A stretch of 40,326 bases of DNA, taken from contig CACOAW010000011.1 in NCBI GenBank assembly GCA_902625325.1, positions 1 through 40,326 on the forward strand, in the 5' to 3' direction. The notes beneath the pieces are model-generated. The model was not told the DNA's origin and made no database searches. It saw only the letters and a program-made list of their open reading frames with translations. Position numbers and translations under genes: made by a program. Source of the stretch: an uncultured Candidatus Poseidoniales archaeon (lineage in GTDB: Archaea > Thermoplasmatota > Poseidoniia > Poseidoniales > Thalassarchaeaceae). This document shows positions 1 to 40,326 of this stretch, one piece after another; the first letter of the stretch is position 1; the number at the start of each line of letters is the position of its first letter.

Positions 1-1
1 G

Positions 2-655
2 AGTCCCAATGATGGAGAGGACAGGCCTGGTACCTCAACTAAGAGGAACTGGGTAGACTCCATGTGGGACGATACAGAAATCAGACAGTTCGATATGGAA
101 GAGGCAGTTTCTTGCCTCAAATCGAGGTATCCGGATTCGCAGGCGACCCTGGCGCTAGAATCCGGAGGATACATGTGGAGAGCCTCCTGGTCCAGGCCTA
201 CTTCAGAACCCCAATGGAACATGTCTTGGGTTGACGAGGATGATGACTCTGGTTGGCTGGTACTTCAGAGATCATCTGAAGGCTGCGAGATGCTTTCAAC
301 TGGATCAAATGATAGGGGTGAAGTTACTTGGAATAGAGACTCCATACCCAGTACTCAGACTCTCTCTTTACTGGAATCGAGGATTCTAGACTCTGAGAGA
401 TATCCCGACCTGTCTCCATATGTACAGTCCGGAGAATCCTGGAATCTTCAAGCACAGGTTGGTTACAGACTATCTGTAACAGAGGATAATGAGATTCTGA
501 GCCTCCTACCTGGCGACTTGGGAGATGGAAAAGTGACCCTGACGGCAGTTAGGGAATGGGAAGAAGAAGGACGAGAAAAGTCAGTTGATTTGGCCATGGA
601 CTCTGAGACCGGAGAGATGGTCATATGGTGGCTCATCGACAGTCCTAGCGAGTGA
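2..655 (+). CDS. Hypothetical protein, 5' end outside the window
   Basis: I do not recognise this protein. The reading frame is open all the way to the left edge (from base 2), so the first ATG in the window at 62 may be internal and the gene may start upstream. The visible part is about 217 residues, acidic, and unusually rich in Trp, Ser, Glu and Asp. It has no evident signal peptide, membrane segment or cysteine motif. Several short WxxxW-like strands suggest a beta-rich soluble domain, but that is only an impression. It ends about 70 bases before the ParA gene on the same strand, so the two could be co-transcribed, although an AT-rich box before parA suggests a separate promoter. Confidence 0.6.
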   Translation, partial: SPNDGEDRPGTSTKRNWVDSMWDDTEIRQFDMEEAVSCLKSRYPDSQATLALESGGYMWRASWSRPTSEPQWNMSWVDEDDDSGWLVLQRSSEGCEMLSTGSNDRGEVTWNRDSIPSTQTLSLLESRILDSERYPDLSPYVQSGESWNLQAQVGYRLSVTEDNEILSLLPGDLGDGKVTLTAVREWEEEGREKSVDLAMDSETGEMVIWWLIDSPSE

Positions 656-689
656 CAAAAAACACCATTACGGGCCTACTAGCGAGCGT

Positions 690-699
690 CATATTCAAC
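690..699 (+). promoter_or_regulatory. Candidate TATA box for parA
   Basis: The AT-rich element TCATATTCAA lies roughly 25 bases before the ATG at 725. With the usual archaeal TATA-to-start distance this would give a leaderless or nearly leaderless transcript. No convincing Shine-Dalgarno sequence is present between it and the start. Confidence 0.35.
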
Positions 700-724
700 A
701 CATCATTGACTGCCGTTGCCCCAG

Positions 725-1675
725 ATGGGTTCGAAGGATAGTGACCAAGGTCTTCCTGAGGTCGGGGTGGCTCCTCTGATCATAGATGTCGAATTCTTGG
801 AGGAAGAGGACGAAACGCTTGCTCAACCCCTTGATTCAATTGAGGAGGTCAGTTTTTCGAGGCCAAGAAGCGCGATGGAACTCCCTCCATCCCTAGCTAC
901 CCCACAAGGGAGGGCCAGAGTAGTGACCGTGATCAATCAGAAAGGAGGGGTGGGTAAAACCACCACAGTAATCAATATCGCAGCTCAGATCGCTCTCAGG
1001 GGGTTCAGAGTCCTGGTCATTGATTCCGACTCACAGGGGAACTGCGCTACAGGTCTTGGTGTGGACAAGAGCAAGGTCAAGAACACCACGAGAGACCTGA
1101 TTCTCAGTCCCGAGACGGCAGTCGACTCCAGGCATGCAACTGCAGTTGAGAACCTACACATCATCGTCGGCGACAGGAGTCTTATTGGACTGGAGCAGGA
1201 GATGATGAGACAGCTTGGAAGAGAGAAGAGAATGAAGGAGGCTCTTCGACCACTACTGGCTCACTACGATCTTGTGCTAATCGACACGCCCCCTTCACTA
1301 GGCCTGGTGACAATCAACGCATTGGTGGCCTCGGATGGTGTTCTAGTACCCGTACAGACAGAATACTTCGCTCTGGAGGGACTAGCCTTGCTGTCCGGGA
1401 CCATCAGAGAAGTAAGGAGCCTCCTCAACGAGAGGTTAGGGGTGGATGGGGTGCTATTGACCATGCACTCCCAGACACTTCTGAACAAGCAGGTTGCAGG
1501 AGAGGTCTTGGAAAACTTCCCGAATCTAGTAGTCAAACCGGCAATCAGGAGGAACGTAAGGCTTGCCGAGGCACCAAGCCATGGAATCCCTATCCATCTA
1601 CACGATCCTTCCAGCCCCGGTGGTAAGGATTACCAGGACATAGCAACCGAACTTCAACACCGATGGAGTCTGTGA
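725..1675 (+). CDS. parA: ParA/Soj-family chromosome-partitioning ATPase
   Basis: ParA-type Walker ATPases form ATP-dependent dimers on DNA and drive partitioning or positioning of chromosomes and large complexes. The deviant Walker A motif KGGVGKTT lies near residues 73-80 and is fully canonical, including the signature lysine. Walker A' (VIDSDSQGN) and the DTPPSLG Walker B region follow. A ~65-residue acidic N-terminal extension precedes the ATPase core, as in some bacterial ParAs. I chose the ATG at 725; a TTG nine bases earlier is also possible. The next gene begins three bases after the stop and starts with a ParB-like peptide, so this protein's activator may be encoded there. No full ParB gene is visible in the window. 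Confidence 0.9.
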   Translation: MGSKDSDQGLPEVGVAPLIIDVEFLEEEDETLAQPLDSIEEVSFSRPRSAMELPPSLATPQGRARVVTVINQKGGVGKTTTVINIAAQIALRGFRVLVIDSDSQGNCATGLGVDKSKVKNTTRDLILSPETAVDSRHATAVENLHIIVGDRSLIGLEQEMMRQLGREKRMKEALRPLLAHYDLVLIDTPPSLGLVTINALVASDGVLVPVQTEYFALEGLALLSGTIREVRSLLNERLGVDGVLLTMHSQTLLNKQVAGEVLENFPNLVVKPAIRRNVRLAEAPSHGIPIHLHDPSSPGGKDYQDIATELQHRWSL

Positions 1676-1678
1676 TTA

Positions 1679-2644
1679 ATGGCTAAAGGTGGTCTGGGCA
1701 GAGGACTGGATGAGATATATTCCAAAACAGAAGGACCCGACTTATCTTCTTTCGTAACTGAAGAAAAGATGCCAGATTCTCCTAGGGCCGCAGTCATCTG
1801 GATGATATTCGGAAGCTTCTGCTTTGGAAGCATGAATGCGCTGGTCAAATGGACTAGCGACCACACTGATGTTTGGATGATTATCATGGTCAGGTCAGCA
1901 GTTATCGCACTCGCTGTTGCAGCATTCGCTGCCTCTAGTGGGATTAGTCTGAAGGTAAACGATCACAGAACTATGTTGCTTAGGTGCATAGTAGGGCTTA
2001 CTGCCATGATTCTGTACTTCACCGCACTTGGAAGGATTCCAATCGGTCAAGCCGTGACTCTCCAATACACTGGTCCCCTATTCGTCGCCCTCCTTTCTGG
2101 GAGGATACTGGCCGAGAGGGTTTCCGCATCGGTGGCAGGTCTGGTATTGACTGCATTCGCTGGAATCGTTCTAATTGTCTCCCCAGAGGTAGGCACTGTA
2201 GACCCAAACGCACTGCTTGCTCTCGGCTCCGGATTCTTCGCAGCATTAGCGTACATGTACGTCAGGGAACTCAGGAAGACAGATTCTCCGGCTACCGTCA
2301 TATTCTGGTTCGCAGCTTTTTCGGTGTTTGCTAGCGTCGTTCAATCTGCACCTCACATCCCCGAGCTTGATTCAAACACGATTGCAGCCCTCATCGGCAT
2401 AGGAATTGGTGCTGGAGGTGGGCAAGTGGGAATCACCATGGCATATCACAAGGCCAATGCCGCTTGGGTGAGTGCTTTTTCATATCTGACGGTACTAGTC
2501 GCAACTTTCTACGGCTTCACCCTTTTCGGAGAATCGCTCTCTCTGGCAGATTGGATGGGGGGCGTTTTAGTTGTAGGATCTGGAATCGCACTTGTTTTCG
2601 TCTTCCCTCCGCATGAGAATAGTGAGTTGAGTAATACTTCCTAG
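1679..2644 (+). CDS. EamA/DMT-family transporter with a ParB-like N-terminal peptide
   Basis: Residues from about 31 on form a typical drug/metabolite transporter of the EamA type, with around ten hydrophobic helices arranged as two repeats and short loops. The substrate cannot be told. The first 30 residues are not transporter-like: they read MAKGGLGRGLDEIYSK, closely matching the N-terminus of bacterial ParB/Spo0J (GLGRGL plus acidic/hydrophobic tail), the segment known to contact and stimulate ParA. The ATG at 1679 is only three bases after the parA stop, and an internal ATG at 1769 would yield the transporter alone. Either the two are a real fusion, or a ParB remnant has fused to a transporter gene, or 1769 is the true start and the upstream part is a decayed ParB. 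Confidence 0.85.
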   Translation: MAKGGLGRGLDEIYSKTEGPDLSSFVTEEKMPDSPRAAVIWMIFGSFCFGSMNALVKWTSDHTDVWMIIMVRSAVIALAVAAFAASSGISLKVNDHRTMLLRCIVGLTAMILYFTALGRIPIGQAVTLQYTGPLFVALLSGRILAERVSASVAGLVLTAFAGIVLIVSPEVGTVDPNALLALGSGFFAALAYMYVRELRKTDSPATVIFWFAAFSVFASVVQSAPHIPELDSNTIAALIGIGIGAGGGQVGITMAYHKANAAWVSAFSYLTVLVATFYGFTLFGESLSLADWMGGVLVVGSGIALVFVFPPHENSELSNTS

Positions 2645-2652
2645 CGACGGCG

Positions 2653-3966
2653 TTACCTTGTTCCCCATCCACTGTTTCTAATCGTTAGCATAGCCCAAGG
2701 TAGCAAAATAAGAGTGAAGAAAATCCATACTGGAAGCATTGGCATCAATGAAAAAAAACCGACTTTACCCGCAGGAGGCAATTGAAACGCCCAATAAAAT
2801 GTCTGATGCATGAAAATGATAAGCGCTAACCCAGCAATGTATATCATAGGGTTGAACTCTCCAAAAACAGGTCCGATAATTAGGAAATACGAGACGACAA
2901 AAGGAGAAAGTATGGTTAAACCAAGGACTAGATGAAACATCAAAGACGCCGGCAAAGGTCTTCTCCACATGTGTTTGAGGCCTGATATGGATTCCATCAA
3001 AAAAGACCTTCTCCATCTTAGTTGTTGCTTGATGTATTGTCTCAGATCCTGCGGTACAATTGTTTTAGCCTTGGCTTCGGGGATGTAAATTGTGTCATAG
3101 CCATCCCTGAGAAGTAAATTGGTCAAACCCCTATCATCTCCGAACGTGCGATTCTTACCGAGAAAAATTTGCGTGTTCCATTCATCAATGAGGGGTCTTA
3201 TGCATTCGGTCCGGTATAGACTGAACGCTCCACTACAGCAAATCACACTCCTAAAGTAACCCTCTAGGGACTTGAAAGTCTTGAATGCGATGAAATACTG
3301 TTGAGACTGCATTCTAGTAAGCCATGTGTCCTCTGTATTCGCTACGTCTGTGTGCCCACAAACTCCTGCAACATTCCCTGACAAGAAACCCCTCAATCCT
3401 TGTTTCAGCGCCTGACTTTCTAGGCCTGAATCGCTGTCCACCAATACTGTAATCTCAGAGTGGTTGTCTCTCATTGCCTCGGTAATTGCGGCCCTTTTTC
3501 CCAGATTTTCCTCTAGGTGTATCACCTTGAAATCAAACTCTTGTGAAATTTTATCCAACCATTCACCTGTGTCATCATCACTCCCATCGTTGACCATGAT
3601 TACACTAATTTTCTCGCGAGGATAATCAATTTCATTGAGAGATTTCGCTGTTTTGTATATCATCGCAGATTCATTCTTTGCAGGCACTATTATACTCACA
3701 GTTGGCTCATAATCACCATAATCAAATAAGATTGGATCGTAAATTGCATAGAAGATGTATCGAAGTATTATCGTTACAGCAACTGCCCAAACATACGCTA
3801 TGAACACAGGATTGGCCTCGAATGAAACCATTGTTCTAACATAAACCATCAGCAAGGAGGTTCCGGCAAACAACATCCAGAAAGCCAATCTCTTACCGTC
3901 GAGAGTTTCAGGAATGGGTCGGCTGTAATTCACAGTCACGAGAAGTCCACCATGGCGAGCCGCCAT
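2653..3966 (-). CDS. Membrane processive family 2 glycosyltransferase (hyaluronan/chitin-synthase-like)
   Basis: This is a membrane-embedded GT2 enzyme that would polymerise or add sugars from nucleotide-sugar donors at the cytoplasmic face. Two N-terminal helices (about residues 28-75) precede the GT-A domain. It carries NDGSDDDT (about 126), the DSDSG metal site (about 177), GDDR (about 276) and QQLRW (about 314), the set typical of hyaluronan, chitin and cellulose synthases. Several C-terminal helices would form the export channel. I prefer the ATG at 3966; a TTG at 3981 is possible. It is divergent from the SDR gene at 4083 and heads the envelope-glycan block. The polymer made is not predictable. 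Confidence 0.85.
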   Translation of the reverse strand: MAARHGGLLVTVNYSRPIPETLDGKRLAFWMLFAGTSLLMVYVRTMVSFEANPVFIAYVWAVAVTIILRYIFYAIYDPILFDYGDYEPTVSIIVPAKNESAMIYKTAKSLNEIDYPREKISVIMVNDGSDDDTGEWLDKISQEFDFKVIHLEENLGKRAAITEAMRDNHSEITVLVDSDSGLESQALKQGLRGFLSGNVAGVCGHTDVANTEDTWLTRMQSQQYFIAFKTFKSLEGYFRSVICCSGAFSLYRTECIRPLIDEWNTQIFLGKNRTFGDDRGLTNLLLRDGYDTIYIPEAKAKTIVPQDLRQYIKQQLRWRRSFLMESISGLKHMWRRPLPASLMFHLVLGLTILSPFVVSYFLIIGPVFGEFNPMIYIAGLALIIFMHQTFYWAFQLPPAGKVGFFSLMPMLPVWIFFTLILLPWAMLTIRNSGWGTR

Positions 3967-4082
3967 GCTCAACAATCTCAATATTGTTACACACGATACT
4001 CTAATTGGTATTGATTAAAGAACAATAACCTCTGGTTACACCACGAAAGATAGTACCACTTTCCGGCCTATTCGTGATTTGA

Positions 4083-4979
4083 ATGAGGGTTAATTTTGAC
4101 TCTGTCCCAGCAAGAACTCTCGTAACCGGTGGTTCAGGATACATCGGCTCGATGATAATCAAAGCATCTACCTCAAATTTAAGAGCGCTAGTTCACAAAG
4201 GATCTGTCGAGGGCAACAAGATTGACAGAGTATACGGAGATTTTCTTACCGGTGGAAACCAGTTTGAAAAATGGATAGATGGAGTTGACTCGATTATTCA
4301 TACTGCTAGGCCATCCTCCAGAAATACCGCAGGAAGGTACTGGATAGCGAGGAGAACTAAGAAAGCAAACCTATCAATGGTTTCCGTCGTCAAAGAGTAT
4401 AATATTCCATCTACATTATTGATGCATGGATCCCTTTCATATGGACATAGAGGAGAGGATCTTGTGCAAACGGATTCAATACTGAATCCCGTTGGCTACG
4501 CCAAGGCGTATTCAATCGGAGAAAGGCCTTGGGTGGATTACCTACATTCTGGAGGTGGAGTGAAGATTGTCAGGGCACCTTGGGTGCTGGGACCCGGGTC
4601 TTGGTTCGAAATGTTATACTGCGAGGAAAAAATTCCCGTGTTTGGAGATGGTAGTCAGTGGATGTCACTGGTCTCTGTTGAATCTCTGGCCGATTTCACA
4701 TGGTCGGTTCTGACTGATGAACCCGGAGTGTATCATCCCCCCCTCCTGTACAGGTGCCGTCAATCCGATTTCGCCAAGATAGTCAGTGAAATTAGAGGGG
4801 TTGGCACATCGGTTGTAAGCCGTTCTGGTTTAACAAGAAAATATGGGAAGATGGCCACTGACTCGATATGCTCTAGCATGAGGTTGGATGATGGTAATGG
4901 AATGTCCAGCGAATCGGACTCTTCGCTGGAGAAACTCGTGAACTACTTGGCATCCATGTTGGGGTTCTCGAACACATAG
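4083..4979 (+). CDS. NAD-dependent epimerase/dehydratase-like SDR with altered catalytic site
   Basis: The N-terminus has the extended-SDR Rossmann motif TGGSGYIG (about residues 15-22), followed by an acidic turn and the usual D-x-I-H-x-A strand, so it should bind NAD(P) and act on a nucleotide sugar or similar substrate. In the active-site helix the expected YxxxK is Y139-A-K-A-Y143: the lysine position is tyrosine, although the downstream Glu of the family is kept. Activity is therefore uncertain. The ATG at 4083 has almost no leader. The gene overlaps the 3' end of the convergent methyltransferase by 37 bases. Surrounding glycosyltransferases suggest a role in surface-sugar synthesis. Confidence 0.75.
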   Translation: MRVNFDSVPARTLVTGGSGYIGSMIIKASTSNLRALVHKGSVEGNKIDRVYGDFLTGGNQFEKWIDGVDSIIHTARPSSRNTAGRYWIARRTKKANLSMVSVVKEYNIPSTLLMHGSLSYGHRGEDLVQTDSILNPVGYAKAYSIGERPWVDYLHSGGGVKIVRAPWVLGPGSWFEMLYCEEKIPVFGDGSQWMSLVSVESLADFTWSVLTDEPGVYHPPLLYRCRQSDFAKIVSEIRGVGTSVVSRSGLTRKYGKMATDSICSSMRLDDGNGMSSESDSSLEKLVNYLASMLGFSNT

Positions 4980-5758
4980 AGGCTGTATTCTCCAAAGTTC
5001 CAGAATGGAGTCCACTGCAAAAAATAGTCAATCCGACGCAAGAGTCGACTTCTGATAGACCCTTTCGGAGCCCAGTGCTTCCTGTACCAGGCTGGATGTA
5101 AGATGCAGTACCCTCTTTTCTCTGCGAGATCTAGATACGGCTGGAAGCTTCTCCTGATCTCGCGGGCGGAATAACAGCGTGAAGGCAGGCTTCTTGTCGG
5201 GCTGTAACCTGTCCAAATGTCACCCAGACGTGCTAATGATTTTCGAGGCCTCAGAAGCAGAGCATTCCATAGAATATCGAAAAGGTACCACCGGTTTACG
5301 AAGGTCAGAATAGCTACGCCGCCTGGTTCTAGAACCTGCGAGATACCCGCTGCCACCTTTTTCAAATCCTTGGAGGTGTTGAGAGCGCCGAAGTAGACAA
5401 AAACAGTATCTACGCCTCTTTCCCCGATTACACTCACAATGTCCTCAGCAGATCCGATGTGGGGGATTAACTTCGAATCATTCCTCTTCAGCGCTTTACC
5501 TTTGACAATTTCATGGAACTCGGGTGAAATATCGACACCATGAACTATCTCAGTTTCCTCTCTATCCGCGAACCAAGTCATATCCAGGCCAGGACCATAT
5601 CCTATTTCGAGCAACTTTCTAGGTTTGAAAGAAAGCGTAATTTCCCTGAAATCATCCCTTAACCACATTAGCACATGATTCTCTTCCGCTCTTTGTTCGA
5701 AGGTGCTCGCTTCCTCATTGTAATAATCAGCAACAACCTCATCGTAGTCCTCTCTCAT
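4943..5758 (-). CDS. Class I SAM-dependent methyltransferase
   Basis: The protein has the SAM-binding motif I (LLEIGYGPG, about residues 49-57), an acidic motif II (HGVDIS) and motif IV around VDTVFVYFGALN, the layout of Methyltransf_11/25 enzymes. The C-terminal ~110 residues are basic and aromatic and may hold the acceptor. It overlaps the upstream nucleotidyltransferase gene by 20 bases, so the two are translationally linked. It lies in the glycan block, so methylation of a sugar or a lipid-linked intermediate is plausible but not shown. Confidence 0.8.
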   Translation of the reverse strand: MREDYDEVVADYYNEEASTFEQRAEENHVLMWLRDDFREITLSFKPRKLLEIGYGPGLDMTWFADREETEIVHGVDISPEFHEIVKGKALKRNDSKLIPHIGSAEDIVSVIGERGVDTVFVYFGALNTSKDLKKVAAGISQVLEPGGVAILTFVNRWYLFDILWNALLLRPRKSLARLGDIWTGYSPTRSLPSRCYSAREIRRSFQPYLDLAEKRGYCILHPAWYRKHWAPKGSIRSRLLRRIDYFLQWTPFWNFGEYSLYVFENPNMDAK

Positions 5759-6596
5759 GCGTTGACACCTCCATAGCTATCTCTACTATTCTCGCTTCAA
5801 TCCTAGACCTATGTTCGTTTTCATGGCCAATGCAACGTAGTTTGTCGTAGACAGACTCGAGAGAAGAAGACTCCTTTTTGCATTCGGATATTCTGCGTCT
5901 GGCCTCCCATTTCTCGGCAAGAATTCCGACCATCGGCAAGCGCATAGCACCCCACCATGACGGAAACTTGCCAATAGCCTCAGTGAGTTCGATTGAAGGA
6001 GAGAGGTTAGCATTTGGTAGATGCCCTAGAAACCATGGATTTTGAGAAATCATCTCTTCAAAAATTTCCCTCCCTTTCACCGGCCTCATCATCGCGAGTT
6101 CCCTGGCTGCATAGACAGAAGGTCGCAGCTTCAGATTTCTCCGGTCCAGCACCATATTTGGGCAAATCCTCGTTTTCACCCTCGCATTGTGCTCGAGATA
6201 CACCGCAAGCGCCCTCACTCTCCATACGTAATCAGCCTTCGTCACAATAAGGAGGTCCAAGTCAGCTCCTTCGACGCTTGAACCAGATGCTAGGGACCCA
6301 GTTATCGCGACTCCCAAGATAGAGCTCGTTTCACACAACTTTGAAACAACAGGCAAACCTTCTTTGAGATGGCGATCAGCATTAGTTGTTCTTTTTTTGT
6401 AGTCTACACTGGGGTATTCTTTTCCTGTGAGGTACCATCTTCCCGCCCTTTGCTCGAACTCGTCGATACCACCTAGCACCGCAGATACTTCTTCGATTGT
6501 GCTCTTCTTGGTGAGATACCTCAAAACCTCACTGGATTTCAATCCTTGATCGAAGACTGCTGCCCACGACAGTACATCGATAATTTCAGTCTTCAT
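5739..6596 (-). CDS. Polymerase-beta-superfamily nucleotidyltransferase with N-terminal helical domain
   Basis: Residues around 95-115 read GSLASGSSVEGADLDLLIV, the GSxAxG...DxDL signature of the pol-beta nucleotidyltransferase superfamily, with both catalytic aspartates present. The first ~75 residues look like a small winged-helix-type domain. Such proteins transfer NMP groups to proteins, antibiotics or other small acceptors; which one cannot be told. The start ATG overlaps the end of the upstream membrane protein gene by 11 bases and its own 3' end overlaps the methyltransferase, forming a tight operon. A toxin/antitoxin MNT-type role is less likely because no HEPN partner is seen. Confidence 0.75.
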   Translation of the reverse strand: MKTEIIDVLSWAAVFDQGLKSSEVLRYLTKKSTIEEVSAVLGGIDEFEQRAGRWYLTGKEYPSVDYKKRTTNADRHLKEGLPVVSKLCETSSILGVAITGSLASGSSVEGADLDLLIVTKADYVWRVRALAVYLEHNARVKTRICPNMVLDRRNLKLRPSVYAARELAMMRPVKGREIFEEMISQNPWFLGHLPNANLSPSIELTEAIGKFPSWWGAMRLPMVGILAEKWEARRRISECKKESSSLESVYDKLRCIGHENEHRSRIEARIVEIAMEVSTHERGLR

Positions 6597-8502
6597 CGAA
6601 AAGCCCCACCTTTACCAGATATCTTGTACCTTCGGGGACGAGAAACTCCTGCATGCAACTCTTTCCGTAGCAGATCAGTGAGGCATTCCCCCCCTTCCCG
6701 AAGATCATATCCATGGCCTCTTTTCCGTTGCTCAATTGGTCCTTTAGATCAATAATCTCTATGATACTCCAATCATCAGGTGCCGAGACATTCACGCCCC
6801 CGGAAGCAAGGAAGACGTCCCCCTCGTGTCCACTGCTCCAGTCAACATGTAGCATCGATGCAGCTCGGTGATAATTGCCCCTGGTGTTATTTGTCGACCA
6901 GAGAGAAGCATAAACAACTTCTCTAGATGAACTGGCGAGTGGGTCAATTGGCGCTCCAAGAATGTACAAAGGCTCAGACTCCCACTCAAACCTAGATGCC
7001 ACCCCTCCTATGATTACATGGGTTGCATCGACGACTTCTATCGAATCTTGAATAGGATCATCAGAAGGACCGAAACGATATGTCGGGACCCCATATCTAA
7101 CGCCCAGAGTTATGTCAAAACCGGCTAGAACAATGGCATCAGATGGCAGATGATTTCCTATCTCGACAAATTCATCCAAATAGCGCTCTCTGTATTGAAT
7201 TACACTAAGATCATTCTCCCTGTTTTCGAGGGAATCCACTACAACTGATGTGACATGATGGGACAGCAATAGAATTACCAGGAAAGAACCAGCGATTTCA
7301 GTATTGATTGTCGCTTTGTCGGCTAAGGACTCAAGATTCTGAAAAGCCCAATTGCAAGTTAGGCAAATTAAAACAGAAAGCCAAGGCAAATGATATCTCG
7401 GATATCCGAAATCAAGTACAACCGTAAAAATGACCATACTAGGAAGCGCTATTGATGCCATTACCGGAAATCTTCGGAGCGTATCCTGCCTAATCCAGAG
7501 CCAGCTTGCAGTGAGGAAGCACACCATCAGTGTGAAGCCGACTTCGGCCGATATGTCGTTAATCGCCATCGCTAGGCTGTAGGTTCCGACTTCATCAGTC
7601 ATGCTATTCACAACCCCCAATGCCTGGGGCTCAAAACTGGCGAAAGGACTCCCGTGGTCAATCATATCAGAAACCAAAAAAGGCAATTGAAACAAAATCC
7701 ATGAACCCAAGAAAACAGGAATCGCATTCCTGTGCCGATGCATTGCCCAGATGCAAATTGGGAGCGAAATTCCTAGGTATAGGTATGGATATTTTACTGC
7801 GCCCACTAAAGATGCAACTATGCCCAGTCCGATATAGTCAGCTCTGTTAAGAACATCATCGTTCAACACATCCAGTGCGATTCTGAAGACCATCACCAAT
7901 CCTCCTGTGGCCAAAGCCTCTAGGTACGCGGTTCGCCCGAATAATAGCATGGTTGGAAGTGCCAGAACCACCGCGGTCGCAGTTACGCCCCCAAGGGCCC
8001 CATTGCCTCTTTCCGCCAGGGCTTGAATTTGCCAGCCGCACGCGACAAGACATGCAATCGGCACAAAATCAACCTCGTACCTACTTCCTGTCAACCCAAT
8101 CTCAATCGCGAGCAATCCAGACATTATTTTGGGTCGGAACGAGAAATCCATATCCTGGTGGAATGGCTCCCAACTCCATCTACCTAGGTATCTGTTTGCA
8201 GTTTGCAGGTGGTCGGCCTGATCCCACTGCATTGGACTCGACCAAAGCGGATCAATCCAACCCAAAATCACCGCAAAAGCCGGCACGAATAACCATCTCA
8301 AGTCTCTCTTCGAAAAAAACGAATCCTTGAGAATGATTGTGACCAGTATGAGAATTAGCCCCATCGAGGCAATAATGGGGGGCCAGACATCCCATCCTAG
8401 CTCTCCAAAAGATGCCACCAACCAACCGGAGAGTAGAACTACTGCTAACCAGCTCTTCGCTAGCCTTTCACCCGCTGTGCCACTAATGCCTAAGGTTCGC
8501 AT
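6586..8502 (-). CDS. Multi-spanning GT-C-like membrane protein (PMT/ArnT-like)
   Basis: The protein has about ten or more hydrophobic helices over the first ~450 residues and a ~180-residue mostly soluble C-terminal domain. Between the early helices lies an acidic loop with PMQWDQADH, placed like the catalytic Asp loop of dolichyl-phosphate-dependent GT-C transferases such as PMT and ArnT. That suggests transfer of a lipid-linked sugar to an external acceptor. The family match is by architecture and this loop only. I use the ATG at 8502; ATG 8538 and TTG 8562 are in frame upstream. It leads the nucleotidyltransferase and methyltransferase in one overlapping run. Confidence 0.65.
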   Translation of the reverse strand: MRTLGISGTAGERLAKSWLAVVLLSGWLVASFGELGWDVWPPIIASMGLILILVTIILKDSFFSKRDLRWLFVPAFAVILGWIDPLWSSPMQWDQADHLQTANRYLGRWSWEPFHQDMDFSFRPKIMSGLLAIEIGLTGSRYEVDFVPIACLVACGWQIQALAERGNGALGGVTATAVVLALPTMLLFGRTAYLEALATGGLVMVFRIALDVLNDDVLNRADYIGLGIVASLVGAVKYPYLYLGISLPICIWAMHRHRNAIPVFLGSWILFQLPFLVSDMIDHGSPFASFEPQALGVVNSMTDEVGTYSLAMAINDISAEVGFTLMVCFLTASWLWIRQDTLRRFPVMASIALPSMVIFTVVLDFGYPRYHLPWLSVLICLTCNWAFQNLESLADKATINTEIAGSFLVILLLSHHVTSVVVDSLENRENDLSVIQYRERYLDEFVEIGNHLPSDAIVLAGFDITLGVRYGVPTYRFGPSDDPIQDSIEVVDATHVIIGGVASRFEWESEPLYILGAPIDPLASSSREVVYASLWSTNNTRGNYHRAASMLHVDWSSGHEGDVFLASGGVNVSAPDDWSIIEIIDLKDQLSNGKEAMDMIFGKGGNASLICYGKSCMQEFLVPEGTRYLVKVGLFDED

Positions 8503-8594
8503 TACCGTGACTAGTTGACACCAAACGCGCCTCTGCATGTATTCACGTGGGCACTGTGGCAATTATCACTGTAATCGAGAGTCTAGACTGTGTG

Positions 8595-9269
8595 TCACTC
8601 TAGAAAGGAGGAAAATTCCGGGAGACTCTTTCTTGTCAAATCGGGGACCTCTGCAGCTTCGGAAGGATAGCCCACTGGCATCAGTAACATCGCATGCTCA
8701 TGGTCTGGCCTATCGAGAATATCGCGTAGAAATCCCATCGGGGATGGAGTGTGAGGAAGCGTCACAAGTCCCATGTTGTGAATCGATGAGATGAACAGGC
8801 CAGCGGCAATACCACATGACTCTTGGGAGTAGTATGTGGGAGCCATCCCCTCCTTTCTTTCTCTCTTAGCTTGCCTGAAAAGAACAACAACCCAAGGTGC
8901 ATCCGTGATGTGACTCTTCACATGGTCCGTTCCCAGAGGGGCAAGCACCTCCTCCCACTCCTCAGGAACCCTCTCTCGATAAAATCGCCTCTCTTCTTCC
9001 TCGGCCGCCTCTCTGATTCTAGCCTTCATCTCACTATTCGAGATCGCCACGAAGGTCCAGGGCTGGAGGTGAGCCCCTGAAGGAGCGGTACCGGCAGTCC
9101 TGATTGCTAACTCTATCAACTCACGGGGGACTTTCTTTTTCGAAAAGTGACGGGTGGTTCTCCTTGAATTCATTTGGCTGTAGAAAGACTTCGCTCTTCG
9201 AAGCATCTCCTCACGCTCTATCTCGGAGAATTCAAGGGGGACAAAACCTCCACTCTCGCCGGCACTCAT
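8595..9269 (-). CDS. Iodotyrosine deiodinase-like nitroreductase-family flavoprotein
   Basis: From the ATG at 9269 the protein has 224 residues and tracks animal iodotyrosine deiodinase (IYD) closely: RRTTRHFS for FMN phosphate binding (about 36), RTAGTAPSGAHLQPWTF (about 57), and a C-terminal LLMPVGYPS...VPDLTRK stretch. The three residues that clamp the amino-acid zwitterion in IYD (Glu, Tyr, Lys) align with E93, Y97 and K118 here. The family uses FMN to reductively remove halogen from halotyrosines. This start gives an ATGA overlap with the stop of the upstream surface-protein gene; the longer reading frame upstream is that gene in another frame. No membrane anchor is present, unlike the mammalian enzyme. 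Confidence 0.88.
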   Translation of the reverse strand: MSAGESGGFVPLEFSEIEREEMLRRAKSFYSQMNSRRTTRHFSKKKVPRELIELAIRTAGTAPSGAHLQPWTFVAISNSEMKARIREAAEEEERRFYRERVPEEWEEVLAPLGTDHVKSHITDAPWVVVLFRQAKRERKEGMAPTYYSQESCGIAAGLFISSIHNMGLVTLPHTPSPMGFLRDILDRPDHEHAMLLMPVGYPSEAAEVPDLTRKSLPEFSSFLE

Positions 9270-9835
9270 GTATTCCCTAAGTCGCGTCTTACCATCAAGG
9301 CTGCCATGGTGATAGATGCCATTACTAATGTAATCGTAAACCCTGGAAGCGAGCCCTCCTCGTCTTGGCAGTATGTCTCGGGCCCTCCCCACGTGCCATT
9401 GTCGAACCAGCAGTCTGACCAGACCCTCCAACCGAAGCCAACATCTGGTATATTGGACTCTGAACCGTTCTCCGTCTCAATGATGAATTTCCAGTTGATG
9501 TAAGAGTAACCGGGCTCGGTATCGAGCTTGCCAACGAATTCACCATCATCTCCTCTATCCATATGTGTCTCTTGGGGAGGGTAACAGATTCCAGAGTTGA
9601 TGCAAACCTGGGTAATCCAGCTGATGTTTGAGATATTTGAATCATCATCCATAAGCAAAATCACACTGTAATCAGCAGAATCAGAAGTACCGTTACTCGT
9701 TCGCATTACCTCATCGTAGTGCAACGTCTCGATACTCGTACCCTCTAGAGAAATCGACTCGTTTACGCCCCCTTGGGACGCGCTGACCGGTAAGGACACC
9801 AAACAGACCAGTAGAAGCGCCCGCAACCTTCGCAT
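9266..9835 (-). CDS. Secreted protein with PGF-CTERM-like surface anchor
   Basis: A signal peptide (about residues 1-20, ending near SASQG) is followed by a Ser/Asp/Glu/Trp-rich extracellular domain with several N-x-S/T sequons. The C-terminus is LPGF, then a hydrophobic helix, then VRRDLGNT. This Pro-Gly-Phe, helix, basic arrangement is that of PGF-CTERM proteins processed by archaeosortase A and attached to lipid. Four cysteines in the ectodomain could form disulfides. The function of the domain itself is not recognised. It overlaps the deiodinase-like gene by four bases. Confidence 0.75.
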   Translation of the reverse strand: MRRLRALLLVCLVSLPVSASQGGVNESISLEGTSIETLHYDEVMRTSNGTSDSADYSVILLMDDDSNISNISWITQVCINSGICYPPQETHMDRGDDGEFVGKLDTEPGYSYINWKFIIETENGSESNIPDVGFGWRVWSDCWFDNGTWGGPETYCQDEEGSLPGFTITLVMASITMAALMVRRDLGNT

Positions 9836-9874
9836 GGATTGCCGTGTGTCTCATTGCAAATGAATGCTGACCAC

Positions 9875-10375
9875 TCAGACTTCAAGATTCCAGAGGTCAT
9901 CTCCAACCCAGTGTACAGTAGATATGGCCTTCCCCTTGGTCATCGACATCATCTCCTCTCCATCTACGATTGCAGTTCCAGTTGCAATGGGCTCTCCTGT
10001 CTCTTGATCTCTTATCCAAACGAAGTCTCCCGCTCCTAGAGAGGGGTCGGCTATGTGGATCCCCGCTCCCATGCAGTCTGCTCCATTCCTGAGGAATGGA
10101 ATTGCTCCCTCGTCTACTGCAACCCAAGACCTCTCGACATTCCATGCAGCGATCCCCTTCAGAGTGGGGTACCAACCCATCTTACCGCATACCTCAATTC
10201 GCATAGCTAGAGGAATCCTGTCAACCAGTATCAGGTCTGTCTCCTGATAGTGGGCCTGTTCTAGGAATCCCGAAAGGTCCACTTCTTCTCCCAGCCAATC
10301 GCCAATCTCCTCGGCAACCCCACGAATCTGTTTGAGTCTGACAGGGGTCCTCCTCCTGAGCCTCTTGTCGACCAT
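9875..10375 (-). CDS. PUA-domain RNA-binding protein, MCT-1/Tma20-like
   Basis: The C-terminal half is a PUA domain with the diagnostic VDEGAIPFLRNGADCMGAGI stretch. The order YPTLKG, PUA core, then KGKAISTVHWVGDDLW matches human MCT-1 and archaeal relatives, which bind ribosomes/tRNA and act in translation re-initiation or ribosome recycling. I use the ATG at 10375 (VDKRLRRR follows); the frame continues upstream to 10420 without homologous sequence. It starts the long - strand run that continues into the surface-protein, deiodinase and glycan genes, and is divergent from thrH. Confidence 0.82.
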   Translation of the reverse strand: MVDKRLRRRTPVRLKQIRGVAEEIGDWLGEEVDLSGFLEQAHYQETDLILVDRIPLAMRIEVCGKMGWYPTLKGIAAWNVERSWVAVDEGAIPFLRNGADCMGAGIHIADPSLGAGDFVWIRDQETGEPIATGTAIVDGEEMMSMTKGKAISTVHWVGDDLWNLEV

Positions 10376-10449
10376 AGTTGTTCGTGTGCAGGTAAGCGCA
10401 AGAACATGCCGAGCGCACACTTGAAGCGCAGCGCCCTTAGCGAGGTAAG

Positions 10450-11073
10450 ATGTTGGCTATCTGCCTGGACCTCGAGGGAGTGCTTATTCCTGAGATATGG
10501 ATCAATGTGGCAGAAAGGACGGGAATTAGCGCACTAACCAGAACGACCAGGGATGAGCCAGACTACGACCGTCTGATGAGTTACAGACTCGGAATTCTGG
10601 ACCAGAACGATATCAAGATGGGCGACATAACATCAACGATTGAATCGATGGATCCTATGGAGGGGGCGACGGAGTTCCTCGCCTCTCTGGAGTCTCGGTG
10701 GCCCACTCTTATCCTGTCTGATACCTTCTCCCAGTTCGCGAAGCCGATGATGAAAAAATTGGGTAACCCAACACTTCTCTGTCATACTCTAGTGATAGAC
10801 GAAACTGGTAGGATAGAGGACTGGGAGATCAGGTACGATGACCACAAGAGAAAGACAGTCGAATCGCTAATCGAGATGAATTACCAAGTAATCGCCGCAG
10901 GCGACTCGTACAATGACACTTCTATGCTATCGGCTGCAAGTGCGGGAATTCTCTTTAAACCCCCAGAAAAGGTCATCCAGGAGTTTCCTCAATTCCCTGT
11001 TGCAATGGATTACTCGGAACTGATTGATGCGATAGAGTCGGCTGCAACCGACCTTGGCGAGCTATGGATTTAG
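10450..11073 (+). CDS. thrH: ThrH-type HAD phosphatase: phosphoserine phosphatase / homoserine phosphotransferase
   Basis: The sequence follows Pseudomonas ThrH along its whole length: CLDLEGVLIPEIW at the start, TTRDEPDYD, the LSDTF motif II near residue 95, and AAGDSYNDTSML near 150. In that family the nucleophile motif is DLEG rather than the standard DxDG, as here. ThrH dephosphorylates phosphoserine and can transfer phosphate to homoserine, linking serine and threonine synthesis. Length (207) matches the family. The gene is divergent from the PUA gene and is followed after ~50 bases by eS8. Confidence 0.92.
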   Translation: MLAICLDLEGVLIPEIWINVAERTGISALTRTTRDEPDYDRLMSYRLGILDQNDIKMGDITSTIESMDPMEGATEFLASLESRWPTLILSDTFSQFAKPMMKKLGNPTLLCHTLVIDETGRIEDWEIRYDDHKRKTVESLIEMNYQVIAAGDSYNDTSMLSAASAGILFKPPEKVIQEFPQFPVAMDYSELIDAIESAATDLGELWI

Positions 11074-11093
11074 TCGTTTTCGACTCCAATCGT

Positions 11094-11101
11094 TTGAAAT
11101 A
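11094..11101 (+). promoter_or_regulatory. Candidate TATA-like box TTGAAATA before eS8
   Basis: TTGAAATA sits 23 bases before the eS8 ATG. The same octamer sits 22 bases before the ndk ATG on the other strand (31098-31105). That spacing fits a leaderless archaeal promoter. Confidence 0.35.
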
Positions 11102-11124
11102 AGGCTGGTAGGTCGGCGAGACGC

Positions 11125-11517
11125 ATGGCGAAGTGGCATGGCATCTCTCGTAGGAAGCCCACAGGTGGACGCTTGAAGCGTCCCAACAGGTACAGGGGCA
11201 AGAGGAGGACGGAGGTCGCTAGCGAGGAGCAATTAGCGTACGTCGGAGAGGCCGACGCTCGCAAGAACTATCGAAAGAGATCGGGTTCACAGACCGTTCG
11301 AACACTCTCTGTCAATCAGGTCAACGTCAACATGAAGGGAGGCAAAACCGTTAGGGCAACCGTCAAGAATGTAGTCGGTAACGATGCAGATCCAAACTAC
11401 ATCAGGAGGAACATCGTGACCAAGGGAGCCGTTCTGGATACCGACCAAGGCCTAGTCAAAGTAACTAGCAGGCCGGGTATGCACGGTGTAGTCAGCGGCG
11501 TCCTCGTGGAAGAATGA
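11125..11517 (+). CDS. rps8e: 30S ribosomal protein eS8 (S8e)
   Basis: This is an archaeal/eukaryotic small-subunit protein that binds 16S rRNA. The N-terminus MAKWHGISRRKPTGGR and the C-terminal VTSRPGMHGVVSG are diagnostic, and the 130-residue length is normal for archaea. The ATG at 11125 is the first of the conserved N-terminus. The SRP19 gene follows on the same strand after ~47 bases. Confidence 0.97.
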   Translation: MAKWHGISRRKPTGGRLKRPNRYRGKRRTEVASEEQLAYVGEADARKNYRKRSGSQTVRTLSVNQVNVNMKGGKTVRATVKNVVGNDADPNYIRRNIVTKGAVLDTDQGLVKVTSRPGMHGVVSGVLVEE

Positions 11518-11564
11518 TCTCACGAAGGCCTCAAGTCAAACGTCACACAGGGTAGGGCGTTAGC

Positions 11565-12005
11565 ATGGCGGCAAAGCGGGATGAGATGACAATCTGGACC
11601 GGTTATTTCGACTCCAGGCTTAGCCGCTCGAATGGGAGGAGAGTCCCTAAGCAGGCTAGTATCCCAAAACCCACTCTAGAATCAGTAGTTTGGGCTGCTC
11701 GCAGTGCGGGGGTTAGGAAGATGAGGCAGGAGCCTGAGGTCAGCCATCCATCCAGGCCACATGCCAAGGAAGGCAGGTTGGTGATGCCACCAAGCCACGT
11801 CTTCGAAGTAACTGGTACTTCCAGCAAGGAAGGTGCCATGCAAGCAATAGGAACGGCGCTCAACAGGAGATCCAAGGAGGCTAAGGAGCAGGGCAAGGAA
11901 ACATCCAGAGGTCCAGCCAAGGGAGATAGAAGAAGAAGAGCCCAGAGGAAGTCATTCAAGCACAGAAAGAGCCCACAGAGGAAGAAGAAGTTCGGTCGGA
12001 AGTGA
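11565..12005 (+). CDS. srp19: Signal recognition particle subunit SRP19 with long basic tail
   Basis: SRP19 binds helices 6 and 8 of 7S RNA and helps SRP54 assemble. The IW-x-x-YFDSRLSRSNGRRVPK block near residues 9-28 is the family signature (start of the domain in archaeal SRP19). Archaeal homologues are usually around 90-100 residues; this one has 146 because of a ~45-residue Lys/Arg-rich tail ending KKKFGRK. The start could also be the Met seven residues in. The stop lies a few bases before the GNAT start, so the two are probably co-translated. Confidence 0.85.
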   Translation: MAAKRDEMTIWTGYFDSRLSRSNGRRVPKQASIPKPTLESVVWAARSAGVRKMRQEPEVSHPSRPHAKEGRLVMPPSHVFEVTGTSSKEGAMQAIGTALNRRSKEAKEQGKETSRGPAKGDRRRRAQRKSFKHRKSPQRKKKFGRK

Positions 12006-12009
12006 AGAC

Positions 12010-12411
12010 TTGTTCAATATCGAAGAGGGGGCTCCGGATCCTGAGACCTTCCTCAGACTCAGGTCTGCAGCAGGGATGAGACCTAGATCGGTGAGAGGAG
12101 CTTCTAAGGGACTTGGACAGGAACTATTCTCGGTCATTCTTAGGTTAGAGAAATCTGGAGAAATAGTTGGAATGGGACGAGTTGTTGGTGATGGTGGCAC
12201 TATTTTCGTGATTTGTGATATGATGGTGATAGAGAGTTTTCAGAAGAAGGGAGGGGGTACAATGATCATGGACGCGATAATGGACTATCTGCTAAAAGAG
12301 GCTCCATCCGATTCATACATCAACCTCATGGCAGATGTGGACGGATTCTACGAGAGGTGGGGGTTCGAGCCATCTCTCCCTCGATCAAGAGGAATGGTGT
12401 TGAGGAATTAG
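12010..12411 (+). CDS. GNAT-family N-acetyltransferase
   Basis: This is a compact GNAT domain: the beta4 strand (FVICDMMVIESF) leads into the acetyl-CoA pyrophosphate loop QKKGGGTMIM (Q/R-x-x-G-x-G), and the C-terminal FYERWGFE is the usual beta5-alpha5 end. The substrate is unknown. The only plausible start is TTG at 12010, four bases after the SRP19 stop; no in-frame ATG precedes the domain. The stop is five bases from the convergent ilvE stop. Confidence 0.82.
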   Translation: MFNIEEGAPDPETFLRLRSAAGMRPRSVRGASKGLGQELFSVILRLEKSGEIVGMGRVVGDGGTIFVICDMMVIESFQKKGGGTMIMDAIMDYLLKEAPSDSYINLMADVDGFYERWGFEPSLPRSRGMVLRN

Positions 12412-12415
12412 ATCT

Positions 12416-13444
12416 CTATTCCACTGTCACGGTCCAGCCGAACTGATCCGGTGCACGCCTCTGCTGTATCTTTGTTAGAGACTCGTATAGCTCCATGGCG
12501 ATTGGCCCCACGTCTCCCCCGCAGTACTCGACCACCCTCTCCCCATGCTCTATCTTCCCTATCGAAGAGATGACAGCGGCAGTTCCCACGCAGAAGCACT
12601 CATCTGCTTCCAATGCGTAGTCTACGTCTATCTTCTCCTCCTTGATCTCGTACCCCTTTGACTCCGCCAGCTGCATCACCGATGATCTCGTGACTCCTGG
12701 TAGAATGGTCCCTGTAAGCTCGGGAGTCGAGATGACTCCATTCTTCACGCAGAAGAAGTTGGCAGCCCCCACCTCCTCGATGTACCTGTGGTTGACCGCA
12801 TCGAGGTAGATTATCTCCGAGTAACCCTCGCTCTTCGCCATCTGAGAGGGAACCATTCCAGGTGCGTAGTTGCCAATTGCCTTTACCCCTCCCGAACCTC
12901 CTGGAGCAGCCCTGTGGAACTCATCCGAGACTCTGAGGGAGGTTGGCGTTATTCCTCCCTTGAAGTACGGTCCAACTGGTGAGACGTAGACCAAGAAAGT
13001 GTACTCTGGGGCAGGCGCGACTCCCAGTATCGCCCCGCTTCCGAACAGGAGTGGCCTGACGTAAAGCGCACCCTTCCCCATCGGTGGAACCCATCTGGAG
13101 TTTTCCCTCACGGTCTGCATTATTGCATCGAGGAACATCTCCTCCGGAACTGGAGTCATCCCGAGCCTTCGTGCTCCGTCCCGAGATCTCCTTGCGTTGT
13201 CCAGAGGCCGGAAGAGAACGATACTACCGTCCGCCGCGTGCTGTGCCTTCATACCCTCGAACAGTCCCTGGCCGTAGTTGATAACCCCAGCAGCTGGAGA
13301 CAGGCTTAGATTCTGGAAGTCCTGCATCTTTCCTTGTCCCCAGTCATCTCCCTGCTTACAGGTGGCCATGTACATTCGATCGGTTTCCGTGAAACTGAAA
13401 GTGAGTGAGTCCCAGTCTACCTCTGGCAAACCGTCTTCAGTCAT
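12416..13444 (-). CDS. ilvE: Branched-chain amino acid aminotransferase (class IV PLP)
   Basis: The protein converts branched-chain 2-oxo acids and glutamate to Leu/Ile/Val and 2-oxoglutarate. GQGLFEGMKA near residue 60, the PLP lysine in GGVKAIGNYA, and EVGAANFFCV plus GTILPGVTR in the C-terminal domain place it in the eukaryotic/actinobacterial BCAT subgroup rather than the short enterobacterial one. I use the ATG at 13444 (342 residues); the upstream in-frame extension to 13537 has no family similarity. It is divergent from polB, with ~140 bases between the two starts. Confidence 0.92.
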   Translation of the reverse strand: MTEDGLPEVDWDSLTFSFTETDRMYMATCKQGDDWGQGKMQDFQNLSLSPAAGVINYGQGLFEGMKAQHAADGSIVLFRPLDNARRSRDGARRLGMTPVPEEMFLDAIMQTVRENSRWVPPMGKGALYVRPLLFGSGAILGVAPAPEYTFLVYVSPVGPYFKGGITPTSLRVSDEFHRAAPGGSGGVKAIGNYAPGMVPSQMAKSEGYSEIIYLDAVNHRYIEEVGAANFFCVKNGVISTPELTGTILPGVTRSSVMQLAESKGYEIKEEKIDVDYALEADECFCVGTAAVISSIGKIEHGERVVEYCGGDVGPIAMELYESLTKIQQRRAPDQFGWTVTVE

Positions 13445-13581
13445 CCGCGCACCCCGATTATTACGGAGGGGACCGCCTCGGCTTTCAACGGTTCCGCTAG
13501 TGACCCTCCCGGCATGGTTATGTCCCATCGTGATCACGTAGGGTAATGCAGTCGGTGTGAGTGCGGAATGCGGGTGAAGTC

Positions 13582-16221
13582 ATGCAATGGGGAGAGGAGG
13601 TATGTATCGTTTCAGGAGACAATAGGGCTTGGCCAGAGGAGCCAAAGACAGTCATCGAACTGTGGTGCAGGTCAAGATCTGGACATTCGTCTATGCTCCT
13701 AGTCAACGGCCTGAGGCCGTATGTCGAGATATCTGATCCTGAGTCCGTAGGCAGCTCAGACGATCCCGAATCCCTGAAGAAAGTCTCCTCCGTGAAGGAC
13801 GTTCAGGGGGAGCCCGAGTCAAGTGGAATGAAACTCTCCCAAGACGGAGTTGTCAGGCCCCACTACCGAGTCTACGTTAGAGACACTACCAAGGTCAGAG
13901 GAGTTAGGAAGTCACTAACTGAACAAGGATGGAGAGTGACGAGCGCGGATATCCTTTTTTTTCAGCGGCTCCTTCTTGATTTAGACCTAGGGCCTCACAT
14001 CGCTATGAAAGGAGAGGTACTCTGGGCAGGTGAGAGAGCCCCAGAGGAAGCAAAAACTCCGGAGAATACCAATAGGGAGACCGCTGAGAAGAGGATACAA
14101 GCAGTCGGTGGCTCTGGAATCTATCCTCTCGATATGGTGGTATCATGTGATATCAGTGGCTTGAGTAGGGCTGAACCGTTCCCAGCCCCATTCGTCACCA
14201 TGTCGTTCGACCTTGAGACGAGCATCACAGACAACACCATACTATGCGCAGCAGCCGTGGTAGACAGGAACGGAGAAAGGAAGGAATATCCGATAACAGG
14301 CGCTGAGATTGAAATATTGGAGAAACTTACAGAAGTAGTAAGAACAGAGGATCCTGACTTCATAACGGGATACAATATCGACAACTTCGATCTTCCCAGA
14401 ATGGAGGAGCGTTCTCAATATATCGACACGGAATCTGAGATGGACAGATCGACTCTTCTAGGATGGGGTAGAGTCCCAATTAACGAGACAGAGACTAAGC
14501 GTGGCTGGAGGAAGCCGGGGAGAATTTTTCCGAACAGGGAACAGAACAGGACCTGGACAATAAAGGGCAGGATACCTCTAGATGCTTGGTGGCAGGCAAG
14601 ACAGACCCTAAGGCCTCAGAGGGAGTCTTTGAGGTATGTGTCACAACTCCTCTGGCCTGATGATGAGGAGATGCAGAAGATGGATATCGACGCAAGTAAG
14701 ATGGATGAGGAATGGGCCTCCAGACCGGATGAGGTACTGGAGTACTGTGTACGTGACACAGTACTGCCTCTGGATATACTGGAGAAAATGAAGTCAATAG
14801 CTAGGAAGGAGGCCCTCGCATCGGTCTCTCTGACTACTGTAGACATTGCAGCAACCAGTACAACTAGCCGTTGGATCGACTCCCTAGTTATTCGACTAGC
14901 TGATAGGAGCGGTGTCGCAGTCCCAAATACCAACCAAGGTCCTAGAAAGCAGGATAAAATAGCCGGAGGTTATGTTCACGAGGTCGATCCGGGAGTCAAG
15001 CCTTGGGTTGTCGTTCTTGATTTCAAGTCGATGTATCCCTCGATAATGATATCCAACAACATCTGCTCGACCACCTTGGTTCGTGATGGTAGCGAAGACG
15101 ATTCTCATAGTGTGTCCCCCGTCACAAACACGAGATATATCTCCAAGGAAGAGAGGCTAGGTCTTGTGCCACAACTCCTTCAGGGTCTAATGGACAGCAG
15201 AGATAGACACAAGGCCGCTCTCGAGAAGGCGAACGAAGAGCGCGACGATGCCGAGGCTTTCCTCCAAGATCAGTTGCAGTACGCTGTAAAGATCTTGATG
15301 AATTCGTTCTATGGAGTCTTCGCATCGAACTTCTACAGATTCACACATCCGAGTCTCGGTGCGAGCATCACCGAGTGGGCACGTCATAACATCAAGGAGA
15401 TAATCTCCAAGGTTGAGGAAGACGGTGATGAGGTGGTGTATTCCGACACCGACTCGATATTCGTAATCGCACCAACAGAAGGGGCCTCTATGAATAAACC
15501 ACCGGGTGGGGTGGAGCTCGAGGTTTGGGAGAAAGCAAGGACATCGACACTTGAATTCGGGCAGTCACTAGCTGAAAGATTCACCAAAGAGGGAGCCGAG
15601 CTGGAGTTCGAGACCGCACTCTCCTCTTTCTTTAGTCATGGAGCGAAGAAGCGCTACGTAGGTAGGGTTGTATGGCCTAGGGAGGAGATGCTGATTAGGG
15701 GGTACGAGGTAAGGCGAACCGACTCTTTCCAACTCCTCTCCGACACAATGACCCAGATGTTTGAGATGATACTGGACGGAAACGAAATTGGCGCCGTCGA
15801 CATGACCAAGTCTGTAATTGACAAGGTTAAGGCTGGAGAAGTAGAAGCGTCCCAACTCATAATCAGTAGGTCCTGTAAAGGAAAGTGGAACAGCAAGAAA
15901 GAGGAATGGGACTTCAGCGTCTACAAGAATGAGGACGGACTTCCCTACGTTAGAGCGGCCAAGCAGAGGATTGCTGCAGGTCTACAATTCACCCCTGGCA
16001 TGAAGGTAGGCTACATCGTCACTGAGCCCGATGAGAATGAGAAGAAGTTAGGCGTGAAAGCATGGTTGGTAGATGAGATAGGCGGCGATCCACCTGAGTA
16101 CGATAGGGAATACTACGCTAAGCGACTCGCTAAGTCACTGGGACGAGTCACCGAGGCCTTCGGATGGGACGAAAAGAACTTACTCAAGGGCAATAGGCAG
16201 AGCAACTTATTCGATTTCTAG
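13582..16221 (+). CDS. polB: Family B DNA polymerase with proofreading exonuclease
   Basis: This is a replicative-type polymerase of about 880 residues. The 3'-5' exonuclease looks intact: SFDLET (Exo I, about 208), YNIDNFDLP (Exo II, about 264) and YCVRD (Exo III, about 389). The polymerase has DFKSMYPSI (motif A, about 480), LMNSFYG (motif B, about 572) and YSDTDS (motif C, about 620). No intein interrupts these motifs. The last residues, QSNLFDF, look like a PCNA-interacting PIP box. I use ATG 13582; a GTG at 13561 is in frame. No archaeal PolD gene is visible in this window. Confidence 0.95.
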   Translation: MQWGEEVCIVSGDNRAWPEEPKTVIELWCRSRSGHSSMLLVNGLRPYVEISDPESVGSSDDPESLKKVSSVKDVQGEPESSGMKLSQDGVVRPHYRVYVRDTTKVRGVRKSLTEQGWRVTSADILFFQRLLLDLDLGPHIAMKGEVLWAGERAPEEAKTPENTNRETAEKRIQAVGGSGIYPLDMVVSCDISGLSRAEPFPAPFVTMSFDLETSITDNTILCAAAVVDRNGERKEYPITGAEIEILEKLTEVVRTEDPDFITGYNIDNFDLPRMEERSQYIDTESEMDRSTLLGWGRVPINETETKRGWRKPGRIFPNREQNRTWTIKGRIPLDAWWQARQTLRPQRESLRYVSQLLWPDDEEMQKMDIDASKMDEEWASRPDEVLEYCVRDTVLPLDILEKMKSIARKEALASVSLTTVDIAATSTTSRWIDSLVIRLADRSGVAVPNTNQGPRKQDKIAGGYVHEVDPGVKPWVVVLDFKSMYPSIMISNNICSTTLVRDGSEDDSHSVSPVTNTRYISKEERLGLVPQLLQGLMDSRDRHKAALEKANEERDDAEAFLQDQLQYAVKILMNSFYGVFASNFYRFTHPSLGASITEWARHNIKEIISKVEEDGDEVVYSDTDSIFVIAPTEGASMNKPPGGVELEVWEKARTSTLEFGQSLAERFTKEGAELEFETALSSFFSHGAKKRYVGRVVWPREEMLIRGYEVRRTDSFQLLSDTMTQMFEMILDGNEIGAVDMTKSVIDKVKAGEVEASQLIISRSCKGKWNSKKEEWDFSVYKNEDGLPYVRAAKQRIAAGLQFTPGMKVGYIVTEPDENEKKLGVKAWLVDEIGGDPPEYDREYYAKRLAKSLGRVTEAFGWDEKNLLKGNRQSNLFDF

Positions 16222-16274
16222 GACATCAAGGAGCCGTAGGATTGATTTTACTCCACTTAGGCCCATCCACTAGA

Positions 16275-17468
16275 ATGGCAAGGACCGGAGACCTAGCATG
16301 CCTTATCGTGGTGGTGTTTCTAGCACCTATGCTAGCTGGATGCACCGATCTAATAGGAAGCAATAACGCACCCAGTGCGACCATGTCAGTGGATCCGAGT
16401 GGGACCGTGAAGGCAGGCGAGCCGGTGACATTCAACGCCGCAGGGTCCTCTGACCCAGACGGCGACGATCTCACCTTCGAGTGGGACTTTGGCGACGGGA
16501 ATACTGGAACTGGATTGACCACCAGCCACACATATGCGCAGTCAGGTAGTTTCGTAGCAAAACTAGCAGTAGGAGACGGTACACACGAGGCATCTATCAG
16601 CAAGACAATTACCGTAGTCGACTCATCTGCTAGAGAGCCGAATGCAGAGATTACCTCCAGCAAGGATAACGATTGCGAGGGAGAGGAGCCATCCGCTAGT
16701 GGAAATATGGTGATTGTTTGGGTGTGCGAAGACGATAACGATGTCAACGAGCGTGAAGTTGAGGTCTCAGCAACCGTAATTTTGGATGGCTCAGACTCAT
16801 GGGCAGGTTGTGATCCCGATGACTCAAGTTGTTACTCCGAGGAATATCTAGTTGAATGGAAGTGGGACCTAGACACATACACGGACTCTGATAACGATGG
16901 AATCACAGATAATGACGTCGATGCAACAGGTGAGACATACTCATGGGAATCCAAACCAGCAGGAGCTTGGGAGGTCAAGTTAACCGTGGTGGATAACAAT
17001 GGTTTCGAGGATAGTACAAAATCGATGGTTTACGTCAACTACAGGGGAGTATGGAAGGACTTCGTAATCGATAGAGCCTCACCTAACCCCGTGATAATGA
17101 CTTGGGAATATCCTGTTTCCTACGATCAGGACTCAAAGGACAGGATAAGATACATGAGAGCCAAACTTTCCTATCCAAAAGAGGATGACGATCAGCCCGG
17201 AGGGGGTCTACCGGGACAAACCACCGACAATCGCTTGGATCTTTACATGTACAACAGCACTGACGAGGCTGTTTCGAATACCTCAGGGATTGAGAATGAT
17301 AACAGAGATGCAGGAGACTGCGGAAGCGATGAGTTCTGTGTATGGATGGTTATCGGGGGCTCGACCGTACGAGGCTTCCTACCAGGGGATTGGACGGTTG
17401 ACTTGGAGAATGCGGAGACTCACAACACTGAGGTTAATGAGTTTGTGATCGAACTCCAGTATCGTTAG
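16275..17468 (+). CDS. PKD-domain surface lipoprotein
   Basis: A signal peptide ends in the lipobox LAGC (about residue 23), so the mature protein is probably lipid-anchored. Next is a PKD domain (AGSSDPDGD...WDFGDG...HTY), then a second PKD-like repeat with Asp-rich, calcium-binding-like DSDNDGITDND sequence. The C-terminal third (about 290-397) is an unrecognised beta-rich domain. Cysteine pairs occur in the extracellular part. The protein is strongly acidic. ATG 16275 starts the signal peptide; the upstream TTG at 16242 would add 11 residues before it. An AT-rich box at about 16241-16250 lies 24 bases before the ATG. Confidence 0.85.
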   Translation: MARTGDLACLIVVVFLAPMLAGCTDLIGSNNAPSATMSVDPSGTVKAGEPVTFNAAGSSDPDGDDLTFEWDFGDGNTGTGLTTSHTYAQSGSFVAKLAVGDGTHEASISKTITVVDSSAREPNAEITSSKDNDCEGEEPSASGNMVIVWVCEDDNDVNEREVEVSATVILDGSDSWAGCDPDDSSCYSEEYLVEWKWDLDTYTDSDNDGITDNDVDATGETYSWESKPAGAWEVKLTVVDNNGFEDSTKSMVYVNYRGVWKDFVIDRASPNPVIMTWEYPVSYDQDSKDRIRYMRAKLSYPKEDDDQPGGGLPGQTTDNRLDLYMYNSTDEAVSNTSGIENDNRDAGDCGSDEFCVWMVIGGSTVRGFLPGDWTVDLENAETHNTEVNEFVIELQYR

Positions 17469-17538
17469 TTCTCGGAATCCACGGAAAGCCCAATGTAGCA
17501 ATCTGGGACTAGCATCCCGAAAACCCCGGGGAACGGTT

Positions 17539-17547
17539 CATATACAC
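17539..17547 (+). promoter_or_regulatory. TATA box of the aEF1A-uS10 operon
   Basis: CATATACAC lies about 40 bases before the aEF1A ATG in an otherwise GC-rich 116-base intergenic region. A transcript starting about 25 bases downstream would carry a short leader with the GAGGTG Shine-Dalgarno sequence at 17573-17578, six bases from the ATG. Confidence 0.6.
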
Positions 17548-17572
17548 CTCTTCGGTCGGCGGGCCTACCTTA

Positions 17573-17578
17573 GAGGTG
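17573..17578 (+). promoter_or_regulatory. Shine-Dalgarno sequence of aEF1A
   Basis: GAGGTG, complementary to the 16S 3' end, six bases before ATG 17585. It fixes the start and contrasts with many genes here that lack any such motif. Confidence 0.65.
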
Positions 17579-17584
17579 TAAATA

Positions 17585-18868
17585 ATGGGTTCACAATGGG
17601 AAGACAAGAGCAAACCGCATCTGAATATCGTTTTCGTGGGTCACGTCGATCACGGAAAGTCGACAACCGTCGGAAGACTGTTGCTAGATAGCGGCCACAT
17701 AGAGCAACACGTGATTGAGAAGTTCGAGCAGGAAGCTTCAGAGCGAGGGAAGGCCGGTTTCGGTTTCGCCTACGTTATGGACGGACTGAAGGAGGAAAGG
17801 GAGAGAGGGATTACTATTGACGTCGCTCACAAGGAATTCTTCACTCCAAAGTACTACTTCACAGTCATCGACGCACCTGGTCACCGTGACTTCGTCAAGA
17901 ACATGATTACCGGAACCAGCCAAGCAGATGCTGCGGTTCTGAATGTAGCAGCAAACGACGGCGTGAACGCTCAGACCAAAGAGCACGCTTTCCTAGCAAA
18001 GGTGCTCGGTGTCAAGGAGCTCATTGTCAACATCAACAAGATGGATATCAGCGGTGTAGACTGGTCAGAGGACAAGTACAAGAGTGCAGTTGAGGAAGTC
18101 TCCAACCTTCTGAAGATGGCAGGATTCAACCCTGCAGACATCCCATTTGTCCCATGCAGCGCACTTGCTGGGGACAACGTCTTCAACAAGAGCGACAACA
18201 CTCCATGGTACAACGGGCCAACTCTGTTCGAGGCTATCGATGCAGTGGAAATGCCGCCTAAGCCAACTGACAGGCCGCTCAGGCTACCCATCCAGGATGT
18301 ATACAAAATCAGTGGAATCGGGACTGTTCCGGTCGGGAAAGTCGAGACAGGGGTCCTTGAGAGAGGAAAGACCGTCGTATTCAACCCCAGTCAGAAGTCT
18401 GCAGAGGTCAAGGATATTGAGATGCACCACACCAGCCACGCGAAAGCAGAGCCAGGTGACAACGTCGGTTTCAACGTCCGTGGTCTAGCCGCTAACGATA
18501 TCCGCAGAGGAGACGTCGCAGGATACTCTGACAGCGAGCCTATGTTCGTCAGACACGACGAAACCTTCGTGGGTCAGATACAGCTTATGGATATACCAAA
18601 GGCAATCGGGTCAGGATACACCCCAGTGTTCCACGCTCACACCGCTCAGGTAGCTGTCCGATTCGTAGAACTTCTTGAGAACTCAAAAACCAAGGAGGCC
18701 AATCCAGCATTCCTGAAGACCGGAGATGCGGCTCTGGTGCGCTTCGCACCAACCAAGCCAATGGCAATCGAGCAGATGGACGCTTTCCCAGAACTGTCCA
18801 GATTCGCGATTAGAGACATGGGCAAGACCGTGGCCGCAGGCGTCTGCATGAAGATCGAGAAGAAGTGA
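17585..18868 (+). CDS. tuf: Translation elongation factor aEF1A
   Basis: This GTPase delivers aminoacyl-tRNA to the ribosome. The G motifs are intact: GHVDHGKST (G1, about 19-27), RERGIT (G2), DAPGHRD (G3) and NKMD (G4), followed by the two beta-barrel domains. The 427-residue length is typical of archaeal EF1A, and the insert pattern (KFEQEA...GFAYVMD) is archaeal/eukaryotic rather than EF-Tu. uS10 follows after 18 bases, the classic archaeal order. Confidence 0.98.
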
Positions 18869-18886
18869 TGCGACCTTGGTGAAGTT

Positions 18887-19216
18887 ATGCCGGTTGTCAC
18901 AACGATAAAGCTGACCGGCGACAACCATCAGGACGTAGACCTGGTCTGCCAGCAGATTAAGGCTATTTCCGATGAGACAGGAGTAAATCTGAGGGGACCC
19001 ATACCTCTCCCTACACGAAGGCTTGTTGTTCCATGCAGAAAAAGCCCAGACGGCGAAGGCTCTGAGACTTGGGATCACTGGGAGATGAGAGTCCACAAGA
19101 GGCTTCTGGAACTGGTTACCAACACTGCGAAGGATGAGAAATCACTGAGAAAGGTCCTGAGGATACCTATCCCAGACTCGGTAACTATCGAGCTATCTCT
19201 AAGGAACCTCGATTGA
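18887..19216 (+). CDS. rps10: 30S ribosomal protein uS10
   Basis: Small-subunit head protein of about 109 residues. The middle RGPIPLPTRRL and WEMRVHKRLLEL blocks and the C-terminal RIPIPDSVTIEL are diagnostic. GGTGA a few bases before ATG 18887 is a good ribosome binding site. It is the second gene of the aEF1A operon. The stop lies two bases from the convergent peptidase stop. Confidence 0.97.
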   Translation: MPVVTTIKLTGDNHQDVDLVCQQIKAISDETGVNLRGPIPLPTRRLVVPCRKSPDGEGSETWDHWEMRVHKRLLELVTNTAKDEKSLRKVLRIPIPDSVTIELSLRNLD

Positions 19217-19218
19217 GA

Positions 19219-20565
19219 CTAAAGTAAGCCCTCTTCTCTAGCCAGAGAACCCATCGGGTCCCATGCCGAGAGGACTATTGGATCTCCTTTCAGTCCACTC
19301 TTCATTTCGTCAGTCAGGTATTCCTTGGGAGCGGCTATCTCAAACATATGTTCGTCATACCAATTATCGTTCATTACGTAGAATCCCTTCTCCCCACTGT
19401 CTTCAGAACCCCAGGAGTTCTCAACTCTCCATCTTCTGGGCCTTCCGTCCACCACATCAACACCAGTGAATAGCATTGCATGGGTCATCATTGTCTGTCC
19501 GTACCTCAAACGATCAGCCTTCTCCATTCCAAATTGAATTCCATACAATCCCTTCAGATCGTAGAGCTCAGCATCCCATAGCCCCCTCTTGCGGGCCATG
19601 TTCTTTCCGACGTCACATCCCATCCAAACGGGAACTCCGTCCTCTAGTAGCCTCTGTGTTATGTCTTTCATCTCATCAGATGGAACATTGAGATAAACCA
19701 CGGGCGGGCCTCCGGCTACATTCTGTAGGAAATCAACTGTATATGTCCGATAGTACTCGTTTCTAGGATCGTTTACGATGCAAATATACTCCTCCCAATC
19801 TACTTCAACATACTCATCTACGAATTCCAAAGGAGTCATCGTCCCCTTCCTGTGGAATTCGTTCTCCTTGTCCCTCCATTGCCAGTCGAACTTCTCTGGA
19901 GGGGTTCCCAGGTGAATGCAAAGAACCCTCCAAATCTCTTTCATCCTCCCCTCTTTGTGGTTTCGCGCCTCATTATTGGATCCTCCACCATCGAGAATTC
20001 CCCTTATCTCGCTTGCAGTTGTCCGTAAGATGTCTTTCAGAACGGTGTTCATGGATCTAGTATTGCTACTGCTATGTGACTCCGGATATGCTGACATTGG
20101 AACTAGACCGTGCTTCCTGATGAGGTTCATGGCCATGTTCCACTGTCCCCCATCTCCAATTGGATCGCTAAGTAGAAAGTGAATAGTTCGGTCATCAATC
20201 GGTCTGTCAGAAGTCTCTAGTATTGCTTCCAGGAAGTGATTGGCTCTTTCGAGCTTGTCCCAGAAGTGGATATGGGCTTGGCTGAATTCGAAACTCTTCA
20301 CGTTCATTTTCTTCATAGCACCTACTCTGAATAGATTCAGGGCGGCGAAAAGCCAACATCGGCCGCTTCTTCTCTGGTTTGTAGCATTCCACTCATCCAG
20401 TTTCGTACTGAACGAGAAATCCATGTTCTGGACTAGTTCCCTACGAAGTGCCAGTGTCGATAGATCTGCATTGCTAACTGCATTCTGAGCGATAGTGGCC
20501 GATGGGTCCGAATCGAATGACTTCCTGAATTCCTCAATCTGTGCTTCAGTTACTCCCGTGGACAT
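19219..20565 (-). CDS. pepC: Peptidase C1B, bleomycin hydrolase / aminopeptidase C type
   Basis: This papain-fold cytosolic cysteine aminopeptidase has its catalytic Cys70 in QRRSGRCWLFA, His362 in MTHAMLFTGV and Asn383 in VENSWG, all in the standard order, with the family's inserted helical segments between them. The 448-residue length matches bleomycin hydrolases. The C-terminus (REEGLL) keeps a free tail, which in the yeast and mammalian enzymes sits in the active site and sets aminopeptidase activity. There is no signal peptide, so it is intracellular. Family members are mainly bacterial and eukaryotic; transfer is possible. Confidence 0.93.
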   Translation of the reverse strand: MSTGVTEAQIEEFRKSFDSDPSATIAQNAVSNADLSTLALRRELVQNMDFSFSTKLDEWNATNQRRSGRCWLFAALNLFRVGAMKKMNVKSFEFSQAHIHFWDKLERANHFLEAILETSDRPIDDRTIHFLLSDPIGDGGQWNMAMNLIRKHGLVPMSAYPESHSSSNTRSMNTVLKDILRTTASEIRGILDGGGSNNEARNHKEGRMKEIWRVLCIHLGTPPEKFDWQWRDKENEFHRKGTMTPLEFVDEYVEVDWEEYICIVNDPRNEYYRTYTVDFLQNVAGGPPVVYLNVPSDEMKDITQRLLEDGVPVWMGCDVGKNMARKRGLWDAELYDLKGLYGIQFGMEKADRLRYGQTMMTHAMLFTGVDVVDGRPRRWRVENSWGSEDSGEKGFYVMNDNWYDEHMFEIAAPKEYLTDEMKSGLKGDPIVLSAWDPMGSLAREEGLL

Positions 20566-20615
20566 GCTATCTCTCAGCCCCAGTGCGGAACCGGAGAGAG
20601 TTAGTAATTGCCCTG

Positions 20616-21482
20616 CTATATCGGGGCTGCTTCTGCCAGGCCCGCTGCAATCAGAATCTCAGCGATCAATGATGGGCAGGTCTCGATGTCACCCTGTGTA
20701 AGAACGACCTCTGTACCGTCTGCCATTAGAATAGGATCCTCGACATCCTTCAGAACCTTGATTCTCAGAAGGTTGTCCGGTTCTTCGCTGGGTTGCTCTT
20801 CCACAGAACCTGACTCGGAAGGCGAGGATGCGTGTTCGGGGTAATCGTTCATCTCCCGGATCCTGTCCTCTTCGTCAAAGTCCGGCTCTTCCCATTCTTC
20901 CTCCATCTGGGCGAATCTCTTGGTAATCGACTCTTGGTTACCATCATCTGAGTAGTTCCTCAGAGTCTCGCTCACTTCGGTGACCACACCTACGTTCTCA
21001 GAGTAACCTAGCATATTTGACCAAGAAGTAGAGGCCTTGTACATCTCAGTGAGATCCTTCAGTCCATTGTAGAATATCCTCTCAGCCGGGTCGTGCTTAT
21101 TCCAATCCATCAACGGCAATCCGATACTTTCCCTAGAGTCCTTGTTTACGGAGTTTAGTAGGTTTGAGGTGATAGCGTGACGCGTGAAGGAAGCAAGCCT
21201 GATCCTAGTCAAATCTCTGACACATGTTCTCGCAACCCCAAGCCTTCTAGACAGAAGTTGGGCCTTAGCAGTCATCCCTTCTTCTCTCACAGTCTCAGAG
21301 AGCTCGGTTTCCATATTCTGCAATAATTGACCGACTGCATCCCAGAAACCAATCCCGTCCGGCATAGCTACATCTACTGGAGTATCGCTTCCTCTCTGCT
21401 TTCTAGTGACCTCAATCAGTGATTTATGGACAGACTCTAGCTCTCCCTTCGATAGTCTACGAGGTCCAGAACCGACTGCCAT
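20616..21482 (-). CDS. GINS-like replication protein (Gins51/Gins15 type)
   Basis: The N-terminal ~170 residues are helical with the SRRLGVARTCVRDLTRIRL segment expected of a GINS A-domain. An acidic Ser/Glu-rich linker (about 195-235) leads to a small C-terminal beta domain: LRIKVLKDVEDPI, a DGTEVVL turn, then a DIETCPSLIAEILI stretch and GLAE. This A-linker-B order is that of archaeal Gins51, part of the CMG-like helicase complex. The match rests on these patterns rather than a database search. I use ATG 21482, preceded by TTG and GTG codons in frame. Confidence 0.65.
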   Translation of the reverse strand: MAVGSGPRRLSKGELESVHKSLIEVTRKQRGSDTPVDVAMPDGIGFWDAVGQLLQNMETELSETVREEGMTAKAQLLSRRLGVARTCVRDLTRIRLASFTRHAITSNLLNSVNKDSRESIGLPLMDWNKHDPAERIFYNGLKDLTEMYKASTSWSNMLGYSENVGVVTEVSETLRNYSDDGNQESITKRFAQMEEEWEEPDFDEEDRIREMNDYPEHASSPSESGSVEEQPSEEPDNLLRIKVLKDVEDPILMADGTEVVLTQGDIETCPSLIAEILIAAGLAEAAPI

Positions 21483-21560
21483 CAACACCAACTATCTATC
21501 ATCCTACGAAGGAGATACATCAACAATTCCTTGTGAAATTGACTATGACCATCATGCGGG

Positions 21561-21570
21561 AGAATAAAAT
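21561..21570 (+). promoter_or_regulatory. Candidate TATA box of tRNA-Leu
   Basis: AGAATAAAAT is centred about 27 bases before the mature 5' end of tRNA-Leu, the standard archaeal TATA distance, within the ~110-base gap after the GINS-like gene start. Confidence 0.5.
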
Positions 21571-21592
21571 CCATGTCTCCACTCGCGGAGGT

Positions 21593-21677
21593 GCAGGTGT
21601 ACCCGAGTGGTCAAAGGGGGAGGGCTCAAGATCCTCTGCATAGCGCTTCGCAGGTTCGAATCCTGCCGCCTGCACCA
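21593..21677 (+). tRNA. tRNA-Leu (CAA), CCA encoded
   Basis: The acceptor stem GCAGGTG pairs with CGCCTGC (one G-U). The anticodon arm is GAGGG-CTCAAGA-TCCTC, giving anticodon CAA after the invariant U33, which reads UUG leucine codons. A long variable arm (class II) and the T-arm GCAGG-TTCGAAT-CCTGC follow, then discriminator A and a genomically encoded CCA. No intron is present. The end is two bases from the stop of the convergent phosphatase gene. Confidence 0.95.
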
Positions 21678-21679
21678 AT

Positions 21680-22399
21680 CTAGAATAAATTTAGAAGAGC
21701 CCTTAGAAGCTCCACAGAGCCATCCTTGCCTCTTGACTCGGTAATCAAATCCGCAGACATGGATACCTCTGGGAACTCATCATTTACAGCGACTGAAAGT
21801 CCGACTACATCGAACATCGGTAAGTCATTCGGAGCATCCCCACACGCGATTACTCTAGAGGGATCCACTCCTCTCTGCTCCAGGGCCACTTTCAATCCAT
21901 TTGATTTGTCGAGCCCAGGACTTGCAATGTGCACAGCAAAACCAGTGGAGACGACCTCTAAATCAGACCATTTGCTATCTGCAATTAGATCCCTAATCAG
22001 TTCAAAGGAATCGGTTTCACTGAGGCACCATTCAGTCTCTCTCCATCTGTTTGACTCAATTCCTCTTGGGTCCAAACCATCGATTTTCGTGGCCAGCCAC
22101 TCTGCCGCTTCCTTCGCCCTGCTCCCATCGGAAAGAGACAGAATTTCATGACCTTCGCCACTGTCCCAGACCATACCTCCGTTCTCAGCCACTATGAAAC
22201 CAGAGGCGCCTATAGCCTGCATAATTGGAGTAACATTCGGCAGAGTCCTACCTGAAGCCAGTGAAACCGGCATAACTTCCCTGTCAACCCTTCTCGCAAG
22301 CTTGACTAGATCTTCATGAAAACCCCCTCTATCCAGCAGAGTTCCATCTACATCAAATACTATCATATCCCAAATATCAGGGTCTGGGATTTGGATCAT
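21680..22399 (-). CDS. HAD-IIB phosphatase, archaeal phosphoglycolate phosphatase-like
   Basis: The protein has the HAD nucleophile motif FDVDGTLLD near residue 15, SLASGRTL (motif II), a C2B cap and the metal-binding CGDAPNDLPMF (motif IV, about 190). Gene length and layout match the archaeal phosphoglycolate phosphatase (TA0175-type) and related Cof-like sugar phosphatases; the exact substrate is not certain. I take the ATG at 22399, which gives 239 residues. The frame remains open to 22630, but that part lies over the start of the metal ATPase and has no family similarity. Confidence 0.82.
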   Translation of the reverse strand: MIQIPDPDIWDMIVFDVDGTLLDRGGFHEDLVKLARRVDREVMPVSLASGRTLPNVTPIMQAIGASGFIVAENGGMVWDSGEGHEILSLSDGSRAKEAAEWLATKIDGLDPRGIESNRWRETEWCLSETDSFELIRDLIADSKWSDLEVVSTGFAVHIASPGLDKSNGLKVALEQRGVDPSRVIACGDAPNDLPMFDVVGLSVAVNDEFPEVSMSADLITESRGKDGSVELLRALLNLF

Positions 22400-22480
22400 G
22401 AACGCTGGGACTAATTCCTGTTCATGATTCCACCGACAAGAGAACATCATCTTCAAGCCACACATTACTGTCGATGAATT

Positions 22481-25180
22481 GTGTCCGAAGGCCCCGAGGA
22501 CTATCTCATTCTCGATGAGGAAGAGGAAGAAACTCCCAAAACGCACCGAGAAAGAATATCCCTCCCAAAGATTGGATTTCCGAGACTCTCCAAACCAAGA
22601 AAAGAGCATAATGACGAGATTGAAGATCAAGGGCAGTTTTTAGAGGATGGATTTGAGATTACCTTGGACGGGACTCATACTTTTGATTGGAGCATAAGGG
22701 GGATGGATTGTCCGGACTGTGCGATGAAGGCAACAAGAGCAGTAAACAGGCTTCCTGGTGTTGAATCGTGTAGGATTTCAGTTTCAGATGGTTCTGTAGA
22801 GGTCTCTCAGGACATTTCCAATGGGACTGTTTCACGGGTATCCTCTGTCCTCTCCAGTCTGGGTCATGACCCTGACATTAGCTGGCTCAGAGTTGTTGGG
22901 ATATCTCCTTCATCTCTCTCGTCAAGACTTGGAGTTGACACCAAGGGGCTCAGAGAATGGCTACTGAATGTACCAGGGATCCTTGATGTTAGGTTGGAGA
23001 AGGGAAGGATTGAGATTCAGAAGGTCTGGATACTGGATTCTGATCTCAGACAAGCAGCGGATCAAAAACTCCGCGAAATCCTCGGCTCAAATCACCGACT
23101 CGAGCCTGCAAGAGAGTCTGGATTCAGGAAGGACCAAATCCAATTACTTTCTTCTATTCTTTCAATACCACTAATCCTAATTGTCTCACTCCTAGAGACA
23201 AGCTCCGCAATTCCAAGCCTAGTTCCTTCTATACTGGCTCTTGGTGGAATCATTTTCATTGGACAGAATATTTTTCAAGAAGCAATTGCTAGTTTAACAA
23301 ACAGAGTAATCGGATTCCAGGTTTTGATTTCTCTAGCCATTATCGGAGCTGTGGCACTCGGAGAATTTGTCGAAGCTCTACTTGTTGTGGCCCTGGTCGC
23401 ATTCGCTTCCCATCTAGAAAACAGAGCTCTCATCAAGGCCAGAGAGTCGATGCAGGGAGGTTTGAACAGACTTCCTAGGATGGCTAGAATAGCCAAACAA
23501 AAACCCTCTGGCATGAGTGAAGGGAAAAGGAGGATGATGGTGATTCAGATTGCCAATCAAGAACCAACTCCTTCAAATTGTTCTGTTGAAGAACTAATCC
23601 CAGTTGAGGCTTTGGAGATAGGAGAATTAGTAGAGGTCAGATCAGGAGAAAAGATTCCAGTTGATGGAAAAATTGTGGAGGGAAGTGGCTCCATAGATAG
23701 AGCTCCCTTGACTGGAGAACCCATCCCAGCCCCTGTGAAAAAGGGGGACAGAGTTGAAGCTGGACTGACCTTGACCAGAGGACCATTGGTAATTAAGTCT
23801 GAAGCAATAGGTCAGGGAACCAGACTTTCCAGCCTAATTGATTTAGTCAGGCATTACAAGGATCAACCAACTCGTACTCAGAGTACTGTAGAGAGGTTCA
23901 CCCTGTTATGGACTCCACTAGTGGTCCTTGTCGCTCCTGTAATTGGCTTGTTAGCTCATCCTGGATCGATAGAACAAGCCATTCTTACAACTCTTTTACT
24001 GTGGGTAGTATCCTGTCCATGTTCACTCCTACTTGCCTCGCCTGTTCCACACGCAGTAGCCCTAACTTCAGCATCATCGTTTGGAATTATCGCGAGAGGT
24101 GGAGATGTTCTAGAATCTGCAGCCGATGTACAATTAGCTCTATTGGATAAGACAGGGACTCTTACAACCGGAAATCCAACAATATCTGGAATAAATGTGG
24201 TAGAAGGAGAGACCGAGGAGAGAGTGCTCGAATTTGCTGCTGGTTTGGAGGCGCGCTCGAATCATCCCTATGGAAGGACAATTCTACATGAGGCTGAGAA
24301 AAGGACTCTGACTCCAATCAAGATGGAGTCAATCAATGATGGTGAGGCAGGTGTTTCAGGGAAATTAGACGGAAAAAAGATAATTCTCGGTAGAGCAGAT
24401 TGGGTTGCTTCTGAGGGGGTCATCATCCCAGAATCATTAGTACAGGCTCTAGAGAAATCAAGACAGGCTGGGATGGGATCTAGCCTGCTCTCAGTAAACG
24501 GTTCGGCGATCGCACTCATGAGTTTCGCTCATGACGATGCAAGATTCGGAGTTGGTGAGGCAATCAATGAATTGAATTCCCACGGAGTAAGAGTGGAAAT
24601 ATTGAGTGGAGACGAACAGAAAAGTGTAGAGGCATTCGCACAATCAATTGGTATTGATCCTGGAATGTGTAAAGGAGGGGTTAATCCGGAAGAGAAGGCG
24701 TTGTACGTAACTAACAAATCTAGTGAGCACCGTACTATGATGGCAGGGGACGGATTCAATGATGCAGGCGCCCTTGCAGCAGCAGATATTGGTATTGCGA
24801 TTGGTAGTGGCGATCAAGTCAATCTTGATGCAGCCGACGTCCTAATTCCGGGAGAGGATCCTAGGGCTCTTTCTCGAATGATCGTCCTCGCAAAGAGGAC
24901 TAGGAAAGTGGTATACGCAAACATCACAATTTCCGTTTTGGTGACTTCTCTGTTGGTAATTAGTGTGTTAATGGGATATAGGATGAATTTAGCAGCGGGT
25001 ATTGCTCTCCACGAGGCAAGCGCTTTGATGATTATCTTGAATGGGATGTGGGTATCAGGTTCTGAAACTAGGAGACTCTCTACTTTGGTAGATATAGGTA
25101 GAGATATCATTCGAGATACCAGAGAGATTTGGGGCATAATCACTAACAAAGAACTAGGAGACAATTCTGCGACCGCTTGA
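22481..25180 (+). CDS. P1B-type heavy-metal-transporting ATPase
   Basis: An acidic N-terminal stretch (about residues 1-60) is followed by an HMA domain with the metal pair CPDC (C77, C80). A second ferredoxin-like repeat (about 135-195) lacks the cysteines. The membrane part carries the CPC ion motif (about 511), TGEP in the actuator domain, DKTGT with the phosphorylated Asp (about 556), SNHP in the N-domain and GDGFNDA (about 757). The last helices contain HEASALMIILNG (about 845), unlike the usual copper MSxxS pattern; the metal may be Zn, Cd, Co or another ion. The start is GTG 22481, 81 bases from the divergent phosphatase start. Confidence 0.93.
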   Translation: MSEGPEDYLILDEEEEETPKTHRERISLPKIGFPRLSKPRKEHNDEIEDQGQFLEDGFEITLDGTHTFDWSIRGMDCPDCAMKATRAVNRLPGVESCRISVSDGSVEVSQDISNGTVSRVSSVLSSLGHDPDISWLRVVGISPSSLSSRLGVDTKGLREWLLNVPGILDVRLEKGRIEIQKVWILDSDLRQAADQKLREILGSNHRLEPARESGFRKDQIQLLSSILSIPLILIVSLLETSSAIPSLVPSILALGGIIFIGQNIFQEAIASLTNRVIGFQVLISLAIIGAVALGEFVEALLVVALVAFASHLENRALIKARESMQGGLNRLPRMARIAKQKPSGMSEGKRRMMVIQIANQEPTPSNCSVEELIPVEALEIGELVEVRSGEKIPVDGKIVEGSGSIDRAPLTGEPIPAPVKKGDRVEAGLTLTRGPLVIKSEAIGQGTRLSSLIDLVRHYKDQPTRTQSTVERFTLLWTPLVVLVAPVIGLLAHPGSIEQAILTTLLLWVVSCPCSLLLASPVPHAVALTSASSFGIIARGGDVLESAADVQLALLDKTGTLTTGNPTISGINVVEGETEERVLEFAAGLEARSNHPYGRTILHEAEKRTLTPIKMESINDGEAGVSGKLDGKKIILGRADWVASEGVIIPESLVQALEKSRQAGMGSSLLSVNGSAIALMSFAHDDARFGVGEAINELNSHGVRVEILSGDEQKSVEAFAQSIGIDPGMCKGGVNPEEKALYVTNKSSEHRTMMAGDGFNDAGALAAADIGIAIGSGDQVNLDAADVLIPGEDPRALSRMIVLAKRTRKVVYANITISVLVTSLLVISVLMGYRMNLAAGIALHEASALMIILNGMWVSGSETRRLSTLVDIGRDIIRDTREIWGIITNKELGDNSATA

Positions 25181-25205
25181 TTAACTCGACGTATATCCCG
25201 TTATC

Positions 25206-25595
25206 ATGGTACCTCCCGAAGTCGAGTCTAGGGTCGCCCCTCCATTGGTGAACTGCCCGGAGTGCGATTCTATGCTGCCTCAGGGATTGGGAGAGATAGA
25301 GTGCCTTCTATGTGGGGCGGTTTGCCGGGTCTCCCATGCACCAACAGTGGCAGCTCTGAAGGAGGAGAAGGTGCAATGCCCACATTGCATGACTGTAGTT
25401 GATGCTGGCACGGACAAGAGGCCAGTGGACTTGACTTGTGCAGCATGCTCTAAGATATTCACCCTGACTAGGAAGATAGTAAAAGTCGAGATTGAATGCC
25501 CCTCTTGTGAATCCAACCTCAGAATCAGGCCAAGACCAGGAAAGAGGGAGCTAACCTGTCCTGGATGCCAGAGCTCATTCTTTGTCACATTCTAA
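25206..25595 (+). CDS. Triple zinc-ribbon protein
   Basis: The 129 residues hold six CxxC pairs (CPEC, CLLC, CPHC, CAAC, CPSC, CPGC) spaced as three zinc ribbons, with little sequence between. There is no catalytic domain or membrane segment. Such proteins usually mediate nucleic-acid or protein contacts; the specific role is unknown. It lies 25 bases after the metal ATPase, so co-transcription is possible, and ~70 bases before the coiled-coil gene. Confidence 0.8.
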   Translation: MVPPEVESRVAPPLVNCPECDSMLPQGLGEIECLLCGAVCRVSHAPTVAALKEEKVQCPHCMTVVDAGTDKRPVDLTCAACSKIFTLTRKIVKVEIECPSCESNLRIRPRPGKRELTCPGCQSSFFVTF

Positions 25596-25666
25596 ATATC
25601 GTGAAGTAATTGGGATAGAGAAACCAGCATTTACCACCGTTTTCTACCCTCTTGTCTCAAATACCC

Positions 25667-26791
25667 ATGAAAGGGCGTCGAAATGGGGATGGGGGCGTGA
25701 GTGAGAGCAAGCCGGATGAATCTGTTGAGCAAGATAGTCTTGACGAGCTCGATGCCTTGAGGGCGGAACATGCACTTTCCTCCTCTGCCATGGGGGCTGC
25801 TGCAAGAGCCCGTGAGAGACTCGACGAGGAATCGACTCTTCGCTCAGCAATCAGAAGAGAGAGAAGAATGAGAATTTCTGAGATGACAGACCGGGTCTCC
25901 GGAATGCAGGGTGCAATGAGAAAGGCTAATGAGATACTTTTCGAAGAGCAACTACAGCAGATAGAGGCAGATCTTAGAGACGAATTAGAAGATGAACTAG
26001 AGAGGCTGGAAAAGGAGTCTCTGGAGAGGGAGGAAAGACTACTTCGCGAGGAGATGCTACACAGGCTCAGAAGGGAGGAGAACAGACTCAGAGACCAGTT
26101 GGATCTGGAGAGGGACCGGAGGATAGAGGCTCATACATCGAGATTAAGGGACCGTTTGAGAGAAGAGATGGAGGTCGAGTTCTCCCGTAGGAAGGCTTTC
26201 CTTGCCGAGAGACTTGAACTTGAGGCTAACCAGGGAATCGAGAGGATGGAGAGAAGGGTTGAGATGGACCTCAGAGAAGCAATGGAGTCAGAGGTCCATA
26301 GGAAGGCTGAGGCGTTCCGTCTAGAGCAGGAAATCAAGATGAGGGATAACATCGCCAAGAAGAGACGCAAACACGAGTCAAAGTTGGAGAAGCAACTTGA
26401 GAACGAGCGCGAGTCTCTCGAGAAGGAAATGAAGTCCGACATAGAAGTGAGGACTAAATCACTCAGGGAAGAGGCGGAAAGAGCCTCTCTTTCCGATCTC
26501 GAACGGAGATTCAGAGCAGAGAGAGACAGCATGGAGGCTGCAATAGCCCTCAGGAGACAAGAACTGGCGCTTGAGAGCGAGGTTGAGATGGAGCAGAGAG
26601 TAGCCGATTTCGTTAATGAGCGGGAGTCAGAGATGCTTTCGAACCTTGAGAAGCAGTTAGCGAAGAGAGGGGAACTTTCGAAGAAGGAAGTTTCTGAGAT
26701 TATCAAGACCCTGGAGTCTGAGATTCGTGTGAAGATGGAAGCAGCCCTTCTGGATGCAAGGCATAGTGCGATGGAGCACTATGAGTCCTAG
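25667..26791 (+). CDS. Long charged coiled-coil protein
   Basis: After a ~60-residue N-terminal region with no clear fold, almost the whole protein (about 70-370) is a continuous helix-forming sequence dense in Glu, Arg, Lys and Leu, with no proline and very little glycine over long stretches. It resembles SMC arms, filament-forming rods or single-alpha-helix spacers, but has no ATPase head, membrane anchor or known end domain. I use ATG 25667; a TTG at 25652 is also in frame. The stop is two bases from that of the convergent ParA-like gene, and coiled-coil proteins are common ParA/MinD partners, so a functional link is possible. Confidence 0.85.
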   Translation: MKGRRNGDGGVSESKPDESVEQDSLDELDALRAEHALSSSAMGAAARARERLDEESTLRSAIRRERRMRISEMTDRVSGMQGAMRKANEILFEEQLQQIEADLRDELEDELERLEKESLEREERLLREEMLHRLRREENRLRDQLDLERDRRIEAHTSRLRDRLREEMEVEFSRRKAFLAERLELEANQGIERMERRVEMDLREAMESEVHRKAEAFRLEQEIKMRDNIAKKRRKHESKLEKQLENERESLEKEMKSDIEVRTKSLREEAERASLSDLERRFRAERDSMEAAIALRRQELALESEVEMEQRVADFVNERESEMLSNLEKQLAKRGELSKKEVSEIIKTLESEIRVKMEAALLDARHSAMEHYES

Positions 26792-26793
26792 TC

Positions 26794-27696
26794 TCAACCC
26801 TCAGAAATAGTACTGATTCTCCTGTCCGCCTCCTTTGCGAACTCCCAGTATGATCTGCTTGCAGAGTTTGTCTTGTTGGGCTTCTGTGCTATTACAATGG
26901 GTGCACCTTCAAGAGGGGACTCCGCGATAGATACAGACCTTGGAATCTGAGAATCGAATACCCTTTCTCCGAAGTGCCTCCTAGCTTGCTCAGTGACGGT
27001 TTCGCATAGTTTGCTCCTTGTCTGAACCATCGTCATCAGAATGCCCAGCAATCCGAGATTTGGGTTTACTGACTTTTGCACATCTCTGACTGCAGATATC
27101 AACTGTCCCATTCCTTCTAGAGCGTAGAACTCTGCTTGGATTGGGATTAGGACCCACTCTGCTGCGCACAGCGCATTTACTGTCAGTAGACCAAGTGATG
27201 CTGGTGTATCGATAATGATAATATCGAAGCTGTCCATAGCCTCACTCAGAGCCAGCTTGAGCCTGTTCTCCCTACCAACCCTTGTCGCAAGATCCACTTC
27301 TATTCCAGATAGGTCCATGTCGGCAGGAAGAACCCATAGGTTTCGGACTGCGATATGATTAGGCGGGCCCCTCGACTTTCCTGGATTACTCTTCCTCCAT
27401 GATGCCTTCATCGATCCGGTCAGAAAGTCAGGGCCAAGAGTGCAGTCTTCCAGTCTAAGTGAGGAGCTATCCACACCCCTCGAGAATAGCTCGTTCATAG
27501 TCGGTCCGACTGTCCTTTTGTCAACTCCGAATGTCGTTGCCACGTTCCCTTTCGGGTCCATGTCCACTAGCAGAACCCTCCTGCTACTAATCCCGTAGTC
27601 CTCGCTACCCAGGGAAAGGGCAGATGCCAGATTCACAGAAGTAGTCGTCCTAGCGCATCCTCCCTTGTGATTGACACAAGCGATTACGATAGCCAC
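26794..27696 (-). CDS. ParA-like ATPase with altered P-loop
   Basis: The whole-length fold is ParA/Soj: HKGG near residue 10, Walker A' LLVDMDPKGN, Walker B IIIIDTPASLGLLTVNAL and the switch/DNA-binding C-terminal half. The P-loop, however, reads KGGCARTT (K11 to T18) instead of KGGxGKTT: the glycine is Ala and the phosphate-binding lysine is Arg16. The signature lysine is kept. ATP hydrolysis may be weak or absent. The start is GTG 27696, 39 bases after the MoxR stop, so it is likely the last gene of an aIF5B-MoxR-ParA run. It differs clearly from the canonical ParA at 725. Confidence 0.88.
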   Translation of the reverse strand: MAIVIACVNHKGGCARTTTSVNLASALSLGSEDYGISSRRVLLVDMDPKGNVATTFGVDKRTVGPTMNELFSRGVDSSSLRLEDCTLGPDFLTGSMKASWRKSNPGKSRGPPNHIAVRNLWVLPADMDLSGIEVDLATRVGRENRLKLALSEAMDSFDIIIIDTPASLGLLTVNALCAAEWVLIPIQAEFYALEGMGQLISAVRDVQKSVNPNLGLLGILMTMVQTRSKLCETVTEQARRHFGERVFDSQIPRSVSIAESPLEGAPIVIAQKPNKTNSASRSYWEFAKEADRRISTISEG

Positions 27697-27735
27697 GCAT
27701 CTGTGTGTGCAATCCGGTTAATTGCGATTGCCCGA

Positions 27736-28722
27736 TTATTGGATGACAGGGACGTTCACTTCGCTGAGGATTTTGTTCACGACCCTCCTTCCAGTTACTC
27801 CACGAATCTTCGACTCCGGCTTCAATACGATTCTGTGGCTGACCACGTCAAGAGCGACCCCCTTGACATCGTCAGGAATTACGTAGTCCCTTCCATCTAT
27901 CGCTGCTGACGCTCTTGAAGCCTTGAACAGGCCTTGACTGGCTCTGGGAGATGCACCAGCCTCAATTCTCGGGTCTGCTCTCGTCCTCTGAACCACTTGA
28001 ACGATGTAACCAAGGATTGCTGGATCGATGTGAACCGTTTCCAGAGCCTTCTGCATCGCAACCACCTTCCTAGGCTCTACTATCTGCTCCACGTCGTAGT
28101 TATCCTTTCCACGAAGCTTCCTCCTCTGTAGGATTGCCTTCTCCTCGTCCATTGATGGGTATCCCATGCTCATTTTCATGAGGAATCTGTCCATTTGAGC
28201 CTCTGGAAGCGGGTATGTCCCCTCCTGCTCGATTGGATTCTGGGTGGCCATCGTCACGAACGGAGCCGGTAACTTGTGCGTGATTCCTTCAATCGTTACT
28301 TGCTTCTCCTCCATAGCCTCTAGCAATGCAGCCTGTGTCTTAGGAGGGGCCCTGTTTATTTCGTCTGCTAATAGAATATTGGTGAATAGAGGTCCGAACC
28401 TTGGCCTGAACTCGCCTGTCTTCTGGTCGTACATGTATGTCCCGATAATGTCAGCAGGCAACAGGTCAGGAGTGAACTGAACCCTCTTGAACTTGCATCC
28501 GAGTGCCTCAGCGAATGTATTCGACATCAGGGTCTTGGCCAGACCAGGGTTGTCCTCGATCAGGATGTTACCATTTGCTAAAATCCCAATAGCTACCTTT
28601 CTGATGTTCTCTGGCTTTCCGATGATGACTTTGGCTACCTCGCTCATCAGGTTGTTAGCATGTCCCGAGACCGACCTAATCAGATCTTTAGAGCTAGAGC
28701 CACCACCTTGAGCAATCGTCAC
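27736..28722 (-). CDS. MoxR-family AAA+ ATPase
   Basis: MoxR proteins are AAA+ chaperones that mature or assemble partner complexes, often with DUF58 and VWA proteins. Walker A is EDNPGLAKT (about 57-65; Gly-Leu-Ala-Lys-Thr is typical of MoxR), Walker B LLADEINRAPPKTQ (about 118), and sensor 1 TMATQNPIEQEGTYPLPEAQ follows with the arginine finger region. The start codon is GTG. No DUF58 or VWA gene is next to it; the neighbours are aIF5B upstream and the ParA-like protein downstream. Confidence 0.93.
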   Translation of the reverse strand: MTIAQGGGSSSKDLIRSVSGHANNLMSEVAKVIIGKPENIRKVAIGILANGNILIEDNPGLAKTLMSNTFAEALGCKFKRVQFTPDLLPADIIGTYMYDQKTGEFRPRFGPLFTNILLADEINRAPPKTQAALLEAMEEKQVTIEGITHKLPAPFVTMATQNPIEQEGTYPLPEAQMDRFLMKMSMGYPSMDEEKAILQRRKLRGKDNYDVEQIVEPRKVVAMQKALETVHIDPAILGYIVQVVQRTRADPRIEAGASPRASQGLFKASRASAAIDGRDYVIPDDVKGVALDVVSHRIVLKPESKIRGVTGRRVVNKILSEVNVPVIQ

Positions 28723-28799
28723 ACCAAACCCTCCGTGACTAATGCCGATTCCATGACTACTTGAGTGTTAGGTGCGCTTGAACAATTGAGACTCCGGTC

Positions 28800-30578
28800 T
28801 TATCTGCCCCAGAAGTGGTCATTCCTCCTGTGTATGGACAGTAACTCCTCGTAGACTTCCTCCTCTACAGGAGTCATCTCCAATTTCCTGAGCTTCCTTG
28901 CATGCGATTCCGGAATGTCCACCAGTAGGATATCCCCCTCCTCGATCTGCCTACCCACAGTGACACCATCTACTGAGATTGCAACCTCAGCACCCTGTCT
29001 TGCCTCCTTTAGGCTCTCTTGCCCAGATCTAATTGACTTGATCCTGCCCACTCGATTTCCGTCTTTCAGCAATCCTTGACCAATGTGGACCCTCCCAGCC
29101 AGAACTCTCACTCCTACAACAGCCGGTTTAGAGACTCTGAAGGTGTGGTCTGGTAGGAGCATGATCCGTCCGGGATAAACCACGATTTCTCTGCTCTCCT
29201 CTTCAAGCTCGTTCTTCCTGGCCTCCACCCATTCCTCCCTCTCCTCTAGGATTCGGTAGATGATATCCGAGCCTATGTGCTTGACTCCTGCCTCAGAAGA
29301 GGAAATCTCATCTTCCGCCTCCTCTAGAATTTCAGTACTGAATGCCATGATTATTCTATTAAGAGGATCAGAGGACGCCTCTGCACTGCGAACGTCCCTT
29401 CTACTTACTTTACCTATCGAAGCCTCTCGGATTGGAACGCCTACTTCTCTCAGCTCTTTAGCAAGGGCCTCGAGACCGCCCACTGTATCGGATTTGATGC
29501 ATACTCCCTCTTCGTCGAGCTCAATAGAGAGGTTCGCCTCTTCGTCTGCCGATGCAATGGCAGCGCTCCTCTCCTCATCCGAATTAACAACCCTGAGAGT
29601 AGTCCCTACTAGGACCCCATCCAGTGATGGCGCACTAATCTTGACACCTGCTGCAGCATAGGCAGCCTCGGTGTTGTCCCAGCGATCCCCCGCATCCCTC
29701 ATCTCGCTCATACCTCTAGGAGAGAATAGGCCCTTCACATGGGTACTTATTCCCCCTCTATCGCTTACCAGGACAATCTCATCGCCCTTCCTGATTGACC
29801 CCCTGTGTAGGATCAGGTCCAGAGTCTTTCCAAGACCCCTCTCCTCCTTCATCTCTAGAACTGTGGCCTCCCCAGATCCATCCACATCTGTCAACTGGTC
29901 GGAAAGATATCTTTCTGCAAGTCCTATCACGACCGCCAGAAGATCCTGGATACCCTCTCCCTCCCTAGCAGATATCGGCACCATGGCTATCTCTTTTGTG
30001 AAATCCTTGATCTTCTCATACCTCTCGAGGTTGAACCCTTCTTCAGCGAACTGACCGACTAGTTCCCAGTATCTCTGGTCGAAAAGTCCCAGCGATTCCT
30101 TGGACTGCCCCCTCATCGAGATCGCCATGGATCTGCCGTCTTCGGCATCCCATCCGTGGATTCTGTCCACCTTGTTCGCGGCAACTACGAAAGGGGTCTT
30201 GGATTGCTTGAGAATCCGTAGGGACTCTTTGGTCTGTGGCCTGCATCCCTCCATAATGTCCACCATCAGAATCGCAATGTCGGCCAGAGACCCTCCTCTT
30301 GAGCGGAGGGACGAGAATGAGTGGTGTCCCGGAGTATCGATGAAAAGAAGTCCTGGTGAGTCGAATGTCTTCCCACCAAGAAGGGGGGCGCAAAGGTCGT
30401 TCAGAACCTCCGAAGGTACCTCGGTTGCCCCGATGTGCTGAGTTATTCCTCCGGCCTCTCTGTCCATCACAGAAGAACGGCTTTGCTCTCCGAGTGACCT
30501 TACGTGGTCTAACAGGGAAGTCTTGCCATGGTCAACATGACCCAGGACAGCGACGATGGGTTGTCTACGTTCCGACAT
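28800..30578 (-). CDS. infB: Translation initiation factor aIF5B (IF-2 family)
   Basis: This GTPase promotes subunit joining and initiator-tRNA placement. The G1 motif GHVDHGKTS is at about 13-21, G3 is DTPGHHSF and G4 is NKVD, followed by the beta-barrel domain II, the alpha/beta domain III and the C-terminal tRNA-binding barrel. At ~592 residues it is the compact archaeal form and has no intein. I use ATG 30578 (GTG 30587 is in frame). It is 41 bases downstream of ndk on the same strand, as in many archaea. Confidence 0.96.
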   Translation of the reverse strand: MSERRQPIVAVLGHVDHGKTSLLDHVRSLGEQSRSSVMDREAGGITQHIGATEVPSEVLNDLCAPLLGGKTFDSPGLLFIDTPGHHSFSSLRSRGGSLADIAILMVDIMEGCRPQTKESLRILKQSKTPFVVAANKVDRIHGWDAEDGRSMAISMRGQSKESLGLFDQRYWELVGQFAEEGFNLERYEKIKDFTKEIAMVPISAREGEGIQDLLAVVIGLAERYLSDQLTDVDGSGEATVLEMKEERGLGKTLDLILHRGSIRKGDEIVLVSDRGGISTHVKGLFSPRGMSEMRDAGDRWDNTEAAYAAAGVKISAPSLDGVLVGTTLRVVNSDEERSAAIASADEEANLSIELDEEGVCIKSDTVGGLEALAKELREVGVPIREASIGKVSRRDVRSAEASSDPLNRIIMAFSTEILEEAEDEISSSEAGVKHIGSDIIYRILEEREEWVEARKNELEEESREIVVYPGRIMLLPDHTFRVSKPAVVGVRVLAGRVHIGQGLLKDGNRVGRIKSIRSGQESLKEARQGAEVAISVDGVTVGRQIEEGDILLVDIPESHARKLRKLEMTPVEEEVYEELLSIHRRNDHFWGR

Positions 30579-30619
30579 TCCACCCACCTCATGCTCCTTC
30601 CCCTTCTGAATTCACTCAC

Positions 30620-31075
30620 TCATTCATAGATGTGCGCTTCCGCATCACGGGCCCATTCGATCAGACCGTCTGGGAACCAAAGCCCCAATTCGAAGGAGGC
30701 CGTGTCCTCACCGTCAGAGCCGTGGATTACATTGTGGCCGATATCCATGGCGAAGTCCCCTCTGATGGTACCAGGAGCGGCAGTTCGTCCGTCAGTAGGT
30801 CCGATTATGTTTCGAGCCACGCTAATCGCATCGACTCCGGTCCACGCCATAGCAACTACTGGGCCAGATGTGATGAACTCGATAAGGCCACTGTAGAAGG
30901 GCATCTCGTTGTGAACTTCATAGTGGGCTTCTGCTAGCTCCAAAGGGGGGGTCAATTGCCTCAGTCCTACTAGTCGTAGACCCTTGGTCTCGAATCTACC
31001 GATTATGTCTGCTACCAGTCCTCTTTGAACACCGTCAGGCTTGATCATCACGAAGGTCGTCTGCATTTCTCCCAT
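30620..31075 (-). CDS. ndk: Nucleoside diphosphate kinase
   Basis: The enzyme equilibrates NTP and NDP pools. [13 protein letters not shown] at the start and NVIHGSDG with the phosphohistidine His118 are the family signatures; length (151) is normal. Met4 is an alternative start. A TTGAAATA box sits 22 bases before the ATG on the minus strand. It leads aIF5B. In many archaea it directly follows eL24; here two opposite-strand genes lie between. Confidence 0.97.
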
Positions 31076-31097
31076 GTTCCGGCCGAAACCCCTCCCC

Positions 31098-31105
31098 TAT
31101 TTCAA
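31098..31105 (-). promoter_or_regulatory. Candidate TATA-like box TTGAAATA before ndk
   Basis: On the minus strand TTGAAATA lies 22 bases before the ndk ATG, matching the element before eS8. This suggests ndk-aIF5B has its own promoter, apart from the L7Ae operon. Confidence 0.35.
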
Positions 31106-31208
31106 CGAGAGCAGTATTGGTTGGTAGCAAAAGCTGAACTATCCTCTGCCGTTTTCTGTCTGATAATCACATGCAATGGTTAATTCACTTTCCTTCTCGT
31201 GTAGGTTC

Positions 31209-31664
31209 ATGAAGACCCAACTAGCGCTACTAATTTCTATTTGCATGGTCCTTCCTGGATGTATGGATGATGTGAATGATGCCGTCAACCCAGAGCAGGA
31301 GTTATTCGACGACAACACCTTCGTTAACGAGGATCAACACATCAAGCTGACTTGGACTATCGAATCAGTATCCACCATAAGAATAGACTTGGAAAGGCAG
31401 GAGGGTCCTAACATCGACCTCTACACCATGACCCAGTTGAATTACGAAAAGTACGAGGAATGTGACAGCTTCGTATATCTCGCCGACCTAAGTGATCCAA
31501 ACACCGCTGCAGCGAATCTCGAGGCAACCATAGATGCTGGAACCTATGTCACAGTGATTGACAACACAGACTGTGGGGAAGCTCAGCCGCCCGATCAGGG
31601 AGGACTATTCTCTGAGGATGACAACGACGAAGCTAGAGTAGACTACAGGCTGACTGCTCAGTGA
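31209..31664 (+). CDS. Small acidic lipoprotein
   Basis: The signal peptide ends in the lipobox LPGC (about residue 18), followed by an Asp/Glu-rich mature part of ~130 residues with two cysteines that could pair. No known domain is recognised. I start at ATG 31209; the frame is open further upstream but adds nothing like a signal peptide. An AT-rich GGTTAATTCA box lies about 23 bases before the ATG. It is transcribed against the ribosomal block on both sides. Confidence 0.7.
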   Translation: MKTQLALLISICMVLPGCMDDVNDAVNPEQELFDDNTFVNEDQHIKLTWTIESVSTIRIDLERQEGPNIDLYTMTQLNYEKYEECDSFVYLADLSDPNTAAANLEATIDAGTYVTVIDNTDCGEAQPPDQGGLFSEDDNDEARVDYRLTAQ

Positions 31665-31824
31665 CGTAGATATTATTATGATGCACTACTAATGTAGAAT
31701 ATTCGTGTCCGTGATACTAGATCTCGTTTGCTGCTTGTCCGATTTTCTTTTCTTCGGTGGCGGTGCAGGTGCATTGTCTGCGAAAGGATCTGACTCGCCT
31801 GTCTCCTTCGATAATTCTCAAACT

Positions 31825-31989
31825 ATGAAACACAGAAGTCAGAAGTGCCAATTTGCCGATTGCCGTTCCCTGACCTTTAGATCGACTGATTACTGCTGGA
31901 AGCACCAGGACGGAAAACCCCACGAGTCCGATGCCCCTTGGAAGCCAAATGCTGGTGATTCTTTCTGGTGGGAGGATAAAGAAGAGTGA
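31825..31989 (+). CDS. Short putative zinc-finger protein
   Basis: From ATG 31825 the 54 residues include Cys-x4-Cys ... Tyr-Cys-x2-His (KCQFADC, YCWKHQ), which could hold one zinc. A longer form from GTG 31705 (94 residues) is possible and would add a hydrophobic, Gly-rich N-terminus. The C-terminus is Trp- and acid-rich. I do not recognise the family. It sits between the lipoprotein and the convergent eL24 gene. Confidence 0.5.
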   Translation: MKHRSQKCQFADCRSLTFRSTDYCWKHQDGKPHESDAPWKPNAGDSFWWEDKEE

Positions 31990-31998
31990 CCTACTAGA

Positions 31999-32190
31999 TC
32001 ACTTAATTCCGCCTTTCTCGTAGCGCCGAGTCCACTTGAGCCTCCTCGCGTTCCTCTTCAGCTTGAGCATGTTCTTCCTGGACTTGCTGTCCCTGAACCA
32101 GTAGACAGAGCCATCCCGCTTAACGTACATCATTCCTGTACCGGGCTCTATCTCCTCGTTCGTGAAGCTGCAAATCCTCTGCTCTGGCAC
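31999..32190 (-). CDS. rpl24e: 50S ribosomal protein eL24 (L24e), zinc-ligand-poor
   Basis: The 63 residues match eL24: the N-terminal C-S-F segment, IEPGTGMMYVKRDGSVYWF, and the basic RKNMLKLKRNARRLKW helix. The usual four zinc cysteines (CxxC and CxxxC) are mostly gone: the first pair is C-S-F-T and the second region is FRDSKSRKN with Ser and Arg in place of Cys. It starts five bases after the eS28 stop, the third gene of the L7Ae operon. Confidence 0.93.
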   Translation of the reverse strand: MPEQRICSFTNEEIEPGTGMMYVKRDGSVYWFRDSKSRKNMLKLKRNARRLKWTRRYEKGGIK

Positions 32191-32194
32191 AAAA

Positions 32195-32437
32195 TCACCT
32201 CGAACCTATCCTTCGGGCTTCTCTTCCGGTATCTCTGAGCATCAGAATATCTCCGCCCTCCCCTGTTACTGGATCTGGTCCTCTAACAGGGCCGAGCACA
32301 TTCCTGGTGATGATTCGACCAACGTCACGAGGATTGTCAGAATCGAGAACACGCACCTTGACCTGCATAGCCTCGCCAGTGAGCCCTGTTCTGCCCACTA
32401 TCTCAACAACTTCAGCAGGCCATGACTCTGTTGCCAT
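32195..32437 (-). CDS. rps28e: 30S ribosomal protein eS28 (S28e)
   Basis: The family signature RNVLGPVR and the C-terminal [16 protein letters not shown] are present. Between them is a short extra loop (GPDPVTGEG), making it 80 residues against about 70 for many archaea. It lies between eL8/L7Ae and eL24, as in most archaea, 17 bases after the L7Ae stop. Confidence 0.95.
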
Positions 32438-32454
32438 ACATCAAACCCCCAAAA

Positions 32455-32835
32455 TCATGACGAGAGCGTCTCGAAGTGAGACTTGACCTCGTTGAACCGA
32501 TCCATCCCATCCTTCTCCACTTGCATTACCGCAATCGCCGCTGTCCTGGTGCCTGTGCTCATCCCCGCAGCCTCTGCCAGGTATGCCTGGTCTTCCACGT
32601 AGATGAAAGGAATCTCCTTTTCTTTGCAAATCATCGGGATATGTGCTAGAAGCTCACCTGGGTTGACATTCTCAGCCATTACTACCATCTGGGCTGATCC
32701 TCTCTCTGCAGATTTGGTGACCTCATTGGCACCCTTTTTTAGGCGCCCTTTCCCATCCTTTCCTAGGCTCTTGACCATCTCGTAAACTTGCTCTTGTACG
32801 TCTTGGGGTGTTTCGAATACAATATGTACACTCAT
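32455..32835 (-). CDS. rpl7ae: 50S ribosomal protein eL8/L7Ae, K-turn-binding
   Basis: L7Ae binds kink-turns in rRNA, box C/D and H/ACA guide RNAs and RNase P. KKGANEVTKSAERG and the LLAHIPMICKEKEIPFIY block are diagnostic. I take ATG 32835 because MSVHIVFETP is the family start and GAGGAG lies 8 bases before it; the frame runs on upstream to 32901 without similarity. First gene of the eL8-eS28-eL24 operon. Confidence 0.96.
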   Translation of the reverse strand: MSVHIVFETPQDVQEQVYEMVKSLGKDGKGRLKKGANEVTKSAERGSAQMVVMAENVNPGELLAHIPMICKEKEIPFIYVEDQAYLAEAAGMSTGTRTAAIAVMQVEKDGMDRFNEVKSHFETLSS

Positions 32836-32878
32836 TGGAACATCTCCTCGTGTTAGTAAACCGCCGCACGGCATGACC

Positions 32879-32888
32879 GATATAAACG
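32879..32888 (-). promoter_or_regulatory. TATA box of the L7Ae operon
   Basis: On the minus strand GTTTATATCG lies about 45 bases before the L7Ae ATG. It would leave a leader of about 20 bases with the GAGGAG ribosome binding site (32844-32849), the same layout as the aEF1A promoter. Confidence 0.55.
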
Positions 32889-32905
32889 CAGCGTATTGCA
32901 TCCAG

Positions 32906-33853
32906 TCAGCCGTTATCAGGCGCTCTGCTCATCATTTCACCCAATCCCCTGGCTAATGCCGGAGCCGCAGAAACACTAGCCCTCGGATTTGGAAGAGAAT
33001 CAGTAGTGTATATTCCATCAACGTGATGGGCCAGACGAGATAGTGCCCCACCTGTGAATAGTCCATGAGTACACGCAGCATGGACCTCGACAGCCCCCTG
33101 TCTCCTGAGGGCATCACTTGCCCTGCAGATTGTACCTCCAGTACTAATCATGTCATCGACGATGGCTACCACCTTGCCTGAGACATCAAGATCCTTCGGA
33201 GTATGCTCTATCGTGTGCGCGTCTATCCGCGTCTTTTCCAGATATGAGAAGTCACAACCGATTAACTCAGCAACTTCGGTGGCCCTCGAGATTGCACCCT
33301 TGTCCGGGCTCAGAATGAAATCAGGAGACACGTCCCTACGGAGGCTCTCTGCTATCTCTGGCATAGAGCTCACAAACTCAATATCAGCCCCGATGTCTCT
33401 AACTACTTCCGGTGCATGAAGATCCAGAATTACAATCCCATCACATAGTTCCGATAGCACATCAGCAACTAGTTTGGCAGAAACTGACTCTCCAAAACCG
33501 AATCTCTTGTCCTGCCTAGCGTATCCATAGTACGGAATAGCGAGGAAAATACCGGGACCAACATCGTATGTTTCACCCTCCCACTCTCCGTTTAAACTGG
33601 AAAGATCGCCCTTCCTAACGTCTCTAATAGCACCAAGCAGGAATAGAGTTTGCATAATGCCTGAATCAGGGAACGTATTCGAAACAAGAACCACACTCTC
33701 CGATCTCACTGACTCTATCGATTCGGGAGGAATCCTCACGTAAGCCTCACCATCGGGGAATCTTCTACTTTCCAGTGCAACATATTCCTTACCAAGAATA
33801 TCTGCAAGGCCAGATGCGATATCTACTCCTGAGGCCCCGCTCAGAACTGGCAT
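32906..33853 (-). CDS. prs: Ribose-phosphate pyrophosphokinase (PRPP synthetase)
   Basis: The enzyme makes PRPP from ribose 5-phosphate and ATP for nucleotide, His and Trp synthesis. RRFPDGE-x-YVRI near residue 30, YYGYARQDK near 110, DLHAPE, and the PRPP loop DDMISTGGT near 225 are all present. I start at ATG 33853 (MPVLSGASG), giving 315 residues, the usual length; the longer open frame to 33934 runs into tRNA-Ile and has no similarity. The stop is 70 bases upstream of L7Ae. Confidence 0.94.
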   Translation of the reverse strand: MPVLSGASGVDIASGLADILGKEYVALESRRFPDGEAYVRIPPESIESVRSESVVLVSNTFPDSGIMQTLFLLGAIRDVRKGDLSSLNGEWEGETYDVGPGIFLAIPYYGYARQDKRFGFGESVSAKLVADVLSELCDGIVILDLHAPEVVRDIGADIEFVSSMPEIAESLRRDVSPDFILSPDKGAISRATEVAELIGCDFSYLEKTRIDAHTIEHTPKDLDVSGKVVAIVDDMISTGGTICRASDALRRQGAVEVHAACTHGLFTGGALSRLAHHVDGIYTTDSLPNPRASVSAAPALARGLGEMMSRAPDNG

Positions 33854-33924
33854 TTGAACACAGGGACAGGCAGTCCCTTCATGATGCTTCTTGTCGTGCT
33901 TGTGGCCTAATTTTTGGTCAATTT

Positions 33925-34002
33925 TGGTGGGCACGACAGGATTTGAACCTGTGACCTCCCGGTTATCAGCCGGGTGCTCCAGCCAAACTAAGCTACGCGC
34001 CC
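33925..34002 (-). tRNA. tRNA-Ile (GAT), CCA encoded
   Basis: On the minus strand the acceptor stem GGGCGCG pairs with CGTGCCC (one G-U). The anticodon arm is CCCGG-CTGATAA-CCGGG, giving anticodon GAT after U33 (isoleucine AUC/AUU). The T-arm is ACAGG-TTCAAAT-CCTGT, then discriminator A and encoded CCA. No intron. It lies between the unknown gene at 34055 and prs, all on one strand. Confidence 0.96.
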
Positions 34003-34054
34003 TTGAGCGTCAACGGCACATGGGATTGTGATTTGAAGGCTACTCAAGGAGAAA

Positions 34055-34642
34055 TCACTCTTCCTCGTAGTCATCAAAGTTCAACTTCATGTAACTGGGT
34101 AGCGTGATCAGTCTCGAAAATGTACACTTCAGAATGACTTCATCCAGTCTGGAAGTAGTCTTCGCTAATTGTCCACAAGGGACTGCTATCGTCTCTGGAA
34201 GGTCATGTCTGGCTCTTACCATGAAATGTGGTTTGACTAAAAGGCCCTTGTAAGTCCTCTTGATTTTTATTAACTCGATTACGTTACCAATATCCATTCC
34301 GTCATTGTCAAGTACAGCCCTGTCTAGGAGCTCATCAGGAGCATACAGATCTTCTTGAATTCTGACCGTATTTCTCCATCTCCTCTGTAACTCTCTCATA
34401 GACTTTGATAGTTTGATACCGCCATCGGGCCTGATGCTGTGCACCAACTCCTTTGCCAGTGGAGCCAGATCTGCTGGCTTCCTCATGAATTCACTAGCAA
34501 CCTCTCCCTCGACCTTAATTCTGAGTGACTTGACGAATTCGTCTCTGGGGTGGAATCTCTCTCCAACCACTACTCCAACGTGTTTGTCTCCGACGTATAC
34601 GTCTCTATGTATCATTTCCTGTATTTCGTAATCCTCTACCAT
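34055..34642 (-). CDS. Hypothetical protein, possibly two PRC-barrel-like halves
   Basis: I do not recognise this 195-residue protein. Two segments look alike in layout: DVYVGDKHVGVVVGE...FVKSLRI near residues 16-43 and DNDGMDIGNVIELIKIKRTYKGLLVKP near 115-141. Each has a Gly-containing turn then a basic strand, which recalls PRC-barrel domains, but this is weak. It is soluble, mixed-charge, and ends in an acidic DDYEEE tail. The start may be ATG 34642 or GTG 34651. Divergent from the class III aminotransferase across an AT-rich region. Confidence 0.65.
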   Translation of the reverse strand: MVEDYEIQEMIHRDVYVGDKHVGVVVGERFHPRDEFVKSLRIKVEGEVASEFMRKPADLAPLAKELVHSIRPDGGIKLSKSMRELQRRWRNTVRIQEDLYAPDELLDRAVLDNDGMDIGNVIELIKIKRTYKGLLVKPHFMVRARHDLPETIAVPCGQLAKTTSRLDEVILKCTFSRLITLPSYMKLNFDDYEEE

Positions 34643-34708
34643 TTTTCTCACTTCGCGGGGAGTGCATCCCCCTTGCCTCTCTTGAGCCTCAGAGGCCGGA
34701 GTGGCACT

Positions 34709-34718
34709 TATAATATTC
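34709..34718 (-). promoter_or_regulatory. Candidate TATA box for the gene at 34055-34642
   Basis: The minus-strand element AATATTATAA lies about 67 bases before ATG 34642 in the AT-rich divergent intergenic region. A transcript from here would have a leader of about 40 bases. Confidence 0.35.
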
Positions 34719-34738
34719 GCAAATTAAGACTGATAATT

Positions 34739-34776
34739 CAATTGCAAAATTATACTATAATATAAAATTGCAATTG
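34739..34776. promoter_or_regulatory. Inverted repeat flanking a TATA-like core (candidate operator)
   Basis: Perfect 9-base arms CAATTGCAA (34739-34747) and TTGCAATTG (34768-34776) flank an AT core TATACTATAATATAAAA. The arms lie around the presumed TATA box of the downstream + strand aminotransferase, in a region far more AT-rich than the rest of the window. This is the layout expected for a dimeric repressor site, but no regulator gene is next to it. Confidence 0.45.
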
Positions 34777-34882
34777 TAAAATTAATTTTACTTTGATTTT
34801 TGTTAAGATTATCAGAAATCTTTCCCCGTTACATTTCCAGGAATTTTTTGAGTTGAAATCTGATCAACTTCGGAGAAGATTG

Positions 34883-36412
34883 ATGTGTGTTCTCTCACAG
34901 CGTTGGTTGATGACGGGAAGCCTTCGGCTGCTGGACGAAATACGATCAGCCACAGGCAAGGCCGATACCGATGGGCTCCCAGACTCGATAATCTCCAAAT
35001 TTCTTGAGACTGATCCCTCATTGAGCAGGGCAATTGAAGAGGCCTCGATGAATTTTCAAAGTTTAGTAAACGAAATGGGGGAAAAGTTACTTTCGATGAA
35101 AGAGAGCGAATTATCCTCTCTCCTCCAAGCAGATTATGTAAATTTCTACTCTGCTGCGACTGTTAATCCATACGTAGCGATCGCGGCTAGAGGTCCCTGG
35201 ATAGTTACATCCCACGGAGCCGTAATACATGATAACGGGGGATACGGGATGCTCGGAATGGGGCACGGGCCAGATGATGTGATGAATTCAATGCAGCAAA
35301 ATTGGGTCATGGCCAACGTCATGACTCCTTCGTTCAGCCAGAAGAGACTGTCTGACAGACTCAAGAAAGAAGTTGGCCACACAAGGGGAAATTGTCCGTT
35401 TTCCAAGTTCGTATGCTTGAATAGTGGATCGGAATCGATGACTATCTCGATGAGGATAGCAGATGCAAACACTCTGAAACTCACTGGACGAGATGGCAAG
35501 CACGAAGGTAAGCCAACCAAGATGCTCGCTTTAGTGGAGGCGTTCCACGGGAGGACTCACAGACCGGCTTTGATTTCCGACTCATGTAGCGGTAAATACG
35601 AGAAAAATCTAGCCTCTTTCAAAGAAAGGGATAACGTGATATTCGTACCCAACAACGATTTGGACTCTCTAAGACAAGCCTTTGAGAGGGCGGAGGATGA
35701 GGGCTTCTTCATCGAGCTAATGGCCTTGGAACCTGTCATGGGTGAAGGAAACCCCGGTCTGTGTGTAACCAGGGAATACTACGATTTGGCGAGACATCTT
35801 TGTACAGAACATGGAAGCATGCTCATCGTCGACTCTATTCAAGCGGGCTTGAGAGGTCAAGGATGCTTGAGTATTGTGGACTATGATGGATTTCAAGATT
35901 GTCTTGTCCCGGATATGGAGACTTGGTCCAAGGCTCTTAATGCCGGACAGTATCCTCTCTCTGTCGTGGGGCTCTCAGACAGAGCCGCCGAGCTGTATGT
36001 TGTTGGAATCTATGGAAATACAATGACCACTAATCCAAGAGCCTTGGAGACTGCTATTTCCACTCTAGACAGAGTCACTCCTGACCTAAGGAATAACATC
36101 AGGGACAGAGGAAAAGAATTTGTTTTGAAATTAAAAGCACTATCCAAAGAGATACCCGGGACAATCACCGAAGTACAGGGAACCGGGCTTTTGCTCTGTG
36201 CTGAACTAGATCCTGAAAAACTTCCAGTCGTGGGTTTTGACTGTGTTGAGGTATGGTGTAGGAAAAACGGACTTGGAGTGATTCACGGAGGACATAATGC
36301 TCTCAGGTTTACCCCTCACTTTGCGATTACAAGCGAGGAGATAGATATGATAATTGGAATTCTGAGGGAGGCACTTATTGCATTCACATCAAAATCCATT
36401 GAGGCAAGCTGA
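34883..36412 (+). CDS. Class III PLP-dependent aminotransferase-like protein
   Basis: The fold-type I class III signature is present: glycine-rich NGGYGMLGMGHGP, the SGSESMTISMRIA segment where SGTEANE-like motifs occur, EAFHGRTHRP, LIVDSIQAGLRGQG and the candidate Schiff-base lysine in SKALNAGQYPLS. The usual DE of the PLP-ring motif is DS, though the ring-binding Asp remains. The ~100-residue N-terminal part is longer than in ornithine or GABA aminotransferases. Substrate unknown; lysine 6-aminotransferase-like is one option. I use ATG 34883 because GGAGA lies six bases before it; a TTG at 34793 would give 30 extra residues. A possible partner gene follows after 13 bases. Confidence 0.82.
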   Translation: MCVLSQRWLMTGSLRLLDEIRSATGKADTDGLPDSIISKFLETDPSLSRAIEEASMNFQSLVNEMGEKLLSMKESELSSLLQADYVNFYSAATVNPYVAIAARGPWIVTSHGAVIHDNGGYGMLGMGHGPDDVMNSMQQNWVMANVMTPSFSQKRLSDRLKKEVGHTRGNCPFSKFVCLNSGSESMTISMRIADANTLKLTGRDGKHEGKPTKMLALVEAFHGRTHRPALISDSCSGKYEKNLASFKERDNVIFVPNNDLDSLRQAFERAEDEGFFIELMALEPVMGEGNPGLCVTREYYDLARHLCTEHGSMLIVDSIQAGLRGQGCLSIVDYDGFQDCLVPDMETWSKALNAGQYPLSVVGLSDRAAELYVVGIYGNTMTTNPRALETAISTLDRVTPDLRNNIRDRGKEFVLKLKALSKEIPGTITEVQGTGLLLCAELDPEKLPVVGFDCVEVWCRKNGLGVIHGGHNALRFTPHFAITSEEIDMIIGILREALIAFTSKSIEAS

Positions 36413-36425
36413 ATGACGCGTTATC

Positions 36426-37097
36426 ATGCAAAAAAACATACATCTGTCTGGAACGTCGGACGGTCTTAAACAAGCGCTGGAGGAGAGGCTGATACGTGCT
36501 GGAGCCTCGATAGTAGCAGATCCTGGCGATTCCGAACTAATTGTGGGCGTCAATCAAAAGGATAAATGCGACATTGCAATCGTTCCCCAAGGCTCTGAAT
36601 CCCCTAAAACAAAGATAGTAATCGAATTGGAAGATGTAATCATTCCAGGCGGTGGTGAAAGCTGGGGGAATCAGATAATGAAAGATTGGGTCCGGCAAAT
36701 TAAGGAAGATATTGAGCCAGTAATCGAACCTGTGGACAGGTTTTGGGTCAATGTCAGGGATGTGACTGACGCAATCACCTGTCTATGCATGAACGAGAAG
36801 GAACCAAATCTATCTGGGAGGTTCAGAATGTGCGGAAGAAGAGCATGGTCTTCAGAGAACGTTATCGACGAGATAAGAATTCTGTGGGAGCGCTACAATA
36901 ATGCGATCAACCACTCTCATACGATTGAATCACTTTCTGAAATCCCTAGTCCTGTAAGAGGAATTTATTCTGAAAAATCCGAAACTCCCGACCTAGGCGG
37001 TATCCATCAAGCTCTAATCGTATCAGGGTCTGAAGGGTGGCATCCTGTTGTGCCGATGAGGGTCTCGATAATGGAAATGATTGCCCTTACCGATTAA
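36426..37097 (+). CDS. Hypothetical protein, possibly a reduced SDR/epimerase
   Basis: The first 35 residues (HLSGTSDGLKQALEERLIRAGASIV) look like a first Rossmann strand-turn-helix without the full Gly-x-x-Gly-x-x-Gly. The WVNVRDVTDAITCL segment near residue 107 resembles the VxVxDVAxAI strand-helix seen late in extended SDR epimerases, followed by a SGRFRMCGRRAWSSENVIDEI stretch. The central catalytic part seems missing, so it may be a degenerate or regulatory SDR-like protein. It lies 13 bases after the aminotransferase and is probably co-transcribed. Its TAA stop shares bases with the stop of the convergent Hc1-like gene. Confidence 0.6.
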   Translation: MQKNIHLSGTSDGLKQALEERLIRAGASIVADPGDSELIVGVNQKDKCDIAIVPQGSESPKTKIVIELEDVIIPGGGESWGNQIMKDWVRQIKEDIEPVIEPVDRFWVNVRDVTDAITCLCMNEKEPNLSGRFRMCGRRAWSSENVIDEIRILWERYNNAINHSHTIESLSEIPSPVRGIYSEKSETPDLGGIHQALIVSGSEGWHPVVPMRVSIMEMIALTD

Positions 37098-37276
37098 CGA
37101 GAATTCTTGTCTCCCTGAACCCTGACTCTCACATCCTGAGCCAGGCCTTTGCAGGTTTGCATTACCTTCCTAACTCTGGTTCCTGCCGCGCTGTTCCCCG
37201 CGTCGTGCTTCTCAGCATCTCCGAGTGCTTCCGTTAATTCGTTGATCATGTCCTGTATCATTTCTCTGACTGACAT
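37094..37276 (-). CDS. Histone H1-like Hc1-family protein
   Basis: The 60 residues are predicted helical with the block AGNSAAGTRVRKVMQTCKGL in the middle and a basic VRVRVQGDKNSR end. This matches the Hc1/HctA family (Chlamydia and many Bacteroidetes), whose core reads roughly GNKAAGTRVRKxMQxIKxxAQ. Those proteins bind DNA and compact chromatin; the long Lys/Ala-rich tail of Chlamydia Hc1 is absent here. The start is ATG. It is 43 bases downstream of deoxyhypusine synthase on the same strand. Confidence 0.8.
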   Translation of the reverse strand: MSVREMIQDMINELTEALGDAEKHDAGNSAAGTRVRKVMQTCKGLAQDVRVRVQGDKNSR

Positions 37277-37319
37277 AGTTCCATTCCGGAAATGCGGGCT
37301 AATAGCCGTTTCTCCGGCA

Positions 37320-38318
37320 CTAATCTCGTTTTCCAGCGAATAAGTCAGAACCTAGTAGGGGAAGAATCAGACTGGCCTCACCCTCGACGACTATCTGATC
37401 CGCATTAGGACGAATCTTGCCCCATGAAATCGCTTCTTTTAGTCTAGCCCCAGAGAGTGATCCGTCAAACTCTGGAGCAGTGGTGATAGAAACCGCTGAA
37501 TCCATTCCAGACTCCTGCCTGTACTGGTTCCACCAGATGACGTGATGCTTGGAAATGCCCCCTCCAACCATGAGGCCGTGGCTTTCATCCGCCGTCCAAA
37601 TCAAGTCTGAGAGAATCTGTTCGTCTGCCAGAACATCTATCATGAAATCTGGGCTTTTTTGTCTGTGCATGAATAGTTGGGAGCCTATCGACCCATCGGT
37701 AATTCCTGGTATCACCATTGGAATCCTATTCTTGGCAACCCAGTGGAGCAAAGAGCTTGGATCGGCTATTCTTTCTCCTATGGCCCAGCAGAGTTCCACC
37801 GAACCAAAGCCTCGCCAAGGGTTTGTTTCGTCCAGAGCTTTCCTCTCTTCTTCAATTTCTACTAACCATGGAAGTAGCACCTTCTCTATAATCTCGCCAT
37901 AGCACTCATTCGGAATAACGACATTGCCAAGCCTGTTCAGCCCTTCCTCCGCCAGAGCAACGTCATCAAGGCTGAAGTCCCCATGGAAATAATCCTTGTA
38001 CACTCTGGCTATATCATGGTCAAGAGTTCCGCATGTGGTTATTACTATGTTGTATGCTCTCCTTTTCAGCGCCTCAATGAAGAAACCCCTCGTTCCTGTA
38101 GCACAGAGGCAGGCAGGAAATGACAGCCAGTTCAAAACTCCGTCCCTACCAGACCTTGCAATGGCATCTCTCAAAATATCTCTTGCCCTAGCCAACTTCG
38201 ATGCTGTGAAACCGCCGGCCTGTGACATTTGGTCTATCAAAGAACCCACATCAGACACTTTCGAAAAATCATAGTCCTCAACGGGAAGATCGAAATCATT
38301 TCGGGAGTACTCAACCAT
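37320..38318 (-). CDS. dys: Deoxyhypusine synthase
   Basis: It transfers the aminobutyl group of spermidine to the conserved lysine of aIF5A. TTCGTLDHDIAR, PGITDGSIGSQLF and SGARLKEAISWGKI are family motifs; Lys301 in SWGKI is the catalytic lysine that forms the enzyme-imine intermediate. Length (332) is normal for archaea. No aIF5A gene is in the window. Confidence 0.95.
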   Translation of the reverse strand: MVEYSRNDFDLPVEDYDFSKVSDVGSLIDQMSQAGGFTASKLARARDILRDAIARSGRDGVLNWLSFPACLCATGTRGFFIEALKRRAYNIVITTCGTLDHDIARVYKDYFHGDFSLDDVALAEEGLNRLGNVVIPNECYGEIIEKVLLPWLVEIEEERKALDETNPWRGFGSVELCWAIGERIADPSSLLHWVAKNRIPMVIPGITDGSIGSQLFMHRQKSPDFMIDVLADEQILSDLIWTADESHGLMVGGGISKHHVIWWNQYRQESGMDSAVSITTAPEFDGSLSGARLKEAISWGKIRPNADQIVVEGEASLILPLLGSDLFAGKRD

Positions 38319-38342
38319 GCTAACCGCACAACGCTCATGACT

Positions 38343-40326
38343 TCAATTGGTTGTATTACGAATTCTGTATATTCTGTCCCTAAGTTCTGCTGCTCTTTCA
38401 AAGTCCAGTCTTTCTGCTGCCTGCCTCATCTCCTTCTCGAGTTTTGAGACAACATCTGCCCCTCCATCATTATCATCGGAATCGATAGCATCTCCATCAA
38501 TCCACTCGGGCTGACTTACGTTTTCGAGTACTGAATCAGAGTTATTCCAGACACCAGCGCCTAACCCAAACCTCTTCGCTAGTCCTTCCAGACCTTTCTT
38601 ACCAGGGGGCTTGGCGACCATTCTCCTGCCACCATCACTTCCCTTACCCGCGACTCCGGAGACTAGGTCATCCATCTCTGCTCCCATCACCGGCAGGGCC
38701 TTTTCGATAGTCTTGGGGACTATTCCATTCTTCTCGTTATGCTCTCCCTGTACCCCTCTCCTCCTAATTGTCTGACTGATGGCCGCTTCCATTGAGGGAG
38801 AGATAGAATCAGCATACAAAATTACGGAGCCATTTACGTTCCTGGAGGCTCTTCCGATGGTCTGGAGGAGAGACCTTTCGTTCCTTAGGAAGCCCTGTTT
38901 ATCAGCATCAAAAATTGCTACAAGAGACACCTCGGGAATATCAAGGCCTTCCCTGAGTAGGTTAATTCCTACGATTACATCAATCAAGCCCAATCTGAGT
39001 GCCTTGATTATCTCGGTTCTCTCAAGTGTATCTATCTCGCTGTGAAGGTAGTGTGCCTTGACTCCCATCCCTTCTAGGTACTCCGAGACCTCCTCGGCGA
39101 ACTTGATGGTCATCACCGTAACTAAGACCCTTTCATCACGACTGACTCTATCTCCTATCTCGCTGAGCAGGTCCTGTACCTGTCCCTCAGTACTTCGAAC
39201 CTCAATCTCTGGATCCAATAGGCCAGTGGGTCTTATCTCCATCTTCGCTATTCCTTCTATATTTTCCAGTAACTCCTCCATGCTCTGTTTTGTTTCGCGG
39301 CCCCCGCCCTCAGACTTTCTGGCACCGCCACTCCCATCCACATGCATCAGTCCTGAGGGTATATCCTGACCTGTCACCTCTACGAGGTGCCTGAGCTCCC
39401 TCTCTCCGGGAGTCGCACTGACGTACACCATCTGAGGTACAAGAGATTGAAACTCGTCTATCCTAAGTGGACGGTTGTCATACGCCGACGGAAGTCTGAA
39501 ACCGTGATCAACTAGATTCTTTTTTCTTGAGAAATCACCCCCATACATCCCTCCCAACTGGGGTAGCGTTACGTGAGACTCATCCATGATGACAAGGTAT
39601 CGGTCTGATCCCCCATGGAATTGTTCCGCATTACTTGCGAAGAAGTCCAGAAGGCAGTACGACCTGTCTCCCCTACTTCGACCATCGAAGTGCATTGAAT
39701 AGTTCTCAACCCCCTTGCAAGAACCTACCTCATCCAGCATCTCCAAATCAAATCTGGTCCTCTGCTCGAGTCTATGAGCCTCAAGACCCCGATCTTTAGA
39801 TTCGAACCAATCCAACCGATTACCCAACTCTGTCTCGATATCCTCGAGGGCTTGGTTGAATCTATCTTCACTCGTCATGTAGAACTCTCTAGGATGGATC
39901 CAAGCCTCTTCGAACTCGTCTAGGGGCTCCCAGGACACTGCTTCACAGACTTGAATCCTCTCTATTCCTTCCCATCCAAATTTGACTCTTATTGGATCAT
40001 CTCTGCTTGGCATCCACACATCAAGAACCTCTCCTCTAAGCCGAACATCTCCTCTGGTAATTTCCCTGGTGGTTCTCCGATACTGAAGTTCCACGAGACT
40101 CCTCACCACATCCTGAGGATCTGCAGTTTGTCCGACGCGGAGCCTCAGGTGATTCTGCTGGAAAACCTCCGGCGGGTTCAGACCATAGATCGTAGAAACC
40201 GTCCCTACTGTTATCACATCTGGACGAGAAACGAGGGAAGCCACTGTGGAGAACCGCTCTTGCTCTATCCTCTCATTCATCTGCAGTTCCTTGTCAATGT
40301 AGAGGTCACGTCCGGGTATGTATGCC
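38343..40326 (-). CDS. uvrB: UvrB, nucleotide excision repair helicase (5' part outside the window)
   Basis: UvrB verifies DNA lesions after UvrA loading and recruits UvrC. The frame continues past ATG 40280 to the right edge with the family sequence AYIPGRDLYIDKELQ, so the N-terminal part with the Walker A motif is off the window. Visible: YVSATPG, RPTGLLDP, the HSEIDTLER region, NLLREGLDIPEVSLVAI, and QTIGRASRNVNG helicase motifs, and the C-terminal UVR domain (LEKEMRQAAERLDFERAAELRDRI). A ~45-residue Gly/Ser/Glu-rich insert precedes RPTGLLDP and a ~60-residue low-complexity linker precedes the UVR domain. Confidence 0.96.
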   Translation of the reverse strand, partial: AYIPGRDLYIDKELQMNERIEQERFSTVASLVSRPDVITVGTVSTIYGLNPPEVFQQNHLRLRVGQTADPQDVVRSLVELQYRRTTREITRGDVRLRGEVLDVWMPSRDDPIRVKFGWEGIERIQVCEAVSWEPLDEFEEAWIHPREFYMTSEDRFNQALEDIETELGNRLDWFESKDRGLEAHRLEQRTRFDLEMLDEVGSCKGVENYSMHFDGRSRGDRSYCLLDFFASNAEQFHGGSDRYLVIMDESHVTLPQLGGMYGGDFSRKKNLVDHGFRLPSAYDNRPLRIDEFQSLVPQMVYVSATPGERELRHLVEVTGQDIPSGLMHVDGSGGARKSEGGGRETKQSMEELLENIEGIAKMEIRPTGLLDPEIEVRSTEGQVQDLLSEIGDRVSRDERVLVTVMTIKFAEEVSEYLEGMGVKAHYLHSEIDTLERTEIIKALRLGLIDVIVGINLLREGLDIPEVSLVAIFDADKQGFLRNERSLLQTIGRASRNVNGSVILYADSISPSMEAAISQTIRRRGVQGEHNEKNGIVPKTIEKALPVMGAEMDDLVSGVAGKGSDGGRRMVAKPPGKKGLEGLAKRFGLGAGVWNNSDSVLENVSQPEWIDGDAIDSDDNDGGADVVSKLEKEMRQAAERLDFERAAELRDRIYRIRNTTN

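Follow-up and report, generated by a model that had tools for sequence, protein, structure and literature searches.

Genes at the locus

The window, by which is meant the whole stretch of DNA analysed (40,326 nucleotides), comes from a Candidatus Poseidoniales archaeon whose genome assembly comprises 1.42 Mb in 33 contigs and is 79% complete. The features considered here are as follows.

2..655, + strand: C-terminal end (last 217 residues) of a SAP-domain, single-span membrane protein, encoded by the module's first gene and truncated at the window edge
725..1675, + strand: Soj-type ParA ATPase with a deviant Walker A motif, KGGVGKTT (AAA_31, 8ray and 1wcv matches)
1679..2644, + strand: EamA (DMT) transporter whose N-terminus bears a tail of the putative ParA-activating type (Pfam, predicted model, Foldseek)
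1691..1720, + strand: core peptide GLGRGLDEIY, residues 5-14 of the transporter, a ParB-like candidate ParA-contact motif (conservation, pN/pS, likeness to ParB)
1733..1756, + strand: second conserved block, GPDLSSFV, residues 19-26 (alignment, pN/pS)
26794..27696, - strand: second ParA-family ATPase, about 25 kb away and outside the module, 53% identical to the ParA of locus L146

The product of the parA gene (725-1675) matched AAA_31 at 3.3e-54. Its best solved relatives are 8ray (6.3e-59) and 1wcv (6.6e-52), the latter presumably T. thermophilus Soj. The code 8ray is given for M. xanthus ParA in the accessible sections of PMC12462528. The ATPase at 26794-27696 is possibly a separate DNA-segregation ATPase; the relative in L146 precedes a short ORF that by eye looks ribbon-helix-helix-like (SegB-like).

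The ORF at 1679-2644 (+) encodes 321 amino acids, and its ATG lies three bases past the parA stop at 1675. It was identified as EamA (PF00892) with 87.5 bits against a cut-off of 28.2, and a Pfam search at E values up to 1 returned EamA and a weak TPT match alone, with no ParB/Srx (ParB_N) domain. No parS-binding HTH domain was found by Pfam or in the predicted model. That model, built from 26 sequences, has a mean pLDDT of 79.6 and, on reading, ten membrane helices, one of them broken; a hydropathy scan gave nine segments. Foldseek matched it to the DMT carriers SLC35B1 and 5i20 (which we take to be YddG) and to a triose-phosphate translocator. The N-terminus of the DMT fold is expected to be cytoplasmic. 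Residues 1-31, the tail, are disordered in the model (pLDDT under 50), and the membrane domain is structured.

The N-terminal tail of the transporter

The N-terminus of the transporter reads MAKGGLGRGLDEIYSKTEGPDLSSFVTEEKMPDSPR, with the opening motif stretch MAKGGLGRGLDEIY. Residues 5-13 resemble the N-termini of the true ParB proteins 6t1f (RRGLGRGLSALLGE) and 1vz0 (LGRGLEALLPKT), presumably those of Caulobacter and T. thermophilus, respectively, and the tail shows the ParA-activating pattern of ParB, L-x-R-x-L-x-x-hydrophobic. A PDB search with a 30-residue peptide found nothing. The residues of M. xanthus ParB that matter for ParA are, according to the accessible sections of PMC12462528, L11, R13, L15, L18 and I19; their counterparts in the fusion are L6, R8, L10 and I13. 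The first-pass annotation had described a ParB-like N-terminal peptide on a transporter whose gene begins three bases after a canonical parA and which carries no ParB DNA-binding domain. The sequence, the Pfam results and the ParB N-termini all agree with the first part of that description, and Pfam and the predicted model bear out the second.

Among 34 distinct fused N-termini, L6, G7 and L10 are present in all, R8 in 32 and G9 in 30, and residue 14, the motif's fourth hydrophobic position, is variable. The arginine is missing from two, which read GLGISL (L104) and GLGMGL (L118). It is apparent from the same alignment that there are two conserved blocks, [GAV]LGRGL and GPDLSSFV, with more variable linkers between and after them. 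In a sample of 12 sequences from the genus of the window organism, pN/pS was 0.15 for GLGRGLDEI and 0.09 for GPDLSSFV; the membrane domain gave 0.13, the spacer between the blocks 0.43 and the linker after them 0.26. By this measure, both blocks are under purifying selection at a level like that of the membrane domain.

Distribution of the tail

One locus was kept per distinct ParA protein, giving 84 parA loci. The gene after parA encodes a small soluble protein in 17 of these, an EamA protein with the motif (degenerate forms included) in 41 and an EamA protein without it in 26. The 67 distinct parA-EamA loci span seven genera. Absence of the GLGRGL block from related parA-transporter pairs had been named beforehand as grounds for rejecting the activator reading; what was found is mixed, the block being absent from 26 of the 67 and present in 41. 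A loose version of the motif, searched for in any frame around the parA stop, was recovered at 40 of the 41 tail-bearing loci and at six of the 26 tail-less ones; five of these six hits lie solely inside the membrane domain and the sixth adds one unlike match. The tail is near-invariant in genera g1, g9 and g10 and in parts of g3 and g5. One contig with an archaeal parA-EamA pair (L041) is titled Acidiferrobacter sp. and is likely mislabelled or misbinned.

In a quick tree of the ParA proteins, those of the EamA type form one side of a branch (SH-aLRT 98). Three changes in tail presence are needed among them, and the starred branches force two; these counts are the same for gain or loss, and the partner group drew long-branch warnings. 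Since the tail resembles the small soluble protein described below, the simplest reading of the sequences would be a single fusion followed by several losses.

Twelve genomes from the tail-less lineages (g2, g3, g5 and g7) were searched for a separate peptide-bearing gene, defined as an open frame of at least 91 amino acids with a match to the narrow pattern G-[LF]-G-[RS]-G-[LF] among its first 60 residues. There were 20 matches, none of which qualified.

A soluble partner and the source of the tail

The small soluble protein, referred to here as the partner, is 130-160 amino acids long, and its gene comes directly after the same parA in four genera of the family (g4, g6, g8 and g11) and four of the sister family (g16, g17, g19 and g21). 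It follows parA in all 41 stretches examined for it, some of which are the same locus fetched twice, and its typical start is ..GLGRGLDDLLAQHDTDLPFLxAYG. Matches to it were found in 170 of 292 genomes and in 15 of 22 genera; in g15 and g18 they are weak and split in two. A parA-linked EamA gene occurs in precisely the seven genera where the partner was not found (g1, g2, g3, g5, g7, g9 and g10); two further hits in the search for parA-linked EamA fell in the sister family and are remote (26 and 23% identity). Among 292 genomes drawn across the phylum, 48 matched the partner, and all 48 are labelled as Poseidoniales.

Searches for a known family gave no convincing Pfam match for 14 members and no NCBIfam match for three; hits to HpHbR (0.0014) and AmiR_N (0.22), each for one member, were taken as chance. 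Nothing under 0.08 was found among PDB sequences. The predicted model has a low-confidence N-terminus, a short helix at residues 19-23 and a confident alpha/beta C-terminal domain, for which a fold search of the PDB gave nothing below 0.001; its top hits were to the C-terminal DNA-binding domain of T4 MotA (5.3e-3) and to secretion chaperones. The order-specific small protein at L130:3098-3568 (-) is one whose predicted C-terminal domain is weakly like these folds. As the fold matches are weak, a DNA-binding role for the partner, suggested by the model, is only a lead.

Profiles of the fused tail and of the partner N-terminus aligned in hhalign with a probability of 96 and a score of 34.4, most of the signal coming from the GLGRGL block itself. 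Column shuffles gave no alignment as good in 200 trials (maximum score 15.1). By eye, and loosely in the profile alignment, GPDLSSFV of the tail is perhaps equivalent to DLPFL of the partner. These comparisons make a small, order-specific protein without a ParB domain the likelier donor of the tail.

The alternative offered in the first-pass annotation, a ParB remnant fused by deletion, thus loses ground: the tail is probably not such a remnant, and ParB above the TIGR00180 cut-off was found in one of 292 genomes (G286). That case was discounted, the contig with its canonical parA-parB pair looking bacterial; the pair (L144:2697-4384) is of the bacterial type, with a bactofilin-like ORF nearby by eye, and probably lies on a contaminating bacterial contig. 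In the genome of the window organism itself (C24), a 142-residue ParB_N-like ORF (L002:1337-1765) was likewise rejected, its score being 24.5 bits against a cut-off of 26.3 and its start having no GLGRGL. This ORF adjoins an apparent ribosomal protein L15e gene.

Co-variation with ParA

Every one of the 11 family genera gave strong matches to ParA of the window type, as did four genera of the sister family (g16, g17, g19 and g21). For seven other sister-family genera the search returned only a more distant ParA, and the partner gene was nonetheless present. The partner motif L[GSA]RGL occurs in 23 of 27 distinct N-termini with a window-type parA beside the gene, compared with three of 22 without it; these counts leave out L217, where the contig end truncates ParA, and in one of the four misses an X falls within the motif. 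In L184, L204, L205 and L208, where neither a window-type parA nor the SAP-type gene was found beside the partner, the N-terminus of the partner has decayed further, to RDLDHL or RDFDHL. Sister-family stretches with the SAP-type gene mostly keep RGL or KGF in the partner.

A second comparison concerned ParA itself, cleft columns being those of the peptide cleft or its surroundings as mapped in M. xanthus ParA. Of 14 cleft columns that are invariant in tail-bearing ParAs, six vary among the tail-less ones, compared with 14 of 134 invariant columns outside the cleft (p 0.004). No excess is seen when the two groups are exchanged (one of nine in the cleft, 20 of 140 elsewhere). The changes in the 26 tail-less ParAs are mild: I replaces L152 in 17 of them and V replaces I155 in 11, and the other four varying cleft columns each involve one or two sequences. 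The co-variations of partner motif and ParA cleft suggest contact between peptide and ParA; their counts ignore shared ancestry and so are support, not proof.

The tail-bearing ParAs were also compared with M. xanthus ParA residue by residue. L150, G151, L152, L192, E117 and E176 are kept in all 41, and L155 is replaced by I. At the cleft, all 41 have Q in place of V116, a position that holds a polar or acidic residue in the 17 partner-type ParAs, and L187 is E, as it is in 1wcv as aligned. At the arginine site, E82 is D, and D110 is S, T or N. The position of Y81 holds R in 67 of 67 EamA-type ParAs and R or K in 17 of 17 partner-type ones. Given these replacements, the contact would differ in detail from that in M. 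xanthus. The equivalent of R238, a basic residue that binds DNA, is R or K in all 84 ParAs.

The upstream membrane protein

The C-terminus encoded at 2-655 is near-identical to that of a full-length protein of 697 amino acids (L033:1884-3977). The SAP-type family to which both belong, and of which L053:1604-3946 is a further member, has about 700 residues; the SAP domain lies at the N-terminus, and a long C-terminal part takes up about 500 residues. SAP (PF02037) was found in the three members scanned and one hydrophobic segment in each of six; many of the upstream frames are partial. With a profile built from six members, four of them from counted loci, the family was recognized directly upstream of parA at 82 of 82 testable loci (16 with the partner, 40 tail-bearing and 26 tail-less), two of the 84 having no testable frame. 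A hand-made SAP pattern tried for the same purpose recovered three of 23 loci and was dropped as too narrow.

The SAP-type gene also lies beside the partner in 22 of 27 stretches without a window-type parA; the misses are L184, L204, L205, L208 and L217, the last being cut by the contig end. Judged from its domains, the SAP-type protein is likely to be a membrane-DNA tether. An association of this protein with a nucleoid ATPase and a membrane-borne activator would suggest work at the boundary of nucleoid and membrane.

Interpretation and alternatives

Taken together, the sequence data make it fairly probable that residues 1 to about 26 of the EamA protein are a ParA-activating peptide taken over from the soluble partner that followed the ancestral parA. 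The fused protein is most likely a putative membrane-tethered ParA activator. That role had been proposed in the first-pass annotation; the fusion, the link to parA and the ParB-type peptide hold up and the comparisons favour a functional contact with ParA from a membrane protein, whereas several lineages keep parA and EamA without the peptide, so that the proposal stands in part.

The ancestral module would have consisted of the SAP-type membrane protein, ParA and the partner; EamA would have replaced the partner in seven genera, the peptide being kept and constrained, wholly or partly, in five of them. Comparison of the loci supports both steps. The tail would lie disordered in the cytoplasm and, by way of L6, R8, L10 and I13, may form a short helix on the edge of the ParA-ATP dimer. 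Its binding would trigger ATP hydrolysis by nucleoid-bound ParA at the membrane and so free ParA there, and the SAP-type protein, as the likely DNA tether, would operate at that site too. ParA might carry or space the transporter over the nucleoid as cargo, or the transporter might act as a sink at the membrane, removing ParA from DNA close to the envelope; the present data fit both views alike. Efficient stimulation of ParA by ParB needs paired peptides, according to the accessible sections of PMC12462528, and a dimeric or clustered carrier would therefore be expected.

The tail could instead be vestigial, a deletion having fused the front of the old partner to EamA with no ParA-linked role, or with one limited to aiding translation or membrane insertion. 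The 26 of 67 distinct loci that have the adjoining genes and no tail, and the three changes on the ParA tree, are in keeping with such a history. We hold it to be improbable in view of the purifying selection on GLGRGLDEI and GPDLSSFV, which is like that on the membrane domain, the near-invariance of the tail in g1, g9, g10 and parts of g3 and g5, and the ParA cleft columns, whose excess of variation is confined to the tail-less group. It is likewise unlikely, in our estimation, that the peptide does bind ParA but that the object is transport rather than the chromosome, with ParA or the nucleoid gating or clustering the transporter. Many cargos are positioned by ParA/MinD systems through the N-terminal peptide of a partner, as set out in the accessible sections of PMC10241942, and a second ParA-family ATPase is present in the genome; the SAP domain on a membrane anchor in the family of the first module gene nevertheless points to DNA.

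Two further readings would remove the peptide, or its meaning, altogether. Translation might begin at the Met near base 1769 (Met31), a possibility raised in the first-pass annotation together with poor conservation upstream of it. The window has a Met there and homologues without the tail begin nearby, but M occupies the column in 15 of 34 tail-bearing sequences, the part upstream is constrained as protein, and in most tail-bearing loci it begins within about 15 bases of the parA stop; we give this reading hardly any credence. The resemblance to ParB might also be due to chance, with no common function, the GLGRGL DNA pattern occurring 0 to 4 times per genome. The other matches in three motif-bearing genomes were short frames and one frame cut by a contig end, likely homologues of which place the site near residue 275. 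Against chance stand the N-terminal position, the adjacency to parA, the conservation and the presence of the same motif on an otherwise unrelated partner after the same parA, and we regard coincidence as very improbable.

Relation to known systems

Chromosomal ParB/Spo0J, as described in the accessible sections of PMC12462528, resembles the fusion in having L-x-R-x-L-x-x-hydrophobic in a disordered N-terminus and in being encoded directly after parA; it is unlike the fusion, for which no ParB/Srx domain or HTH was found and whose carrier is a many-helix membrane transporter. In cargo-positioning ParA/MinD systems such as McdAB, PpfA-TlpT, ParC and PomXYZ (PMC10241942 and PMC9178275, accessible sections), an N-terminal peptide of the partner contacts the ATPase, while its remaining part determines which cargo is moved. 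Those systems are bacterial and their cargos are large assemblies, whereas the ATPase here is an archaeal ParA and the carrier a polytopic transporter. As a ParA/MinD partner, the fusion would, on the predicted model, join a disordered N-terminal peptide to a structured membrane domain. Partner tails in such systems are described as positive (PMC10241942, same sections); the present tail, counted from its sequence, has a charge of +2 over residues 1-10 and about -1 over residues 1-26.

Precedents for ParA regulators other than ParB are TipN, which has two transmembrane domains and interacts with ParA from the membrane (PMC9178275), and PadC, which links ParA to bactofilins and, unlike the fusion, binds ParA by a ParBC domain (PMC5703909); no LGRGL-type peptide is described for either in the accessible sections of these papers. 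SegAB of the Sulfolobales is similar in pairing an archaeal ParA-family ATPase with a small non-ParB partner. SegB differs in being DNA-binding, and no ParB-type peptide or membrane protein is described for this system in the same sections of PMC9178275. The EamA/DMT transporters 5i20 and SLC35B1 share the DMT fold with the window protein, which differs in its ParA-type tail and its operon with parA.

Searches of titles and abstract openings in a library of open-licence papers found nothing on a ParB-type peptide on a transporter or on ParA in Poseidoniales. Nothing was found by these searches on an SAP-type membrane protein with ParA, or on descent of the tail from a partner without a ParB domain. 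To our knowledge, little is known of how ParA is used in archaea without ParB, or of the coupling of DNA to the membrane in archaea.

A wider reading, tentative and on the doubtful side, is that the LEM-like SAP membrane tether, the Soj-type ParA and the ParA-activating transporter would make up a membrane-nucleoid coupling module in which transport or the position of the carrier would set the site of ParA release. Such a module would have arisen when a ParA-activating tag was transplanted, in nature, from a soluble partner onto a transporter. The locus offers a ready test, being a three-gene module with a short peptide of known contact pattern and a soluble partner for comparison; the natural losses of the tail, some with a matching change in ParA, add to its value. 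Partner peptides are established as tags for ParA/MinD systems in the accessible sections of PMC10241942, and the fusion, if correctly read, would be a natural example of the luggage-tag idea for ParA-type ATPases. The move of the peptide to a transporter in these ocean archaea would then let the membrane itself act on the ParA motor.
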